Source: Rhodopirellula halodulae
GTDB taxonomy: Bacteria > Planctomycetota > Planctomycetia > Pirellulales > Pirellulaceae
Assembly: GCF_020966775.1 (NCBI RefSeq)
Contig: NZ_JAJKFV010000009.1
Location: forward strand, 124,001-188,000
Direction of reading: 5' to 3'
DNA length: 64,000 nt
Both the position numbers and the translations under genes were made by a program. Positions 1 through 64,000 of this stretch are shown piece by piece. The notes under the pieces are model-generated. The model searched no databases. It saw only the letters and a list, made by a program, of their open reading frames with translations, and was not told the origin of the DNA. Numbering within the stretch: position 1 is the stretch's first letter; every line of letters begins with the position of its first letter.

Positions 1-834
1 TCGGGCGGGGAGGTGCGTTCCCTGGGCGACTCGGTTCAAAATTTGGTCCCTGGATCCTGAGAACGCTCGATGTTGCGTGATCCATTCGTAAAGGGTGACA
101 CCCAGACTGTAGATGTCGGATTGAGCGGTGGCTTGTCCGCCGGAGCCCGATGTTTGTTCGGGGCTCATGTAAGAAGGCGTTCCAACCATGTGCCCGGTCA
201 TGGTCAACGCTGTGTTGTCCTCTTCGTTGAACGCTAGCCCGAAGTCGGTCAACCAGATTTTGCCTTGCTCGTCGATCATCAGGTTCGATGGTTTAACATC
301 GCGGTGGATGATTCGCTGCTGATGCGCCGAATGCAACGCGTCGGCAATATCAGCGATGGATTTCGCGATGTACTCCAGCGAGTCGTGACGACGTTCAGCC
401 GTTGATGGCGGGCTGTCTTGGGTGTCTTTGCGTGTCGCCAAGGTGAACGATTCGGAACCTTCGATTCCGTTGAGTTCCATGATGCGTTCGGCCAGGGTGA
501 TGCCATTGATGTAACGCATCACCAAGAACTGCATTCCGTCTTGAACCCCCGAATCGAGGAGCGGCACCACATGTTCGTGGTTCAACTCCTGGACCACGGA
601 TGCTTCGCGAGAGAACCGTCGTTGCAGCCGCAGATTGTCCGCGACTTGCAGCCGAATCAGTTTTAACGCGACTTGTTTGCCTGACGTGGTGTCTTCGCCG
701 AGATAGACATCGCCCATTCCGCCCGAACCGAGCGCCCGAAGAATCCGATACTTGCCAAAGTGAGAGTCAGAGAATGAGTCCGCTTCTGATTCCGTGTTGG
801 TCGTCTGCGTGGCGTCTTCGGAAAAGCGAGTCAC
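1..834 (-). CDS. Serine/threonine protein kinase, 3' end beyond window
   Basis: This is the N-terminal 278 residues of a Hanks-type Ser/Thr kinase; the C-terminus lies to the left of the window. Read on the minus strand it shows a glycine-rich loop (GSGGMGD), the VALK lysine, the catalytic HRDVKPSN loop, the DFG motif (LTDFGLA) and the GTPSYMSPEQ activation/P+1 segment. These residues suggest an active kinase that phosphorylates Ser/Thr on unknown partners. No ATG is available before the glycine loop. I chose the GTG at 834; a TTG at 852 is the only other upstream option before an in-frame stop. The catalytic domain closely resembles that of the downstream-strand neighbour at 932-4132, which suggests a tandem duplication. 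Whether a TM segment and WD40 repeats follow cannot be seen. Confidence 0.9.
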   Translation of the reverse strand, partial: MTRFSEDATQTTNTESEADSFSDSHFGKYRILRALGSGGMGDVYLGEDTTSGKQVALKLIRLQVADNLRLQRRFSREASVVQELNHEHVVPLLDSGVQDGMQFLVMRYINGITLAERIMELNGIEGSESFTLATRKDTQDSPPSTAERRHDSLEYIAKSIADIADALHSAHQQRIIHRDVKPSNLMIDEQGKIWLTDFGLAFNEEDNTALTMTGHMVGTPSYMSPEQTSGSGGQATAQSDIYSLGVTLYEWITQHRAFSGSRDQILNRVAQGTHLPAR

Positions 835-931
835 AGTGGCGGCGGAATCCAATGAGGCAGATTACGGAACGAGCCAGCAAGAAGGCCGGCTGCAAAGCAG
901 CGTTCGAACGCTAGTTTGGTCGGACGCTAGC

Positions 932-3900
932 TTAAGGTGTGCCGAAGAGTTTTTCACGAGAAGTCTCGGTCAACCACAGATCAAGCGGCGTGTATTCGGA
1001 CCCCGCGAGCAGCATATTCGCATCGCGAAAGAAATGCAGGCGGTTGCGTTTGTGCGCTCCCACCGGTAAAGAGCCCATTTCACGTTCGCTTTCTAAGTCC
1101 CAGAATTGAACCAATCCATCTTCTCCCGATGTGATGGCCGTTTTGGCGTCGTCCAGCAAAAGGCAATCGCCCGTACTTTTGGTGGTCCCACGTAGCATCG
1201 CGATGGTTTGGTTGTCGGGATAGGACTGGACGCGAATCAGGCGGTTGTCGTGGATGATCGCCAATCGGGTTCCGGATGAATCGAAGATGATTCGTCGGAT
1301 GTAGTCAGAGCCGGTATCCGCTGAGTGATACGGTCGCACCCGCTGTCCATCGAAGTGGTACAACCCTTTGTTCATCTGGATCAAAAACGTCGACGTGTTC
1401 GGGACTGGAACCAATTCGCCTGAGTTGTCTTCCGGCAACGCGATGATTTGGTCCAGGTCGAACGAGGTTTCGGAGTAGACGTGGATTTCGTCGTTGTACA
1501 GCAGATAGATGCGTCCCTCGCGATATTTCACGTCGCGGATGATTTTCGCTGAATCAAAGGGTTCGATCTGTGCGAGTTGGCGATCCGTCAGCAGGTTGTA
1601 GATGTAGATTTTGTTGCGTGATGCAACCGCCAGTCGCGTTTGATCTTCGTTGGTCGTGAGGAAGTTGGTGTCGCGAATGTCGTGGCGTGCGATCACTCGT
1701 AGCCGTCCGGCATCTTTCATCGGGTTGTAGTGTGCGACCGTGCCGTTGACCAAACGCAGGTACAGATCGGGTGATCCCAGAAACGGCGAATGCACCGATA
1801 CCAAGCGTGTGGCATGCGAATCCATTTTGCCGTCGGTGGGCCGCAGCGGCATGCTGCGTTCCGGATCCCAAAGTTGGACTTGGCCGTCCTCGCAGGTGGA
1901 AACGAATCGCGGAATGCGTTTCTTGTCAGGAAGCACTCGCAGGCTGCTGATCGATCCTTCGGAAACGGGAATCACCAGCGGACGAAGCAACTCGCCCGTC
2001 ACGTTGCGTTGTTCCAGGTCCCAGATGAGCACCAAGCCTTCGTCGGTCCCGCAATAGGCAATGCGACCGTCTTGGCTGATACCAACACACCGACCAGTGC
2101 CCAGTTTCAGATCAAAGTCCACCGCGAGGTCTTTCTTGCCGGCGTCTTTGACCATGATGTCGCCGTAACCATGTGCAATGAATCGATAGTCATCCGGCTT
2201 GGTTGGCGACGGGCAAAAAGCGAATTCGCAAAGGGTCGTGTTGAGATCGATCGGTTTGATTGTGTCCGTTTCCGGATCCCATAGATGGATCTCACGTCGA
2301 GTCTCGTTGTCCATTGTGAACGCCAATCGGCCGTCCTCAAGGAACTGAAGCGTTTCGTTTCGAGCGCCCGAGTGAATGGTTTTGATGTGTTCGCCGGAGA
2401 TGTCGTGGATCTGAATGTCGCGGTAACGGCCTCCGGTTGCGAATCGTTGCCCATCGCACGAAAAGGCAGCGGACTCGACGTTGTGCCAATGCCCCAGCAG
2501 ACCCACGGTTTCTTTTCCAGTTTCAATTTCCATCAAGCTGATGCGATTGAAACCTAGGTTTTGATTCAAACCTGCCAAGAAGTGTTTCTTGTCGGGGCTG
2601 ATCGCGATCGCATAAACGGTGGCTTGCAAATCATGTTGATGCAAGACTTTGTTCTGGACCAGATCGATCACGTTCACGATGCCGTCTTCGCTGACCGAGA
2701 CCGCCATTTCGCCATCGGGTGACACAGAGACTTCGGTGGCGGGGCTGGTGTACCGAGTCAGCTCAACCGACGGCGGTGGCGAGGTGAGTTGATCCAGGAC
2801 TTGATAGGGAAGTCGGGATCGGTTCTCAATCTCATCGTCGGACTGATACTTGTCCAACAACTCTCGAGCGGACAAAAGGTTGGATGAAGCAAATGCCTTG
2901 TAGGCCAGCGACATGTCGGACACATAAAGCTGATGACGAAGTTCAGCTTCGCGAAGTTCCAACTTCAGGTTGGCGGCGATCAGGTTGTCGTTGGAGTTTT
3001 CCAGTTGTTGGTTGATGCGAACCAATTGTTCGGAATAGATCGCCTGCATCCCCAACACGGTCACCACCAAAACCGCAACCGCAATCAATCCAGTTGCCGC
3101 GACGGCGGGATTGCGTTGGCCCCATTTCAGTGCTCGTTCGGTCCATCCCGGCATTTTCGCGACGGTGCGTTTGCCGTCGGCGAATCGACGCAGATCCGCG
3201 GCGAATTCGGCGGCGGTGGGATAACGATCCATCGGCGACCGCGACATCGCTTTGCATATGATCGCTTCTAACGCGGCGGGGACCTCTGGCCGAATGCTGC
3301 GTGGCGTGACAATGCTGCCGTGGGCGATGTTGGTCAGCACCTGTTCGCGATTGCCTTGGAATGGACGCTGAAGCGTTGCCCATTCATAAAGCGTAGCACC
3401 CAGGCTGTAGATGTCCGAACGGCGTGTGACTTCGCGATGGGAGCCAAGCGTTTGTTCGGGGCTCATGTATGCCGGCGTGCCGACCAAGTCACCGGTCATC
3501 GTGATCGCGGTTTGTTCGTCTTCCATCAGAGCCAACCCGAAGTCGGTCAGCCAGATCTTGCCGGTTTGATCCAGCAACAAGTTGGATGGTTTGACGTCGC
3601 GGTGGATGATTCGGTTCTCGTGAGCGCTTTCCAACGCGTCCGCGACATTGGCGATGGATTTCGCCATGAACTCGAACGTTCCCGGGCGACTGTCGGAAGC
3701 GATCGGGACCGCAGAGATCACCGCAGTGTCCGTGGAGGCGGTCGCCTCACCGCTGTGGTGCTCGACAATCCCTTTGGCTTCCAAGATCGAATCGGCCAGC
3801 GTTTGACCGTCGATCAGCTTCATCGCCAGATAAGGCGTGCCGTTTTCTTGGCCGGTTTCCAGCAACGGCACAATGTGTTCGTGATCCAATTCCTGGATCA

Positions 3901-4132
3901 GTTTGGCTTCGCGTTGAAAGCGGCGGCGAAACCGTTGCTGATCGTGCACTTGATGCTGCAAGACCTTTAGCGCGACCTGACGGCCGGTCGCGACGTGAGA
4001 CGCCAAATACACCTCGCCCATTCCGCCAACGCCCAACGTGCGGATGAGTTGGTAGTCGCCGAGGTGCCGAGCGGTCATTCCCTCCGAAGTCGATGTCCGA
4101 ACTTCTGTTGGGGCGTCTGTATGTCGGGACAC
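932..4132 (-). CDS. Serine/threonine protein kinase with C-terminal WD40 repeats
   Basis: A 1066-residue receptor-like kinase. The kinase domain spans about residues 25-320: glycine loop GVGGMGE near 34-40, VALK lysine 56, HRD at 177-179, DFG at 197-199 and GTPAYMSPEQ near 218-227. A single transmembrane helix follows at about 344-366, then a short coiled segment. The remaining ~600 residues contain repeated WD40-type blades with recurring W-D dipeptides (for example near the VLIWDLE, VQLWDPE and VQFWDLE segments). The predicted topology is a cytoplasmic kinase and an extracytoplasmic beta-propeller, a common planctomycete arrangement. All catalytic residues are present. The substrate and ligand are unknown. 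It follows a related kinase gene on the same strand with about 100 bp between them. Confidence 0.95.
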   Translation of the reverse strand: MSRHTDAPTEVRTSTSEGMTARHLGDYQLIRTLGVGGMGEVYLASHVATGRQVALKVLQHQVHDQQRFRRRFQREAKLIQELDHEHIVPLLETGQENGTPYLAMKLIDGQTLADSILEAKGIVEHHSGEATASTDTAVISAVPIASDSRPGTFEFMAKSIANVADALESAHENRIIHRDVKPSNLLLDQTGKIWLTDFGLALMEDEQTAITMTGDLVGTPAYMSPEQTLGSHREVTRRSDIYSLGATLYEWATLQRPFQGNREQVLTNIAHGSIVTPRSIRPEVPAALEAIICKAMSRSPMDRYPTAAEFAADLRRFADGKRTVAKMPGWTERALKWGQRNPAVAATGLIAVAVLVVTVLGMQAIYSEQLVRINQQLENSNDNLIAANLKLELREAELRHQLYVSDMSLAYKAFASSNLLSARELLDKYQSDDEIENRSRLPYQVLDQLTSPPPSVELTRYTSPATEVSVSPDGEMAVSVSEDGIVNVIDLVQNKVLHQHDLQATVYAIAISPDKKHFLAGLNQNLGFNRISLMEIETGKETVGLLGHWHNVESAAFSCDGQRFATGGRYRDIQIHDISGEHIKTIHSGARNETLQFLEDGRLAFTMDNETRREIHLWDPETDTIKPIDLNTTLCEFAFCPSPTKPDDYRFIAHGYGDIMVKDAGKKDLAVDFDLKLGTGRCVGISQDGRIAYCGTDEGLVLIWDLEQRNVTGELLRPLVIPVSEGSISSLRVLPDKKRIPRFVSTCEDGQVQLWDPERSMPLRPTDGKMDSHATRLVSVHSPFLGSPDLYLRLVNGTVAHYNPMKDAGRLRVIARHDIRDTNFLTTNEDQTRLAVASRNKIYIYNLLTDRQLAQIEPFDSAKIIRDVKYREGRIYLLYNDEIHVYSETSFDLDQIIALPEDNSGELVPVPNTSTFLIQMNKGLYHFDGQRVRPYHSADTGSDYIRRIIFDSSGTRLAIIHDNRLIRVQSYPDNQTIAMLRGTTKSTGDCLLLDDAKTAITSGEDGLVQFWDLESEREMGSLPVGAHKRNRLHFFRDANMLLAGSEYTPLDLWLTETSREKLFGTP

Positions 4133-4308
4133 GTTTGCAAAGACTGAGGATGAAACGAGATCGAACTCAACGCATCGTATTCACTCACATTTGTCCATCG
4201 TAGTCGATCTCGCAACAACAAACACAAGAATCGCAAACTTGCGCATTTCTTTCGCATTGACAATCCGCCGTGCAGTCGTAGCGGTCATTTCTGCGTAAAC
4301 GGCGGGAA

Positions 4309-5772
4309 TCACGGCCAATTTTGATAGCACAGGGGGCGTACAAACCGCTCTGTGCTTGAGTGTCCCACTGAAGTACTACTCGCATCTAGACTCGCGGGGA
4401 AGGGGCCACCGTGCTGAGTCGCCGCCCCGAACTCCATTCCAGTCGGCCACCCGTTGAAAACAATTCGCCCAGAAAATCTTTCCGCGACGGCTCGCCAGCG
4501 ACGACAAAAGTCCGATTCTGCGTCTTCGCAGTGGATCGTGCTCGTCAACGAACCGTGAAATTGCTCGGCCACGCGAATCATGTCGGGCTCGCTGGGGCAA
4601 CGGACCAAAATGGACAATGGGCCGAAGGTTTCCGAATGCAACCAGTGGTCATTGATCGCAGTTTCGACGGGCATTGCAAACCAGTGTGCACCCCGGTGCC
4701 ACGGGCCGTCCGTGGACGACGCGTCCGCGATGAACAGCTCATCTACTTCCGCAGCGGCACGTAGTTTCGCGACGCCTTGATCGAATGCTTCCGCGATTGG
4801 ACCGCTGAGCATGGGCAGGTTGGGCTGGCTAGCGAGGATCTGCTTGGTTGCATCGATGAACGCCTCCGCGTCATCGTCGTGGATCACAACCACACCAGGC
4901 TTGGTGCACATGTGCCCGTTGCCGAAACGCAATGACGCGGCGAAGCCTTCCGCGATCGATGTCATTCGATCGGCGATCGCTTCGCGGGTCAGGAAGACAG
5001 GGTTGGTGCTGCCCAGTTCCGCGAAAATGGGAATGGGGTTGTCGCGTTCCAGGACGGCTTTGGCCAAGGCACGACCTCCTTGGGGGCTGCCGGTGAATCC
5101 GACGGCGGAGATCGCAGGATTTTGGACGAGCGTCAACGAGGTTTGCGGCGTTCGACCGTGAAGCAATTCGAAGGTGCCATCGGGCATCGAAGTTTTCCGG
5201 ATCGCTTCTTTGACCGCTTGGCCGAGTAACTCGCATGTGCCGGGATGGCTGGGGTGCGATTTCACAATGACTGGGTTACCCGTCGCGATCGCGGCGACAA
5301 AGTCATTACCAATCACCGAAATCGCCAGCGGAAAATTGCAGGCTCCGAAAACGGCGACGGGACCGAGCGGCACAAAACGACGAGTCATCCGCGGCTTGGG
5401 AAACGGTTTGCGATCTGGATCGGCGGGATCTTCGGCGGTTCGATCCCAAGGACGCTCCACCGCCAAACGAGCGAACAGGTCCAATTGCCCAGTGGCTCGT
5501 TCAAATTCACCTTCGACGCGGGCGCGGACATAGCCGGTTTCTTGCTCGCAACGCTCGACGATAGCTTCTCGCCGGACGCGGACTTCGGTTGCCACGGCTG
5601 ATAAGAATTGGCTCAGTCGCTGTGGCTCGGCACTTCGCAGCTCAATCGCAGCGTCAGCAGCCCGTTGGCAAGCCGAATGGATTTGATCCGACGTTGCTTC
5701 GGCGAAAGTGCCAGGTAGCAGTTCGCCCGTCGCGGCGCAGGTGGCTGAGAAAGCGGCTGGGAAGGTGGTCAT
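4309..5772 (-). CDS. Alpha-ketoglutaric semialdehyde (2,5-dioxovalerate) dehydrogenase
   Basis: A 487-residue aldehyde dehydrogenase. Family hallmarks are the ACNFPLA substrate/cofactor region near 144-150, the FTGSP turn near 226-230, the general base Glu252 in FAELGSTNP and the catalytic Cys289 in GNGHMCTKPG. The FAELGS-NP and GNG-xCT-PG signatures are those of the NAD(P)-dependent alpha-ketoglutaric semialdehyde dehydrogenase group (EC 1.2.1.26). That enzyme makes 2-oxoglutarate in hydroxyproline, sugar-acid and glucarate degradation. The length is slightly short for the group (about 500-530). It is probably cytoplasmic. No pathway partner is adjacent, but a 4-hydroxyproline epimerase of the same pathway is encoded at 60578-61510. 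The exact aldehyde is inferred from motifs. Confidence 0.88.
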   Translation of the reverse strand: MTTFPAAFSATCAATGELLPGTFAEATSDQIHSACQRAADAAIELRSAEPQRLSQFLSAVATEVRVRREAIVERCEQETGYVRARVEGEFERATGQLDLFARLAVERPWDRTAEDPADPDRKPFPKPRMTRRFVPLGPVAVFGACNFPLAISVIGNDFVAAIATGNPVIVKSHPSHPGTCELLGQAVKEAIRKTSMPDGTFELLHGRTPQTSLTLVQNPAISAVGFTGSPQGGRALAKAVLERDNPIPIFAELGSTNPVFLTREAIADRMTSIAEGFAASLRFGNGHMCTKPGVVVIHDDDAEAFIDATKQILASQPNLPMLSGPIAEAFDQGVAKLRAAAEVDELFIADASSTDGPWHRGAHWFAMPVETAINDHWLHSETFGPLSILVRCPSEPDMIRVAEQFHGSLTSTIHCEDAESDFCRRWRAVAERFSGRIVFNGWPTGMEFGAATQHGGPFPASLDASSTSVGHSSTERFVRPLCYQNWP

Positions 5773-5800
5773 GGCGGTGTTGAGAGAGCAAGGTTTGGAT

Positions 5801-6658
5801 TCAGCGTTTCCGCAAAACGAACAGCGCGTCGGTCAGGTCATTGTCCATTTCGCGTTGCTCAGTGATCTCGTAGTCGAAGTCATGCACGCCCACGATTTCG
5901 AACACATCGTCGACGGATGCCAAGAGGTCAAACGCTTGTTTCGGCGTGTAGACGCGAAGCGGGAATTCCGATCGCAAACGCTCGACGACTCCGTTGCGTT
6001 TGGTGGCTTTGATCGAGACGCGAAGAGTTTCACGGCGTTTGCGTCGTTGGAAATCGATGACTTTGAGTGTCACGCTGATCTGGGTCCCACCGTGAGCGGC
6101 TTTCCACCGTTCGGTGCAATCCGGATCCGCGTCCATGGGGATGCAATGAAAACCCAAAATGTAAATGCCGCCGGGACGCAGCGAGTCCGCCACGGATTGC
6201 AGATGCGACACCGCGGAGTCTTCGTCCAGCATGTGGCGAAACGTGTTGAACGTGCAAAACGCCGCGTCGATCTGTGGCGAACAAACATGAGTCGTCATGT
6301 CGCCGTTGATCAGATCCGCCGACAATTTTCGACGTTGCAATCGACGGCGCAGATAAGCGAGCATCGCGTCATTGTTGTCCAGACCGATGACGTCGTACCC
6401 GCGGGCTGCTGAAGCGGCCACCAAGCGACCGCTGCCGCATCCGGGTTCATAAACTCGCGAAACGGTTCCTGTCGCGTACCGCTGGTAGGCCTCGTCAAAG
6501 AATGCCATTTCGGCGGTCGTTTCGTCACGAAAGACCATGTCAAAGTACTGAGGCCGGTCGTACCAATCGATCGTGGCCGAGGCGGACTGTTTTCGTGGCG
6601 TCGATGCAGACTTTCTCTTCGGAGGGCTCTGTGTCACGGCGCGAGTCGAGGAAGGCAT
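5801..6658 (-). CDS. SAM-dependent methyltransferase, class I
   Basis: A 285-residue protein with a Rossmann-type methyltransferase fold. Motif I reads YEPGCGSGR (near residues 67-75) and is followed by the acidic end of strand beta2 (IGLDNND). A motif II-like INGDM segment and a post-motif IYILGFHC strand follow. The first ~40 residues are basic and Ser/Thr-rich and lie before the conserved WYDRPQYFD segment, so translation could begin later than the ATG used here. The acceptor substrate cannot be inferred. The gene is 28 bp downstream of the dehydrogenase on the same strand side and diverges from the ExeA-type ATPase at 6780, with about 120 bp between the two starts for promoters. Confidence 0.88.
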   Translation of the reverse strand: MPSSTRAVTQSPPKRKSASTPRKQSASATIDWYDRPQYFDMVFRDETTAEMAFFDEAYQRYATGTVSRVYEPGCGSGRLVAASAARGYDVIGLDNNDAMLAYLRRRLQRRKLSADLINGDMTTHVCSPQIDAAFCTFNTFRHMLDEDSAVSHLQSVADSLRPGGIYILGFHCIPMDADPDCTERWKAAHGGTQISVTLKVIDFQRRKRRETLRVSIKATKRNGVVERLRSEFPLRVYTPKQAFDLLASVDDVFEIVGVHDFDYEITEQREMDNDLTDALFVLRKR

Positions 6659-6779
6659 GAGGCGAAATCGTCAGAGATGAATGAATTTTCGTTTCAGACG
6701 CTGCGGTCTGGGTGACGACTGTAACGATTAGACGGCTTGTCCGCATTCTCCCACTTGTTCCGCCTAGGAAACTTCGACC

Positions 6780-8627
6780 ATGTCTTCGGTTGAACACTCT
6801 TTTCATGTGCCTCCGTTCCCTCCCTTCCCCAGTGCGGAGCGTTACGTTCCCGTTGGATCACAAGACGAGGCACTGCAGCGAATCCAGCGAGCCATCGAGG
6901 CTTGGGAGGCCATTTCGCTGGTCATCGGACCACCCGGTGTCGGGAAATCGTTGCTTTGCCAAATGCTGCTCAAGCAGTTTGCCGGTCGTCGCGAAGTCGT
7001 GATGTTTGGCGATGCGATGTTGGACAACCCGGTTCTGTTTCAAAAACACTTGCTGACGCGACTGAATCGCGTTCAGGGGATCCACTCCACGCCACTGGAA
7101 CCGGGCGAGGATCCTCAGTTTGCTTTGGTCGAACGTTTGGCTCGCAGCACCGCCGAATTCCCCGGCTTGTTGTTGTTGGTCGATGAAGCTCAAGCGTTGA
7201 CGCCCGAAGTCTTGGAAACCATTCGCATCATCACCAACACGATGAGCGAAGGTCAGCCTCGTGTCAGCGCCGTGTTGTTGGGCGGACCGAAGCTGGACGA
7301 AACGTTGGCATTGCCATCGTTGGAAGCCTTGGTGCAACGAGTCGCCACGCGTTGCTACTTGCACCCGCTGAACGGCGATGAAGCGATCAAGTACGTGCAG
7401 CGTGTGATCGAAAAGTGCGGGTCGAAACCCAGCGAAGCGATCACCGACGAAGCGATCATCGCGATTCACAAAGCTTGCAGTGGCACGCCACGTTTGATCA
7501 ACCAAATGATGACGGCCGCGATTGATTGTGCGGCGTCGCTGAATCAAAGCATCATCGACACCAAGATTGTCGATCGAGCTTGGGCGATGTTGCAGCAACT
7601 GCCCAGCCCCGTCATGGACGAGCCCACGTTGGCTGATACGGGATCGAATCCCACGTCGAATGTTGAGTTTGGTTCGCTGGACGATTCGGGATGGAATGAC
7701 GAGCCCGTCGCGGTTGAGGCACCTGCCAAGGACGAGGAATTCGGCCGTCGCTGGGACGATGACATGAAGGTTTCGGACGAATCGAGCCTCGGTTTCGCGG
7801 CGGACGAAAACTTGATCGAAGACAACAACGAACTCCATGCGAGCAGTTGCGATCAACTGGCCTGCGGCGAATCCGCCTGCGAGGAAACCGGTCGCTGCCA
7901 AGCCAACGCTCGAGCCGAAGAAGAAGCCTGCAGCGGAATGGAATTTGGTTCGCTGAGCATTGATTGCCAAACATTCGAAGGCGACTACGAAGTGGTCTCG
8001 GATGTTGTCGGCTCTGCACTGGCGTCCGATTTGCCGGAAGGTGACTTGGCATCCACCGAAGTGACCGGGCTTGAGAACGAGTCGGTCGCCTTCGAAAGTG
8101 ACGTGGAAGAGGAGCAACCGGTTGCGGCGACGCCATCGGCCGAGCAATTGTTTGGTGAGTTCGACGATGAAGAAGAGGTCGGTCGTGTCGCCGACGCTCT
8201 CACCGCGGGCGAACCAGCCGACGGTCTGAACGAGTCGATGTCCGACTTGGAAACCTCGCTGCACGAAGAAATTTTGAGCCTGCGTGGCGCGGCGAACTCG
8301 CCATTGGCTTTGGTTGATGACAACGACATGATCGTTGACGACGAAACGTCCGCCGAGGCTTGCGACAACGACGTCTGTGACCAGGAAGAGTTGGGCAAGA
8401 TGCAGGAACAGTCGGCTCAAGCCGCCGCAGCACCCGTGTTGTGGATGGACGAAGACAGCGACGACATGACGATCTCCAACGATGATCGTGATATGCTGAT
8501 CATCGAAGACGACGTGCAAGTCGAAACGGCGGCGCTGCACCACGAGGCGGCGGATCTGTCGAGTGGTCGCCCGGTCGCCGTGGATTTCCAAGCGATGTTG
8601 GCAAAGATGCGTTCGCCGCAATCTTGA
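6780..8627 (+). CDS. ExeA-type AAA ATPase with long acidic tail
   Basis: A 615-residue protein. Residues 1-270 are an AAA ATPase of the ExeA/GspA (DUF2075-like, TniB-related) type: Walker A GPPGVGKS at 50-57, Walker B LLLLVDEAQ at about 131-138, a sensor-like VLLGGPKLDE and a C-terminal GTPRLINQM arginine segment. In ExeA-like systems such ATPases help assemble secretin or pilus machinery through the cell wall. Residues 280-600 form a low-complexity, strongly acidic region rich in Glu, Asp, Ser and Ala with no recognisable domain. There is no transmembrane or peptidoglycan-binding segment and no secretion cluster beside it, so the cellular role is open. The start follows an intergenic region shared with the divergent methyltransferase. 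Confidence 0.88.
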   Translation: MSSVEHSFHVPPFPPFPSAERYVPVGSQDEALQRIQRAIEAWEAISLVIGPPGVGKSLLCQMLLKQFAGRREVVMFGDAMLDNPVLFQKHLLTRLNRVQGIHSTPLEPGEDPQFALVERLARSTAEFPGLLLLVDEAQALTPEVLETIRIITNTMSEGQPRVSAVLLGGPKLDETLALPSLEALVQRVATRCYLHPLNGDEAIKYVQRVIEKCGSKPSEAITDEAIIAIHKACSGTPRLINQMMTAAIDCAASLNQSIIDTKIVDRAWAMLQQLPSPVMDEPTLADTGSNPTSNVEFGSLDDSGWNDEPVAVEAPAKDEEFGRRWDDDMKVSDESSLGFAADENLIEDNNELHASSCDQLACGESACEETGRCQANARAEEEACSGMEFGSLSIDCQTFEGDYEVVSDVVGSALASDLPEGDLASTEVTGLENESVAFESDVEEEQPVAATPSAEQLFGEFDDEEEVGRVADALTAGEPADGLNESMSDLETSLHEEILSLRGAANSPLALVDDNDMIVDDETSAEACDNDVCDQEELGKMQEQSAQAAAAPVLWMDEDSDDMTISNDDRDMLIIEDDVQVETAALHHEAADLSSGRPVAVDFQAMLAKMRSPQS

Positions 8628-8740
8628 TTGCCAGTGTCATCGATGCGGAACGTTGGTTGTCCGCTCGCGATGGATGAAGGATGAAATCTCGATGCAGAAA
8701 CGAACTCGATTGAGTTCGTTTGAAAAGTCGAGACTTAAAG

Positions 8741-9268
8741 ATGGTCTGTCGGTTGAACCGGCAGGCCTGCGAGAGCTTGAAGTGTCTCGGGCTTATCAAA
8801 TCGACGTGGTTGATGTTCACACCGGATCAAACCTTGCAAGCTTTGTTGCATCGAACCGTGGAGCAAGCCGTTCGCTACGGCAAGACGTTGGTGTTGGTCA
8901 CGCCACGTGAACTGCGTTTGCAGCCCGCCTTCTTTGTGTCGCTCGGGCACGCGTGGCAGCAAGCCAACGCATCACACACAGACGCTGGTATCGAATCAAC
9001 GCAAACAGGGATGAGCATTCCAAGGTTGCGAGTGGATTGGTGTTCGGATGACTCGACCACGATGTCGTTGACCGGTTGGTTGGATCGCCTGCACACCCGC
9101 AAGTGTGAGAGATGGTTGCGACGCGAACGGTTGTCGGAATGCGTTCAGTTGTCGCGGTGCTTGTTGATCGGCAAAGCCTCCCAGCAAACTTCGACCGTGG
9201 TGATGGGCATTGCTCCAGAAGGCCGACCACTCCCGGCGTGGGGAACCGCAGTTCCCATGCAGTGCTGA
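8741..9268 (+). CDS. Hypothetical protein, possible ATPase-partner
   Basis: About 175 residues with no family I recognise. The core (from MFTPDQTLQALLHR onward) has plausible helix-strand composition, including a TLVLVTPREL strand-turn and a LLIGKA-- segment near the C-terminus. I used the ATG at 8741; a TTG at 8720 is an alternative. It lies 113 bp after the ExeA-type ATPase on the same strand and could be co-transcribed. The 5' part is uncertain: the +1 frame over about 8692-8830 also gives a protein-like reading beginning at an ATG at 8692, so either the true start is further in or a frameshift is present. Function unknown. Confidence 0.55.
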   Translation: MVCRLNRQACESLKCLGLIKSTWLMFTPDQTLQALLHRTVEQAVRYGKTLVLVTPRELRLQPAFFVSLGHAWQQANASHTDAGIESTQTGMSIPRLRVDWCSDDSTTMSLTGWLDRLHTRKCERWLRRERLSECVQLSRCLLIGKASQQTSTVVMGIAPEGRPLPAWGTAVPMQC

Positions 9269-9370
9269 TGCGGGCGAGCGACTTCTAATCGACATCCGCC
9301 GATGGGAAATTTCTATTCCGGCAGCTATGATTCGCGGGCTCGTTCGTCACCCGCCCACGTCGATGTGTTC

Positions 9371-10351
9371 ATGCCCATTCAGTGTCTCATTAGCTTCGGA
9401 TCCAATCTTGGCGACCGCCGTGAGGTGATTGCCGAGGCGGCTCGTCGCGTCGCCGATTCGGGTGTGATCGAGGCTCCTTGCCAGCAGCACGTGGGTGATG
9501 CATTGGTGAGCAGTTCGGCTCCGCTGCGAACCAGTCGTTTATTTGAAACGCCACCGATCGGCGGTCCCGGCGGGCAATCGCCTTTTTTGAACGCGGTCGC
9601 TGCCTTTGCGACCGAAGCCTCCGCTGCGGAAGTGCTGGACGTCCTGCAGCGACTGGAACTCGATCTGGGCCGCGAACGCATCGTGCGTTGGGGGGCTCGC
9701 GTGATCGATTTGGACGTCGTGCTGCACGGCAAATTGGCTGGCCCATCCGCGACGGCCGGTCGTCGTGGCTTGATCGGTGGGCGAGGTCCCGCCGGATCGT
9801 CCAAAGCCTTGGTTGTGCCGCACCCACGCTACACGGCACGTCGGTTTGTGTTGGAGCCGGCCTGCGACGTGGCAGCAGATTTCTGCGACCCGCGATTTGG
9901 CTGGACGCTGAAAGATTTGCGTGACCACATTGCGTTGGATGTTCCTTCGATCGCTTTGGTCGGCGGCGATGCGGAGCTACGGCAGTCGATTTGCCAACGG
10001 TTGTCAGAGGAACACGGGATCACGGTGATTGACCCAGATCGTCCTGGTTCGGCGAAGGGATTGAAGCAATGGGTCGCGGCGGATCCGCCGAAAGTGTTGC
10101 GGGACACGCAAGAATGCCTGGCCGTTAACGCGGAGCAACACTGCTTGCCACGCTTGTTGGCTCGCATTCAGCACACGACAGAGAGAGAGCGTTGGCCGGC
10201 ACCGCATCAGATTTGGCCCGCGGGATGGAAGTGGCCGGAGTACCGATTGGAGGTCGAAGACCTGGACTGGGCCATCGGCGAACTGGCATCCGCCATCGAC
10301 GCGATGCGATGCGAGATTCATCCCGTCACCGAAAACGGCCAGTGGTGGTAA
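9371..10351 (+). CDS. folK: HPPK (folate biosynthesis) with extra C-terminal domain
   Basis: 6-hydroxymethyl-7,8-dihydropterin pyrophosphokinase transfers pyrophosphate from ATP to the pterin in folate synthesis. The signature CLISFGSNLGDR lies at the N-terminus, and the family hallmark R-GAR-IDLDV follows (RWGARVIDLDVVL), then the HPRYTARRFVLEPACD segment. I chose the ATG at 9371 because HPPKs begin a few residues before the SLGSNLGD strand; an in-frame ATG at 9302 would add 23 residues. HPPK is normally about 160 residues, but this protein continues for about 125 more. The extension opens with a beta strand and a loop (SIALVGGDAELRQ) like a P-loop without its Lys-Ser/Thr, and closes with a LASAIDAM helix. 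This looks like a degenerate nucleoside/nucleotide-kinase-like module; that is inference. Confidence 0.88.
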   Translation: MPIQCLISFGSNLGDRREVIAEAARRVADSGVIEAPCQQHVGDALVSSSAPLRTSRLFETPPIGGPGGQSPFLNAVAAFATEASAAEVLDVLQRLELDLGRERIVRWGARVIDLDVVLHGKLAGPSATAGRRGLIGGRGPAGSSKALVVPHPRYTARRFVLEPACDVAADFCDPRFGWTLKDLRDHIALDVPSIALVGGDAELRQSICQRLSEEHGITVIDPDRPGSAKGLKQWVAADPPKVLRDTQECLAVNAEQHCLPRLLARIQHTTERERWPAPHQIWPAGWKWPEYRLEVEDLDWAIGELASAIDAMRCEIHPVTENGQWW

Positions 10352-10358
10352 CCAGCCC

Positions 10359-10448
10359 GTAGTGCAGCCAGCCTGGCTGCAGTCGTTCTCTCGTAGTGCA
10401 GCCAGCTTGGCTGCATTCATGTTCTCGCGCCGCAGCCAGTTTGGCTGC
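10359..10448. repeat. Three palindromic GCAGCC-TGGCTGC repeats
   Basis: Three near-identical units occur between the convergent folK and HTTM genes at about 10359-10381, 10393-10415 and 10431-10448. Each contains a short palindrome of the form GCAGCCA-GCC/GCT-TGGCTGC, and the first two are preceded by GTAGT. Each copy can form a 7-bp stem. They resemble REP-type intergenic repeats. No T-tract follows, so a simple rho-independent terminator is not supported, although a bidirectional end between converging genes is possible. Confidence 0.8.
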
Positions 10449-10449
10449 C

Positions 10450-11730
10450 TCAATCCACTTCCAAATCATCGTTCCGAAGAACGCTGTCACCCGCCGACAA
10501 GTTGCCATCGATCAGCTTTTGTTTGATCTTTTCGCGAGCGTCGATCAAACGTTGTTTGCGTTCGTCATTCTTCGCCTCGCGACGTTTCAGTTTCGCGTAG
10601 CGTTTCTGAATGCCTCGTTCTGCCGCTTCGATTTCTTGCAGACGATGCTGCAGATCTGCTGAAACAGCATGTTGGCCTTTCGAGCCTCCACTCATACCGG
10701 TCAATACACCGGACAAGGCAGCTTCGTCCGATTCGTCGAGTGCGTCATCGCCCAATCGCCGTCGGCGAATCCATTCCGGTGACAGGAAAATTCCGTTGGC
10801 AACGATCATCATCGTTCCAAAGGTCATCATGCCCATGGACAACGCGATTCCGCCGTGAACCGCAACGGCCATCGCCAGAGTCAGGCCTCGAGTCAGTTTG
10901 GGCCAAATCAACGCACAGTAGAAAATTTCCCAGAACATCGTCACGTGAGTCAGCGCCGTGAACACGCGTGGGAAACGGCCAAGGAAAGTCACGTCGAGCG
11001 ATTGATACTCATAGTTCGCCACCGCAAACCACAACGCTGTGCCATCCCACCAAAGATCCCCGCGGGCTTTCGCGATGCCACCAAATAGATAAATCACGCA
11101 AAGATGAATCTGCAGCAACCGAGTCGCGATGTTGGCCGAGACCGTCTTGCGATCGGCGGGGAACAACCATGCCTTCCACCCCGTCACGGTTGCTCGTCCG
11201 TTGCCCGAGAAGCGATCGCGAAGTTTGGCGTCGATGGACAAGGCGGCACCGCTGGGGGCGAACGCCAAATACATCGTGCAGTAGGTCAAAATTTGGTCCA
11301 AACCAAACAGGCTGCCCAGCAAACGGTGGATCACCATCAATTGCAGGAACCACGCCAACGGTCCCGTGATTCGCGTCAGGAATCCAATCGTGAACGCGAC
11401 GGAAACCAGAATCGTCACGGCATGGTTCAGCCACAACAGCGTCGGGCTGTCGACCAGCCACAAATACGACCAGGCGGCGGTCGCCTCGCCGAGGGTGCCG
11501 TCGTGCAACCGGGCACTGGTTTCGTTGTCGATCCAAGCTTCCGTGCCGATGAACGATGAGAAGTCACTGGCCAATACCAGGTGCGAATAAACCAGCATCG
11601 CGCCGGTCAGAATTCGAAGCACCGCCAGCGTATCGATGTGTCGAGGCGTGAACCAAAAACGATCCCACGCGTCAATCCACGTCGCGCCGTATTGCTTCAA
11701 CGATCCGGTCATGGAGGCTTGGTCACTCAC
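10450..11730 (-). CDS. HTTM-domain membrane protein (gamma-carboxylase-like)
   Basis: A 426-residue multi-pass membrane protein of the HTTM family, the horizontally transferred transmembrane domain related to vitamin K-dependent gamma-carboxylase. The N-terminal ~340 residues carry several hydrophobic helices and recognisable segments such as the RFWFTPRHID start, the LRILTGAMLVYSHL helix, an FGLDQILTY turn and the YLFGGIAKARGDLWW-GTALWF motif. The last ~90 residues are charged and predicted coiled (many Lys/Arg/Glu), probably cytoplasmic. The reaction in bacteria is not established; carboxylation is only a family-level analogy. It overlaps its upstream neighbour by the 4-bp ATGA, so the two are translationally coupled. 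Confidence 0.88.
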   Translation of the reverse strand: MSDQASMTGSLKQYGATWIDAWDRFWFTPRHIDTLAVLRILTGAMLVYSHLVLASDFSSFIGTEAWIDNETSARLHDGTLGEATAAWSYLWLVDSPTLLWLNHAVTILVSVAFTIGFLTRITGPLAWFLQLMVIHRLLGSLFGLDQILTYCTMYLAFAPSGAALSIDAKLRDRFSGNGRATVTGWKAWLFPADRKTVSANIATRLLQIHLCVIYLFGGIAKARGDLWWDGTALWFAVANYEYQSLDVTFLGRFPRVFTALTHVTMFWEIFYCALIWPKLTRGLTLAMAVAVHGGIALSMGMMTFGTMMIVANGIFLSPEWIRRRRLGDDALDESDEAALSGVLTGMSGGSKGQHAVSADLQHRLQEIEAAERGIQKRYAKLKRREAKNDERKQRLIDAREKIKQKLIDGNLSAGDSVLRNDDLEVD

Positions 11731-12587
11731 GACGCATCCTCCTCCGGTGCAACCTCGGGTTGTTCCGTTTTGCGGTCGCCGGTCGGTGCGGGCACGGGTT
11801 CGCTATTTTCCGGATCGATCGGTGTGAGGTCGGGACCATCAGGCTGTGGCAAGGCTTCGGGGCCGACGCCGAGCAAGTCTTCGATTGAAATTGGCACATC
11901 GGGCAGCTCGATGTAAGCACGCTCGTCTGTTAGCGAGAGACCCTCGTTGACAAACAGCACAAAGTCCGGCAGTTGGTGTTCGACACGTTGGATCGACACA
12001 TCCGTCTTGCCTTGTGACTGCAGGTGTTTGACCATCGAGCCCGCGATCTTTTCGTAGCGTTTGCGTCCCAGTCGTAACGTCGCCAATTCTTCGGGGCTGA
12101 GTTCTGGCCCGATCAATTGGCTGACTTCCATCGGCAGAGCGGGCTGGTACGAGTCATTCAGGAACTCGGCCAGCATGAAGTGCCGGTGATACAGCAATCT
12201 CGGCCATTGGTCCTCCAGGTTGGGAAACTGCTGGACGCTCTCGCCGCCTTGGGAGGTGGCTCGGATCAGATGGCTCGGGCCGGGATCCGGAGCGAAGAAC
12301 GCGTAGCCTCGGTCGAGATAAAACATCTGCGAGATGGGCGATACCCAAGACAACAACGTCCCGACCGACGGCGACAAACCGCGGGCCCCTCGGGCTTGGA
12401 ACGCCAGCGGCGGCAGCACGATCGCCAGCAGCATTCCAATGATCAGCACACTGACCAGGAATCGTTGGCGTCTCGAAAGGGAGTTGGGTGCGGTGGCTGT
12501 CACAGAGGGCGATTCAAATTGCGTGTCGGACGACTGAAACACTGGACGAGTGGCCAGCGAAATACAGTGAACGGCGGGGTCGGCCAT
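11727..12587 (-). CDS. Membrane-anchored partner of the HTTM protein, unknown function
   Basis: A 286-residue protein with one N-terminal transmembrane helix near residues 43-66 (LVSVLIIGMLLAIVL core). An extracytoplasmic domain of about 170 residues follows, and then an acidic Pro/Glu-rich tail. The YAFFAPDPGPSHLIR segment resembles proteins that typically sit next to HTTM genes in planctomycetes; I know of no biochemical role. Its stop overlaps the start of the HTTM gene (ATGA), which argues that both form one operon and probably one membrane complex. A start codon within the first 35 residues is possible, since the segment before the helix looks weakly conserved. Confidence 0.75.
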   Translation of the reverse strand: MADPAVHCISLATRPVFQSSDTQFESPSVTATAPNSLSRRQRFLVSVLIIGMLLAIVLPPLAFQARGARGLSPSVGTLLSWVSPISQMFYLDRGYAFFAPDPGPSHLIRATSQGGESVQQFPNLEDQWPRLLYHRHFMLAEFLNDSYQPALPMEVSQLIGPELSPEELATLRLGRKRYEKIAGSMVKHLQSQGKTDVSIQRVEHQLPDFVLFVNEGLSLTDERAYIELPDVPISIEDLLGVGPEALPQPDGPDLTPIDPENSEPVPAPTGDRKTEQPEVAPEEDAS

Positions 12588-12696
12588 CGGTCATTTGCAT
12601 GCTCCGATTTCGCCCAACCATAGTCCGTCCGCAGTGGTTGTACAGATGACTCCGCCCCCCGGGAACTGAACTGCCCGCACCCGTTTTAGGATCGCC

Positions 12697-13914
12697 ATGA
12701 ATCGCCCTCGCCCGAAACTGCTCGAAACCACGCCGGCCGGATTGCACTGTCCGATCGGCGGTTTCTACATCGATCCGGTCCGTCCGGTCGATCGAGCGGT
12801 GATCACTCACGGGCACAGCGACCATGCCCGGTGGGGAAGCCGCCATTACTTGTCCGCCTCCCCGGGGGAACCCATTTTGCGGATGCGGCTGAGCGAGGAA
12901 GCCGAATTCGAATTTCTGGACTACGGACAAAAAACGACGGTGGGCGGCGTGCAAGTTTCGCTACATCCGGCGGGGCACATGCTGGGATCGGCTCAAGTTC
13001 GTTTGGAATATCGCGGCGAAGTCGCGGTGGTGACCGGCGACTACAAGCTGCAGTCCGATGCCACCTGTGATGACTTCGAACCGATTCGTTGCCATACGTT
13101 CGTGACCGAGTCGACGTTTGGCTTGCCGATCTACCAATGGCGTGAAGACTCGGATATCTTCGCCGACATCAACCAATGGTGGCGGACCGCGGCGGCCGAG
13201 GGCAAATGCTGTTTGCTGTACGGCTATGCCGTGGGAAAGTCGCAGCGTTTGCTATCCGGATTGGATCCGTCGATCGGTCCGATCTACACCCATGGGGCCG
13301 TCGAAAAGGGCGTGCAGGCGTATCGCGAATCTGGCGTGAAACTGCCCGAGACCACATCGGTGACGCGAAGGATCGAAACGGAGGCTGCGAACGCAAGCAA
13401 ATCGACTTCCGGGGAAGTCACGAAGAGACGCCAATCCTCGCGAGCCGCCAAATTGGATTGGTCGGGATCCATGGTCGTCGCGGTTCCCAGTGCTCACGGG
13501 ACGCCGTGGATGCGAAAGTTCGGAACGGTCAGCACCGCGATGGCGAGCGGCTGGATGGCGATCCGAGGAGCACGCCGACGCCGCGCGGTCGATCGAGGGT
13601 TCGTGCTCAGCGACCACGTGGATTGGCCGGGGCTGATGAACGCGATTGTCTGGAGCGAGGCGGACGAGATTTGGGTCACGCATGGCAGCACCGCCGTCGT
13701 CAGTCGCTATCTCAACGAAGGCGGACTGCAGCAACGTTTGCAGCAGCATCGTTCCAACTCGGAGTGGCAACATCGCCGTGAAACACTGTCGGCCCGCGAA
13801 ATTCCGTCCTATTGGGAATCCACACCGGGTGACGACGACTCATCGGAAAACGAGCTGCCCGGCAAGGAATCCAGTGACGAATCGGGTGATGGGGGAAACC
13901 CGACATCCGGTTGA
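12697..13914 (+). CDS. Ligase-associated DNA exonuclease, metallo-beta-lactamase fold
   Basis: A 405-residue protein of the ligase-associated exonuclease family (beta-CASP/MBL fold, related to mRNA 3'-end processing nucleases). The N-terminus has the family pattern LLETTPAGLHCP-GGFYIDP followed by RAVITHGHSDHARWG, which holds the metal-binding HxHxDH. Further motifs are HPAGHMLGSAQVR (metal His), VVTGDYK and TESTFGLPIY, and the C-terminal LSDHVDWPGL supplies the last histidine. Family members usually sit beside an ATP-dependent DNA ligase and a Lhr-type helicase; neither is present here. It is about 60-70 residues longer than usual, with an insertion near residues 225-250 and a polar acidic tail. 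Expected role: nucleolytic processing in DNA repair. Confidence 0.9.
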   Translation: MNRPRPKLLETTPAGLHCPIGGFYIDPVRPVDRAVITHGHSDHARWGSRHYLSASPGEPILRMRLSEEAEFEFLDYGQKTTVGGVQVSLHPAGHMLGSAQVRLEYRGEVAVVTGDYKLQSDATCDDFEPIRCHTFVTESTFGLPIYQWREDSDIFADINQWWRTAAAEGKCCLLYGYAVGKSQRLLSGLDPSIGPIYTHGAVEKGVQAYRESGVKLPETTSVTRRIETEAANASKSTSGEVTKRRQSSRAAKLDWSGSMVVAVPSAHGTPWMRKFGTVSTAMASGWMAIRGARRRRAVDRGFVLSDHVDWPGLMNAIVWSEADEIWVTHGSTAVVSRYLNEGGLQQRLQQHRSNSEWQHRRETLSAREIPSYWESTPGDDDSSENELPGKESSDESGDGGNPTSG

Positions 13915-14047
13915 TTTTGCCGCGGTAAGGGGCGGTCAGCCCAGAATTCGTCTTGGTCTGGAATGGTTAATTTAGGCATAAGCGGGGAATCGGCGCGAGT
14001 GGTCTCGTTGCCAGTCTTCTCATTTGCTCCAAATCAATCGACCAAGC

Positions 14048-16999
14048 ATGCGTCAGGATTCTCGACGAACGCTCCTGTTGTGGCCGATCACCGCGTCGTT
14101 GGCCGTGATCGCCGCCACCACTGCTCCCTTCCTGTTGGAAGACGACTCGTGGTCCTTCGCCACCCGTTGGCTGACGCAAATTGGCGTGCTTGAACCATCT
14201 CAGCACGTCGCGGACCAAAACGCTTCGCGGCCGGACGGTTTGGCGTCCGACCGACAACATGGTTTTGGTGCTGCAGAACCATTCACGCTCCTCAATCAGT
14301 CCGACGTCGAATCGCCTCGCCCACCGGCTGAAAATGCTCATCGCGACGATCGTGGTGCTCGAGGTTTGGCCATGCCTTCGCGGTTGGTCGCCACGACAGA
14401 GGATGTGCCAGCCGAATTGAAGGCACCCGTCATCGATTCCGAGGCGGAACTAGCCGGTTTCTCCAATGCGTTGGCCGAAATCGAAGTCCACGAGATCGCG
14501 GAAGAACTGAAACAAGCCGTTCCCGCTTCGTTGACTCCCGGTTTGGATGATCCGATTGCGGCGACCGAGATGCCGTTGACGTTGCCCGAGGAAATTTTTC
14601 ACGCGGACGAGGATGACGAAGAAGTCGCCGGTTCGACAAAACTGATTCCCGAATCCGTCGAGGTGCTGGCGAAACCATCCGCGACCAAACCCGATGTTCC
14701 GCAACTGGATTTGAATCTTCCGCACCTGGTCCGTCCGCCGGTGGCTTCGCCGGCCGACGTGGTTCAGGCTTCCCCCGCTCGGCACGTCACGGGGTGGCCG
14801 TTGGCGAAACAGTTGCAATCGCAGTTGTCGTCCATCGCTTCGCGAGCAAGTTTGACTCGCAAAGCTGACGCGGGAATGCAACAAACGATGCTGACGTCGG
14901 TCGACATTGCCTCGTCCGATTTGCAGTCCGTCGAAAATGAAATGTTGCGTCGTGGCGAGTCCGCTCTGTCAGCCGCCCATCGCGAAACGTTGCAACGCCA
15001 AGCGACCTCGATCGTCATGGGACGCTGGGCGGAACAAGTCGAGCAGCGTTTGGAACAATTGCGCGAACACGCGCGTTTGGGTGACGAAAGCGCCGGCGAA
15101 GTGCTGCACGAATTGTCGTCTTTGGCCGCGGCGGGTTTGCAATTGGCCGAACGAGTTCCCGCTCGCGATCAACAAGTGCAATGGCTCCAGGCTTCTCACT
15201 CGTTGGCTCGTCGAACCAGTGTGTGGGCGTCGATTTGGCATTTGGCTCGCGGACATGCAAGCGACTTCGTGCCGTCGGGGACGCTTCCCAGCGAGACATT
15301 GACACTGCATCGCCGATCCGCATCGGCGGAACAACTGGACGTTCATCAATTGCTTCGGAATGTCCGGTCCGGACTATCCGAAACCGGCGACGCGGAAGGT
15401 TGGACGACGTTTCTGTTGCTCAACAAAATTCAGTCTCTGGCATCGTCCGATGACATGGACGAGCGAGCTCTGACCGCGCAGCGGTATCTGTCTCGAATCA
15501 CATCCAATCGCTTGGCACCAGAACACGAGGAGTGGTTGGACCAACCCAGCGTGAAGCAGCTGACCGAAGCGATGAAGACATGGAGTGCCATGCCGATCGA
15601 CTATGTTGCGTTGCTGCAAGACTTGGAACGGGCCGAAGCGGATTCGATCGATTTGGCGGCGGTGAAAGTCACCAATGCGTTTCAGTCACTTCGCTTTTCC
15701 GACGACACCTATGCGGCTCGTGTCGCCAAGGTGATTGACCTGAACTACCGCAACGCCAACGTTCGCACAGCAATTTCCGCGAAATTGATCGAACGTTTGA
15801 TTCCGTCGGTTCCTGACCAGACCACGCCGATCGTGACTCAGATTGCCGGAACGCCCGTTCGCGGGACCAGCAACGTCAGCACGGCGTTGAACCTGCGATT
15901 GAACCCGACGCCAGGCGAATGGAATTTGGATCTGTTGACCCGGGGTGATGTGTCAACGCAAAGTCGTGCTCACGAGAGCGGCGTCACGGTCCACACCGAT
16001 GGCTGGGCGGACTTTCAAGCATCGACCCCAGTCCGGATTCTGCCGACCGGATTGGAAGTCGGAGGCACCCAGGTCGACGTCAACGCCACCAATCGACTTC
16101 GTCGTGTGGATTCCAAAGTCAACAGCTGGCCGCTGATCGGTTCGTTGGTTCGCGGCATTGCCGAAAAGAAGTACGAAGACACCAAGGCGTTGGCCAATCG
16201 AAAGACTCGGGATCAAATTCGATCGGAAGTTTCGGGCAAAACACAATCGGAGCTGGGAACGCAAACAGAAAAGGCGGAGCAGAAGTGGGACGACTTGGTG
16301 CTTGGGCCGCTGGGACGTTTGGAGCTGGATCCGACCGTCATTGATTTGGAAACCACCCAGGAACGTTTGATCGCACGGTACCGTCTGGCCGGCGACTGGC
16401 AATTGGCCGCCCACACGCCTCGCCCTCGCGCGTGGAAAGACAGTTGGTTGAGCGTGCAGATGCATCAGTCCGCGATCAACAACACGTTGGAACAATTGCT
16501 GCCTCGCGGTGAGGTGAAGACGTTCGAGCAACTTTACACCGACACGTTTGCTTTGTTCGGAAAAGAGGGTATGACGTTGCCCGAAGAAGTGCCCGGAGAC
16601 GCGGAGATCGCGTTTTCGTCGACTCGGCCGGTCACGATCGAAATCGAAGACGGTTTGATGTGGCTGACGTTGCGAGTGGTTCGATTGAGCCAACCTGGAA
16701 GTCCGAAGCTGACGCGATTCATCGTTCGTGCGGCTTACAAACCGGAGTTCGATGGTTTGGACGCGCGTCTGGTTCGAGACGGGCACCTTCGGATCAGCGG
16801 TCCCGGCATGTCGATGCGTCAGCGATTGCCGATTCGAGCAATTTTCAACAAGGTGTTGGCGGAAGATCGAGTGATTCCACTGACCACACCGAAGCTGGTC
16901 GAACACCCCGCCGTGCAAGATCTGAAAGTGAGCCAATTGGAGCTCCGCGATGGCTGGATGGCACTCGCGCTCAGCCCCGAATCTGATCGTTTGAGATAG
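14048..16999 (+). CDS. Large envelope protein of unknown function
   Basis: A 983-residue protein with an N-terminal signal anchor (RRTLLLWPITASLAVIAA core, residues ~6-25), so the bulk is expected in the periplasm or outside. Residues 60-250 are low-complexity and acidic. The middle (about 260-620) is rich in helices with Gln/Glu/Leu heptads (EQVEQRLEQLREHARL), and the C-terminal ~350 residues look beta-rich. I see no enzyme motif. I used the ATG at 14048 rather than the TTG at 14024 because it puts a short basic n-region directly before the hydrophobic core. It resembles large conserved planctomycete proteins of unassigned function; no specific family is claimed. Confidence 0.85.
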   Translation: MRQDSRRTLLLWPITASLAVIAATTAPFLLEDDSWSFATRWLTQIGVLEPSQHVADQNASRPDGLASDRQHGFGAAEPFTLLNQSDVESPRPPAENAHRDDRGARGLAMPSRLVATTEDVPAELKAPVIDSEAELAGFSNALAEIEVHEIAEELKQAVPASLTPGLDDPIAATEMPLTLPEEIFHADEDDEEVAGSTKLIPESVEVLAKPSATKPDVPQLDLNLPHLVRPPVASPADVVQASPARHVTGWPLAKQLQSQLSSIASRASLTRKADAGMQQTMLTSVDIASSDLQSVENEMLRRGESALSAAHRETLQRQATSIVMGRWAEQVEQRLEQLREHARLGDESAGEVLHELSSLAAAGLQLAERVPARDQQVQWLQASHSLARRTSVWASIWHLARGHASDFVPSGTLPSETLTLHRRSASAEQLDVHQLLRNVRSGLSETGDAEGWTTFLLLNKIQSLASSDDMDERALTAQRYLSRITSNRLAPEHEEWLDQPSVKQLTEAMKTWSAMPIDYVALLQDLERAEADSIDLAAVKVTNAFQSLRFSDDTYAARVAKVIDLNYRNANVRTAISAKLIERLIPSVPDQTTPIVTQIAGTPVRGTSNVSTALNLRLNPTPGEWNLDLLTRGDVSTQSRAHESGVTVHTDGWADFQASTPVRILPTGLEVGGTQVDVNATNRLRRVDSKVNSWPLIGSLVRGIAEKKYEDTKALANRKTRDQIRSEVSGKTQSELGTQTEKAEQKWDDLVLGPLGRLELDPTVIDLETTQERLIARYRLAGDWQLAAHTPRPRAWKDSWLSVQMHQSAINNTLEQLLPRGEVKTFEQLYTDTFALFGKEGMTLPEEVPGDAEIAFSSTRPVTIEIEDGLMWLTLRVVRLSQPGSPKLTRFIVRAAYKPEFDGLDARLVRDGHLRISGPGMSMRQRLPIRAIFNKVLAEDRVIPLTTPKLVEHPAVQDLKVSQLELRDGWMALALSPESDRLR

Positions 17000-17009
17000 G
17001 GGAAGGCTA

Positions 17010-17825
17010 TCGTCTTGATCGTCTCCATTTTTGTGGCGTGCTTGGCATCGCTAGAAAGCTTTCGATCCCGTCGCACTTCGTAGCCGATGAGCGTTAGCTC
17101 CGGTTGTTGCATGGGAACCGCGGCTAACGCCGATCGGCTACTAGGAACCCACAGAAACGATGTTTTTTCGCGAGATCTGACATAGTATCAACGCAGAGAC
17201 GCCAAGTCGCGGAGACAACCCTCTGCGTCTTTGTGTCCTGGCGTCTCTGCGTCTTAATCGTCTCCGGCCTTGTGATGTACTTGGCATCGCTAGAAAGCTT
17301 TCAATCCCGTCGCACTTCATAGCCGAAGAGCGTTAGCTCCGGTTGTTGCACGGGAACCGCGGCTAACGCCGATCGGCTACTAGGACCCCACAGAAACGAT
17401 GTTTTTTCGCGAGATCTGACATAGTATCAACGCAGAGACGCAAAGACGCGAGGCCGCGAAGCTGTCGACATCGCCGAATAACTTTCAATCCCGATAGACT
17501 TCTCAGCCGAAGAGCGTTAGCTCCGGTTGTTGCATGGGAACCGCGGCTAACGCCGATCGGCTACTAGGAACCCACAGAAACGATGTCATTTCGCAAGATC
17601 TGACATAGCATCAACGCAGAGACGCCAAGTCGCAGGGCCGCGGAGACAACCCTCTGCGTCTTTGTGTCCTGGCGTCTCTGCGTCTTAATCGTCTCCGGCC
17701 TTGTGGTGTACTTGGCGTCGCTAGACAGCTTTCGATTCCGTCGGACTTCATAGCCGAAGAGCGTTAGCTCCGGTTGTCACATGAGAACCGCGGCTAACGC
17801 CGAACGGCTATTAAGAACACATCCA
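17010..17825. repeat. Array of four ~200-250-bp composite repeats
   Basis: A 936-bp gene-free stretch filled by four imperfect copies of one composite unit. Each unit has a lead (ATCGCTAGAAAGCTTTC-), a 60-bp hairpin core, an ACAGAAACGATG--TTTCGC-AGATCTGACATAG-ATCAACGC tail and, in copies 1 and 3, an inverted CGCAGAGACGC...GGCGTCTCTGCG segment. The hairpin cores are at 17081-17140, 17320-17379, 17504-17563 and 17751-17810. The spacing is irregular (239, 184 and 247 bp), so this is not a CRISPR. No reading frame is conserved across the copies. Confidence 0.9.
17081..17140. repeat. 60-bp hairpin repeat core, family A, copy 1
   Basis: An inverted repeat whose arms pair as TAGCCGA/TCGGCTA, GCGTTAGC/GCTAACGC and CGGTT/AACCG, with short mismatches between blocks and a ~10-nt loop. 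Other copies are at 17320-17379, 17504-17563, 17751-17810, 22404-22463 and 22589-22648, a solo reversed right arm is at 36960-36990, and expanded versions lie at 59794-60566. Confidence 0.9.
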
Positions 17826-17935
17826 ATTTGTGTTTTTGCGAACGTCTCAGCACCGGCTGCCTCTCCAATCCTTCACGCACACGCCCCCCGATCCATACCG
17901 CCTGTGGCCCTGAGTCCCTGCTCCCTTTCCACTTC

Positions 17936-18301
17936 TCAAATCAACGTCCAATAGCACGCGGCGAACAACCCCGCGTGCGCGAGCAAACAAACGGTCGCGG
18001 AGAGGGTACGTTTGGAAAACATTCCCATGATCGCCAGCGTCCCGCCGAGACTGGTGACCAGGATGCCGCCGCCGGGGAACAGCCGCCAACACGCCAGCGA
18101 AAACAGCAGAATCACCGCGGACGCCAGCACGGCGGAAACCAAAACGCCAGATTCGGGAACCCAAACCTCGGCGGGCACGATCACGGCGACTTCCGGTGCC
18201 AGCGGGCGCACGGAACCTGGAGCGAACGGGCTGCCGTGGCGAACGGCGGCCGTGTCGCTGGCATCCTGGTTCGGCGAATCGTTTTCGGGGTTGTCGCTCA
18301 T
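17936..18301 (-). CDS. Small integral membrane protein, hypothetical
   Basis: About 121 residues. The N-terminal third is polar, and the rest contains three hydrophobic helices: VLVSAVLASAVILLFSLACW, a GGILVTSLGGTLAIMGMF segment and a C-terminal ATVCLLAHAGLFAACYW helix. I used the ATG at 18301 (MSDNPENDSPN), which leaves a hydrophilic N-tail; an ATG at 18373 would add 24 residues unlike the rest. It is divergent from the PVC heme protein gene. Function unknown. Confidence 0.7.
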   Translation of the reverse strand: MSDNPENDSPNQDASDTAAVRHGSPFAPGSVRPLAPEVAVIVPAEVWVPESGVLVSAVLASAVILLFSLACWRLFPGGGILVTSLGGTLAIMGMFSKRTLSATVCLLAHAGLFAACYWTLI

Positions 18302-18452
18302 CGAAGCTGTTTCCAGGGGAACGTTCGGCAAAAAACAGCAGATTTCCGGTGGGAATGGGCGCTGAATGAACACTTTCCTCCGTGTCCAATTTTCTAGCCG
18401 CAGTTATTCTATACGTATTGAACGCCGCCGCCCATCGAGACCCGTTTTGAGA

Positions 18453-21400
18453 ATGTTGACGTTGAATTCCCTGACTCTTTCCAACCTTCGTTCCAACTCG
18501 TTTTGCATCCATCGGAAACGCCTGTCACTTGGTCTCATCCTCGCTGGGATGCTGAGTGCCGGTTTGGCCGCCTCGTCGGTCTCAACGTCCCACGCCGACG
18601 AGCCCGCCACCCCGGCAGCCAGTGGCAAACCAGATCCGTTGGAGCCGCAGATTGCGGAAGCCTCCGACGAAGGCGAACAAGCCATGGGCGGGTTCAAGAT
18701 TCCGGATGGCTGGGAAATCCGTCTGTTTGCGGCCGAACCCGAGGTGGCCAACATTGTCGCGTTTGACGTTGACGCCAAAGGTCGCGTGTTTGTTGCCGAG
18801 TCGTATCGCCAAAATCGCGGGGTGACCGACAACCGCGGCCACGACGACGAATGGTTGCTCGCCGATTTGTCCGCGGAGACGGTCCAGGACCGGATCGATT
18901 ACCACAAACGATTGCTGGGCGAAGCCGCGATCACATACTCGCAGCACGACGATCGAATCCGTCGTTTGGTCGACAACGATGGCGATGGCGTCGCGGACGA
19001 ATCGGTTGTTTTGGCCAGCGGATTCAACGGGTTGGAAGAAGGCACCGGGGCCGGCGTTTGGGTCAACGGGAACGACGTTTACTACACCTGTATCCCCAAG
19101 CTTTGGAAACTGACCGACGCGAACGACGATGGGGTCGCGGAATCGAAACAAGTCCTCTCGGATGGCTACGGCGTGCGAGTCGCTTTTCGCGGCCATGACA
19201 TGCACGGGTTGATCCGAGGCTACGACGGACGTTTGTACTTTTCGATCGGCGACCGCGGTTATCACGTGACGACCGCCGAAGGCAAACTGCTGTCGAACCC
19301 CGCCGTCGGCGCCGTTTTCCGTTGCGAGCTGGATGGCAGCAATTTGGAAATTTACTGCGATGGTTTGCGGAACCCGCAGGAACTGGCGTTCAATGACGTC
19401 GGCGACTGGTTCTCCGTCGACAACAACTCGGACAGCGGTGACAAAGCTCGGCTGGTTCACTTGCTGGAAAAAGGCGACTCGGGATGGCGGATGCATTACC
19501 AGTACCTGCCCGATCGCGGTCCGTTCAATCGGCTGAAGATCTGGGAGCCGCATCACAACGAACAACCCGCTCACATTGTCCCACCGATCGTGAACTTCAC
19601 CGACGGTCCGTCCGGCTTGGCGTATTACCCAGGCACCGGATTCGGTGACGAGCTGAAGGATCAGTTTCTGATCTGCGACTTCCGCGGCGGGCCTTCCAAC
19701 AGCGGCATCCGCTCGTTCCAAGTCGCTGCGGATGGGGCGTTCTACAAAATGGTCGCCGATGACCAACCAATCTGGAATCTACTGGCGACCGATGTGGCGT
19801 TCACTCCCGGCGGCGAATTGCTGGTCAGCGATTGGGTCGATGGATGGGATGGGTTGGGCAAAGGACGTTTGTACCGGCTGTTTAGCCCGGAACACCACGA
19901 TTCTGATTTGGTCACGGAAGTGCGTGAGTTGCTCAGCGGCGACCTGGATTCCGTGTCCGCCGATGATTTGGCCAAGCAACTGACGCACGCGGATCGACGA
20001 GTCCGATTGAATGCTCAGTGGGAACTGGCCACACGAGGCGAATTGCAGCCATTGATCGATTTGGCGTCTTCTTCGGACGCTGATGTGCGTCACCGATTGC
20101 ATGGCGTTTGGGGATCGGAACACGCGGTTCGTGTCGATGGCGAAAAACGACCGGCGGTTTTGGCCGCAAACCGAAAGTGGTTGAGCGATTCCGACCCGTT
20201 CATCCGTGCCGCCGCCTGTGCACTCGCCGGTGACCAAAACGATTTCGAAGCGGTCTCGACCATGGTTGGTTTGCTGTCCGACGACAGCGACCGAGTCCAA
20301 TATTTCGCGACGATCGCCTTGTCCGAATTGCTGATGCAAAAGGAAGCGACGGCTGAATTGAAAGAACAAGCCACCTTCGCGACGCTGCTGAATCTGGCCA
20401 AGAATAAGAATGAGGATCCAGCCTTGCGTCACGCGTGCACGCTGTTTCTGCGTCGAGTCGGCGCCGAAAGCATGTTGGCTGGATTGGCGACTCACGATGA
20501 CCTGTCCGTGCGTCGCGCCGCGGTCGCCGCCCTGCGTGGTCAAGGCAGTGAAAAGATCACGGCTTTCTTGTCCGATGCCAATTCGTTGGTCTTGGCCGAA
20601 GCCGCTTTGGCGATTCACGATCGATCCATCCCAGCGGCAACCGATGAGCTGGCTGCGTTGATTTCGGTGGCTGATCTGCCGCTCAATTCCGATGCCTTGC
20701 TGCGTCGCGTTTTGACGGCGAACTATCGCATCGGCACTCCGGAATCAGCTGCGGCATTGGCGTCCTTTGCCGCGTCGGGGGAAAAGCCAACCTGGGCTCG
20801 CGTGGAAGCGATCGACATGTTGGCAAACTGGACTTCACCCGATCCCCGCGACCGAGTGACGAACCAATACCGACCGCTGGCCAAACGCCCCGAAGTGGTT
20901 GCTCGCGAGGCACTTGCAAAACACATCGAAGTGTTGATGCTGACCGATCAAACCGTTCGCGAAAAAGCGATCGATGTGGGGTCGAAGCTGGGGATCAAAA
21001 AAATCGCTCCTGAGCTGGTCACACGTTTGCAAGATTCGCAGTCGCGTCCAGCGTCACGAGCTTCGGCGTTGACGGCTCTGGCTCGATTGAATTCTGGCGA
21101 AGCGGTCAAGATCGCTCGTTCGATTGATTTGGACCAGCCGACTCAGTTGGTGACCGCCGCCTTGTCGGTGTTGGGTGAACACGACGGAGCCGCTTCGGTG
21201 GATCGGTTCATCGCCGCGACGGCCACGGAAAGCCAATTGGTGCGTGGCTTGGCTTGGGACTTGCTCGCCGAGATTGAATCGCCCGAAGCCGTCGCCCACA
21301 TCAACAAAGGCGTCAACGCTTACTTAGAGAATGATCTTCCCGCCGACGTGAAGTTGAACGTGGTGGAAGCCGCGGCGAAACGTTTGCCCAACGAATGGAA

Positions 21401-21929
21401 CGAAAAAATCGCGAACTACCGTGAGTCGCTGGCGTCGACAGAACCACTGGCGAAATGGATGGACTCGTTGCACGGTGGCGATCCCGACAAAGGGGCGAAG
21501 TTGTTCTTCGGCAAAACGGAACTGTCTTGCGTGCGTTGCCACCAAGTCGACCGAACGGGTGGAGAGGTCGGTCCTGTGCTAACGACCATTGGCAAAACTC
21601 GTGACCGCCGCACCTTGCTTGAGGCGATTGCTTTGCCGGACGCCAAAATCGCGGAAGGTTTTGAGACGGCCGTGATCGCGGATGAGGATGGGCAAGTCTT
21701 CACCGGGATTGTGGCCACCGAAACGGACGACGTGATCGAGTTGATTGCCGCTGATGGTTCGCGGGCGCGGATCGAAAAGGATTACATCATCGCACGGAAG
21801 AAAGGCAAATCGTCGATGCCAGCCGGTTTGACGGAACAAATGACAGCTCGGGAGTTACGAGATTTGGTCGCGTACTTGGCCAGTCTGCAAGTGGATCCAC
21901 GGGCTGGTGAAGAGGGCGGTCACGAGTGA
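18453..21929 (+). CDS. PVC-type heme-binding membrane-bound dehydrogenase-like protein
   Basis: A large secreted protein (1158 residues from this start). It has an N-terminal signal region (RLSLGLILAGMLSAGLAASS core) followed by about 420 residues of PVC 'membrane-bound dehydrogenase' beta-propeller type. Segments include GWEIRLFAAEPEVANI, AFDVDAKGRVFVAES, DGLRNPQELAFNDVGDWFSVDNNSD- and SDWVDGWDG. A HEAT-like repeat region spans about 470-1000 (repeated RRAAVAALRG-, RHACTLFLRR-type helices). The C-terminal ~130 residues are a monoheme cytochrome c-like domain with CVRCH and the EVGPVL-TIG-TRDR continuation. In planctomycetes and relatives such proteins are thought to oxidise sugars or alcohols in the periplasm, but the substrate is unknown. 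An ATG at 18366 in the same frame is possible; the start used places the signal peptide nearer the N-terminus. Confidence 0.9.
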   Translation: MLTLNSLTLSNLRSNSFCIHRKRLSLGLILAGMLSAGLAASSVSTSHADEPATPAASGKPDPLEPQIAEASDEGEQAMGGFKIPDGWEIRLFAAEPEVANIVAFDVDAKGRVFVAESYRQNRGVTDNRGHDDEWLLADLSAETVQDRIDYHKRLLGEAAITYSQHDDRIRRLVDNDGDGVADESVVLASGFNGLEEGTGAGVWVNGNDVYYTCIPKLWKLTDANDDGVAESKQVLSDGYGVRVAFRGHDMHGLIRGYDGRLYFSIGDRGYHVTTAEGKLLSNPAVGAVFRCELDGSNLEIYCDGLRNPQELAFNDVGDWFSVDNNSDSGDKARLVHLLEKGDSGWRMHYQYLPDRGPFNRLKIWEPHHNEQPAHIVPPIVNFTDGPSGLAYYPGTGFGDELKDQFLICDFRGGPSNSGIRSFQVAADGAFYKMVADDQPIWNLLATDVAFTPGGELLVSDWVDGWDGLGKGRLYRLFSPEHHDSDLVTEVRELLSGDLDSVSADDLAKQLTHADRRVRLNAQWELATRGELQPLIDLASSSDADVRHRLHGVWGSEHAVRVDGEKRPAVLAANRKWLSDSDPFIRAAACALAGDQNDFEAVSTMVGLLSDDSDRVQYFATIALSELLMQKEATAELKEQATFATLLNLAKNKNEDPALRHACTLFLRRVGAESMLAGLATHDDLSVRRAAVAALRGQGSEKITAFLSDANSLVLAEAALAIHDRSIPAATDELAALISVADLPLNSDALLRRVLTANYRIGTPESAAALASFAASGEKPTWARVEAIDMLANWTSPDPRDRVTNQYRPLAKRPEVVAREALAKHIEVLMLTDQTVREKAIDVGSKLGIKKIAPELVTRLQDSQSRPASRASALTALARLNSGEAVKIARSIDLDQPTQLVTAALSVLGEHDGAASVDRFIAATATESQLVRGLAWDLLAEIESPEAVAHINKGVNAYLENDLPADVKLNVVEAAAKRLPNEWNEKIANYRESLASTEPLAKWMDSLHGGDPDKGAKLFFGKTELSCVRCHQVDRTGGEVGPVLTTIGKTRDRRTLLEAIALPDAKIAEGFETAVIADEDGQVFTGIVATETDDVIELIAADGSRARIEKDYIIARKKGKSSMPAGLTEQMTARELRDLVAYLASLQVDPRAGEEGGHE

Positions 21930-21939
21930 GTGTTCCCGC

Positions 21940-22350
21940 ATGAGCGTTGTCACGACCCTGAATTTCGGCGGCCGCACGGAAGAGGCCGTGCAGCACTATC
22001 GAGCGGTGCTCGATGCCGAGGTTGTGATGCTGATGCGATTTCGTGAATGCCCGAACCCGTCGATGATCCCCGCGGGCTGTGAAGAGAAAATCTTTCACGC
22101 CACGTTTCGGATCGATGGCACGGATCTGATGGCCAGCGACGTCGGATGCGATGATCCTGACCAAGGGTCGCATTTCGACGGCTTTGCATTCGCGATTCGA
22201 GCGACGTCGGTCCAAGACGCGGAACAAAAATTCGCAGGGTTGGCTAGCGGCGGCGAGGTGTTGATGCCGCTGGAGGAAACGTTTTTCACACGACGTTACG
22301 GAATGGTCCAAGACCGTTTCGGCGTGAAATGGAAAGTCACCGTCGAGTGA
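21940..22350 (+). CDS. VOC-family (PhnB/glyoxalase-like) protein
   Basis: A 136-residue protein of the PhnB / 3-demethylubiquinone-type branch of the vicinal oxygen chelate superfamily. It begins with the typical TTLNFGGRTEEAVQHYRAVL motif, continues with an IFHATFRIDGTDLMASD strand pair, and ends with the RYGMVQDRFGVKWKV segment. The family builds paired beta-alpha-beta-beta-beta modules that often bind metal or small molecules. The biological substrate is unknown and many members lack a proven activity. I used the ATG at 21940; an in-frame GTG at 21907 overlaps the end of the upstream gene. It starts 10 bp after the heme protein gene and may be read from the same transcript. Confidence 0.88.
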   Translation: MSVVTTLNFGGRTEEAVQHYRAVLDAEVVMLMRFRECPNPSMIPAGCEEKIFHATFRIDGTDLMASDVGCDDPDQGSHFDGFAFAIRATSVQDAEQKFAGLASGGEVLMPLEETFFTRRYGMVQDRFGVKWKVTVE

Positions 22351-22403
22351 CCTCTTTGCGATTTGTTTTTGTTGCCAAAGTCGCAATTTGCGAATGCACT
22401 TCC

Positions 22404-22648
22404 TAGCCGAAGAGCCTTAGCTCAGGTTGTTGCGTGGGAACCGCGGGGAACGCCGGTCGGCTAATACGAACGCACCGATGCGATGTCTTTTCGCAAGAAC
22501 TAACATGGTTGCAACGCAAAGCCGCGAAGACGCAAGGCCGCGGAGCTCTTGACATCGCCAAGCAGCTTTCAATTTCGTTGGACTTCCTAGCCGAAGAGCG
22601 TTAGCTCCGGTTGTCGCGTGAAAACCGCGGGGAACGCCGGTCGGCTGT
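22404..22648. repeat. Two family-A hairpin repeats with CGCAAAG-type spacer
   Basis: This 398-bp gap (22351-22748) holds two further copies of the 60-bp hairpin, at 22404-22463 and 22589-22648, in the same orientation as the array at 17 kb. Between them is a degenerate version of the composite tail (CGATGTCTTTTCGCAAGAAC, then GCAACGCAAAGCCGCG). The right arms read CGGGGAACGCCGGTCGGCT, a shared variant that breaks pairing at several positions, so these two copies look like a sub-family. The remainder of the gap shows nothing codable. Confidence 0.88.
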
Positions 22649-22748
22649 TTGGTTGGTTTGGGTTGGGGAAACCAACGAGAAGGTGCGCTCGCCAGGTGGA
22701 CCTGGACTACGTTGGGGTTGCAATAAAACCATGTGGGACTTGGATACT

Positions 22749-24014
22749 TCAACCCGATGGCAGACGCTGCAGTGCGTCTTCGCGATCCGTCAGTTTTCCG
22801 TCGAGTTGATCGTCGCGGATGGATTGCAGGATGGCTTTGAACTCGGGCCCCGGTCGCAGGCCGCTCGCGATCAGATCCGCTCCGGTGACCAACGGCGCCG
22901 GGTTCAGCACATCCGGATCACCCGACAGAGCCTTGGCCGCTCGCACAACGCCGCGTGATTTTGGTGCCAAAGCCCGAGCGGTCGCGACAATGGTCTCTGC
23001 GTCATCGTCGATCAAGATCGGTTGCAACCGCGACCACGGCAGACTGTCGCACTCCGTGATCATTTGCGCGTGGGTCAGGGCGGCTTCGATGGCACGGCGT
23101 TCCGCGACCGACAATTTCCAATCATTGAACAGCAACCGCAGACAATGAACGGAGTCGTCCGTCAAATGGAACAACGCGATTGCCATCGCGACTTCGAAAC
23201 TGCGGTGCTTGGTTTGCTGGACGGCGCGCGCGTATTCCGTCCAATTCATCGTTTGCAATTGAGGCCAGATGTGCGAGGACAATCCGGTATCGACCAAGGT
23301 CTCCAGTCCAAAGTCGCTGTTGGGTGCCATCATCACGCGACGCATTTCGGCCCCAATCCGTTCCCCGCTGACAACCGAGATTTCGTCGGCGTACTTTTCG
23401 ATCGCCACGAATGTTTTGCGTTCGATTGCGAAACCCAGCGTGGTGGCGAATCGGACCGCTCGCAACATTCGCAGTTTGTCTTCGTCAAAACGAGTCGCGG
23501 CTTTGCCGATCGTCCGCAGTTGTTGTTTTTTGAGATCCTCCGTTCCGCCCACGTAGTCCACGACTTCGCGTTTCGACAGATCATAGAACATGCCGTTGAT
23601 CGTGAAATCGCGACGCAACGCATCCGCCTCGGCGTCGCCGTAGGTGATGTGATCGGGCCGTCGGCCGTCCGAATAAGTCCCATCGGCGCGGAAGGTCGCG
23701 ACCTCCGTCGGCAGCAACTTGGTGGCGGCCGATTCCGATGCTGGATCGCGTTGGCTCCTTGGCGGCAACACCCCGATCACGCCAAAAGATTCTCCGAAGG
23801 CCAACGTGTTGCGTTTGCCAAACACTTCGCGAACGGATTCGGGCGTGGCATCGGTGGCGACGTCGAAGTCTTTGGGTTTACGCCCCAGCAAGGCGTCTCG
23901 CACGCACCCGCCAGCCAGCACGGCGACAAATCCGGCGCGGTTCAGTTCTTGGATGATCCGGACCGCTTCCGCAGCTTCGGGGGAGTCAAGAATCTCGAGC
24001 GGGAAGTCTGGCAT
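22749..24014 (-). CDS. CCA-adding / poly(A) polymerase family nucleotidyltransferase
   Basis: A 421-residue class II nucleotidyltransferase of the tRNA CCA-adding / poly(A) polymerase family. The head contains the family pattern VLAGGCVRDALLGRKPKDFDVATDA, with the GG and the catalytic DxD. Next come the EALRRDFTING-type segment (DALRRDFTINGMFYD) and DYVGGTEDLKKQQLRTIG, then the neck signature DKLRMLRAVRFATTLGF and IGAEMRR. I chose the ATG at 24014 (MPDFPLEIL) because the homologous region begins there; the frame is open another 109 codons upstream but would overlap the divergent gene. CCA addition, poly(A) addition or separate A- and CC-adding activity cannot be told apart from motifs alone. 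Confidence 0.92.
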   Translation of the reverse strand: MPDFPLEILDSPEAAEAVRIIQELNRAGFVAVLAGGCVRDALLGRKPKDFDVATDATPESVREVFGKRNTLAFGESFGVIGVLPPRSQRDPASESAATKLLPTEVATFRADGTYSDGRRPDHITYGDAEADALRRDFTINGMFYDLSKREVVDYVGGTEDLKKQQLRTIGKAATRFDEDKLRMLRAVRFATTLGFAIERKTFVAIEKYADEISVVSGERIGAEMRRVMMAPNSDFGLETLVDTGLSSHIWPQLQTMNWTEYARAVQQTKHRSFEVAMAIALFHLTDDSVHCLRLLFNDWKLSVAERRAIEAALTHAQMITECDSLPWSRLQPILIDDDAETIVATARALAPKSRGVVRAAKALSGDPDVLNPAPLVTGADLIASGLRPGPEFKAILQSIRDDQLDGKLTDREDALQRLPSG

Positions 24015-24232
24015 CAAACGTTTGTGATTCGAAAGTAGTAACGAGCGAAAACTGGCGTGGAGATTGCCGAGGCACGTACGGACGCGCCGGCGGCGTCTCG
24101 AAAACGGCGAAAAGTCGCTAACATAACGCATGGAAGGCTGGATCAAGGCCGCCTTCTGATCGTCGTTGGCCTCGTTGGGGCGTTGGCCCCGTTTGGTCGT
24201 TGAGCTCATTTGTTCGTTCGCGAGAAAATCCG

Positions 24233-24667
24233 TTGTCCGCTGAGTCTGCCCCATCCGATCCTTTCTATCCCGACGCCGAATTGTTGGCGTTTCTGGATGA
24301 GCAATTGGAACCGGCACGTTCCTCGCTGATCGAGCAGGCACTACGGGAAGACGAAACGTTGCGGCAGCGGCTGGTTCGGTTGCGCGGCGAAGACGTGGCT
24401 GGATTGCATACGATCGGTGCGATTTGGCGACGTCAGCAACTGTCCTGTCCGGACCGATCCGTCTTGCAGGCGTACGTTTCGAACCAGTTGGACCCGGACA
24501 TGGCGGATTACGTCCTGTTCCATTTGACGGAAATTGGATGCCGCGTCTGCCGGGCGAATTTCGACGACCTGAACCAGCAATTGGCTCGTGATCGCTCGGC
24601 CGAGACCGCGTCGCGGCGGCGACGAATGTTCCAAACCAGTGCCGGGCATCTGCGTCGCCACGATTGA
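24233..24667 (+). CDS. Small anti-sigma/zinc-finger-like protein
   Basis: About 144 residues from a TTG at 24233; another TTG at 24200 is possible and no ATG precedes the conserved part. The N-terminal half (YPDAELLAFLDEQLEPAR) and the later CPDRSVLQAYVSNQLDP-segment, with an HLTEIGCRVCRANFDDL end, resemble the zinc-binding anti-sigma pattern (Cys ... HxxxCxxC-like), here as two related halves. This suggests a soluble, sigma-factor- or protein-binding regulator without a membrane helix. That is inference; no sigma-factor gene is nearby. It is divergent from the nucleotidyltransferase, with about 220 bp between the starts. Confidence 0.7.
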   Translation: MSAESAPSDPFYPDAELLAFLDEQLEPARSSLIEQALREDETLRQRLVRLRGEDVAGLHTIGAIWRRQQLSCPDRSVLQAYVSNQLDPDMADYVLFHLTEIGCRVCRANFDDLNQQLARDRSAETASRRRRMFQTSAGHLRRHD

Positions 24668-24877
24668 GTCCGCTCTGACATCAATTTGTGAGGTATGTTC
24701 CATCATCCAAACGACAACGCTTCGGCGGTTGGTGATGGGCCGGAAAGAGTGCAAAAAACGAGTGTTTTTGCAGGTGGAAGAGGTCTTGACTGATTGACCG
24801 ATCTCTATGTGCCAAATACGCTTTGCGGCCAAACGTTCTTTTGATTTCCGAACCCCACACAGGGATTGACAGCGACG

Positions 24878-27541
24878 ATGGCAAAAAAAGACAAGATGGT
24901 TTACTACTTCGGTAAAACGAAGACCGAAGGAAAAGGCGGAAGCAAAGCCATCCTGGGCGGCAAAGGCCTGAACCTGGCCGAAATGACTTCCATCGGATTG
25001 CCTGTCCCTCCCGGGTTCACGATCAGCACCGAAGTCTGCGACGGTTACTACAAAGCCGGCAAGAAGTTGCCCAAGGGCTTGATGGATGAAGTCCAAGAAG
25101 CTGTTGCGATCTTGGAAAAAGAATTGGGCAAGACGTTCGGCGACAACGAAAACCCATTGCTCGTCAGCGTTCGCTCCGGTGCCGCCGTCTCAATGCCCGG
25201 GATGATGAACACCATTTTGAACTTGGGCCTGAACGACGAAGCCACCGAAGGTTTGGCCAAGGCAACCAAGAACGAGCGTTTCGCATACGACGCTTACCGC
25301 CGCCTGATCAACATGTACGGCGACGTGGTCATGGGACTGCACCACGAGCAGTTCGAAGCTGCTTTTGACAAAGTCAAGAAAAAGTACAAGGTCACCGAAG
25401 ACACCGAAGTGCCCGCCGAAGGTCTTCGCGAATTGTGTGACGCTTACAAAGATGTCTACAAAAAGGGAACCGGCGAAGACTTCCCTCAAGACCCGATCAA
25501 GCAATTGCAATTGGCAATTGAAGCTGTGTTCGGATCGTGGAACGCCGACCGTGCGATCAGCTATCGCCGCATCGAAGCCGCCAAGGGCAACACCGAGATC
25601 AACAACCTGATCGGTACCGCCGTCAACGTCCAAGCCATGGTCTATGGCAATATGGGCGACGATTCCGGAACGGGCGTTGGTTTTACCCGCGACCCCAACA
25701 CCGGACAAAACAAATTCTACGGCGAGTTCCTGATCAACGCTCAGGGCGAAGACGTGGTGGCCGGTATCCGCACGCCACAACCTGTGGCGCAGATGTCCAA
25801 GTGGGACAAAGCAGCTCACAAAGAGTTGATGGAAATCAAGAAGAAGCTGGAAGACCACTACACCGACATGCAGGACATCGAGTTCACGATTGAGCGTGGC
25901 AAGTTGTTCATGCTGCAAACTCGGACTGGTAAGCGAAACGGCATCGCAGCCGTGAAGATCGCTTGCGACATGGTCAAAGAAGGTTTGATCACCGAAAAAG
26001 AAGCTGTGCTTCGCGTCCCCGCTTCGGACTTGACCCACTGCTTGTTGCCATCTTTCAAGCCAACCGCTCGAAACGCTGCGGACGTGCTGTGCCGCGGATT
26101 GAACGCATCGCCAGGTGCCGCTGTTGGTAAGTTGGCCTTCACCGCCACCGAAGCTCGCGAGCGTTTCGAAGCCGGTGAAAACGTGATCCTCGTTCGTCGC
26201 GAAACCAGCCCCGAAGACGTCGAAGGCATGTCGGCCGCTGTTGGTATCTTGACCAGCACCGGTGGTGCGACCAGCCACGCCGCTGTGGTGGCTCGTGGTT
26301 GGGGCAAGTGCTGCGTGGCAGGTGCCGGCGAGATCGAAATCAACGAACGGTCGAAGACGATCACCGTTGCCGGTCGCAAGTTCACCGCCAAAGACACCAT
26401 CAGCTTGGACGGCACGACCGGCGAAGTGATGGCCGGTGAAGTCGAAACTCAAGAGCCAAAGCTGTCGGGCGATTTCGCGAAATTGATGAAGTGGGCCGAC
26501 CAGTACCGTCGTTTGGCCATCCGCACCAACGCGGATTCGCCTGCCGACAGCAAGCGTGCCCGTGACTTCGGTGCCGAAGGCATCGGATTGTGCCGTACCG
26601 AGCACATGTTCTTCGAAGCCGATCGCATCATCCACATGCGTGCAATGATCTTGGCCGAAGAAGAAGATGCACGTCGGGCGGCTCTGAAGAAGTTGCTGCC
26701 ATTCCAACGCAAAGACTTCGAAGGCATCTTCAAAGCGATGAAGGGATGCCCCGTCACCGTGCGTTTGCTGGATCCACCACTTCACGAATTCTTGCCACAC
26801 GACACCTCGTCGCAAAAGCAAATGGCGGAAGAGTTGGGAGTCAAACCAGCCGAGATCAAGAAGCGTGCGTCGGCTCTGCACGAGTCCAACCCAATGCTGG
26901 GTCACCGCGGTTGCCGCTTGAGCGTTACCTATCCAGAAATCCTGGAAATGCAAGTTCAAGCCATCGTGGAAGCCGCGATCAACTGTGCCAAGAAAAAGAT
27001 CGACGCACAGCCTGAGATCATGATCCCATTGGTTGGTACAGCTGTTGAGCTTCAAATCCTTCGCGAGAAGGTCGAAGCAACGATCGAAGCGACCAAGACC
27101 GCGAAGAAGTTCGACGGCAAGTTGAACATCTTGATCGGTACCATGATTGAGATCCCACGTGCTTGTTTGACCGCAAACGAAGTCGCCGAGTACGCGGACT
27201 TCTTCAGCTTCGGCACGAACGACTTGACGCAAATGACGTTCGGTTACTCTCGCGATGACGTCGGCGGATTCCTGCCGGACTACATCGAGAACAAGATCGT
27301 TCCCGTCGACCCCTTCCAATCGCTCGACACCACCGGTGTGGGACAATTGGTCGACATGGGCGTCACCAAAGGCCGCAGCGTGAAGAACAAGCTGAAGGTT
27401 GGTATCTGTGGTGAGCACGGTGGCGACCCTGCCTCGATCGCTTTCTGCGACCAGGTTGGTTTGGACTACGTATCATGCAGCCCATTCCGCGTGCCAATCG
27501 CTCGCTTGGCTGCTGCTCAAGCCGCTTTGAAGTCCGCTTGA
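24878..27541 (+). CDS. ppdK: Pyruvate, phosphate dikinase
   Basis: An 887-residue PPDK that interconverts pyruvate, ATP and phosphate with PEP, AMP and pyrophosphate. The N-terminal ATP-grasp domain begins at VYYFGKTKTEG--GGKGLNLAEM and includes SVRSGAAVSMPGMM-T. The central phosphohistidine domain has TSTGGATSHAAVVARGWG with the catalytic His. The C-terminal PEP/pyruvate TIM barrel carries FSFGTNDLTQMTFGYSRDD and the GICGEHGGDPASI motif with the catalytic Cys-Gly. Length and motifs are full, so it should be active. I used the ATG at 24878, preceded by AGGGA at a fair distance; an in-frame TTG at 24866 is less likely. Lys/Glu-rich codon use and strong AAG/GAA preference suggest high expression. 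A strong terminator follows at 27577. Confidence 0.97.
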   Translation: MAKKDKMVYYFGKTKTEGKGGSKAILGGKGLNLAEMTSIGLPVPPGFTISTEVCDGYYKAGKKLPKGLMDEVQEAVAILEKELGKTFGDNENPLLVSVRSGAAVSMPGMMNTILNLGLNDEATEGLAKATKNERFAYDAYRRLINMYGDVVMGLHHEQFEAAFDKVKKKYKVTEDTEVPAEGLRELCDAYKDVYKKGTGEDFPQDPIKQLQLAIEAVFGSWNADRAISYRRIEAAKGNTEINNLIGTAVNVQAMVYGNMGDDSGTGVGFTRDPNTGQNKFYGEFLINAQGEDVVAGIRTPQPVAQMSKWDKAAHKELMEIKKKLEDHYTDMQDIEFTIERGKLFMLQTRTGKRNGIAAVKIACDMVKEGLITEKEAVLRVPASDLTHCLLPSFKPTARNAADVLCRGLNASPGAAVGKLAFTATEARERFEAGENVILVRRETSPEDVEGMSAAVGILTSTGGATSHAAVVARGWGKCCVAGAGEIEINERSKTITVAGRKFTAKDTISLDGTTGEVMAGEVETQEPKLSGDFAKLMKWADQYRRLAIRTNADSPADSKRARDFGAEGIGLCRTEHMFFEADRIIHMRAMILAEEEDARRAALKKLLPFQRKDFEGIFKAMKGCPVTVRLLDPPLHEFLPHDTSSQKQMAEELGVKPAEIKKRASALHESNPMLGHRGCRLSVTYPEILEMQVQAIVEAAINCAKKKIDAQPEIMIPLVGTAVELQILREKVEATIEATKTAKKFDGKLNILIGTMIEIPRACLTANEVAEYADFFSFGTNDLTQMTFGYSRDDVGGFLPDYIENKIVPVDPFQSLDTTGVGQLVDMGVTKGRSVKNKLKVGICGEHGGDPASIAFCDQVGLDYVSCSPFRVPIARLAAAQAALKSA

Positions 27542-27576
27542 GTCAAGCGTTGATTTCACCGCGATGAAATACATAA

Positions 27577-27616
27577 CGGTCGCGGGTGAGGGATTCCTCG
27601 CCCGCGACCGTTTTTT
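27577..27616 (+). terminator. Rho-independent terminator after ppdK
   Basis: A 14-bp GC-rich stem (CGGTCGCGGGTGAG paired with CTCGCCCGCGACCG, one T-G wobble) with a 6-nt loop, followed by TTTTTT. It lies 36 bp after the ppdK stop. Confidence 0.93.
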
Positions 27617-27703
27617 GTTTTGTGGGTTGATGATCGCGGCCGAGTGAAGCCCCGGTCGCAACCCGATCACTACAATGACGGTTTTCACACTGATTGAGAT
27701 CTG

Positions 27704-28921
27704 ATGTCCCGCTGCCGAGTTCTTTTGATGGCCAGCTCCATGCGTGGCGGTGGCAGTGAGTGGCAAACGGCGTTGCTGGCCAAACACCTGGATCGCGAAA
27801 AGTTTGAGGTCCACCTTTACCTGACCCAGGCCGAAGGAGATCTGCTGCGAGAGATCCCGAGCGACGTCCAGGTGCATCATCCGCCCGGCTCGTTCCCGCC
27901 AAGCATCTGGGATCGTTTGCCCGGCGGCATGTTGCGACGGCAAGCCCAGTGGTTCGGCGAGTTAACGAAGTCGCTCGATGCCGATGTGATCTACGATCGA
28001 ACGTTCCACATGACCTTGGTCGCCGGGCACCCGGCTGCGGAAAAGGCATCCGGCAGAGCTCGGCCTCGGGTTTCTACCATCGTCAGCCCGCCGCACGTTG
28101 CGTTGCCGATGGTGGAAAAGCGTTTCGTGGCTTTGAAACGCCGGCATCTCGCAGCGGCCTATCGCCGAAGCTTTCGCGTGATTGCGGTGAGTGACGCCGC
28201 GCGGCAGTCAGCGATTGATTTTTATGGGTTGCCAGCATCCTCGATCCAAACCATTCGCAACCCGGTGGATGTCGAGGCGGTCCGGGGGGCTGCGAAGCGG
28301 GGTTCGGCACCGACCGACGATGCGGACGGACTGCGGTTGGCTGTCGTGGGGCGGATGACCGAGGAAAAAGGTCACGCGACGTTGTTGCAGGCCATCGAGC
28401 GATTGATGTCGGATTGGCCGGAGGATCAGCCGCCGATGCAGATTCGCTTGATCGGCGACGGACCGTTGCGAGAGGACTTGCAGCGACAATGGCGAGACAT
28501 CGTTTTGCGAGCCGGTCCGCAAGGCATCCTGCACCACGTCGAATTCGCCGGCGTGATCCAGCCGGCGTCGGGCGAACTCGCCGCGTCGGATGGAATGATC
28601 TTGGCATCGCATTTCGAAGGCATGCCCAATGTCGTCTTGGAGGCTTTCGCGTTGGGAGTCCCCGTCATCGCGACGCGTGCGGGCGGCACGGTGGAACTGC
28701 AATCGTCGGAATCCGAACCCACTTGTTTCTGGGCTGACCCGCGGGCCCCGGATTCGCTGGCTCGCGCCATTCGCGAATTTGTGTTGAGTCCCGGTGAGCG
28801 GGAAGTGCGCCGCGGGCGGGCTGACCGGTGGGTTCGTCAGCACCACGATCTGTCGGACGCCGTCGCACGTATCAGTGAACAGTTGTTGTTGGCGGGATCG
28901 TTGCCGCCGGCGTCGTCTTGA
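27704..28921 (+). CDS. Glycosyltransferase, GT4-like (group 1)
   Basis: A 405-residue GT-B glycosyltransferase. It opens with a Rossmann strand and a donor-side GGGSEWQ loop (MASSMRGGGSEWQTALLA). The middle has VIAVSDAARQSAID and TIRNPVDVEAV, typical of GT4 enzymes. The C-terminal domain has RLAVVGRMTEEKGHATLL, LIGDGPLREDL, FAGVIQPA and the nucleotide-sugar-binding SHFEGMPNVVLEAFALGVPVIAT with the E-x7-E-type motif. It probably transfers a sugar to a polysaccharide or lipid acceptor in the cytoplasm. Donor and acceptor are unknown, and there is no cluster of sugar genes around it. It follows ppdK after a terminator. Confidence 0.92.
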   Translation: MSRCRVLLMASSMRGGGSEWQTALLAKHLDREKFEVHLYLTQAEGDLLREIPSDVQVHHPPGSFPPSIWDRLPGGMLRRQAQWFGELTKSLDADVIYDRTFHMTLVAGHPAAEKASGRARPRVSTIVSPPHVALPMVEKRFVALKRRHLAAAYRRSFRVIAVSDAARQSAIDFYGLPASSIQTIRNPVDVEAVRGAAKRGSAPTDDADGLRLAVVGRMTEEKGHATLLQAIERLMSDWPEDQPPMQIRLIGDGPLREDLQRQWRDIVLRAGPQGILHHVEFAGVIQPASGELAASDGMILASHFEGMPNVVLEAFALGVPVIATRAGGTVELQSSESEPTCFWADPRAPDSLARAIREFVLSPGEREVRRGRADRWVRQHHDLSDAVARISEQLLLAGSLPPASS

Positions 28922-29088
28922 GACGTCACGATCATCGTCGCTTTGGCATATCGAAGGCGGTCGAACCCGTGCTCGCTCTGGGGCGGGGGGTGACGCCGTG
29001 AGATGTGCCGTGTGGATCGTCACAATCGTTACACTTTCGGCCAAAAAACGCCGGAATCGTCATATGCCCCGTGAATGACGCAATTTTG

Positions 29089-29118
29089 TTGACACTCATT
29101 TTTTGTCGTAACTATACT
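29089..29118 (+). promoter_or_regulatory. Sigma-70-type promoter for the coiled-coil operon
   Basis: TTGACA at 29089-29094 and TATACT at 29113-29118 are separated by 18 bp, about 50 bp before the ATG at 29167. The segment is clearly AT-richer than its surroundings. This is the best canonical promoter I saw in the window. Confidence 0.72.
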
Positions 29119-29166
29119 CTGGGATGAAATTCCCGACCCCTTTTCTCCATCCGGAACCGACCACCC

Positions 29167-30003
29167 ATGACCCTACTCGGGAAATCCTTTTCGGTCATCA
29201 TCCTGCTGCTCAGCGGGGTGTTCATGGTACTGGCGCTCGCCGTTAACGCGTCTCATCGCAACTGGCGTGACGTCGTGCTCGGACCTACGGGTTTGAAGGC
29301 CCAGATCGAAACCATCGCACGAACCAACGAACAACTTCGCGATTCAAGAGCCCGCACCCAAGCGGCCTTGGATCGTGAACAAGCCGCTCGTCGGACGGCA
29401 CTGGCCGCGTTGCAAACCCAATTGGATCAGTTGGAATCGCAGCTTCGTGAAAGTGAATCGACCGTTCAGCAACTGCAGGCCAGAGGCACCGAGCTCGCTC
29501 AGGTGGACCGAGCCCGCGCGGAAGAGCTGGAGCAAATCACCAACGACAACACTCGCTTGCGTGAGTTGATTCGAACCGAGCAACAAGACCGTGACTCCTT
29601 GTTCGCTCGCACGTTGGAACTGACCGACCAAATGAACAGCCTTCGCGGCATCGTTCAAACCCAGCAAGACCGCAACGACCAGTTGATGGCACAGGTCACG
29701 CGATACAAAGAAGTCGTCGACGCGGCTGGTTTGAACATGAACGATCCACTCGACGGAGCACCACCGGAACGCAACGGCACGGTGTTGGTCGTCAATCGTC
29801 CTCGCAAATTGGTGGAAGTTTCCATCGGCTACGACGATGGCATCCGCAACGGTCACTTCCTCGAAGTGACGCGAGGTGGACGTTACGTGACCCGTTTGAA
29901 GGTTCGCGAAACCGAGCCTGATCGTGCGGTGGCGGAAATCATGCGAGACTACAGCGAAGGCGTGGTAGAGGAGGGCGATCGTGTCGACACTTCCATCGAA
30001 TGA
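29167..30003 (+). CDS. Membrane-anchored coiled-coil protein, hypothetical
   Basis: A 278-residue protein with an N-terminal transmembrane helix (FSVIILLLSGVFMVLALAV, residues ~8-26). A long coiled coil of about 150 residues follows (Gln/Arg/Glu heptads such as QLDQLESQLRESESTVQQL and RDSLFARTLELTDQMNSL), then a ~75-residue C-terminal domain with beta strands (VLVVNRPRKLVEVSIGYDDGIRNG-). It is likely a structural or scaffolding protein of the envelope; I know no characterised homologue. A sigma-70-like promoter precedes it, and its last 23 bp overlap the next gene, which implies coupled translation. Confidence 0.82.
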   Translation: MTLLGKSFSVIILLLSGVFMVLALAVNASHRNWRDVVLGPTGLKAQIETIARTNEQLRDSRARTQAALDREQAARRTALAALQTQLDQLESQLRESESTVQQLQARGTELAQVDRARAEELEQITNDNTRLRELIRTEQQDRDSLFARTLELTDQMNSLRGIVQTQQDRNDQLMAQVTRYKEVVDAAGLNMNDPLDGAPPERNGTVLVVNRPRKLVEVSIGYDDGIRNGHFLEVTRGGRYVTRLKVRETEPDRAVAEIMRDYSEGVVEEGDRVDTSIE

Positions 30004-30187
30004 TGCACCTACCGGAAAGCAACCACCGAGTGTTTACACCGTGATGTTGCTGTTGGCGATGTTGTTCATGCTGATCGCGGTCATCGCGATGTTCATGGAA
30101 CTGAATCGCTGGGGGCCCGATTACTACAAAACCAACACGGCACGCCCCACCGTGATGCTGACCAGCAACAGCCCCTTCGTCGGCTGA
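29981..30187 (+). CDS. 68-residue single-pass membrane protein
   Basis: A very small protein starting with GTG at 29981, inside the end of the coiled-coil gene (23-bp overlap). It has one long hydrophobic helix (VMLLLAMLFMLIAVIAMFM, residues ~21-39), then WGPDYYKTN and a short polar tail. The overlapping arrangement and the terminator 20 bp after it support a real two-gene operon, and the pair probably form one membrane complex. No family recognised. Confidence 0.72.
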   Translation: MSTLPSNDAPTGKQPPSVYTVMLLLAMLFMLIAVIAMFMELNRWGPDYYKTNTARPTVMLTSNSPFVG

Positions 30188-30206
30188 TTCAAAATCGAAA
30201 TTCGCG

Positions 30207-30238
30207 AACCCAAGTCAAACCGGCTTGGGTTTTCTTTT
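30207..30238 (+). terminator. Rho-independent terminator of the coiled-coil operon
   Basis: The stem AACCCAAG pairs with CTTGGGTT around a 9-nt loop, followed by TTCTTTT. It lies 20 bp after the small membrane protein stop and before the convergent histidine kinase. Confidence 0.82.
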
Positions 30239-30269
30239 GCGCGAAAGGAGAACTCGCTGAGCTTCGAGT

Positions 30270-31511
30270 CTACTTGGACGCGAATTGGTCGACTTCGTCC
30301 GGGTCCGTTGATCCCGTGATGACTTCCAACAATCGGTGCGTTAGCTCCGGTGATTTGGCCTGCTTCGGTCGCGACTGGTTGGTGGGCCAGCGGGTGATGG
30401 CGGCGGCTCCGCCTAGTTCTGACTGGCCGAACTCGATGGTTCCGCCACAAGACAGCACCAGTTTGCGAACCATGGCGAGTCCCATGCCGCCTTTGCCCGA
30501 CTGAGCGTTCTTGCCGAGGGTTTCAAACATCCGGAAAACGCGTTCGCGGTGTTCTTTCGGGATGCCGGCACCGTCATCTTCCACGATGAGTTCTGCCATC
30601 CCGTCGTCGGACATGCCACCGCGAATCACGACTTCGCCTTTCTCACCAGGATGGTGTTTGATTGCGTTGTCGATCAGGTTCACGACGACTCGCATCACCG
30701 GCGAGAAGTTGCCAATGATGGTTGGTAGGTCCGACGCCAGATGAACATGGAAGTTGGGTGGTGCTTCGACGAAGGCGATTGCTTCTTCGGCAATCTGGTT
30801 CAAATCAACGGGTTCCGTGGAGGTGTAGCTTTGGTCGATCCGAGCGTATGCGAGCAGCCCGTCCAGGAGAGCTTGCATGCGTTCGATCTGCTTGCCCATC
30901 GTGGACAGGTGTTCGTTCACCGATTCCGGGACCTCTTGTCCGGCATCGTCCATGTCTTCCTTGATCCACGACGCCAGGTTCTGCAGGCCTCGAAGTGGCG
31001 AACGCAAATCGTGCGAAGCGACGTAGGCAAACTGTTCCAACTCTTGATTGCTTCGCTGCAAAGCTTCGTTGGTTTGAATGCTGTTTTCGAGCGCCGCGTC
31101 CAACGCTTGTTCGATTTCGATGCGGCGGGTGATGTCTTGATGCGTCCCGATCATTCGGACGAGCTTGCCATCGTCGTCATAGATGAAATCTCCGATCGAT
31201 TCGATCCAGCGATAACCGCCATTGGCGTGCCGCAAACGATAAACATTGAAATAGTCGTTTGGAGAACCGTCGGTCACCGTCGCCAACTGAGCCATCGCGC
31301 GGTCGTAATCGTCCGGGTGAAGGCGTTCTTTCCAGCTCTGCAGAGTCCACGTGAAGTCCGGTGCCAGGCCAAGCTGATGAAGCAATTCCTCTGAGACTTC
31401 GACATGGGACGTTTTGAGATCAAACACCCAGTAGCCGAGCTTCGCGGTTCGCGTTGCAATGCGAAACCGAAGGTTGGTCTCTGTGAGTTGTTTTTCAATG
31501 TCCGTTGTCAT
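30270..31511 (-). CDS. PAS-domain sensor histidine kinase
   Basis: A 413-residue soluble sensor kinase. A PAS/PAC domain occupies about 17-132 (LGYWVFDLKTSHVEVSEELL, RWIESIGDFIYDDDGKLVRM, GTHQDITRR). The HisKA box holds the phosphoacceptor His167 in FAYVASHDLRSPLRG. The ATPase has an N-box NLIDNAIKHH, G1 EDDGAGIPKEHRERVF and G2 GKGGMGLAMVRKL. This is the FAYVASHDL-type kinase seen with bacteriophytochrome-like and GAF/PAS sensors. There is no transmembrane segment, so it senses a cytoplasmic signal. I chose the ATG at 31511 (MTTDIEKQL); the frame is open 28 codons further but that extension looks non-homologous. No response regulator is adjacent. Confidence 0.92.
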   Translation of the reverse strand: MTTDIEKQLTETNLRFRIATRTAKLGYWVFDLKTSHVEVSEELLHQLGLAPDFTWTLQSWKERLHPDDYDRAMAQLATVTDGSPNDYFNVYRLRHANGGYRWIESIGDFIYDDDGKLVRMIGTHQDITRRIEIEQALDAALENSIQTNEALQRSNQELEQFAYVASHDLRSPLRGLQNLASWIKEDMDDAGQEVPESVNEHLSTMGKQIERMQALLDGLLAYARIDQSYTSTEPVDLNQIAEEAIAFVEAPPNFHVHLASDLPTIIGNFSPVMRVVVNLIDNAIKHHPGEKGEVVIRGGMSDDGMAELIVEDDGAGIPKEHRERVFRMFETLGKNAQSGKGGMGLAMVRKLVLSCGGTIEFGQSELGGAAAITRWPTNQSRPKQAKSPELTHRLLEVITGSTDPDEVDQFASK

Positions 31512-31775
31512 GGTTGCAAATGTAGCATATAGGGATTGGCGATGGGGGCTCGCGAAAGCGGCTTTCAGATGTGAATTTGTTGCGATTTCGCGCAAATGAA
31601 AGCGATGGACGTTGCGGCCAAACGCATGGCCTCCAGGTTAGGAACCGCAACAGCTGGCGCCGTTGTTGCGGCCGGTTTCTGTCGTGAATCCGTCGCATCA
31701 TTGAATGGACGCGAACAAAAACGCTTCGCACCGAGCCGTTCTAGTGCGACAGATTGATTTTGGTAGGCTGGCAAT

Positions 31776-32528
31776 ATGAACGCATCACCCAAGCAACCTC
31801 ATCGGTCATCGGAACCAGACTTGGCTTTCGATATTGACGCTCTTTTCACCCACTTGGTCGAAGACCTGGAGGTTGATCTGTCGTTTCCGATGGACTGGAC
31901 TTTCACGCTTCGGGGTGACAGTTTGCAACAGCTCAAGTCCATCGCTGAGACGCTGGAGGAACACAAATGCGAGCTGCAGGAGTCCGTCGAGGAGATTGAT
32001 GAAAAGGGGCGATTGTCCCAGGGACGGCCGATGTTGAGCGTCGTGAAGACCGGCGCGTTGGTGCCGAGTGAGGTCAAGAAAATCGCCGATCGGATGCAGA
32101 CCATCGCTGAACGGACCGGCGTCGAGTACGAAGGTGTGGAGGTGTTCGACTCGATCGAAGACGACGAGTTGTTCGATTGGATGAGCCTCGACGACGCGGT
32201 GTGGCGGATGCGTCACTTCAGCGATAGCGGGTTGAATCCCGGTGAAGAATTGCCGTGGGCGTTTCTGCTGATGGGAGACACACTGCCTCAAATGCAAACT
32301 TTCGCGGACGCGTTGGTCGAAGGCGGGTTTGGCAACAGTCAGGCGGATGAGGATCCCGACGAAGATGGCCGGTTCGGCGTCTTTGTTTTCATGGATGGCA
32401 GCAACGACGAGGAACGCTTGGTCGCGGCTCACAAACAGATCATGGCTATCGCAACCAAGCACGACGCCGAACTGGAAGGCATCCAGTTTCTGTCGGAAGA
32501 GGACTTCGTCGACGTGTCGCTGGATTGA
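31776..32528 (+). CDS. Protein with two RraB-like modules
   Basis: A 250-residue acidic protein. It contains two copies of a ferredoxin-like module of the RraB / regulator-of-RNase-E-B type. The first ends near residue 125 (VPSEVKKIADRMQTIAERTGVEYEGVEVF) and the second near 240 (RLVAAHKQIMAIATKHDAELEGIQFL). Each contains a LRGD/LMGDTLPQMQ-like helix start. In Escherichia coli RraB binds RNase E and inhibits it; whether this protein acts on an RNase is not shown. The duplication and the intervening acidic segment are unusual. It diverges from the histidine kinase across ~260 bp. Confidence 0.8.
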   Translation: MNASPKQPHRSSEPDLAFDIDALFTHLVEDLEVDLSFPMDWTFTLRGDSLQQLKSIAETLEEHKCELQESVEEIDEKGRLSQGRPMLSVVKTGALVPSEVKKIADRMQTIAERTGVEYEGVEVFDSIEDDELFDWMSLDDAVWRMRHFSDSGLNPGEELPWAFLLMGDTLPQMQTFADALVEGGFGNSQADEDPDEDGRFGVFVFMDGSNDEERLVAAHKQIMAIATKHDAELEGIQFLSEEDFVDVSLD

Positions 32529-32642
32529 TGGATGGACGCGTGAGTTGGTCGATTCAATCGATTGGTGACACGCGCCGTAGCCTTTAGGTGTCTTTCATTT
32601 CCCAGTCAGTTTTGACTCCGAAGTGAGTATCGAACAGCGCAC

Positions 32643-32676
32643 AAAAAAACGTGCGAGGCTTTCACCTCGCACGTTT
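32643..32676 (-). terminator. Terminator of the BBP7-protein gene
   Basis: A perfect 12-bp stem (AAACGTGCGAGG / CCTCGCACGTTT) with a 6-nt loop. Read on the minus strand the stem is followed by a run of seven T residues, so it ends the BBP7 transcript. It sits in the ~260-bp convergent gap after the RraB-like gene; the stem could also stop plus-strand reading. Confidence 0.92.
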
Positions 32677-32790
32677 CATGTCGCTTTCGCCGAGCAGTCT
32701 CCGACTCGGAACCCCGGACAGCTATCAAACCGGAGTCCACCCGGCAGAACCTACCGCCTATCAGGAACGTTTGCTCCTGCCGAGTCCAGC

Positions 32791-34302
32791 TCAGAAGTCG
32801 ATGACACAGCCCAGGTCGATGCCGTGGGTGTACAGCGAGCTGTCCTTCCGCTCGGACACTGGTTGCACCAATGGTGCGGCTGGGAACGTGATGCCGTCGC
32901 CGTTGTAGACGTTGTTGATGTTGTCGCCCGACAACAAGACGTCATCCCAGTAGATGAAGCTGTAGCCGACGGACATCGAAACGTTGGGACGGAACTGGTA
33001 AGCCAGTTTGATGTTGGCTTCGGGTGCGAAGGTGAACTTGTCTTCGTCCAAGTCGGTCGTGTTGTACGTGTTGCCCAAAGCGAGCACACCACCGTCGGTC
33101 GAAGTCACGGCTCCGCCACCATCGTCGAAGGTTCGCGAACCGATGCCACGATAGATTTGTTCCATGTTGCCCAAGTGGACCTTCGTCAATGACTTCAGGG
33201 TCCATTTGCCACGGGTGATCGAGGTGTCGAAACCGATCTGACCACCGTAGAAACGGTTTTCCGTTTCAATTTGGTCGAAGATGTCGGTGCGATCGCCGAT
33301 GTTGCCGCCGAGTGCATTCGTGGTTTGGATGCTGGTGCTACGCACGGTCAACGTGTCGTCGATCCCGAAGTGCGAGAAACCACCGATCAAGTCCGAACGG
33401 AAGCCCGAGCCACTGAGCATCTTCATGCGGGCGTAAGCTTCGGCCGCGTAGATATCCAACGAGCTTTCAGCGGTGTACGAACCTTCGAAGTCATCGTTGC
33501 CCGCAACGCCGGTGCTGGCGATCAGGATGCTATTGTCCGAACCAATGTTGGTGTCGAAGAATGGTCGACCGATGGACTGAGCATTGCCGTTGACGATTCC
33601 GCCGGAGCTGGCGTCTTCGCTGCTTTCGCTGAGCCACCAGAAACGGCCGCCCACGCCGAAGTCGTCGCTGAGATCGCGACCGATATCGATACGGAAACCA
33701 GCGGTCATGTCGCCACCGATGGCTTCGTCGCCACCGAACAAAACGCTTGTGCCGGGCACGTCCAATTCAGGATCGGCTCCAGCGGTGTTTTGAGTAATCA
33801 AGGCGGGAGTCGAGCGGGCTTGGGTGAACCACAACAATGCTTCGGCTGTGACCCACATGTCGTGCTTCTTCATCATGCCGCGAACGGGACGCTTGCGGCA
33901 TTTGCCACAGCTTCCACCGCATGCGGAACCGCAGCTGCTGGCCATTTCGTAGCTGCTGCCACAATCGCCGGTGCTGCAACCCGCTCCCTCGGTGACGACG
34001 TAGGAATCGTCCATGATGGGAGCTGGGGTGGGCACGCCGCTGCCAACTTGATGATCGCCGACGAAGGCGACCGGCTGAAGTGCTTGAGCGTCGTCGTACA
34101 TCGACGATGCCAAGTTCTCTTGTTCGCTGGAGTAGTCGACATCGTCATAAACGATCTCGCCGGCTTCAGCGTTCAGAGGAGCGGCACCGGTGTAGTACTG
34201 GCTGATTTGCGAGTTGCCCTGGTCGGCCGCCGAGGCCGTTCCGGTGGTTAGCATGGCTGCCAACGCGAGCAACTTCCATTTCGTCGATTTTTTCGTTTCC
34301 AT
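32791..34302 (-). CDS. BBP7-like outer-membrane beta-barrel protein
   Basis: A 503-residue secreted protein with a clear signal peptide (KWKLLALAAMLTTGTASAADQ, cleavage after ASA). It resembles the planctomycete BBP7 outer-membrane barrel family: an acidic low-complexity stretch, a Cys-rich cluster (residues ~100-135, many CSTGDCGS-, CGSACGGSCGKCRKR-like pairs), then MWVTAEALLWFTQARSTPAL and about a dozen beta strands ending in an aromatic-type C-terminus (LGCVIDF). The terminal Phe fits outer-membrane insertion by BAM. I used the ATG at 34302 directly before the n-region KKSTKWK; the longer open frame begins at 34428. A strong terminator follows. Its role (pore, surface layer or adhesion) is unknown. 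Confidence 0.88.
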   Translation of the reverse strand: METKKSTKWKLLALAAMLTTGTASAADQGNSQISQYYTGAAPLNAEAGEIVYDDVDYSSEQENLASSMYDDAQALQPVAFVGDHQVGSGVPTPAPIMDDSYVVTEGAGCSTGDCGSSYEMASSCGSACGGSCGKCRKRPVRGMMKKHDMWVTAEALLWFTQARSTPALITQNTAGADPELDVPGTSVLFGGDEAIGGDMTAGFRIDIGRDLSDDFGVGGRFWWLSESSEDASSGGIVNGNAQSIGRPFFDTNIGSDNSILIASTGVAGNDDFEGSYTAESSLDIYAAEAYARMKMLSGSGFRSDLIGGFSHFGIDDTLTVRSTSIQTTNALGGNIGDRTDIFDQIETENRFYGGQIGFDTSITRGKWTLKSLTKVHLGNMEQIYRGIGSRTFDDGGGAVTSTDGGVLALGNTYNTTDLDEDKFTFAPEANIKLAYQFRPNVSMSVGYSFIYWDDVLLSGDNINNVYNGDGITFPAAPLVQPVSERKDSSLYTHGIDLGCVIDF

Positions 34303-34567
34303 TGGTACTCTCGTGTAGTCCGGGAACACGGGATTTATCTGGTTAACTGTTTCGACCGAATTCAGCGGACCATTCAGAACCAACCCTAACCTAGGAACAC
34401 CCGACGCAGATTGCCTGTTTTGAACCAAAGGGGCGGCACAAGTTCTCTATCTCTCCTCGAAGGCAGATAAAATGATGTTTCACGGCGATTGGAGGTCGCT
34501 CTGCGCGCCCCCCAGTGCGTAAAAATGGTAATTCTTTGCAACGCCCGTCCCCCCGTTGGCCCTCTCG

Positions 34568-36790
34568 ATGTCTGAATCTTCCGCTCGCGAAACGACTTCT
34601 TCAGCCGAATCCAGCGAAAAGGCTCCCACGGCATCCTCCGTCCCGCCGGATCCGCTGATCTCCGATCCGAGCATGCCGTTGCCCGAGGAGGAATCTGATC
34701 CGTCGCTGCCGGAGCTTTCCGAGGCGGTGGAGATTGATCCACTGGCGCCCAACGAACCCTTGACGATCTCGGGCGAGGAAAATGAAACACCTGCCAACGC
34801 GACGCAGCAGGCGGTTGCCCGCCGATCCAGCGACCCATCGGCTCAGAAAAAGAAATGGGCCAAAGCGTCGAATTGGCGTCCGCGAATGGTGCGGTGGCAA
34901 AAACAGTTGGCACGCGTCAACGCGCTGGAGAACACTCTGAAGTCAGAGGATGACGCGAGCCTTCGTAAACGGAGCTTGGCGTTGCGTTACCGAGCGATGG
35001 CGGGCGAGAAGCTTCGCGACTTGTTGCCGGAAGCGTACGCACTTTGCCGCGAAGCGGGGCGACGCAGCCTGTCCATGCGCCATTACGATGTTCAGATCCT
35101 CGGTGGCATCGCATTGTTCGAAGGTCACATCACTGAGATGCAAACGGGGGAAGGAAAAACCCTGACGGCGACGCTGCCGCTGTACCTGCACAGCTTGGTT
35201 GGCAAAGGAGCGCACCTCGCGACGGTCAATGATTACTTGGCCAAACGGGATGCCGAGTGGATGACGCCTCTGTTCGAGATGTTGGGCGTTTCCGTCGGCA
35301 TCATTCAAACCGAAGATGATCAAGGCAGCCGGCGCAAGAGTTACGCCGCCGCGATCACCTACGGCACCGCCAAAGAGTTCGGGTTTGACTTCCTGCGAGA
35401 CCGCTTGCTGTTGCGAGCCCAAAACCGAATGCAGACGGAAATGCTGGGCACCGGCGATGGTGGCTTCAGTGGTTCCGGGGACCAAGTCGTGATGCGCGGG
35501 ATGCACTTTTGCTTGGTCGATGAAGCGGACAGCATTTTGATCGACGAGGCCCGTACACCGCTGATCATCGGCAGCATCGAAGACACCGTTCGAGATCAGA
35601 TCATCGAGACTTACAAATGGGCGGCTGAGCATGCACCCAGTTTCGAGCTGGACCAACATTTTGAGATCGACGACGAGACCAAACGTTACGAATTGACCGC
35701 TCGTGGTCGCAGCATGGTCCGAGCGTTGCCCAAGAGCGATTTGGTTCGCACGATGGGCTTGGTGGATTTGTACGAGTACATCGAACGATCGATCAAAACC
35801 AATCGCGAGTTCTTGCTGGATCGTCAGTACGTGATTCGGCCCAGCGAAAAGGATCCGAACGTCGATGAAATCGTGATCGTCGATGAGTTCACTGGTCGCT
35901 TGGCCGAGGGACGTAAGTGGCGAGATGGGATTCACCAATCGATCGAAGCCAAAGAAGGCGTCGAAATCAGCGTGCCGACCGGACAGGCCGCTCGCATCAC
36001 GGTCCAAGATTTGTTCCTGCGGTATCCACACCTCGCGGGGATGACCGGGACCGCGGCAACCAGTGCTGGTGAGCTACGGAAGATCTATCGCACGCCTGTC
36101 GTGCGCGTTCCGACCAACCGGCCGCCACAGCGCGTTCAGTTACCGTCGCGCGTGTTCGGCACCTTGCAGTCGAAGTTTGAAGCCATTGCTAAAGAAGTCG
36201 CTGAGGTGCACGCGACCGGACGTCCGGTGTTGATCGGAACCCGATCGATCGACAAGAGTGTGTTGCTTTCGCGATTGTTGGAAGACCTGAACATCGAGCA
36301 CGAGGTGCTGAACGCGAACAATGTCGAACGCGAAGCGGACATCGTCGCACAGGCGGGCGGGCAAGGTAAAGTTACCGTGGCAACGAACATGGCGGGACGT
36401 GGTACCGACATCAAGCTGGCGGACGAAGTCGAGTCCATCGGCGGGATGCATGTGATCTGTACCGAACTGCACGATGCGGCACGAATTGACCGCCAATTGA
36501 TCGGACGTTGTGGCCGTCAGGGTGACCGTGGGTCGTATCGCCAGTATTTGTCGCTGGACGACGACATTTTGAAGGGCGGTTTTGGTGCGATCAAATACGA
36601 GAAGTTGAAGAAACGCGGCGAAGCGACGTCCGGCAGCGTGGATCGTTTAGCGGCCATGTTCCACCGAGCGCAACGGAAAGTCGAACGTCGTCACTTCCGA
36701 GACCGAATGGTGCTGATGCATCACGAAAAGGAACGCAAGAAGATGCAACGCGAAATCGGCCAAGACCCTTATCTGGATACGCCCGATTGA
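34568..36790 (+). CDS. secA: SecA-type translocase ATPase, C-terminally shortened paralogue
   Basis: A 740-residue SecA-like motor. Residues 1-100 are an acidic Ser/Pro/Glu-rich extension. The motor has Walker A MQTGEGKT at 191-198, ATVNDYLAKRDAEWM, DEADSILIDEARTPLII, the VDEFTGRL and YEYIERSIKTN preprotein-binding parts, MTGTAATSAGE, VATNMAGRGTDIKLADEVESIGGMHVICTE and the IGRCGRQGDRGS arginine finger. It stops about 60 residues after the second motor domain, with no helical-wing domain and no C-terminal zinc-binding CxCxnCH tail. E. coli SecA is 901 residues. All ATPase motifs are intact, so it may be an accessory SecA or a specialised remodelling ATPase. The symbol reflects the family, not proof that it is the housekeeping SecA. 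An in-frame TTG at 34556 is the only longer start. Confidence 0.88.
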   Translation: MSESSARETTSSAESSEKAPTASSVPPDPLISDPSMPLPEEESDPSLPELSEAVEIDPLAPNEPLTISGEENETPANATQQAVARRSSDPSAQKKKWAKASNWRPRMVRWQKQLARVNALENTLKSEDDASLRKRSLALRYRAMAGEKLRDLLPEAYALCREAGRRSLSMRHYDVQILGGIALFEGHITEMQTGEGKTLTATLPLYLHSLVGKGAHLATVNDYLAKRDAEWMTPLFEMLGVSVGIIQTEDDQGSRRKSYAAAITYGTAKEFGFDFLRDRLLLRAQNRMQTEMLGTGDGGFSGSGDQVVMRGMHFCLVDEADSILIDEARTPLIIGSIEDTVRDQIIETYKWAAEHAPSFELDQHFEIDDETKRYELTARGRSMVRALPKSDLVRTMGLVDLYEYIERSIKTNREFLLDRQYVIRPSEKDPNVDEIVIVDEFTGRLAEGRKWRDGIHQSIEAKEGVEISVPTGQAARITVQDLFLRYPHLAGMTGTAATSAGELRKIYRTPVVRVPTNRPPQRVQLPSRVFGTLQSKFEAIAKEVAEVHATGRPVLIGTRSIDKSVLLSRLLEDLNIEHEVLNANNVEREADIVAQAGGQGKVTVATNMAGRGTDIKLADEVESIGGMHVICTELHDAARIDRQLIGRCGRQGDRGSYRQYLSLDDDILKGGFGAIKYEKLKKRGEATSGSVDRLAAMFHRAQRKVERRHFRDRMVLMHHEKERKKMQREIGQDPYLDTPD

Positions 36791-36866
36791 TCGGGATGAG
36801 GCGAGCGGTCGGGCGCGGCGGCGAAGGTCGGCGTTCGGGAGATGGTTGCGAGCGTTGATGTGGGGC

Positions 36867-37112
36867 AACGCAGAGACGCAAAGGCACGGGGACGCAGGGA
36901 GGTGATCGGCCGTTGAACGCAACACCAATTGAATTTCACCGATCGCTCGAGCAACGAAGTAGCCGATCGGCGTTAGCCGCGGTTATCGGGTTGCGAAGGT
37001 GGTGAGTTTTTTGGCCAAGTGGACTCTGCTCGGTGGTGGATCTCTCGGCAATCAACCAGCGTCCGGTGGAACCGGACCTACAGCGATCAACGTCCGGTGG
37101 AACCGGACCTAC
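36867..37112. repeat. Mixed intergenic repeats between secA-like and ymdB-type genes
   Basis: The 340-bp gap (36791-37130) contains three repeat types. At 36867-36903 is a CAACGCAGAGACGCAAAG element of the type seen at 17 kb. At 36960-36990 is a solo arm of the family-A hairpin in reverse orientation (TAGCCGATCGGCGTTAGC). At 37060-37081 and 37091-37112 are two direct copies of a 22-bp unit, CGTCCGGTGGAACCGGACCTAC, each a GTCCGGT-GGA-ACCGGAC hairpin. Confidence 0.85.
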
Positions 37113-37130
37113 GGGGGAGGACGCGTTTGG

Positions 37131-37913
37131 CTACTGGTCGACTTGTTCTTCGTAGCGCTCGATGGAGATGGCTTTGCCTTCTTCGTTCGCTTCGACGATC
37201 GCACCTGACAGACGGACGTCGCGGGTGGCGACGTGGAAATGGCAGGGCTCGAAATGGAGCGTGGTTTGCGTCACTCGTTTGATGTCGCGTCCAATGATGC
37301 TGTCGTAGGGACCGGTCATTCCAACATCGCATTGAAATGCGGTTCCGCCCGGCAAGATGCAGGCGTCCGCGGTGGGGACGTGCGTGTGGGTTCCCAGGAC
37401 CGCGGTGACTCGCCCGTCTAGATACCGACCCATGATCTGTTTGTCGCTGGTCGCTTCGGCGTGCATGTCGACAAAGATGTAGCGTGGGTTTTCGGTGGCC
37501 ATCTCTTCGAGTGCTGCGTCGACCGCCGTGAACGGACAATCGACGGGCCGCATGAAGACCCGACCGAGCAGCGAAATCACACCCAGCTTGCCCGCTGGTG
37601 TTGAGACGACGGTCCAGGCTTTCCCAGAGGAGCTTTCGGGGTAGTTCGCTGGGCGAACAATGCGTTGGCTGGATTGCAGGATGGGGATGATCTCTTTGCG
37701 GCGATACAGGTGATCGCCCATCGTCATCACGTCCACGCCGGCTTCCACCAACCGCCGATATTGGCGTGGCATCAGCCCCGCTCCGTCGGCCGCGTTTTCC
37801 GCGTTGATGATGATCGCGTCGAGTCGGGCTTCTTTCCGGATGTCTGCCGCGCGGGCCAGCACCGCAGAGTATCCGGGTTTGCCGACGACATCACCGAGAA
37901 ACAGAAAACGCAC
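37131..37913 (-). CDS. YmdB-family metallophosphoesterase
   Basis: A 260-residue phosphodiesterase of the YmdB family (TIGR00282-like). It starts with FLFLGDVVGKPGYSAV, then IINAENAADGAGL-PRQYR, VDVMTMGDHLYR, FVDMHAEATSDKQIMGRYLDGRVTAVLGTHTHVPTADA and MTGPYDSIIG. These hold the conserved GD, EN, GDH, H-E and GTHTH metal ligands, so a dinuclear metal phosphodiesterase is expected. In Bacillus YmdB affects biofilm and sporulation and hydrolyses cyclic nucleotides. In many genomes it lies downstream of an RNase Y gene, but no such gene is here; the neighbour on the same strand is an S1-domain RNA-binding protein, which may be a loose RNA link. Residue set complete. Confidence 0.93.
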   Translation of the reverse strand: MRFLFLGDVVGKPGYSAVLARAADIRKEARLDAIIINAENAADGAGLMPRQYRRLVEAGVDVMTMGDHLYRRKEIIPILQSSQRIVRPANYPESSSGKAWTVVSTPAGKLGVISLLGRVFMRPVDCPFTAVDAALEEMATENPRYIFVDMHAEATSDKQIMGRYLDGRVTAVLGTHTHVPTADACILPGGTAFQCDVGMTGPYDSIIGRDIKRVTQTTLHFEPCHFHVATRDVRLSGAIVEANEEGKAISIERYEEQVDQ

Positions 37914-38008
37914 GCGGGGTCCTCGCGTTGAAGAAGCCTTGAGTCACGGGCGGCGTGCATCACCGGAGCGATCACGCCGCGAAAGGAAGGTGTCGTTCCG
38001 GCGAAGGA

Positions 38009-39679
38009 TTACCAACGCAGTCCGAAACGTTCTCCACCCGACGCGCGGTCGTTGCCACCCTTGAGCGGTCCGGCGTGTTGTGCCTTCACGGCCAGTTCAC
38101 GTGGCGGTTCGATCACTTCTTCCTCTTGTTTCTCGCCTTCGGCGGCGGGTTTTGCATGAGCCGCTTTGATCGACAGGCCGACTTTTTGCGAATCACGATC
38201 GAAGCTCATGATCTTCACGTCGACTTGGTCGCCAACGTTGACCACCGAACTGACTTTGGACACTCGGTGAGGTGCCAGTTCGCTGATGTGGCACAGTCCT
38301 TCGACACCGGCGGTCAAGCGAACAAAAGCACCGAACTCGGCGGTCCGGGTGACTTCGCCCTTGTGCACGGAACCCACGGCAAAAGTGGCTTCGGCACTGT
38401 CCCAGGGGTTTTCGAGCAGATCGCGATAGGTCAGCGACATCTTGCCCGATTGCTTGTCAATTTTGTCGACGCGGACTTTGACGTTTTGGCCTTCCTCAAT
38501 GACTTCGCTTGGGTGCTTGATGCGTTCCCAGCTGAGCTTGCTGACGTGGATCAAACCATCCAGCCCGCCGACATCGACGAACGCACCGAAGTCACGCACG
38601 CTGCGGACGACGCCTTCCAAGATGTCACCGGGTTCGATCTTTTCGAGTTGTTCTTGGCGTTTGGCTTCTCGTTCCCGTTCGAGCACGGCGCGACGCGAGA
38701 CAACCAAATTGCCGCGACGGGCGTTGGCCTCGGTGACCAAGCAGACCATTTTCTGATCCACGAATTCGCTGAGGTCTTCCACGCGATATTCGGAGATTTG
38801 GCTGATGGGCATGAAGCCGCGAACGCTGCCGACTTTGCATTCCAAACCGCCGGTGTTGTGTCCGGTGATCGTGGCTTCGACAACGCTGCCTTCGTCGATG
38901 TCGTCCCAATCCGAAACTTCGGTGGCTTTGCCGGGAAGGCTGCAGGAGTACAGCCCGTCCTCGGAATTCATGCCGCGAATCAGAACCTCGACAGGTTGCC
39001 CCGGTGTGGGTTCGGCTTCCGTGAATTGCTCAAACGGAATCACGCCTTCGTCGGGACCGCCCAAGTTCACGAACACGTTGTCTTGGTGAATCTTGATCAC
39101 TTGAGCGTGAACGCGGGATCCTTCCGCCAGTGGCTCGCGACGGTCGGGCAATCCCGCACCGTCGCCGAAGAACGAATCCAAGTCCGCATCGGTCAGCGAA
39201 GCGTCCAATTCGGCTTGCAAGTCATCGCTGAGCTTTTCGCGAATGTTGGGGACGACTGTTTTCTTGTTTTGGGGAACGTAGGGCTTCTCGCCTTTTTCCG
39301 TGGGTTTTTCGCCGGCCAATCGGGGGCGTGGAGCCTCTTTGCCGCCCGGTTTCCCCCCGCCGCGTTTGCCCTTGGGTTTGACTTTGCCGCCCTCAAGTTG
39401 CTCCGTGGAAACCGCCGCAGGTGAGACGGGTTTTGCAACGCCCAAACCGCGAGCCGCCAAAGGTCCGCCGCCGATTCGAGGCAAGGGAGCCTTCGATTTT
39501 TGGCTTTGGGGTCTGGGGGAGGTCGCCGTTTGCTCCGTGTTTGCCGATGACTCAGCGGCAGCGGACGGGGAATCCGCAGCGGGTGAGGCGGGCGTTTGCG
39601 GAGTTGGCGTTTCTGCCGCGGGAGAATCAGCCGTGGTTTCGGTGGCTGGTGCGTCGGTGGGATTTTCGCCGCTGCTCAT
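38009..39679 (-). CDS. S1-repeat RNA-binding protein (ribosomal S1-like)
   Basis: A 556-residue protein with four S1 OB-fold motifs. They open at GSRVHAQVIKIHQDNVFVNLG, GSVVEATITGHNTGGLECKVG, GDILEGVVRSVRDFGAFVDVGG and GSVHKGEVTRTAEFGAFVRL. The third has the classical DGLIHVSKLSW and the fourth the EGLCHISEL strand. Residues 1-150 are Ala/Pro/Glu/Lys-rich and apparently disordered, and a Lys/Glu-rich tail follows the last S1. The architecture fits bacterial ribosomal protein S1, which recruits mRNA to the 30S subunit, but S1 has six motifs in E. coli and four to six elsewhere. It could also be a related RNA-binding regulator, so I leave the symbol blank. Confidence 0.88.
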   Translation of the reverse strand: MSSGENPTDAPATETTADSPAAETPTPQTPASPAADSPSAAAESSANTEQTATSPRPQSQKSKAPLPRIGGGPLAARGLGVAKPVSPAAVSTEQLEGGKVKPKGKRGGGKPGGKEAPRPRLAGEKPTEKGEKPYVPQNKKTVVPNIREKLSDDLQAELDASLTDADLDSFFGDGAGLPDRREPLAEGSRVHAQVIKIHQDNVFVNLGGPDEGVIPFEQFTEAEPTPGQPVEVLIRGMNSEDGLYSCSLPGKATEVSDWDDIDEGSVVEATITGHNTGGLECKVGSVRGFMPISQISEYRVEDLSEFVDQKMVCLVTEANARRGNLVVSRRAVLEREREAKRQEQLEKIEPGDILEGVVRSVRDFGAFVDVGGLDGLIHVSKLSWERIKHPSEVIEEGQNVKVRVDKIDKQSGKMSLTYRDLLENPWDSAEATFAVGSVHKGEVTRTAEFGAFVRLTAGVEGLCHISELAPHRVSKVSSVVNVGDQVDVKIMSFDRDSQKVGLSIKAAHAKPAAEGEKQEEEVIEPPRELAVKAQHAGPLKGGNDRASGGERFGLRW

Positions 39680-39813
39680 GGACAGTCAGGGGGATCGGAG
39701 AAGGGGGAAATGGCAATGTCGCCAAAGGCGTCCCGCAGTCTAGCAATCGGGAGGGCCACTCGGTAGCCTTCCTGGTTCGGTCACCGCACAATCCTGGAAC
39801 AACCCGAGCACCC

Positions 39814-40341
39814 ATGCCCAACTTTGACGATTACACCTCTTCTTCGGCTGCGAATTCGAGCGAGCGACCCGTGTGGATGTCAGGCCTGGATGACGCCACC
39901 GCGAAAACGTGGGTGCGAGCGATCGAAGCGGCGGAGATGCCTGGATTGGGCGACGGCCCGTACCAGAAAGAGTTGGCGGAATTGTTGGAGAGTGATTCGG
40001 CCAAGCAGTTCACTTCGTTGCAACGAAGCGGGCTGTGGCTGTTGGCGGGCGACTTGGATCGGTCGCACACGATCAGCCAAGACGAAGGTTCATCCGAAGG
40101 CAGTTTCTGGCACGGAATCATGCACCGGCGAGAGGGTGATTTCGGCAACGCGAAATATTGGTTCCGCCGCGTGGGACGACATTCGATCTTGTCGGACCTA
40201 TCGGGCATGTATCCCGAATTGCATGCCGACGCCGACGAGTTCGTGGACAACGTCGCCCGAGCCGTTCGAAGCGGTCAAAACGTTGACGAATGCCAGCAAG
40301 TCCAGTGGACCGAATGGCAGTGGCTGATGAACGTCAGCTGA
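39814..40341 (+). CDS. Hypothetical soluble protein
   Basis: A 175-residue acidic protein that I do not assign to a named family. It has MPGLGDGPYQKELAELLES and FWHGIMHRREGDFGNAKYWFRRVGRH- segments. The second is reminiscent of Trp-rich short-helix proteins seen near sugar enzymes. I chose the ATG at 39814, which begins the composition-stable part; the frame is open further upstream to 39421 inside the opposing gene. It is divergent from the S1 protein gene (start 39679) across ~134 bp. Role unknown. Confidence 0.75.
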   Translation: MPNFDDYTSSSAANSSERPVWMSGLDDATAKTWVRAIEAAEMPGLGDGPYQKELAELLESDSAKQFTSLQRSGLWLLAGDLDRSHTISQDEGSSEGSFWHGIMHRREGDFGNAKYWFRRVGRHSILSDLSGMYPELHADADEFVDNVARAVRSGQNVDECQQVQWTEWQWLMNVS

Positions 40342-40395
40342 GCAATCGTTGGCTTCGGCAGCTTCGGCAACGCGGACTGCCTTGCCCGCAGGCGA

Positions 40396-41457
40396 TCACT
40401 TGCCCGCGACACTGGCCTTGGTCGGCCGCTGAACATCCGAGATCAGCCCGATCATTTCCCAAAACCGGATGATCCCCCACGACATATCGAACTCGTACCA
40501 CTTGTGGCCGTGGCGAGCTGAACGTGGTGTGGCGTGGTGGTTGTTGTGCCATCCTTCGCCGTGGCTGATCAAAGCTACCAACCAGTTGTTCGTGCTGTGG
40601 TCGCGAGTTTCGTAGTTGCGATAGCCGAACAGGTGGCTGAGCGAATTCACGGACCAAGTTCCATGCAGCACGAACACGGTGCGGACCGCGACGGCCCAAA
40701 CCGTCCAAGACAACATGTAGCGATAGGCTTGCCCCCAATCACCGCCGCTGACGCCGTAGCCGACGGCTCCGCCGATCAACGAAATCACCAAACCGTGCAA
40801 CAGGAACACAAAGAACCAACCGTCTTTTCGTTCCAGTTTAAGGTAGAACCGGTCGCGAAGCAGGTCGCGGACATAGCGTTCGTAATGACTCGTTTTGTCC
40901 AGGTCTTTGTGTCGGCAAACCACCCAGCCCACATGCCCCCACAAAAAGTTTGCCAGCGGTGAATGGGGGTCGGGTTGATGATCGCTGTGTTGGTGGTGCA
41001 TCCGGTGAATCGCCACCCAACGTGCCGGGCTGTCTTGCAAGTTGCACATGCCCAACATCGCCAGCGTGTGTTCCATCCATTTGGGGCACTTGAAACCGCG
41101 ATGCGTCAGCAACCGGTGGTACCCGATCGTGATGCCGAACATTCCGAACAAGAAGTGTCCCGCGATTGCGGCGATGAAGCCCGACCAAGTGAACAGGTAC
41201 GAGAACCACATCGGCACGAAGGCGGCCAGTGCTACCAAGTGGACCATTCCCAGAACGATCACGTATCGCCACATGATTTTCAGTGGCTGAGTTTCTTCGG
41301 GCAGAGGCAATCGCTGAGGGTCGATGCCTTTGCGGCCGGCGGTCATGACTTCGGTGGGAACGGCACCCGACCCATAGTCATTCGATTCGTCACAAACCAG
41401 CTTGTCTTTGGGCGTGGTTTCTGGGGGTGCGGGGGCTTCGGAAGTCGACATCGTCAA
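40396..41457 (-). CDS. Membrane fatty-acid desaturase (delta-9 type)
   Basis: A 353-residue integral-membrane di-iron desaturase. The three histidine boxes are HRLLTH (114-119), HRMHHQHSD (151-159) and a C-terminal HNNHH (about 307-311). Four hydrophobic segments surround them. The WH-NHH third box and overall length match acyl-CoA/acyl-lipid delta-9 desaturases, which introduce a cis double bond into long fatty acids and modulate membrane fluidity. The first ~55 residues are polar and probably not conserved. An internal ATG two codons on (41451) is equally possible. No regulatory gene adjoins. Confidence 0.92.
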   Translation of the reverse strand: MTMSTSEAPAPPETTPKDKLVCDESNDYGSGAVPTEVMTAGRKGIDPQRLPLPEETQPLKIMWRYVIVLGMVHLVALAAFVPMWFSYLFTWSGFIAAIAGHFLFGMFGITIGYHRLLTHRGFKCPKWMEHTLAMLGMCNLQDSPARWVAIHRMHHQHSDHQPDPHSPLANFLWGHVGWVVCRHKDLDKTSHYERYVRDLLRDRFYLKLERKDGWFFVFLLHGLVISLIGGAVGYGVSGGDWGQAYRYMLSWTVWAVAVRTVFVLHGTWSVNSLSHLFGYRNYETRDHSTNNWLVALISHGEGWHNNHHATPRSARHGHKWYEFDMSWGIIRFWEMIGLISDVQRPTKASVAGK

Positions 41458-41577
41458 AACCGGCGTTTTTCGTTTCTAGGCCTGCGGTTGTTCGGAGACC
41501 ATGCTAGCTATCGATCGAACCGCTCGGGAGGGTGATTTGATAACAAAATGCGGAGGAGGACGCGGCTGACCAGGAAT

Positions 41578-41612
41578 AAAAAAACGACGCGGGGAAATTC
41601 CACACGTCGTTT
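41578..41612 (-). terminator. Terminator of the small basic protein gene
   Basis: The stem AAACGACG pairs with CGTCGTTT (positions 41582-41589 and 41605-41612) and, read on the minus strand, is followed by seven T residues at 41584-41578. It lies 45 bp after the stop codon at 41657. Confidence 0.85.
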
Positions 41613-41656
41613 GAGTGTTCGGTCGTGGTGGCGAAGCCGTTTGCTCCGCGAGAAGA

Positions 41657-41875
41657 CTACTTTTTCTTCTTGTCGTCGGCTTCGTCGGCCTTTTTGACCT
41701 TCTTCTTTTTCTTCAGCGAGACCTTCAGCACGCGAGTTTTCGGCATACCAACGATGCTCTGCTCTTCGTCGAACTTGTCGAGTTCCTTCATACGCTCGAC
41801 TCGTTCGGCACGCGTCAGGACGTTGCGAGTCTTAATGGCCCCGGCTTGCACCTTGAGGCTGCGATCCATGGTCAT
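41657..41875 (-). CDS. PVC small basic signature protein
   Basis: A 72-residue, very basic protein. It begins MTMDRSLKVQAG, followed by KTRNVLTRAERVERMKEL, a VGMPKTRVLKV segment and a C-terminus of alternating Lys runs. Similar small basic proteins (the Chlamydia-Verrucomicrobia small basic protein family) have been reported as a signature of the PVC superphylum; nucleic-acid or ribosome association is suggested by composition. The fit to the family start pattern (M-x-DRSLK...RNVLTRAERI) is good. It has its own terminator. An alternate start two codons later (41869) is possible. Confidence 0.85.
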   Translation of the reverse strand: MTMDRSLKVQAGAIKTRNVLTRAERVERMKELDKFDEEQSIVGMPKTRVLKVSLKKKKKVKKADEADDKKKK

Positions 41876-42150
41876 GGCGGATTATGTTCAATCGAAGGGG
41901 AATGCGGACGGTCAAGTCGAACAGGTTATCGACAGATGCCAAGACTGGCAAGCCGTAACTGATGTTCCGGCGTTTGCAAGGTGGTTTCCACCGAAACGGT
42001 GTCCGGCGAAGCCAATCCACCACGGGAAAAGTCGCAAATGGATTGGCTGGAAGCTAGTTTTTCGGCCAAGGACGATCGGAATCCCGAGCCGAATTGGGCG
42101 TGATTGGCGAATCCGCCCAATTCGATCGTCTTTGCCCGTCGGTCTCCGAA

Positions 42151-45100
42151 TCAGGCGGCCTGCAGCGATCGGTGGTGTCCGGCGTAGGAAACCCACTCGG
42201 TCACCTCTTCCAAGTCAGGAAGCTTGCCGCCACGGGCGATTCGCTTGCCTTCCCGAGAATTGGCAATCGCGTCGACTTCGCCGAACAAAGTGACTGGATT
42301 TTGGTCGGCCAACTCTTCCGCAGTGGTCACACCAGCCGCAACCAGGAATTGAGCGTCATGGCCACGCATCATGGGGACTCGGCAAACCAAAGTGGTTTGC
42401 TGTTGCCACGCCAAAACGGTTTCTGCATCCACGCGGCGATGGTTGAGCTGCTCGGCCACCTTTTCAGGCATCGATTTCAGCAAGTCATCCACGGTGTAGA
42501 TTCCGATTTCGTTCAGGCGTTCGGCCATGCGAGGTCCAATCGAAGGTGCGTCGACCACGTCGCTGGCACGTTCCAGATAAAAACGCAATTCGGTTTCGCT
42601 CTGCGATTGGCTGCTGTAGGAGCGTTCTTCACGGGAGGATCGATCGTTGCTTTCGCTGCGTGGTTCTCGTTCCGTTCGGGATTGGCGATCCGATCGGCTG
42701 TCGCGTTCCGATCGGCTGCTGCGTTCAGACCGGCTGCTACGTTCAGATCGGGAAGATCGTTCCGAACGCGAGCTGCGTTGGCGGGAGGAGTCGTGGTCTC
42801 GCATCGACACCACACCGTCCGAACGATTGGATTGCCCGTTGCCGTAGCCTGAACCGTTGCCAGATCCATTGCCTTCGCCGGAGACACCGCGGGAGTAACC
42901 ATTGGATCGGCTGCTGGAGCTGCGCGACGATGAGCTGTTGGACGAGCTGCGTCGACTGGAGCTGCGTGAACGGCCGTCATTATCGCTGCTGCGACGAGTC
43001 CGCGTTCGGACGCTTTCGCGACCGTCGCTGTTGCGAAGTGATTCCATTTCGTTGGCCAATTGACGACCGCGGCGAACCGATTCGACTTCGTAACGATCGC
43101 GGTCAAATGCGTCGTCATCGTAGTCGTCAACCAATTCAAAATCGTGATCGATGATGTCTCGCTGGACGGCACGTCGTCCACTCAGTGATCGGCGACCGTT
43201 CAGGCTGCGACGACTGCGGCGATTCAACGTCCGGGCATCCACTGCCCGGGAATCCACAGCCCGGCCGTCGACCGTGCGAGTGTGCGTGCGGACTTGGGTG
43301 GATTGGTTGGCCGAAGCGATCCAGCTGGTGATGCGGGAAAGCTCGTAGCTCGAACCGCTGAGCAAAATGCGTTGACCGCGTTCGGTTGCCAAGAACGTTT
43401 TGACTTGGTCCAGCAAGTCGCTGGGGTGGATCGCTGCCAATTGTGCCGGATCAGTGATGCCGCATCCAACCAAAACGCGAGCGTCGAAGCCGCGAAGCTG
43501 AGGAACGCGGCACATCAAACGGCATTCGGCTTGCCAACGACGGATCGTGCGTGCGTCGACGCCGGCCAAACCCAGCGTGTCCGCCAAGCGGTTGCTGTCT
43601 TGGCTCATCAGGTGAGTGATATGCGAGATGCCGATGCGTCGCAAACGAGACGCCGCGACACCATCGATCGATGGAGCCGAATCAATGGGGCTGTCGACCG
43701 TCAAGAAGAACGGCGTTTCGGGTTCGTTGGCATCCAGGTTTCCTTCGTTTCCGTCGGCGATTGCTCGTCCTTCTGGGAAAGCTTGACCGCTGGGAATGGT
43801 CGAAGTGGTCTCGTCCGAGTAGTAGTATCCGTCGCGGTATTGCGTTCCAGCGGGGGCTTGGTCAGTCGCCGAAGCTGGGTGGCTTGGCACGAAAGCTTGG
43901 CTGCTTGGATAAACCGAAGGTTGCGCCGGAGCAACGTTGCCGCGAACCCATTGGTCTTCGTCCAGTCCAGCGGATTCGCGATAGGCGGCTTCGAATTCGT
44001 GGTTGATATCAGCCGAAGCACCGTGGATCCAACGCGAACGTTCGCCCGTTCCCAATTGCGTTTGATCGTCCAACCCGTGAGGTCCGACGTAGCGATCGTG
44101 GCGACGACCGTTTCGCCACACGGGACGGTGAGCGTGGATGACTCGCGAGGCGTGCAGCCGGAAGGTGCGGGCGCCGTTTCGTGAAAGGGATCCAGCCAGT
44201 GGTTCGTGACTGGTCAGCAACACAATTTGTCGGCCAGGTGCGGAGTAGTCTGATAGGGCCGATGCGATGACGTCGCCGGTCACACCTTCGGCGGTCCAAG
44301 GCCGGAAAGCGTCTTTCAGATCGCTCCAGTCGGCGGTACTGTGGTTGTAACCGCCATCAAACGCCGCGAATAATTCGCGATGGGTTTCGATGACCAGCGG
44401 CACTGAGCGGCCGGTGCGATCCAGCAATTCGCCGGCGGCCATGCGGACGGCCATCGAGGCAATCGCTCGGGTGACTCCGGGCAATGACAGTTCGTCGTGT
44501 CCATCGATCCGCACGTGGACTTCGCGACCACCGGAAACGGTTCGCGTGTTGGTGAAGCGGCGTTCGGCTTCGGCGCGATCCAACGTATGAGGATCCAATT
44601 GCACCGGCGTTGTGGTCCAGGTGATGCGGCGATGTCGTCCGCCCGACAAACGCACCAACCAACGGCTGGATAGTTCCACCAAAGAGGACTCGGTCCGAGC
44701 GACCGGACGATTGCGGTTCAGCTCAGCAATCAATTCGTCGCGTCGACGCAACAGATTTTCGCGGCGTGCCGAGTGCAGTGCTGGCCGAACGCGAGGGCGG
44801 ATCGGCGCGACGGTGGGAGCCAGCTCCAATTCGCGTCGGCGAGCGGCATTGGATTCGAGTTCCACCTCGACTTGGTGCAATCGTTCTTCGACTGCAGCCA
44901 AATCAAACGCGGTGGCGGGCATTCCGATCGGATAGTCAGCGTCGACGATTGGCAAACTGCGGAGACTGCGACGGACCGATGCGGTTTCATCGAGAACGTT
45001 TCGCAGTTCCAATTCTGTTTGTCGCAGTTCGCTCAATCGCGTGTTGCGTTCGTTTGACCAATCGGGGTGATGTCCCCAGATCGTCACGAACTCTTGCAAT

Positions 45101-46794
45101 TCCGTTCGCGAAGCGGCCAGTTCGTCGACAATTCGTGAGCGGTCCGCGAGCAACTGTTCGAGCGTTGCGGTCAGCTGGCGAGTGACTTGGTCAATGTTTT
45201 CGCCGACACCGTATGGCGAGCGACGTAGTTCGGATCGAATTTGGCGAAGCGTTGACGCCAGGGAAGCATGACGGTCCCAAACGCCGCGAAGCGGTTCGAA
45301 AGTGACAGGGTCGACTGATCCGGAGACTCGGTCCACCGATTCGCGTTCGATCTTGCCGAGCAACCAATCAATTTGGTTGGTGGCGGAATCGATTCGCAAG
45401 TCGATGTCATCGATCGTGTGCAGCGGGCGATAGGCATCGCGATAGAAATCGTCCCACTTGTTGCCGACGTCATAGCGGTCAATGGCGTGGATGAAGTGGT
45501 CGTAACGACGGTGGCGGATGCCATCCATGTCGACGTGATAAGCATGTTGGCGAGCCGACGCGATCGAATCACGCAAGCCACGGATTTCAGCCAGCGTGCG
45601 ACGCAGTTGAATGATTTCCGAATCCGCGTTGCGAAGTTGGGCTCGCAATTCGGAGGCCGACAACTTGGCGGCGTATCGCCAATCGGTGGTCAGGTAGCCG
45701 CTGCCCAGTAAAGGCTCTCGTGAAATTGGTGTGTGGGCGACGGGGGCTCCGGTGATGGGATCGTAAGCCGTTGCCCGTGGGATCGAACCGGCCTGAACGT
45801 CCAGGTCGGCAATCCAGCGTTTGAGTCCGGCAGCACGCGCCCGCAAAGAGTCGGCTTGTCGGTGCAATTCACGCAAGCGAGCCGTGTGTTCGCGATGCTT
45901 TTGGGCTTGGATGCTTTCGTAGCGAGCGGCCCGCGAACGATGGGCTTGAATAACCGAACGGCGAGCGTTCAACGAATCGCGTTGGCGTTGCAGTTCCACG
46001 CGTTGACGCTGCAGGTCACTCAGTTCACGAGCGATCGTTTCGTTGTGTTTGTAAGCGGACGCGTCGTCCCAATCGTGGCTGGCGTACCAATCAGAAACTT
46101 CGAGTTCGGTTTCTGGCAAAGCCGCCAATTGAGCCTCGATGTCGGCCAATTCCGATCGCAGCGCTCGGCGACGTCGGTCTTCCGTTTCATTGAAAGCGTG
46201 AACGGAATGGCCGGAAACGTTGGTATTGCGGAATTCCGGATGATCGTAAGTGAATCGGGCGGTTTCCGATTCGTATGGCAACGTTGCCAAACCTTCGCGA
46301 TCCAAGCCGGATTGAATGCAAGACGCGACGACTCGTGACACGCTGGTCACGGTGGTGTCGACCATCACACCGTCAACGATCGATTCTGGCATTTGCACGT
46401 TGCGAAGTGCTCGTGCGGCAAGCGTGCTGTGTTTGGAGTTGGAGCGAATTTCGTCTTCGCTGCCGAACCATCCGTCTTGGTAGCTTTCCCAGGTCCGGGT
46501 GGTTTCGCTGCGTGGTTCAAATTCGACGGTGCGACGACCGGCGGTGGTTCCATCGGCTTCGCGGCGACAGTGAACCCAGCCGTGCCCGTCGACCCAAACG
46601 ACGCGTCCGGTCGAACCTGACAGCATGCCGTTGGGGTAGTTTCGCGAAACGAGCGAGTCGCGAATGAAGCGGCTGATCGCGGTTTTGCCGGACCCGATGG
46701 GGCCGAGCACCACGTTCAAGTGATGCGAGAGTGGCCCGAGTTCCACTCGGTTCAGTGGGCCATGATTGTCGATTTCGATTCGATCCAACAACAT
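42151..46794 (-). CDS. YhaN/Rad50-like ATPase with RS-rich linker and two DUF4332 modules
   Basis: A 1547-residue protein. The N-terminal half resembles YhaN/SMC-type ABC ATPases. Walker A GPIGSGKT is at 31-38. Long coiled coil runs through about 205-700, then WLVRLSGGRHRRITW near 710-722, an ABC-signature-like LSLPGVTRAIASMAVRMA, a Walker-B-like LVIETHRELFAAFDG near 800 and an H-loop-like LLTSHEPL. The signature and Walker B are degenerate. Two related C-terminal modules (about 1025-1155 and 1408-1545) match DUF4332 (helix-hairpin-helix-like; SIDGVAASRLRRIGI and SIGPRMAERLNEIGI starts). Between them, about 1265-1400, is a Ser/Arg linker with 6-residue RSERSS repeats. A Shine-Dalgarno-like GGAAGGAG (46804-46811) precedes the ATG by ~9 bases. 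Likely a DNA-associated motor; untested. Confidence 0.88.
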   Translation of the reverse strand: MLLDRIEIDNHGPLNRVELGPLSHHLNVVLGPIGSGKTAISRFIRDSLVSRNYPNGMLSGSTGRVVWVDGHGWVHCRREADGTTAGRRTVEFEPRSETTRTWESYQDGWFGSEDEIRSNSKHSTLAARALRNVQMPESIVDGVMVDTTVTSVSRVVASCIQSGLDREGLATLPYESETARFTYDHPEFRNTNVSGHSVHAFNETEDRRRRALRSELADIEAQLAALPETELEVSDWYASHDWDDASAYKHNETIARELSDLQRQRVELQRQRDSLNARRSVIQAHRSRAARYESIQAQKHREHTARLRELHRQADSLRARAAGLKRWIADLDVQAGSIPRATAYDPITGAPVAHTPISREPLLGSGYLTTDWRYAAKLSASELRAQLRNADSEIIQLRRTLAEIRGLRDSIASARQHAYHVDMDGIRHRRYDHFIHAIDRYDVGNKWDDFYRDAYRPLHTIDDIDLRIDSATNQIDWLLGKIERESVDRVSGSVDPVTFEPLRGVWDRHASLASTLRQIRSELRRSPYGVGENIDQVTRQLTATLEQLLADRSRIVDELAASRTELQEFVTIWGHHPDWSNERNTRLSELRQTELELRNVLDETASVRRSLRSLPIVDADYPIGMPATAFDLAAVEERLHQVEVELESNAARRRELELAPTVAPIRPRVRPALHSARRENLLRRRDELIAELNRNRPVARTESSLVELSSRWLVRLSGGRHRRITWTTTPVQLDPHTLDRAEAERRFTNTRTVSGGREVHVRIDGHDELSLPGVTRAIASMAVRMAAGELLDRTGRSVPLVIETHRELFAAFDGGYNHSTADWSDLKDAFRPWTAEGVTGDVIASALSDYSAPGRQIVLLTSHEPLAGSLSRNGARTFRLHASRVIHAHRPVWRNGRRHDRYVGPHGLDDQTQLGTGERSRWIHGASADINHEFEAAYRESAGLDEDQWVRGNVAPAQPSVYPSSQAFVPSHPASATDQAPAGTQYRDGYYYSDETTSTIPSGQAFPEGRAIADGNEGNLDANEPETPFFLTVDSPIDSAPSIDGVAASRLRRIGISHITHLMSQDSNRLADTLGLAGVDARTIRRWQAECRLMCRVPQLRGFDARVLVGCGITDPAQLAAIHPSDLLDQVKTFLATERGQRILLSGSSYELSRITSWIASANQSTQVRTHTRTVDGRAVDSRAVDARTLNRRSRRSLNGRRSLSGRRAVQRDIIDHDFELVDDYDDDAFDRDRYEVESVRRGRQLANEMESLRNSDGRESVRTRTRRSSDNDGRSRSSSRRSSSNSSSSRSSSSRSNGYSRGVSGEGNGSGNGSGYGNGQSNRSDGVVSMRDHDSSRQRSSRSERSSRSERSSRSERSSRSERDSRSDRQSRTEREPRSESNDRSSREERSYSSQSQSETELRFYLERASDVVDAPSIGPRMAERLNEIGIYTVDDLLKSMPEKVAEQLNHRRVDAETVLAWQQQTTLVCRVPMMRGHDAQFLVAAGVTTAEELADQNPVTLFGEVDAIANSREGKRIARGGKLPDLEEVTEWVSYAGHHRSLQAA
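42676..42780 (-). repeat. 18-bp tandem repeat coding RSERSS
   Basis: Within the ATPase gene, near-identical 18-bp units encode a run of Arg-Ser-Glu-Arg-Ser-Ser blocks, flanked by degenerate RSDRQS and RTEREP units. The sequence (units such as CGGCTGCTGCGTTCAGAC) is more regular at the DNA level than its surroundings, so unit gain and loss is likely. Confidence 0.8.
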
Positions 46795-47412
46795 CGCAAA
46801 ACGCTCCTTCCGTGGCTGCGCGTGGTCATGCCTTTCGAGGCGGCACGCCCTTCAAGGGTCCATGGTTCGCGGCAAAGAAAGGGGACATCCTGCCCGCTTG
46901 CGGGAAACCTTGCCGAGATCCTTTGTTCACCACCAGACGGGTGAACTCGCGAAGACTTTAGCCGAATCGACAAAATTTTGGAAAGAGCGATTTCGTGAAA
47001 CTGCGGCTGCGTTTTGAAAGTCTTTGGATTGACTGCTGAAACATCGTGTTTGACGCGATTTTGAAGCACGTCCATGTCGGGTTAGCGAGCGATTGGGGCC
47101 GGTTTTCGCTTGGTCGTTGGGACTCGGTTGCAACAAATTTGACGGAATTGGGTGACGCGAGTTGCATTCATGGTGCGGAAACTCACCTAGCGAGCGGGCG
47201 TCATGTTTGCCGCGATCAGAATGCTTGTCTGAGACGATCCGGCGTCGCCATTTTGGCGTTTGGGTTCTCAGCTTGAGCCAAAACTAAACTTCCGTTGCGA
47301 AACTTTGTTTGAATTTGCTATGCCGAGCCTTGTCGAACGCCGTTTTGACCGGTCCACCTGTTGGGCTGCCCTCCAAAATTTCCCACCGCACCACAAGAAC
47401 GCTAACAATTCG
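46795..47412. other. Long divergent intergenic region
   Basis: 618 bp separate the ATPase gene (minus) from the lipoprotein gene (plus). Short open frames here look like noise in composition. A small inverted repeat GTTCACC / GGTGAAC lies at 46925-46946. I see no tRNA, no terminator and no strong sigma-70 pair. It probably holds the two promoters and a long leader for one or both genes. Confidence 0.5.
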
Positions 47413-48399
47413 ATGCCCCGGAGTTGGCTGCGAGAACGATTGACCTGCATGTTCAGGGATGCGTGCTGCGCAGTGGGTTGGTTTGGAGTTGTTGCTCTGT
47501 TGGTTTTGGTTTCCGGCTGTGGAACGACCAAAGAGCACCAAGCAACCGAACAATTGTTGTTGTCCGACGCGGTGGATCGCAGTGTGTCCACGATTGACTT
47601 TCGTCCGCTGTCGGGTGAGAAGGTGTACTTGGACACGAGCTATTTGCGTTCGGTGAAGTCGACCTCGTTCGTCAACGCCGACTATGTGACCAGTGCTTTG
47701 CGGCAACAGGTGATGGCGGCGGGCTGTTTTTTGCAAGACTCGGCCAAAGAAGCGGACATCATTATCGAAGCTCGAATTGGAACGCTTGGCTACGACGATC
47801 ACCGCGTGACGTTTGGTGTTCCTGAAAATAGCGCGATCAATTCCACGGTTTCGTTACTTCCGAGTGCACCCAACGTTCCGCAGATTCCAGAGATCGCGCT
47901 CGCGCGTCGGGATGCCCGAGAAGGCGCCGCGAAGGTTGCCGCCTTTGCCTACGACCGCGAAACGCGTGAGGCGATTTGGCAATCGGGAATCAGCCAGTCT
48001 CGCTCCACCGCTCGCGATACGTGGGTGATGGGTGTGGGGCCGTTTCAAGGTGGTTCCATTCGTGATGAAACCCGATTGGCAGGAACCAAACTCGTTCGTT
48101 TCGGCCGGCGTTCCACCGGTTCGCCACCGCGAACGTTCTCTCGTCCGCCGGTCGATTACACGGCCGAAACCCGGTTTGATGGCGGTTGGCCGGTGCTCGG
48201 ATCGGAGAACGGAAGCATGATCGGCGGAGGCTTGTTGCCCGGTGAGCCTTTGCCGGAAATGAGATCCGGTCCGGTGATGGTTGCTGAAAACGCAGGGGAG
48301 GCGGAATCGGAATCATCGGAGCAGCCGAAAGGCGAAGCCAAGCCCGAAGCGGCCGAAAAGATCGCCCGCCCGCCTGATTCAAAACGCAAGATGCGATGA
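47413..48399 (+). CDS. Lipoprotein of unknown function (DUF6655-like)
   Basis: A 328-residue predicted lipoprotein. After a basic start it has a hydrophobic core and the lipobox LVSGCGTT (Cys about 37), so it should be lipidated and sorted to the inner or outer membrane. The next 200 residues (LLSDAVDRSVSTIDFRPLSGEKVYLDTSYLR, DYVTSALRQQVMAAGCFLQDSAKEADIIIEARIGTLG) resemble planctomycete envelope lipoproteins of the DUF6655 type. The C-terminal ~100 residues are Pro/Glu-rich and disordered. I chose the ATG at 47413; an internal ATG at 47449 would keep the lipobox with a shorter n-region. A terminator follows 52 bp downstream. Confidence 0.82.
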   Translation: MPRSWLRERLTCMFRDACCAVGWFGVVALLVLVSGCGTTKEHQATEQLLLSDAVDRSVSTIDFRPLSGEKVYLDTSYLRSVKSTSFVNADYVTSALRQQVMAAGCFLQDSAKEADIIIEARIGTLGYDDHRVTFGVPENSAINSTVSLLPSAPNVPQIPEIALARRDAREGAAKVAAFAYDRETREAIWQSGISQSRSTARDTWVMGVGPFQGGSIRDETRLAGTKLVRFGRRSTGSPPRTFSRPPVDYTAETRFDGGWPVLGSENGSMIGGGLLPGEPLPEMRSGPVMVAENAGEAESESSEQPKGEAKPEAAEKIARPPDSKRKMR

Positions 48400-48450
48400 G
48401 CAAGATTCGCCTTCCTGGCGATCAGGTGGTTTTTGTACAGGTGTGTTTCG

Positions 48451-48483
48451 GCGGACGCATCGAAGGATATGGCGTCCGCTTTT
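48451..48483 (+). terminator. Terminator between lipoprotein and DUF481 genes
   Basis: The stem GCGGACGC pairs with GCGTCCGC around a 13-nt loop, followed by TTTT. It lies 52 bp after the lipoprotein stop and 109 bp before the DUF481 start, so the two genes are probably separate units. Confidence 0.8.
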
Positions 48484-48591
48484 GATGAATCATTCCGTTC
48501 ATTGCTTCAGTCATTATTGCGTCCGCCAACACTGGGGCCGCTAACACCGCGTCCGCACGGGTCGTTCTGGCATCGACTCTCTGAGGTCATC

Positions 48592-49692
48592 ATGAGTTCC
48601 ATTCGTTTTATTTCCTGCGTGTTGTTGGTCAACGTTTGGTTGTTCAGCGGCGTGTCGGGCTTTGCACCGGTCGACGTGTACGCGCAGCAAGTTCCCAGTT
48701 GGCAAGCTGGAAACTCCACTTTCAATGGCACCGGTTACGATCTTCCCAGCCCACCGCCGGCTCTCGCCGCATCGTCACCGTCTCCCGCCATTGGAGCTTT
48801 GGAGTTGCCAGCCGATACACCGGAGTCGATATCGCCTGGTTTCAGTGATTTGCAACCGAGTTGGGGCGGAGAATTTGGGTTGTCGCCCGCTTCTTTGGAC
48901 ACGCCGATTGTGGCCCCGGAAGAAACCGTGGTGGAAACGTCGAGCTATTCCGACGTGATCAGCACGGGGCAACCTGTTGAGTCAGCTCCGTTGGAAGAAG
49001 AGGTCGTGCGTTGGTACCACCGGCCATGGATTTGGATGACTCAAGGATGGGACAATCACGCGGAGTTCGGATTGGACGGCAGTTCGGGCAACGCGGACAC
49101 GTTGGCGTTGCAGACCGGATTGGAGATGAAACGCAAAACGGACGCTTACACCTTGGCGTTGGATTTTGATTATCGACAAGCCAGTGCGAGCAACGTGACC
49201 ACCGAAGACAACGGTCGATTCAATCTGGACTACGACAAATTGCTGAACGATTCGAATTGGTCGTTGTTCGGTAAGTTCGGGATGGAGTTTGATAAGTTCA
49301 AATCGTTTGATTTGCGTCTGAACCTGAACTCTGGTGTGGGATACCACTGGATCCGAAACGACACGACCAATTTGGTGACTCGTTTCGGTGCTGGTGCGTC
49401 GAAGGAGATTGGTGCACCGGATGATTCGTGGATTCCGGAAGCGGTGTTTGGAATCGAAGCCGATCATCAGCTCAATTCCCGGCAGAAGATCAAAGGCAAG
49501 TTGGATTACTTTCCGGCCTGGGACGACTTCAGTGACTTTCGTTTGGTCACCGATGTCGCCTGGGAAACGTTGCTAAGTGATTCGGACAACTTCTCGCTGC
49601 GTTTGTCGGTGACGGACCGCTACGACAGCACGCCGCAAGGTGCGTTGAAGAACGATTTCTATTACTCCGCACTGTTGCTCTATAAGTTCTGA
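48592..49692 (+). CDS. DUF481 outer-membrane beta-barrel protein
   Basis: A 366-residue secreted protein. A signal peptide (IRFISCVLLVNVWLFSGVSGF) precedes a Pro/Ser-rich segment of about 110 residues. From about residue 145 a DUF481 (YdiY-like) beta barrel begins: WDNHAEFGLDGSSGNADTLALQTGLEMKRKTD, YTLALDFDYRQA, SLFGKFGMEFDKFKSFDLRLNLNSGVGYH, RFGAGASKEIG, and a C-terminal FYYSALLLYKF with terminal Phe. The family is found in outer membranes, for example salt-induced proteins; its cargo is unknown. The ATG at 48592 is preceded by GAGGTC and directly followed by the signal sequence. Confidence 0.85.
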   Translation: MSSIRFISCVLLVNVWLFSGVSGFAPVDVYAQQVPSWQAGNSTFNGTGYDLPSPPPALAASSPSPAIGALELPADTPESISPGFSDLQPSWGGEFGLSPASLDTPIVAPEETVVETSSYSDVISTGQPVESAPLEEEVVRWYHRPWIWMTQGWDNHAEFGLDGSSGNADTLALQTGLEMKRKTDAYTLALDFDYRQASASNVTTEDNGRFNLDYDKLLNDSNWSLFGKFGMEFDKFKSFDLRLNLNSGVGYHWIRNDTTNLVTRFGAGASKEIGAPDDSWIPEAVFGIEADHQLNSRQKIKGKLDYFPAWDDFSDFRLVTDVAWETLLSDSDNFSLRLSVTDRYDSTPQGALKNDFYYSALLLYKF

Positions 49693-50040
49693 TCGTTTGC
49701 CGCGATCGCTTTAGCAGATTGGCGGCGCACGTCGTTCCGCGTCGCCATCCAGGTCGTTTTGATTGATTGGATCCGTTCATCCGGATTGACCGGTTGATTC
49801 GTCATAAGCAACCATCTTTTCAGCGGACTGCGGTGGGCAGTTGGTCCCGCGAACCGTGGGCAGTGGTCTTTTGTGACCTAGGGTAATTTTGTCCGCTTGA
49901 GTGGCGCGAGCAATGTTTCGCGTCCATGCACAGGGAACAGCGAGCAAGGTGACGTTGCGTTCTCTTGATTGCGTTCCAACCGGTTGCCGCGGGGGCACCG
50001 TTTCTCAAGCGTGAACGAACTTCCTTGTGGGAACAAATTC
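49693..50040. other. 348-bp leader region of the TadE/VWA operon
   Basis: A gene-free stretch with no clear terminator for the DUF481 gene. The frame in front of the first TadE start is open from 49969 but lacks homologous composition. I see no confident -35/-10 pair, repeat or RNA structure. Confidence 0.5.
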
Positions 50041-50439
50041 ATGCGAAAGCCGAAACGATCGCATCGCAGCGGGATCGCCGTCACCGAGTTGGCGGTTGGT
50101 TTGCCCGTGTTGTTGCTGGTGATGATGGGCACCGTTGAGACGTGCACCATGATCCGTTTGCAGCAAAAACTGAAAATGGTTGCATACGAAGGGGCTCGCG
50201 TGGGCGTGCTGCCGGACGCGAAGGCCAGCAATGTGGAATGGCAATGCGAAGTGTTGTCGACGGATCAACGTTTGAACGACGTGATCACTGTGCTCGATCC
50301 GGTGGATCCTCAAGCCTTGGAATCAGGCGATTGGTTCACCGTGGAGGTGCGAGCACCTTACGCGTCCAATGATCTGATGGGCGGTTGGGGATTTGGTTCC
50401 TACGAATTGACTGAGTCGGTGACCCTGCAAAAACCATGA
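50041..50439 (+). CDS. TadE-like pilus assembly / pseudopilin-type protein
   Basis: A 132-residue protein with the TadE signature: a basic N-terminus, then a GIAVTELAVGLPVLLLVMMGTVETCTMI helix (the Glu at +1 of the hydrophobic core is typical) and a TadE-like follow-on, LQQKLKMVAYEGARVG. Family members are pseudopilins involved in Flp/tight-adherence pili or related surface secretion. It overlaps the next gene by ATGA. No prepilin peptidase or TadA gene is visible in the window. Confidence 0.85.
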   Translation: MRKPKRSHRSGIAVTELAVGLPVLLLVMMGTVETCTMIRLQQKLKMVAYEGARVGVLPDAKASNVEWQCEVLSTDQRLNDVITVLDPVDPQALESGDWFTVEVRAPYASNDLMGGWGFGSYELTESVTLQKP

Positions 50440-51593
50440 TTGATAACGAGCGATCTTCCGTGCCAGTCCATCCTTCCTCGTCGAATCCGCGGCAAGGCGC
50501 CGTCATCGTCTTGTTGGTGGTGATGCTGCCTGTGTTGCTGATCCTGGCGGCTTATGTGATCAACATCGCCTACGTCGAAGCGGTCACCGCGGATAGCCAA
50601 GTGGTCACCGATGCGGCGGTACGTGCCGCGGGGCGTGCCTACATCCAAACGGGCGATCGTGACGCGGCGCTGGCGGCTGCTCGCGACGCGGCGAATCGCA
50701 ACCCGGTCGCGGGCAAAGTCGTCCCGATCAACATGAACGACTTGGAGTTTGGTACCAGCGTGCGAAGCAGCTTGGAAGAAAGCTACAACTTCGTTCCGGT
50801 GACCAGCGAAGAAGAGTTGGGCAATTCAGTTCGGTTGACGACACGATCGTTGGCCAATGCCGCGAAACCTGTTTTGACTCCGTTGTTTCCAACGATGGGA
50901 ACCAACATCGAAATTCGGCCACAGCGAACGGCGGTCAGCACGCAGAGCACAATGGACGTCGCGTTGGTGATCGATCGCAGTGGATCGATGGCCTACGCCA
51001 GTGACGAAACGCCCGACCCGTATGTGAACCCGGCGGCGGCTCCACCGGATTGGACATACGGACATCCCGTCCCACCCAATTCGCGATGGTTGGACTTGGT
51101 CGCTTCCGTGAATGCGTTCAATGGTTTCTTGGAGGATTCGCCTCAGTGGGAAAAGCTGAGCTTGGCAACCTATTCCGACAATGCAACGCCGGACTGCAAT
51201 CTGACGCACACCTACGCCCAAATTTCCAATCAACTTGACGCGATTTCGTACGAGTTCAATGGCGGTGGAACCAATATTGGCCAAGGGTTGCAATCAGGTT
51301 TGTCAACGTTGACCAATGCCGATCACGCTCGCCCCTACGCGGTTCGTGTGATGGTGTTGATGACGGATGGCCATCACAACACCGGGACCAGTCCCGAAAG
51401 CATGATTTGGGCATTGAAGAACTCCACGGTGACGTTGTTCACCATCACCTTCAGCGACGAAGCCGATCAAGGACGAATGGCGTATTTGGCGGAGTCTTGC
51501 GGTGGCGAACACTTTCACGCGACCGACGCGGCTCAGTTGCAAGAAGCGTTTCAATTGATTGCGAAACGTTTGCCTTCGTTGATGACCGAGTGA
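50436..51593 (+). CDS. Tad-type VWA-domain protein (TadG-like)
   Basis: A 385-residue protein: a TadG/TadF-like N-terminus with RQGAVIVLLVVMLPVLLILAAYVINIAYVEAV (helix ~22-44) and a short Ala-rich helix. A von Willebrand factor A domain follows from about residue 173 with the MIDAS motif DRSGSM (D180-S184), the later MIDAS threonine (GGGTNIGQGLQSG) and MVLMTDGHHNTG with a metal-site Asp. Such proteins tie the Tad apparatus to the surface or act as metal-dependent adhesins. Translationally coupled to the TadE-like gene before it. Confidence 0.88.
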   Translation: MIDNERSSVPVHPSSSNPRQGAVIVLLVVMLPVLLILAAYVINIAYVEAVTADSQVVTDAAVRAAGRAYIQTGDRDAALAAARDAANRNPVAGKVVPINMNDLEFGTSVRSSLEESYNFVPVTSEEELGNSVRLTTRSLANAAKPVLTPLFPTMGTNIEIRPQRTAVSTQSTMDVALVIDRSGSMAYASDETPDPYVNPAAAPPDWTYGHPVPPNSRWLDLVASVNAFNGFLEDSPQWEKLSLATYSDNATPDCNLTHTYAQISNQLDAISYEFNGGGTNIGQGLQSGLSTLTNADHARPYAVRVMVLMTDGHHNTGTSPESMIWALKNSTVTLFTITFSDEADQGRMAYLAESCGGEHFHATDAAQLQEAFQLIAKRLPSLMTE

Positions 51594-51738
51594 TCTCGAA
51601 CGCCACGCCGAAACAGAAGGACTCGTCGCGGTTCAGTGCGGCAACTGAAGCAGCGATCCGAACCACGATTGACAACAAGATTTATCCGTATGGTTTCTCT
51701 GGACTTGTCCAGGGAGATTGCCCCGAGAGATTGACAGC

Positions 51739-52329
51739 ATGAACGTCCCTCGCAGGAAAATTCCGCCCCGCACCGGCGCGACCGTCGTTGAGATGGCCGT
51801 GGTCTCGGTCGTCCTATTCACGATCTTGGTTTCGGGAATCGAATTGTCCCGAGTTTCCATGTTGCGTCATTCGGCCGATCACGCGGCGTACATCGGTGCA
51901 CGGCGAGGAATCATCACGGGTGCGAACTCGAGCCAAATTCGCAACATTGTTCAAACGCACATGGATGCGATCGGCATTCGCAACGCGGATGTGACCGTGA
52001 TCCCAGAGGAAATTTTGGAATCGACAACGCAGGTCGAGGTGCAGGTCGAAGTGCCGTTGGTGCAAAACACTTGGATCAGCCCCGGGTTGTTTGGCAACGC
52101 GTTGACCGGGCGAGCTCGTTTGTTGACCGAGCGTGCCGCGATGGTCATGAACCAGTCCATGCCGACGCCTCCGCCACCGCCGCCTCCACCACCGGAACCA
52201 GAACCCGAGCCGCAGCCCGAGCCGGAACCTCAGCCTGAACCGGAACCGCAGCCAGAGCCTGAGCCACAACCGGAGCCCGAGCCGCAGCCGGAACCACCAC
52301 CACAGCCACCACCACCGCCGTTGCTGTGA
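51739..52329 (+). CDS. TadE-like protein with Pro-Glu-rich tail
   Basis: A 196-residue protein with a TadE-like N-terminus: ATVVEMAVVSVVLFTILVSGIELSRVSMLRHSADHAAYIGARRG. The helix spans about residues 16-35 and a short periplasmic domain follows. The final ~55 residues are almost pure Pro, Glu and Gln, starting with a run of nine prolines and continuing with PEPEPQPEPEPQ-type blocks. It forms, with the two preceding genes, a TadE-VWA-TadE operon with a terminator. The tail could span the wall or bind partners; that is inference. Confidence 0.88.
   Translation: MNVPRRKIPPRTGATVVEMAVVSVVLFTILVSGIELSRVSMLRHSADHAAYIGARRGIITGANSSQIRNIVQTHMDAIGIRNADVTVIPEEILESTTQVEVQVEVPLVQNTWISPGLFGNALTGRARLLTERAAMVMNQSMPTPPPPPPPPPEPEPEPQPEPEPQPEPEPQPEPEPQPEPEPQPEPPPQPPPPPLL
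52166..52325 (+). repeat. Pro/Glu coding microsatellite
   Basis: A coding tandem repeat: CCGCCACCG-type triplets encoding poly-Pro, then repeated GAGCC/GAACC/CAGCC blocks coding alternating Pro-Glu and Pro-Gln. It is one of the least complex stretches in the window. Confidence 0.8.
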
Positions 52330-52347
52330 TGTTGGATGGAAAATCGC

Positions 52348-52381
52348 AAACGCTGTTGCCTTGCCGGGCGGCAGCGTTTTT
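52348..52381 (+). terminator. Terminator of the TadE/VWA operon
   Basis: The stem AAACGCTG pairs with CAGCGTTT around a 16-nt loop that can extend the stem, followed by TTTTT. It lies ~20 bp after the operon end. Confidence 0.82.
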
Positions 52382-52423
52382 CCGTCGGAACGTCGCGTGT
52401 CGAGTCAGTGATTTACCTAGCAG

Positions 52424-53344
52424 TCAAACGCCTGTGAGCACATCGCGAAGTCCCTCGCGGTAGGTCGGATATTGCAGAGACGGCAGCAAGTCGCGACGGA
52501 CGCGGCGGTTCCATACTCGTTTGTCGGATTCGCTTCGGAAGCGGACGCCCGAGTCCGCCGACGGATCGACAAACGTTGGCATGGGCGATCGCGTCTGCTT
52601 CGCAATCTCAACATAGAATTCACGTCGAATGACCGGATCGTCATCCGCGACGACGTACAGGCTTTCAGGCGGGGTGTGTTGGAAACTGTTCATGACGGCC
52701 GTTGCGGCATCGTCCACGTGGATCAGATTCAGGTAGCCGTCCGGCGGTGAGGCGATTGGTTTTCCCGCGATCACATCGGCGGCGCGGGGGACTCGATTGG
52801 GACCGTAGATGCCAGCCAAACGCAGCGTCACCGTTGGTTTGCCACATCGCAAACTACGAAGCTTGGCTTCCGCCGCCAAATGGGCTCGGCCGCCTTCACG
52901 TTTGGGGTGCGTGGGGGAGGTTTCGTCGACCCATCGTCCGTCGGTTTGATGGTAGACGCCGGTCGTGCTGATGTAGGTGACTCGTGCCGGTTCATCCGTT
53001 GCTTGCTGATCAAGATGACGGACGAGACGAGCGAGCCCATCCACTTGCGAGGTGAAGCGTTCCACTCGGCTGTTTCGATCATAGGCAACGGCGATCAAAA
53101 CGTTGTCTGCGGTGGGTAGGTTGGCGAACGTTCGTGAGTCATTCCAATCGAACGCGACGGGGGTGAATCCTTCGTGACTCAAAGAATCAAATCGAGAGCG
53201 GGTGGTCGCGGACACGGTCCATCCGCGCCGCAACGCTTGGCGCCCCACTCGAATTCCGAGGTACCCGCAGCCGATGATCAACAAGTTTGAGTGGGATCGC
53301 CTGGCGGAAGGATCGGATGCCGCGGCGGGATGGGAAGTGCTCAT
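52424..53344 (-). CDS. SDR-type NAD-dependent epimerase/dehydratase family protein
   Basis: A 306-residue extended SDR. The NAD-binding loop is LLIIGCGYLGIRVGRQALRRG (GxGYLG form, near residues 21-30). VTYISTTGVYH follows with a Ser/Thr-rich active-site region, then the TLRLAGIYGPNR segment and YLNLIHVDDAATAV (SDR C-terminal substrate region). The GCGYLG form is shared with YeeZ-type reductases. The catalytic YxxxK is not obvious, so activity is uncertain. I chose the ATG at 53344; the frame is open another 96 codons but composition changes. It is divergent from the protease operon across a 299-bp gap. Confidence 0.85.
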   Translation of the reverse strand: MSTSHPAAASDPSARRSHSNLLIIGCGYLGIRVGRQALRRGWTVSATTRSRFDSLSHEGFTPVAFDWNDSRTFANLPTADNVLIAVAYDRNSRVERFTSQVDGLARLVRHLDQQATDEPARVTYISTTGVYHQTDGRWVDETSPTHPKREGGRAHLAAEAKLRSLRCGKPTVTLRLAGIYGPNRVPRAADVIAGKPIASPPDGYLNLIHVDDAATAVMNSFQHTPPESLYVVADDDPVIRREFYVEIAKQTRSPMPTFVDPSADSGVRFRSESDKRVWNRRVRRDLLPSLQYPTYREGLRDVLTGV

Positions 53345-53577
53345 GCGTCGGAAAGCTGGATAGAAATGGGTTGGGTGTAGAACCGGAAAAACCGGTGTGA
53401 CCGGCGTCGAAACCGCAAGTGTCGTGAAGCCGCGGCAGTTGCCGGGGCAAAAAGGCCATTGCCAGTGGGGCCGCGAACCAAAATGCGTTGACCGCGACGA
53501 TTTCGGGATTTGAGCGGTTTGGGTGGTGGCGTTTGGCACTTTATCGATTGTTCCGATGCGTCGCGACCGGCAAGACC

Positions 53578-53608
53578 TTGAACCAACCGCGACCGGGTGG
53601 GGTACAAT
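53578..53608 (+). promoter_or_regulatory. Candidate promoter of the HtrA-like operon
   Basis: TTGAAC at 53578-53583 and TACAAT at 53603-53608, 19 bp apart and ~35 bp before the first ATG. The spacing is loose, so this is only a candidate. Confidence 0.3.
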
Positions 53609-53643
53609 AGGAACCGCTCGAATTCCTTTCAACGAAACACGCT

Positions 53644-54939
53644 ATGCAACATTCGAACGCCTTCGACCCGAAGTCCAATGCGCCGGCTGCTCCTGCGCCG
53701 ATTCCGTTGTTCGAAGGAAGCCGATGGCGTTGGCGATGTGTCGGAGGATTGGTCATTCGGACGATCTTCTGTGCATTGTTTTGCGGTGCATCATTTTGCG
53801 GTGCGTTGACCGCGACATCGCACGCTCAGGGCTTCCCGGCCAATCCGCCGGTGATCGGCGGGCCGCCTCCATTGCCGCCGGGCGCAACGTTGGTCCCGCC
53901 GCAATCGTCATCGCGAGCCGTGGGGCCGGTGACCCAGAACGCCTTTGTGGATTCCGACAACGATTCGCGAAACGTCGCTGGAGGAACCCATCTGGAACCG
54001 CCCGTTGAGCTTTTGCGTTTGATCGAGGATGGCGGTGTCCCAGCTACGCTGGATGAACTTCGTTTGCTTCAGAGACAACAACAACGCGTCGCGGGCTTGG
54101 CGGAAGCTTGCACGGTCAGTGTTCAGATCGGACCGGCCCAGGGATGCGGCGTGATCATCACACCCAGCGGCTTCGTGTTGACAGCCGCCCACGTGGCCAT
54201 GCGTCCTGGCGAAAGTGCGATGTTGACGTTGAACGACGGTCGCACCGTGACGGCGAAAACGTTGGGCATGAACCGCGGCGTTGATGCCGGGCTGATGAAG
54301 ATCTCGTCCGGTCAGAAATCGCGGGATTCGGCGGGACGTGAAATTCCTTGGCCTCATGCGTCGTTGGGAACCAGCGATGGTTTGAAATCGGGCATGTGGT
54401 GCATCGCCACCGGGCACCCCGGCGGTTACGAAGCAGATCGAGGCATGGTGACGCGGGTGGGGCGTATCTTGGCCGTGTATCCTGATCGATTGGTCACCGA
54501 TTGTGCTCTGATTGGCGGTGATTCCGGCGGGCCATTGTTTGACCTCAGCGGAAAGTTGATCGGCGTCCACAGCCGCATCGGAAACGACGTGGCGGACAAT
54601 TTGCATGTGCCCGTCGATCACTACAACGAATCATGGGACCGGATGCAGTCCGGGGATGCTTGGGGATTCCTTCCCGGGTTTCGTCCCGTGCTGGGGATTC
54701 GCGGCAACAGCGAAGGCGGAATCGCGAATGTTGTGAAAGTCGGTCCCGGATCGCCCGCGGAAGCGGGTGGCATTCGCCCGGGGGACCAAGTGGTCTCGTT
54801 TGGCAAAGTTGATATCTCGGATTTCGAATCATTGAAAGCGGCGGTGTCGGACACCATGCCCGGCGAACGGGTAAAAATTTGGCTGCGTCGGGAAGGCCGG
54901 CCTGTGAAGGTGACGGTCGAGATCGGACGTGGTGACTGA
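53644..54939 (+). CDS. HtrA/DegP-like periplasmic serine protease with PDZ
   Basis: A 431-residue protease. An uncleaved-looking N-terminal hydrophobic segment (residues ~35-58) precedes a Pro/Gly-rich stretch. The trypsin-like core has His183 in GFVLTAAHVAM, Asp214 in GVDAGLMKI and Ser294 in GGDSGGPLFD, the full H-D-S triad, so activity is expected. A PDZ domain follows at about 350-430 (VVKVGPGSPAEAGGIRPGDQVVSFGKVDI). Such proteases cut misfolded envelope proteins. It is the first of three closely packed genes (3-bp gaps), followed by an HtrA-like pseudoenzyme, which suggests a combined function. Confidence 0.92.
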   Translation: MQHSNAFDPKSNAPAAPAPIPLFEGSRWRWRCVGGLVIRTIFCALFCGASFCGALTATSHAQGFPANPPVIGGPPPLPPGATLVPPQSSSRAVGPVTQNAFVDSDNDSRNVAGGTHLEPPVELLRLIEDGGVPATLDELRLLQRQQQRVAGLAEACTVSVQIGPAQGCGVIITPSGFVLTAAHVAMRPGESAMLTLNDGRTVTAKTLGMNRGVDAGLMKISSGQKSRDSAGREIPWPHASLGTSDGLKSGMWCIATGHPGGYEADRGMVTRVGRILAVYPDRLVTDCALIGGDSGGPLFDLSGKLIGVHSRIGNDVADNLHVPVDHYNESWDRMQSGDAWGFLPGFRPVLGIRGNSEGGIANVVKVGPGSPAEAGGIRPGDQVVSFGKVDISDFESLKAAVSDTMPGERVKIWLRREGRPVKVTVEIGRGD

Positions 54940-54942
54940 TTG

Positions 54943-56190
54943 ATGGACAACGTTTTGAGAGACAACGTTTCAAACGCAGCCAACGTGGATTCCATGTTAC
55001 GCAACCAAGACCTATTCAATCGCTTTGACGCACAACGAGGCTCGGTTTTGAAGACACTGCTCGACAAATTTGCTACTCATTGCACGTTGGTCTGCACGCT
55101 TGCGTTCGCAGCGTTATCGACGGGGGCTGTGACTGCGCAAGACGAAGCGTCCGTGCCCGCATGGTTGCAGGAACGTTTGGTCGAACGAGTCATGCATCGC
55201 CGAGACAACGGCGAAATGATGCAGTTGGTTCGTCCGATCGCGGAGCGGGCCGAAGACGGCGTGGTGGGAATCATTTGCGGTGGTCGGCCGGTGGCATTGG
55301 GAACCGTGGTGTCCCAGGCCAGCGTGGTTGGAATCTTGGGGAACCGGACAACGACTGGAGGCAATGTCGCTTCGTCACAGTTCACCTCCAGCGACGCCTA
55401 TGTCATCACGAAACGCAGCGAACTTTCCAACGATCCGATCCGCGTGCGATTGCGGGACGGCCGCATGTTCCCGGCTCGCGTGGCCGCGGTGCGACGGCGT
55501 AGCGATTTGGCGTTGTTGGTCATCGAACGCGACAACACGGGCAACCTGCCCGAGCTTCGGCCGGTGACCTTGACCGCGACGATTCCGGTGGTGGGTAGCT
55601 TTCTGATCAGCCCCGATCGAACCAACCGTGTGATTGGTTTGGGTGTGGCGGGGGCTGGTCCGCGAAAGGTTTCTCACCGTGGGATGTTGGGCGTTCAGTT
55701 GAACCCGAATTCGTCGACCGCCGGCGCGCAGGTCGAACAAATTTTGCCCAACAGCAGTGCTTCGGAGGCGGGACTGGAGTCCGGTGATCGAATCATCGCG
55801 ATCAACGGTGAGATGCAAAACAACAAAGACGCGGTGATGTCGACTTTGAAGCGAATGTTTCCCGGCGAGATCGTGCGTCTAACAATCGTTCGTGATGGGG
55901 ACACCAAGGAACTGTCCGCGAAAATGCGTGAAGCGGCGATCGTTCAAGAGTCACCCAACGACGCTCGCGTCAACGGTGCTCGCAACATTCGGTTGTCCGG
56001 TTTCGAAGAAGTCTTGCAGCACGACACGGTTTTGAACCCCGATCAATGCGGTGGCCCTTTGTTGGACACCGATGGTCGTATCGTCGGCATCAACATCGCG
56101 CGAGCGGGCCGGGTTGTGAGTTACGCGCTGCCGGCTTCGTTGGTTGCGGTGGAAGTGTCGAGCATGATTGCCGAAGCGGGCGGGAAGTGA
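54943..56190 (+). CDS. HtrA-like pseudoprotease with PDZ inserted in the protease domain
   Basis: A 415-residue secreted protein. After a signal segment (TLVCTLAFAALSTGAVTA, ~47-65) the first half-barrel of a trypsin-like domain appears; a SDLALLVI strand at 187-194 retains the Asp position. The expected His position reads VITKRSEL (no His). A PDZ domain then sits at about 245-330 (GMLGVQLNPNSS, ASEAGLESGDRIIAINGE). The second half-barrel continues only after it: GFEEVLQHDTVLNPDQCGGPLLDTDGRIVGIN at 353-384, where the catalytic Ser is replaced by Cys369. Thus PDZ is nested in the protease fold and the triad is degraded (no His, Ser to Cys). I infer a binding or regulatory role for the active protease upstream. 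Confidence 0.85.
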   Translation: MDNVLRDNVSNAANVDSMLRNQDLFNRFDAQRGSVLKTLLDKFATHCTLVCTLAFAALSTGAVTAQDEASVPAWLQERLVERVMHRRDNGEMMQLVRPIAERAEDGVVGIICGGRPVALGTVVSQASVVGILGNRTTTGGNVASSQFTSSDAYVITKRSELSNDPIRVRLRDGRMFPARVAAVRRRSDLALLVIERDNTGNLPELRPVTLTATIPVVGSFLISPDRTNRVIGLGVAGAGPRKVSHRGMLGVQLNPNSSTAGAQVEQILPNSSASEAGLESGDRIIAINGEMQNNKDAVMSTLKRMFPGEIVRLTIVRDGDTKELSAKMREAAIVQESPNDARVNGARNIRLSGFEEVLQHDTVLNPDQCGGPLLDTDGRIVGINIARAGRVVSYALPASLVAVEVSSMIAEAGGK

Positions 56191-56193
56191 TCG

Positions 56194-58359
56194 TTGGCTG
56201 ACGAGAAGAAATCTGGCGGAGCGTTTCAACCGTTTGCTGTTCAATGCGTCAGTTGCCAATCCAAGTTGAAGGTCACTAACCCTCAACTGATCGGCAATAT
56301 TGTGAATTGCCCCAAGTGCAATTCATTCGTCCAGATTGACGCGCCCGCTGAGCAGGGGCATGCCTCGACCTCGCCGCCCGTCACGCCTGCGCCGCCGTCG
56401 CAGGTCAGTTTGGGCGACGATTCATTTGATAGCGAAGCGTTGACCGAAGCCGGTTTGTCGACCGGTGATTTACCAACTGGTGATTTACCAACCAGTGCGT
56501 TGGAGCACGCCACGGTACCTCCCGACACGATGGATAGCGGTCCGCCGCCTGTCGACGATTCGGCGATGTCGGAAAGCATTGGCGAAGAAGAAAGTTCGCA
56601 TGCCACGATTGATCCGAACGAGCTGTATCAAACTCGTCGTCGCGGTGTCTCCAAGTCCGCCGCGATTTGGGTGGTTGGCTCGTTGGTTAGCGTCAGCGGG
56701 ATGGCCGCGGCGGTGTTGTGGTTTCGCTCACCCGATCAAACGGCAGGTTTGCCCGTGCCACCCTCGCAAAATGCGGTGGATCAAGGTGATGGAGCGATGC
56801 CGACGGGAGAACTCACGGACGAACCGGTTGGCGAGAATCTGGAGGATAAAAACTCGGGCGAACTGAGTGACGACGCGACCACGGATGGTGAAATACCAAC
56901 GGATGCGGCATCGACGGATGAGTCCAAACCTTCGGATGGGATGAACTTGAATCCGTCGGTCGATTCCGTTGATGAAGGCCCCGGTGCCCCGTTGGCAAAT
57001 GATTCCGCGCCGAGTGATCCAATGCCAGAGGATTTGATCCCTGGTGATCTGTTGCCGAGCAGTCCGCTGGATGGGCCGTCTGCGGTGCTTGGACGTGATC
57101 AGCCTGTCAAACCGGGGACGGCAACGACAGATGGCGATCCAGAGGGCCCGACCGAATCGGTGATGGAATTGCCGCCGGAGTTCGCTCAATTTCAGATGTT
57201 GCTCGACATGCCTGGAAAGGCGCCGGACGCTCCTCCCATGACGGAGGCACCTGTGATGGATGAGGTGGTGTTGGACGCCGGCGCAGAAGAGTTCTTGGAT
57301 CCCATGCTGATCGCGACTCCGCCGGAGGAGATCAACATTGAGAACTCGTTGAAGATGCGTTTGGCGTTGAGCACCCAAGGTTATCCGTTGTCGGACTTGG
57401 TGTTGTTCATTGGCGAGGCGACCTTGATTCCCATTCAACTGGATTGGGTATCGATGGATTTGGCGGGTTTGGATTTGAAGCAACCCGTTGCCACCAACGT
57501 GAAGGGGTGGACGACATTCGGCAAGCTGATCGGCGACGCCACTCGGGAGGCCGGGTTGGAGGTCGAAACCAGCGACGATCGGTTGGCGTTGCAGGTGCCG
57601 ATGGAAACCCTGTTGCAGAAGACGGAACCCATTGTCGCTCATGTGGACTTTGGCGAGGAACAGTCGTCCGCTGCGGAGTTGTTGCAGCGAATTGCCGAAG
57701 CCGTTGAGTTGGAACCTCGCGATGCGAGGCACCTTGAATGCTTGGCCACGGAATCGCTGCGTCGGATGCGTGGAATTGAATTGCGCTTGTCGGATGAAGT
57801 GATGTCGCGTTGGACGGCGGAGTACCTGCATCGCCCCAACGATCAGTTGGTCGCCGATGGATTGCCGCCGGCGTGGCCCGAACTGAACGCAGGCAAAACG
57901 GGTGGTCAGTTGGACACCGCGATCGCGATGGCAGGGTTGCTGCGTCGGACGGCGCGAGTCAACTCGGCCACTTGCGTTGTCAATTGGAACGATGCCCAGC
58001 GGCGTCGATTGTCGCCCGGTCAATTGGTGATGGCTTATGCGGGGTTGCCGGAAGACCAAGTGACGGCGGGGCAGATGCTGCGACGAACGTTGCAGCCGAT
58101 GGGCATGCACGTTCGTATGGTGGACGCTGAACATTGGTGGGTAGGAACCGCGGCGACCTACGACCGTTTGCCGATCGTGGTGCACAGTGAGCCTCTGGGG
58201 CCGCGGCGCGATGACGTGCTGAATCGAATTCGTGAATCGGCTCGTTTGGTGGGGGCTGGTCTGGCGATTGAACACGACCCGGTTTCGGATTGTTTCTTGG
58301 CCGTGATGCCTCGGTTCCTGTATCGCCAGTTGCCCAAGATCATCGGTCCGGAACTGTAG
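56194..58359 (+). CDS. Zinc-ribbon, single-pass membrane protein with large C-terminal domain
   Basis: A 721-residue protein starting with TTG at 56194, 3 bp after the previous stop. The N-terminus has a zinc-ribbon (C18-x2-C21 and C39-x2-C42). An acidic, Pro/Thr-rich linker follows to ~150, then one membrane helix at ~155-177 (AAIWVVGSLVSVSGMAAAVLWF). Another acidic linker (~180-370) leads to a C-terminal domain with repeated LKMRLALSTQGYPLSDLVLFIGEA-type helix-strand segments, possibly STN/secretin-N-like. The predicted orientation is ribbon in the cytoplasm and the large domain outside. As the last gene of the protease operon it may link cytoplasmic state to the envelope proteases. No TTG-start competitor ATG lies within the ribbon. 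Confidence 0.82.
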   Translation: MADEKKSGGAFQPFAVQCVSCQSKLKVTNPQLIGNIVNCPKCNSFVQIDAPAEQGHASTSPPVTPAPPSQVSLGDDSFDSEALTEAGLSTGDLPTGDLPTSALEHATVPPDTMDSGPPPVDDSAMSESIGEEESSHATIDPNELYQTRRRGVSKSAAIWVVGSLVSVSGMAAAVLWFRSPDQTAGLPVPPSQNAVDQGDGAMPTGELTDEPVGENLEDKNSGELSDDATTDGEIPTDAASTDESKPSDGMNLNPSVDSVDEGPGAPLANDSAPSDPMPEDLIPGDLLPSSPLDGPSAVLGRDQPVKPGTATTDGDPEGPTESVMELPPEFAQFQMLLDMPGKAPDAPPMTEAPVMDEVVLDAGAEEFLDPMLIATPPEEINIENSLKMRLALSTQGYPLSDLVLFIGEATLIPIQLDWVSMDLAGLDLKQPVATNVKGWTTFGKLIGDATREAGLEVETSDDRLALQVPMETLLQKTEPIVAHVDFGEEQSSAAELLQRIAEAVELEPRDARHLECLATESLRRMRGIELRLSDEVMSRWTAEYLHRPNDQLVADGLPPAWPELNAGKTGGQLDTAIAMAGLLRRTARVNSATCVVNWNDAQRRRLSPGQLVMAYAGLPEDQVTAGQMLRRTLQPMGMHVRMVDAEHWWVGTAATYDRLPIVVHSEPLGPRRDDVLNRIRESARLVGAGLAIEHDPVSDCFLAVMPRFLYRQLPKIIGPEL

Positions 58360-58406
58360 CGGACTCGTTTTCGATCAGAGCGACGTTCAACTGGACCGCT
58401 GGCAAT

Positions 58407-58441
58407 AAAAAAACGCCGCGGCGGAATGCAGCGGCGTTTTT
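58407..58441. terminator. Bidirectional terminator, protease operon and 58.5-kb gene
   Basis: A perfect 10-bp stem (AAAACGCCGC / GCGGCGTTTT) with an 11-nt loop. Reading plus, it is followed by TTTTT; reading minus, by seven T residues. It lies between the convergent zinc-ribbon gene and the 58544 gene and probably stops both. Confidence 0.92.
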
Positions 58442-58543
58442 CGATGGATGGTTTCTCGGAGCACCGGACCGAGCGGGTGGGCTCAACGAGGTGGGACGAC
58501 GTGGGGACGAACGTCAGGCCGCCAAACTGGTGGCGGCAGGGGA

Positions 58544-58774
58544 TTACTTAGCAGCGAGGGTACGAAGTTCTTCCAATTCAACACTCAAACGGTGACGGAG
58601 CGGGCTTTCGTCACGCAGTTCTCGCTCGAGCAATTCTTCGGCTTGATCGAACGTTTCTTCGGTGCACTTTTTTGGTTCAGCGACGAGTTCGCGGAACATG
58701 CGTTCGATGGTGGCTTCAGTTAACACGACGGGGACCTCAACAAGGATGACGGGGGTTCTTAACAGTTCGTCCAT
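58544..58774 (-). CDS. Small acidic conserved hypothetical protein
   Basis: A 76-residue, helical and acidic protein (TEETFDQAEELLERELRDESPLRHRLSVELEELRTLAAK at the C-terminus). It has no catalytic motif and no membrane segment. It starts at the ATG at 58774 and converges on the shared terminator. I recall small proteins of this composition in planctomycetes but no function. Confidence 0.7.
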   Translation of the reverse strand: MDELLRTPVILVEVPVVLTEATIERMFRELVAEPKKCTEETFDQAEELLERELRDESPLRHRLSVELEELRTLAAK

Positions 58775-59049
58775 CTTAGGATGGCGCGCGATGATCGCAA
58801 GTCCAAACCATCACGCGTGACAACGGCGGCGAGACCGTTTTATCACGTTTGAATCGCGGCGGCCAACAAATTGTCGGAACGGTGGTGTACGTTTTGGTCG
58901 GAGAATCGGAATCTTTCTGTCATTTGCCAAGCTTGCCAATCAAACGCATCGTCCCACCATTTGTGGGGCTTGGTCCCGACGACAGATCGCCTTGAGACGG
59001 ATAGACTGATCCATGGTCCAATCGTTTTCCTCCTAGTCCAACGTTGCTG

Positions 59050-59721
59050 ATGAGTTCTGAACCACCCTTCGAGCCTCCGTATGATGGCCCTGCCAACGAT
59101 GACTCTGGTGCGGATGAGAATCGTCCCGGTGATGGTCAGCCGGAAGGCCAAGGGCAACCGGACCCGGGCGAGCCCAATGCCAACCCGCAGGCGAACAATC
59201 CCGCCGTGCGAGCCCGCGTTCCGGATCATGTGGCCGGCGGTTGTTTCAGCACGGGAGCGATCGTGATGACTGGTCCCAGCGAATTCATTGTGGATTTTTT
59301 GCAAACGGTCGGTCGCCCCCACCGGGTGGCGGTACGGGTCGTGATTCCGCACGCGGTGATGCCTCAGTTTGTGGACGCGTTGCAAAAGAATTTGGATCTG
59401 TACCGAGGTCGGTTTGGTGAGCCGATGATGCCAACCCCGACGCCCAATCCGAATGCTGAACAACGACGCCCGTCCCCGCAAGAAATCTATGACGATTTGA
59501 AGTTGCCCGATGAGGTGCTGAGCGGGACGTATGCCAACGGCGTGATGATTGGTCACGGCGCCACCGAGTTTGGGCTGGATTTTTTGACCAGTTTTTTCCC
59601 GCAGTCCGCCGTGAGTGCGCGTGTGTTTCTGGCGGCTGGCCAAGTCCCAAGGTTGCTCGATTCGTTGCGCGGAGCGACGAAGCAATTGGAAGATCGACGA
59701 CGTGGAAACAGTGGCGAGTAG
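59050..59721 (+). CDS. Two-domain DUF3467-like protein
   Basis: A 223-residue soluble protein. After ~55 residues of Pro/Gly/Asp-rich sequence it carries two halves that resemble DUF3467, with the family's YANGV/EFxLDF-type pattern. The first is AGGCFSTGAIVMTGPSEFIVDFLQTV- and the second SGTYANGVMIGHGATEFGLDFLTSFF-; both are followed by a VAVRVVIPHAVMPQFVDALQKNL-like helix. DUF3467 proteins are small and uncharacterised. A fused pair is a simple internal duplication, possibly a pseudo-dimer. I used the ATG at 59050 rather than the TTG at 59044. Confidence 0.78.
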   Translation: MSSEPPFEPPYDGPANDDSGADENRPGDGQPEGQGQPDPGEPNANPQANNPAVRARVPDHVAGGCFSTGAIVMTGPSEFIVDFLQTVGRPHRVAVRVVIPHAVMPQFVDALQKNLDLYRGRFGEPMMPTPTPNPNAEQRRPSPQEIYDDLKLPDEVLSGTYANGVMIGHGATEFGLDFLTSFFPQSAVSARVFLAAGQVPRLLDSLRGATKQLEDRRRGNSGE

Positions 59722-59793
59722 ATCTCGTTTGGATATGGCGAGGTCGCGGTGGTTGGATTGTTCAAGTGGCCTGGCGATGCGATTGATCGAGGG

Positions 59794-60566
59794 CACTTCA
59801 TAGCCGCAGTGCGTTAGCACCGGTTGCCCTGTCGAACGCCTCGCCACCCGGCACCAACCGAGTGACCACCGATCGGCCGAGTCACCGGTAGGCCGTACCG
59901 AGCGTAGCGAGCTACGGCGGTGCGTGTTGGGCTTTGATCGGGAGCGTTTTGCCGCTCGATGGTGCGGTGAAGGTTTGGGATGAACGGGCCAACCGCGGCT
60001 AACGCCGATCGGCTAGGAGGTTGGTTGATTGTTTAGGTTTTTGACCGAAGGCAGATCGACTATTGAGCGCACTTCATAGCCGAAGTGCGTTAGCACCGGT
60101 TGCCACGTCGAACGCCTCGCCATCCCGGCACCAACCGAGTGACCTCCGATCGGTCGAGCCACCGGTAGGCCGTATCGAGCGAAGCTAGCTACGGCGGTGC
60201 GCGTTTGGTGATGATTGGGTGCGTTTCGTCGTTCGATGGCACGGTGAAGGTATTGGGTGTACGGGCCAACCGCGGCGAACGCCGATCGGCTATGGGGTTG
60301 GTTGATTATTTTAATTTTTCATCGAAGGCAGATCGACGATTGAGCGCACTTCATAGCCGCAGTGCGTTAGCACCGGTTGCCCTGTCGCACGCCTCGCCAT
60401 CCCGGCACCAACCGAGTGACCACCGATCGGCCGAGCCACCCGTAGCCGTACCGAGCGAAGCGAGCTACGGCGGTGCGTATGGGGGTCGATTAGGAGCGTT
60501 TTGCCGTTCGGTGGTGTGGTGAAGGTTTGGGACGAACGGGCCAACCGCGGCGAACGCCGATCGGCT
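59794..60566. repeat. Three tandem ~276-bp expanded hairpin elements
   Basis: An 856-bp gap (59722-60577) is filled by three tandem copies with starts at 59794, 60070 and 60347 (periods 276 and 277 bp). Each begins CACTTCATAGCCGCAGTGCGTTAGCACCGG (A in place of C at some sites) and closes with AACCGCGGC(T/G)AACGCCGATCGGCTA, so the two arms of the 60-bp family-A hairpin enclose a ~150-bp insert. The insert has its own CCGTACCGAGCG-AGCGAGCTACGG hairpin. The insert reads no conserved frame and the copies differ at point sites, which argues against recent duplication. Confidence 0.9.
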
Positions 60567-60577
60567 AGGAAGGTCGT

Positions 60578-61510
60578 TCAACCACCAAACAACAGCGTGG
60601 TTTCTGCGACAACTTCGGCGGAGCCGGTCAGACGCGGGATGATCTCGCCGTTTTCACCGCGTCGGTAGGTGGCTTCGAAACGGCTGCCGGTGATGGACTC
60701 TTGATGAAAGACTTCGCCAGGTCGCAACTTGCCCGCATCCGCGAGACAAGCGACTTTGGCACTGGTCCCCGTCCCGCAAGGCGAACGGTCATACGCGTTG
60801 CCGGGACACAGGACAAAGTTCTTTGCATCGGCCGTTTCCGATGGCCCAACCAATTCCACGTGATCAATCTCGGCACCGTCTCGTCCCGTGATGCCTTGGT
60901 CACGCAGCGCCGCTTTGATCTGCAACGTCGCGGCCATCAACTTGTCCACGTGAGTCAGGTCCAGGTCCAACCCGTGGTTCTCAACCAAGTAGAACCAGTT
61001 GCCTCCGTAGGCGATGTCGCCAGTGATGCTTGCGGTCGGAATCGAGGTTGCATCGGCCACTCGCAGCGGCACGTCGGCTTGATAGCGTTCGCTCGGCACG
61101 TTCTCAAACGAAACCGTTTGAAGGTCGTCATGCAGAGTGACTTCCACGACGCCGACCGGCGTTTCCAATCGATGCGTTCCCGGGGCGAGCAATCCTTGCC
61201 AAGCCAAAGTGGCGACCAGTCCGATCGTCGCGTGACCGCACATCAACAACACTCCCACGTTGTTGAAGAACACCACGCCAGCGAAACAGGATGGATCCAC
61301 TGCGGGGCACAACCAAGCCCCCACGATGATGTCGTTCCCGCGCGGTTCGTTGACGATGGGGGCCCCAAGTTCTTGGAAATGTTCCTTCAGATACAGACGC
61401 CGCGCCGTCATCGACTGGCCCTGCAAAGTGTCTTCCAATCCGATTACCAATCGCGTGGGTTCACCGCCGGTGTGTGAATCCAAGACTTGAACGCGTTCAG
61501 GCAGCATCAT
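60578..61510 (-). CDS. 4-hydroxyproline 2-epimerase (proline racemase family)
   Basis: A 310-residue member of the proline racemase family. It starts MMLPERVQVLDSHTGGEPTR. The catalytic pair is Cys91 (LLMCGHATIG) and Cys245 (DRSPCGTGTSAK); the Cys-Cys pairing and this second motif are those of 4-hydroxyproline 2-epimerase / proline racemase, against trans-3-hydroxyproline dehydratase with Thr in place of the second Cys. In degradation it converts trans-4-hydroxy-L-proline to cis-4-hydroxy-D-proline; the further enzymes are not in this window, but the last pathway enzyme type is at 4309-5772. The start codon at 61510 was chosen over an open 85-codon extension because of family length. Confidence 0.9.
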   Translation of the reverse strand: MMLPERVQVLDSHTGGEPTRLVIGLEDTLQGQSMTARRLYLKEHFQELGAPIVNEPRGNDIIVGAWLCPAVDPSCFAGVVFFNNVGVLLMCGHATIGLVATLAWQGLLAPGTHRLETPVGVVEVTLHDDLQTVSFENVPSERYQADVPLRVADATSIPTASITGDIAYGGNWFYLVENHGLDLDLTHVDKLMAATLQIKAALRDQGITGRDGAEIDHVELVGPSETADAKNFVLCPGNAYDRSPCGTGTSAKVACLADAGKLRPGEVFHQESITGSRFEATYRRGENGEIIPRLTGSAEVVAETTLLFGG

Positions 61511-61723
61511 CGTTCCCAAAGCAACGGAGGTAGGTGAGGGATTTCGCCATTGAGCAAGGAATCTGTGTCCGGAACGCCCGGCGTGATTTGACTCAACTAC
61601 AGTGAGTCGGTGCCCGCGAAGTCCATGGATTTCAATCCGGCCTGCGACAGCTTGATCGATTCGATCTGCCGACGCAGTGAACCAAAACGCTCGGACTAAG
61701 ACGAACGAACAGAACATATAGAC

Positions 61724-64000
61724 ATGAATCAAACGTTCCACAATCGGATGCCCGCCGAATTGCATGACTCATTTGCCGCTTCCGATCGTCAAGGTCGATG
61801 CGTCTTGAAAGCCAATTTGTTTCGCTGTGTTGCACTCTTTGCGGGCGTTTCCGTTGCTTGGCTAAGCACGGCAGAATTCGCAAATGCACAAAACGGGGGC
61901 GATTCATCACCGCGAGCGAAGTCGCAACCGGCCCGAGTGATCCAGCAAACGCTCACCCCGCATTGGTCCGACAACGACTCGTTTTGGTTTCGCCGCCAGA
62001 ACCCAGACGGAACGTCGACCAGTATCCGAGTGGATGCGGCATCGGGCGAAATGAAAGAGGTCGACCCGGGAGACAGCGACGCGACTCGAGAAGCCGTTTT
62101 GAAAGGCGGACGCACACCGCGATCTGGACGAGCATCGGATGCGGATACCGAGATCACCTTCATCAACCACGCGGACCAAACACTGAAACTGTTTTGGGTC
62201 GACAGCACGGGCAAACGCGTTGGGTATGGTGCGGTTAAAGCCGGCGAAACGTTGATTCGCACAACCTACGCAGGACACGTTTGGGAACTGATCGGCGACG
62301 GCGAGACGAAGTTTGGTTACTTCGTTGCGGAAGTCGAACCAACACGAGTGGTGATTGAAGAGCCAGCGAAGTTTGTTCAACCAGAACGCGGCGCGTCTCC
62401 TCGACGTCGTGGAGGTTCGCGACGCCCCGGGAATCAGAATTGGAACGAAGGCGTCAACACTCCGGCGGAGTTCCCCATCGCAATTCGTTTGAAGGATGGA
62501 AAGCTGCAGCGTCGCAACACCGAGGGTGAAGACACCGAATGGCAGACGTTGATCGAAGAGTCGACTCTGGCCGAAAGGTTTGCCGACAAAGTTCGTGACG
62601 AAGCGAAGTCGATCGAATTGCAGTCGCCTCAGTGGTCACCCGATGGAACGGTCGTGATGGTGCGCGCCGTCATTCCGTACGAGACTCAGCAGGTGCACTT
62701 GGTCGAATCGTCACCGAAAGAAGGCGGGCGAGCAAAACTCAGTTCACGACCTTATCTGCTACCCGGCGATCCGGTGGATCAGGTTCAACATTTGGCGTTC
62801 AACGTGGAGACTGGCGAAGAGGTTGCGTTGGACTTGCCGTGGTTGTCTCAGCGATTTTGGAGGTTTCGTTGGGCGGGGCCGCATCGCGGATTGTTGGCGG
62901 CGACGCAGCGCGGGCATCAACAGTTTCGACTGTTCCTCGTCGACGCGTTGGCAGGAGAAGTCGATACCGTCATCAACGAAGAATCGGACACGTTCATTTG
63001 GACGACTCACAAAACGGACTTGCCCCGTTGGACGTATCTGGAAAGCAGCGATGAAGTCATCTGGGTCAGCGAAAAGGACGGTTATCAACATCTTTATCTC
63101 GTCGATCTGAAAAAGGATCCGGCGGATGAAAACGCGATTCGACCGATCACCGCAGGAGAGTTCGTCGTTCGTGGAATCGATCACATCGACGAAGAAAACC
63201 GAGTGATCGATTTGGTGGTCAGCGGCGTTTATCCCAATCAAGACCCGTATCTGAAACACTACGCTCGCGTCGATTTCAGTGGCGACAACTTCACGTTGCT
63301 CACCGAAGCCGACGGCAATCACTCCGCAGTTTTCTCGCCGGAACGCGATCGTTTGGTGGTGACTCATTCACGAGTCGATTCTTTGCCGGTGCATGAACTT
63401 CGTTCGGCGGATGGCAAGCTGATCCAAACACTCGCGACGGCATCCGTTTCGCCTGAGGGAGCAGAACTGAATCTGCCAACCGTTTTCTCTGCCAAGGGAC
63501 GCGATGGAGAAACGGATATCTGGGGATTGGCGTGTTTTCCTGAGGACTACGATCCGAGCACGGACAAAAAATATCCCGTGGTCGAGTACATCTACGCGGG
63601 GCCGCATGATTCGCACGTTCCCAAATCATTTCGTTCGGCAGCTTGGCACCGTGATTACTTAAAAGCCGGTTTCATCGTGGTGCAGATCGATGGCATGGGA
63701 ACCGCCAACCGATCCAAAGCATTTCACGACGTTTGTTGGCACAACTTGAAGGACGCGGGATTCCCCGATCGCATTGCTTGGATGAAAGCACTGGCGAAAG
63801 AGCATCCCGCGATGGATTTGGAACGAGTCGGAATCTTTGGCACGTCCGCCGGCGGTCAAAACACGGGATCGGCGTTGTTGTTCCATGGCGACTTCTACGA
63901 TGCCGGTGTCGCTGCGTGCGGTTGTCACGACAATCGGATGGACAAAGCGTCTTGGAACGAACAATGGATGGGTTATCCCGTCGAAGATCACTATTCCGCC
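61724..64000 (+). CDS. S9 peptidase (DPP IV-like) with VHL-beta-like domain, 3' end beyond window
   Basis: At least 759 residues, open at the right edge; I translated it from an ATG at 61724. A signal-like segment (LFRCVALFAGVSVAWLSTA, ~32-50) points to export. Residues ~142-205 read as a von Hippel-Lindau beta-domain-like block: ITFINHADQTLKLFWVD, then AGETLIRTTYAGHVWELIGDGE, with the VHL-like Trp and GHxW core. A DPP IV-type propeller follows to ~565, then an alpha/beta hydrolase domain with GTSAGGQ, nucleophile Ser708 (TCC at 63845). Asp and His of the triad lie beyond the edge. Expected: dipeptidyl- or oligopeptidase of the S9 family. VHL-like domains bind hydroxylated peptides in animals; here the role is unknown. 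Confidence 0.88.
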   Translation, partial: MNQTFHNRMPAELHDSFAASDRQGRCVLKANLFRCVALFAGVSVAWLSTAEFANAQNGGDSSPRAKSQPARVIQQTLTPHWSDNDSFWFRRQNPDGTSTSIRVDAASGEMKEVDPGDSDATREAVLKGGRTPRSGRASDADTEITFINHADQTLKLFWVDSTGKRVGYGAVKAGETLIRTTYAGHVWELIGDGETKFGYFVAEVEPTRVVIEEPAKFVQPERGASPRRRGGSRRPGNQNWNEGVNTPAEFPIAIRLKDGKLQRRNTEGEDTEWQTLIEESTLAERFADKVRDEAKSIELQSPQWSPDGTVVMVRAVIPYETQQVHLVESSPKEGGRAKLSSRPYLLPGDPVDQVQHLAFNVETGEEVALDLPWLSQRFWRFRWAGPHRGLLAATQRGHQQFRLFLVDALAGEVDTVINEESDTFIWTTHKTDLPRWTYLESSDEVIWVSEKDGYQHLYLVDLKKDPADENAIRPITAGEFVVRGIDHIDEENRVIDLVVSGVYPNQDPYLKHYARVDFSGDNFTLLTEADGNHSAVFSPERDRLVVTHSRVDSLPVHELRSADGKLIQTLATASVSPEGAELNLPTVFSAKGRDGETDIWGLACFPEDYDPSTDKKYPVVEYIYAGPHDSHVPKSFRSAAWHRDYLKAGFIVVQIDGMGTANRSKAFHDVCWHNLKDAGFPDRIAWMKALAKEHPAMDLERVGIFGTSAGGQNTGSALLFHGDFYDAGVAACGCHDNRMDKASWNEQWMGYPVEDHYSA

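Follow-up and report, generated by a model that had tools for sequence, protein, structure and literature searches.

In a 64,000-nucleotide window of the Rhodopirellula halodulae genome (contig NZ_JAJKFV010000009.1, positions 124,001 to 188,000), a single open reading frame at 42151-46794 on the reverse strand, running from an ATG start to a TGA stop, encodes a 1547-residue protein that joins a YhaN/Rad50-like ATPase head to two C-terminal DUF4332 modules. Judging from sequence comparison across planctomycetes, this protein derives from a machine of the SbcCD/YhaON type and is probably a scaffold that binds DNA without hydrolysing ATP. We present evidence that its head keeps an intact Walker A motif while its ABC signature and Walker B have degenerated, that 21 of 100 typed relatives have a degenerate phosphoesterase gene directly upstream, and that the DUF4332 pair is the most strongly conserved part of the protein.

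Domain architecture and selection

All parts of the protein are encoded on the reverse strand. The N-terminal lobe of the ABC/YhaN-like head spans residues 1-165 (46300-46794, outer limit approximate) and contains the Walker A motif GPIGSGKT at residues 31-38 (46681-46704). A coiled-coil-like arm (residues 166-695; 44710-46299) lies between this lobe and the C-terminal head lobe (residues 696-905; 44080-44709); no CxxC hook is present in the arm or anywhere else in the protein. The C-terminal lobe includes the positions aligned to the ABC signature (residues 769-776; 44467-44490) and to Walker B (residues 798-804; 44383-44403), both of them degenerate. A spacer then leads to the first HhH-like DUF4332 module (residues 1031-1165; 43300-43704), which is separated from the second (residues 1405-1547; 42154-42582) by an Arg/Ser-rich, lysine-free linker (residues 1166-1404; 42583-43299). 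Within the linker, an 18-bp tandem repeat of 3.3 copies (42692-42751) encodes a series of ERSSRS repeats.

We estimated selection from pairwise dN/dS against the closest named relative, R. europaea 6C (locus L093), over 1511 codons at a dS of about 1.2. The ratio was 0.118 in each head lobe and 0.165 in the arm, and it fell to 0.023 and 0.033 in the first and second DUF4332 modules, which are 97% and 94% identical to those of R. europaea, respectively. The linker was the fastest-evolving part, with a ratio of 0.27 that is subject to an uncertain alignment in this region. The gene is real and looks to be under purifying selection. Because the DUF4332 pair is the most conserved part, it is likely the business end of the protein, with the head likely serving as a nucleotide-stabilised platform.

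A divergent YhaN/Rad50-like head

The initial annotation had described the N-terminal half as a YhaN/Rad50-like ATPase and had proposed profile searches as a check, a proposal that gave different answers with standard and with custom profiles. In Pfam, no ABC domain exceeded its cut-off in the 1547-residue protein (AAA_23 reached E 0.017, below cut-off), and AAA_27 (PF13514) gave no match up to E 1. We therefore aligned 12 relatives, all from other lineages and without the protein itself, and made a profile of each head lobe. These profiles did match the protein colinearly, at E 4e-12 for the N-terminal lobe (over residues 1-49) and E 5e-8 for the C-terminal lobe, whose place is also seen in the alignment; the reversed protein and 20 shuffles gave E 3 or worse. 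AAA_27 was matched by 13 of 26 aligned family members at 1e-3, relatives with intact motifs exceed its cut-off (L077, E 3e-16; L082, E 4.1e-10), and the 1547-residue protein is linked to this model through an intermediate profile. In the PDB, the family profile matched Rad50 head chains (3qf7, E 1.4e-14; 1f2t_B, E 8.6e-8) in a list that also includes coiled-coil cross-hits to SMC3 (the top row), dynactin, and myosin, and a search with the 1547-residue protein alone returned no match. On these grounds we regard the YhaN/Rad50-like head as real despite its sub-cut-off Pfam scores.

The motif assignments of the initial annotation were partly upheld. Walker A is intact, and both downstream motifs are degenerate as it had described: the signature position reads LSLPGVTR where relatives with intact heads have LSRGT or LSSGT and an LSxGT-like sequence would be expected, and the Walker B position reads VPLVIET, without the two acidic residues seen in the LPLILDD of intact relatives. 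The signature loop does retain a serine and a glycine, both here and in R. europaea (MSLPGVTR). The annotation had also singled out a GG-R-RR stretch as signature-like, and this identification does not hold: the stretch, RLSGGRHRRI (LSGG at residue 716), aligns with a conserved YLxRLTxGRY segment upstream of the signature, whose true position is at about residues 769-776.

The fusion across planctomycetes

Two surveys bear on how widely head and DUF4332 occur together. First, a head-only query (residues 1-844) was searched against 60 genomes from the same GTDB family as the host; 16 of these matched, the R. halodulae genome included, and the best protein had DUF4332 in the same frame as the head in all 16, one of which is cut by a contig end and another of which lacks the N-terminal lobe at a contig edge. 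Second, relatives were encoded in 273 stretches recovered by a profile search of species genomes. We kept 80 of these, all titled as planctomycetes (some by genus names that we take to be planctomycete) except one titled only 'bacterium'. Both parts share one frame in all but four of these loci, namely L121, L123, and L132, in each of which the match lies at a contig edge, and L145. From these loci and those already known, we typed 100 distinct fused proteins, including the 1547-residue protein, and two DUF4332 modules were detected in 98 of them with profiles made in this analysis. The typed proteins were selected for carrying DUF4332 in the frame of the head C-terminal lobe, so the extent of the fusion cannot be judged from them; it can be judged from the 16 of 16 head-only matches.

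The initial annotation had held that homologues encoding the two halves as separate adjacent genes, with no conserved linker, would count against its reading. The outcome was mixed: all 16 head-only matches are fused, and separate frames were found only at L145, a locus of a metagenome-assembled genome (MAG) in which head and DUF4332 lie in overlapping frames, but the Arg/Ser-rich linker proved not to be conserved. At another locus, L143, also from a MAG, it is the head itself that is split. Family genes in two overlapping frames were observed at these two MAG loci (L145:5675-9137 and L143:2954-6446) and at L112:7971-12541 of Rhodopirellula baltica BR-MGV, an arrangement that either a frameshift or an assembly error may have produced.

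One relative differs sharply in its proportions. An 892-residue protein recovered at two of our loci (L036:6718-9396, identical to L117:7971-10649) and encoded on the single-contig chromosome CP036272 has both lobes and both DUF4332 modules with only a short stretch between the lobes, so that the arm is largely absent. The long coiled coil is therefore not essential to the family's role there, and this nearly armless form suggests that the derived function can do without long arms. No description of the fusion, or of the degenerate phosphoesterase pair described below, was found in the portions of open-licence PMC papers that were searchable. The YhaN-DUF4332 fusion is a variant of the YhaN/SbcC kind and not a new kind of system.

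A degenerate phosphoesterase partner in relatives

In 21 of the 100 typed relatives, a gene for an SbcD/YhaO/Mre11-like phosphoesterase lies directly upstream of the fused ATPase gene, on the same strand in all 21 cases detected. The gaps between the two frames range from -4 to 142 bp, apart from one 185-bp overlap that we attribute to a long predicted start. The partner profile was built from genes first noticed in loci of the same class in another family. Pfam barely recognises these proteins: among seven tested, one matched Metallophos (E 0.0038) and two matched DNA_pol_E_B (PF04042; E 0.0035 and 0.018). Of the 18 PDB rows that the partner profile matched at E up to 1, 14 were chains of the Mre11/SbcD type, with a best match of E 4.6e-4 over about 65 residues, and the profile also matched phosphoesterases of the R. 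halodulae genome.

We scored eight metal-ligand positions of the phosphoesterase fold (motifs DxH, GD, GNHD, H, and GHxH) in these 21 partners and in that of L145. All 22 keep between zero and two of the eight positions (21 keep zero or one, and L086 keeps two), a count for which the alignment is robust at the first two motifs and rests on a divergent alignment at the later ones. A control phosphoesterase from the R. halodulae genome (L186) keeps all eight, and phosphoesterases beside other YhaN-like genes without DUF4332 keep three to five, except that at L193, which keeps none. Given how few ligands remain, we interpret the partner of these relatives as a pseudo-nuclease. The presence of such a degenerate SbcD/YhaO-like gene upstream of 21 of 100 relatives points to the origin of the family. 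Locus L193 (L193:7194-11890) combines a phosphoesterase with none of the eight ligands, an intact head, and no DUF4332.

In the R. halodulae genome, the partner profile (E up to 1e-3) found nothing on the contig of the 1547-residue gene and only two phosphoesterases elsewhere, both beside other YhaN-like genes; with no further match, the protein seems to lack a partner of its own. The initial annotation's remark that no SbcD-like nuclease lies alongside thus holds for this genome, and it missed the degenerate upstream gene of the relatives. Both phosphoesterases form phosphoesterase-then-YhaN-like operons without DUF4332. At L185:7798-13184, AAA_27 matches at E 3.8e-13 and Metallophos at E 1.9e-4; at L186:7239-12415 the values are E 1.4e-60 and E 2.1e-15, and both heads have intact signature and Walker B motifs. 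The L185 phosphoesterase keeps five of the eight ligands, an indication that nucleases have also partly decayed where no DUF4332 is involved. The sbcd model TIGR00619 exceeded its cut-off in none of 15 planctomycete genomes, 13 of which had sub-cut-off matches, and in eight of 14 control genomes.

Motif decay and the history of the head

We compared the state of the head motifs between relatives with and without a partner gene. Of the 100 typed proteins, 14 were set aside because their upstream sequence was short or their head columns were missing. Among the 21 with a partner, 19 keep both signature and Walker B, one keeps Walker B only, and one keeps neither (the partner is present and the signature lost in L155 and L167). 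The 65 proteins classed as partnerless on at least 1.5 kb of upstream sequence, among which the 1547-residue protein is counted, divide into six with both motifs (L042, L043, L080, L081, L143, and L172), four with the signature only, 17 with Walker B only, and 38 with neither. The signature of L035 (CSPGDRAL), one of the four signature-only proteins, is a coincidental regular-expression match that was counted as intact in the typing and as lost in the test of independent pairs. In that test, a causal effect of partner loss on motif loss was set aside as a statistical claim, since a sign test on the only three independent pairs gave p = 1. The two kinds of loss may be parts of one history.

A FastTree phylogeny of 92 heads (82 fused and 10 paralogues) arranged these states in a series, from partner-bearing proteins with mostly intact motifs, through partnerless proteins with a decayed signature and a retained Walker B DD, to a Rhodopirellula group in which we found no partner, the signature has disappeared, and DD has mostly become E-T. 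An IQ-TREE analysis of 75 of the 92 rows with the motif columns removed kept the nesting on the Rhodopirellula side, with poorly supported deep branches, and on this tree the fewest changes required were five for the signature, four for Walker B, and three for the partner. The tree has weak deep branches and no inferred root, so the sequence of losses is our reading of it. In addition, forcing the 65 fused rows of the thinned tree into one clade was disfavoured (p-AU 0.024, in a test made with a previous tree already known), and L077, L078, and L085, whose genomes we presume to be Gimesia, may therefore represent a second DUF4332 fusion. The unfused L193 groups with the heads of these three proteins, which hints at a separate second fusion or at a loss.

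Taken as a series, these observations lead us to propose, tentatively and as a possible course of events, that nuclease activity was lost first, then the partner, and then ATP turnover, leaving a static or slow-switch DNA scaffold built on tandem HhH modules. As part of the same tentative reading, stages of this loss would survive in living planctomycetes, with intact-head paralogues in the same genome. The main rival is that the protein is still an active SMC/Rad50-like ATPase, with the altered signature and the E-T Walker B as functional substitutes (the glutamate coordinating Mg2+), perhaps by pairing, as a mixed dimer, with either of the YhaN-like heads with intact motifs that its own genome encodes. 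The availability of these two heads is in keeping with that idea, as are the dN/dS of 0.118 in each lobe and the fact that the aspartate position of Walker B is still acidic: glutamate occupies it in 38 typed proteins, including the partner-bearing L155, and Walker A (GK[ST]) is kept in all 36 of these whose N-terminal lobe is readable. Against it, 29 of the 38 proteins with this glutamate have threonine at the next position, the site of the second Walker B acid, and only one has an acidic residue there; in sister lineages, moreover, a wide variety of residues has taken the place of the signature serine and glycine, which looks like lost constraint. We therefore consider continued ATPase activity unlikely.

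Tandem DUF4332 modules

Pfam identifies DUF4332 (PF14229) in two stretches of the 1547-residue protein, at 155 bits and E 1.2e-45 against a cut-off of 23.2, and also matches HHH_5. DUF4332 was recovered in all 26 aligned family members at 1e-3 and HHH_5 in 21 of them, in agreement with the initial annotation, which had proposed a tandem HhH-like pair; by our own reading of the sequence, each DUF4332 probably comprises two HhH-like motifs. We considered that DUF4332 could instead be a protein-protein or RNA module, in which case the protein would be a structural scaffold unrelated to DNA. The domain does occur in other contexts, including a 261-residue protein of the same genome and a fusion to a Zn_dep_PLPC-like domain in a relative, and the one paper found to name it, within the accessible parts of open-licence PMC papers, does so in a figure legend only. 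The breadth of the HHH_5 matches tells against this idea, as do weak matches to the HhH regions of RecG, DNA polymerase IV, RadA, and NusA models and the DNA-repair ancestry of the head, and we judge a role unrelated to DNA to be improbable, placing it second among the rivals.

Of 392 genomes sampled from the phylum, 74 contained DUF4332 as such. The other fusion mentioned above, the second in planctomycetes, places a Zn-dependent phospholipase C-like domain (PF00882) before one DUF4332 towards the C-terminus; it was seen at L091:4680-6554 (E 5e-11) and, weakly (E 0.0027), at L047:7975-9558 in the R. halodulae genome itself.

The Arg/Ser-rich linker

Arginine and serine make up 47% of the linker, compared with 20% of the rest of the protein. 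The initial annotation had likened this region to eukaryotic SR proteins and had read it as a phospho-switch, in which putative phosphorylation of the linker would control both modules. The linker does have 37 RS/SR dipeptides against 26.6 +/- 4.1 in composition-preserving shuffles, somewhat more than composition would give (46 of 5000 shuffles reach 37), and such dipeptides in a low-complexity stretch are what it shares with SR proteins. Unlike those, it is conserved neither in length nor in composition among homologues: across the 98 members with two modules its length varies from 6 to 276 residues, and it is both long (at least 100 residues) and strongly R+S-rich (at least 0.4) in only 19. 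It also consists in part of the 18-bp tandem repeat and evolves faster than any other region. We accordingly dropped the phospho-switch as a main reading and regard it as very improbable; given the range of lengths, a charged flexible tether is the likelier role.

Gene neighbourhood and comparison with defence systems

Neighbours of the gene in the window include a DUF6655 protein (47260-48399, forward strand), a DUF481 protein (48433-49692, forward strand), and a PAS histidine kinase (30270-31595, reverse strand). Gene context was discarded as a clue, since no neighbour cluster, the gene itself aside, spans more than seven of 32 compared loci, and the neighbours seen here cluster with those of R. 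europaea only. We give hardly any credence to an anti-phage ATPase of the Lamassu or Septu type: PADLOC matches to LmuB (E 1.5e-9, 35.7 bits) and PtuA (E 2.3e-4, 18.6 bits) would favour one, but the best LmuB stretch covers the arm (residues 250-613) and the PtuA match only residues 1-49, so that both were judged arm and P-loop cross-hits, and among 31 compared loci the DUF6655 and DUF481 neighbours are common only to R. europaea and not to the other 30.

Discussion

The scaffold that we favour would have arisen through a series of losses around a retained core. By its sequence, the protein descends from the ATPase subunit of an SbcCD or YhaO-YhaN (Mre11-Rad50-like) pair, and its YhaN-type head is fused to a C-terminal DUF4332 pair. 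Where relatives have an adjacent partner, the metal-binding residues of that partner are gone and the ABC motifs of the ATPase are mostly intact. In the Rhodopirellula lineage no partner gene was detected, and the signature and Walker B have been replaced, yet Walker A and both DUF4332 modules are kept under strong purifying selection. DNA cutting and ABC-type ATP turnover would both have been lost, in an order that we infer from the phylogeny. In the present protein, nucleotide may be bound through Walker A as a structural element or slow switch, the HhH-like motifs of DUF4332 may hold DNA, and the variable R/S-rich linker may allow the two modules to reach different DNA segments.

Comparison with known systems places the family near, and apart from, several of them. 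It resembles the YhaN (AAA_27) of YhaO-YhaN operons in its two-lobed head and, in partner-bearing members, in the order of phosphoesterase and then ATPase; unlike YhaN, the 1547-residue protein has a C-terminal tandem of DUF4332, and its lineage lacks a detectable partner gene, the signature, and the Walker B pair. Likewise, the family profile matches Rad50/SbcC structures and the partner profile Mre11/SbcD structures, but the 1547-residue protein differs from SbcC-SbcD and Rad50-Mre11 in having no CxxC hook, and members of its family have either a degenerate partner or none. The B subunits of DNA polymerases alpha and epsilon are inactivated calcineurin-like phosphoesterases, and the weak PF04042 matches of two of seven partners are reminiscent of these, whereas the partner genes of planctomycetes are linked to one for a Rad50-like ATPase.

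In the usual view, Rad50, SbcC, and SMC heads depend on ATP turnover, and those of the Mre11-Rad50 class on a nuclease partner as well. If the proposed history is true, the tethering or scaffolding role of these proteins would be separable from the catalytic cycle, and planctomycetes would offer a set of natural mutants in the form of putative dead-nuclease pairs, signature-less heads, and a nearly armless head. It would also provide a specific hypothesis for DUF4332 in planctomycetes, namely that it may bind DNA.
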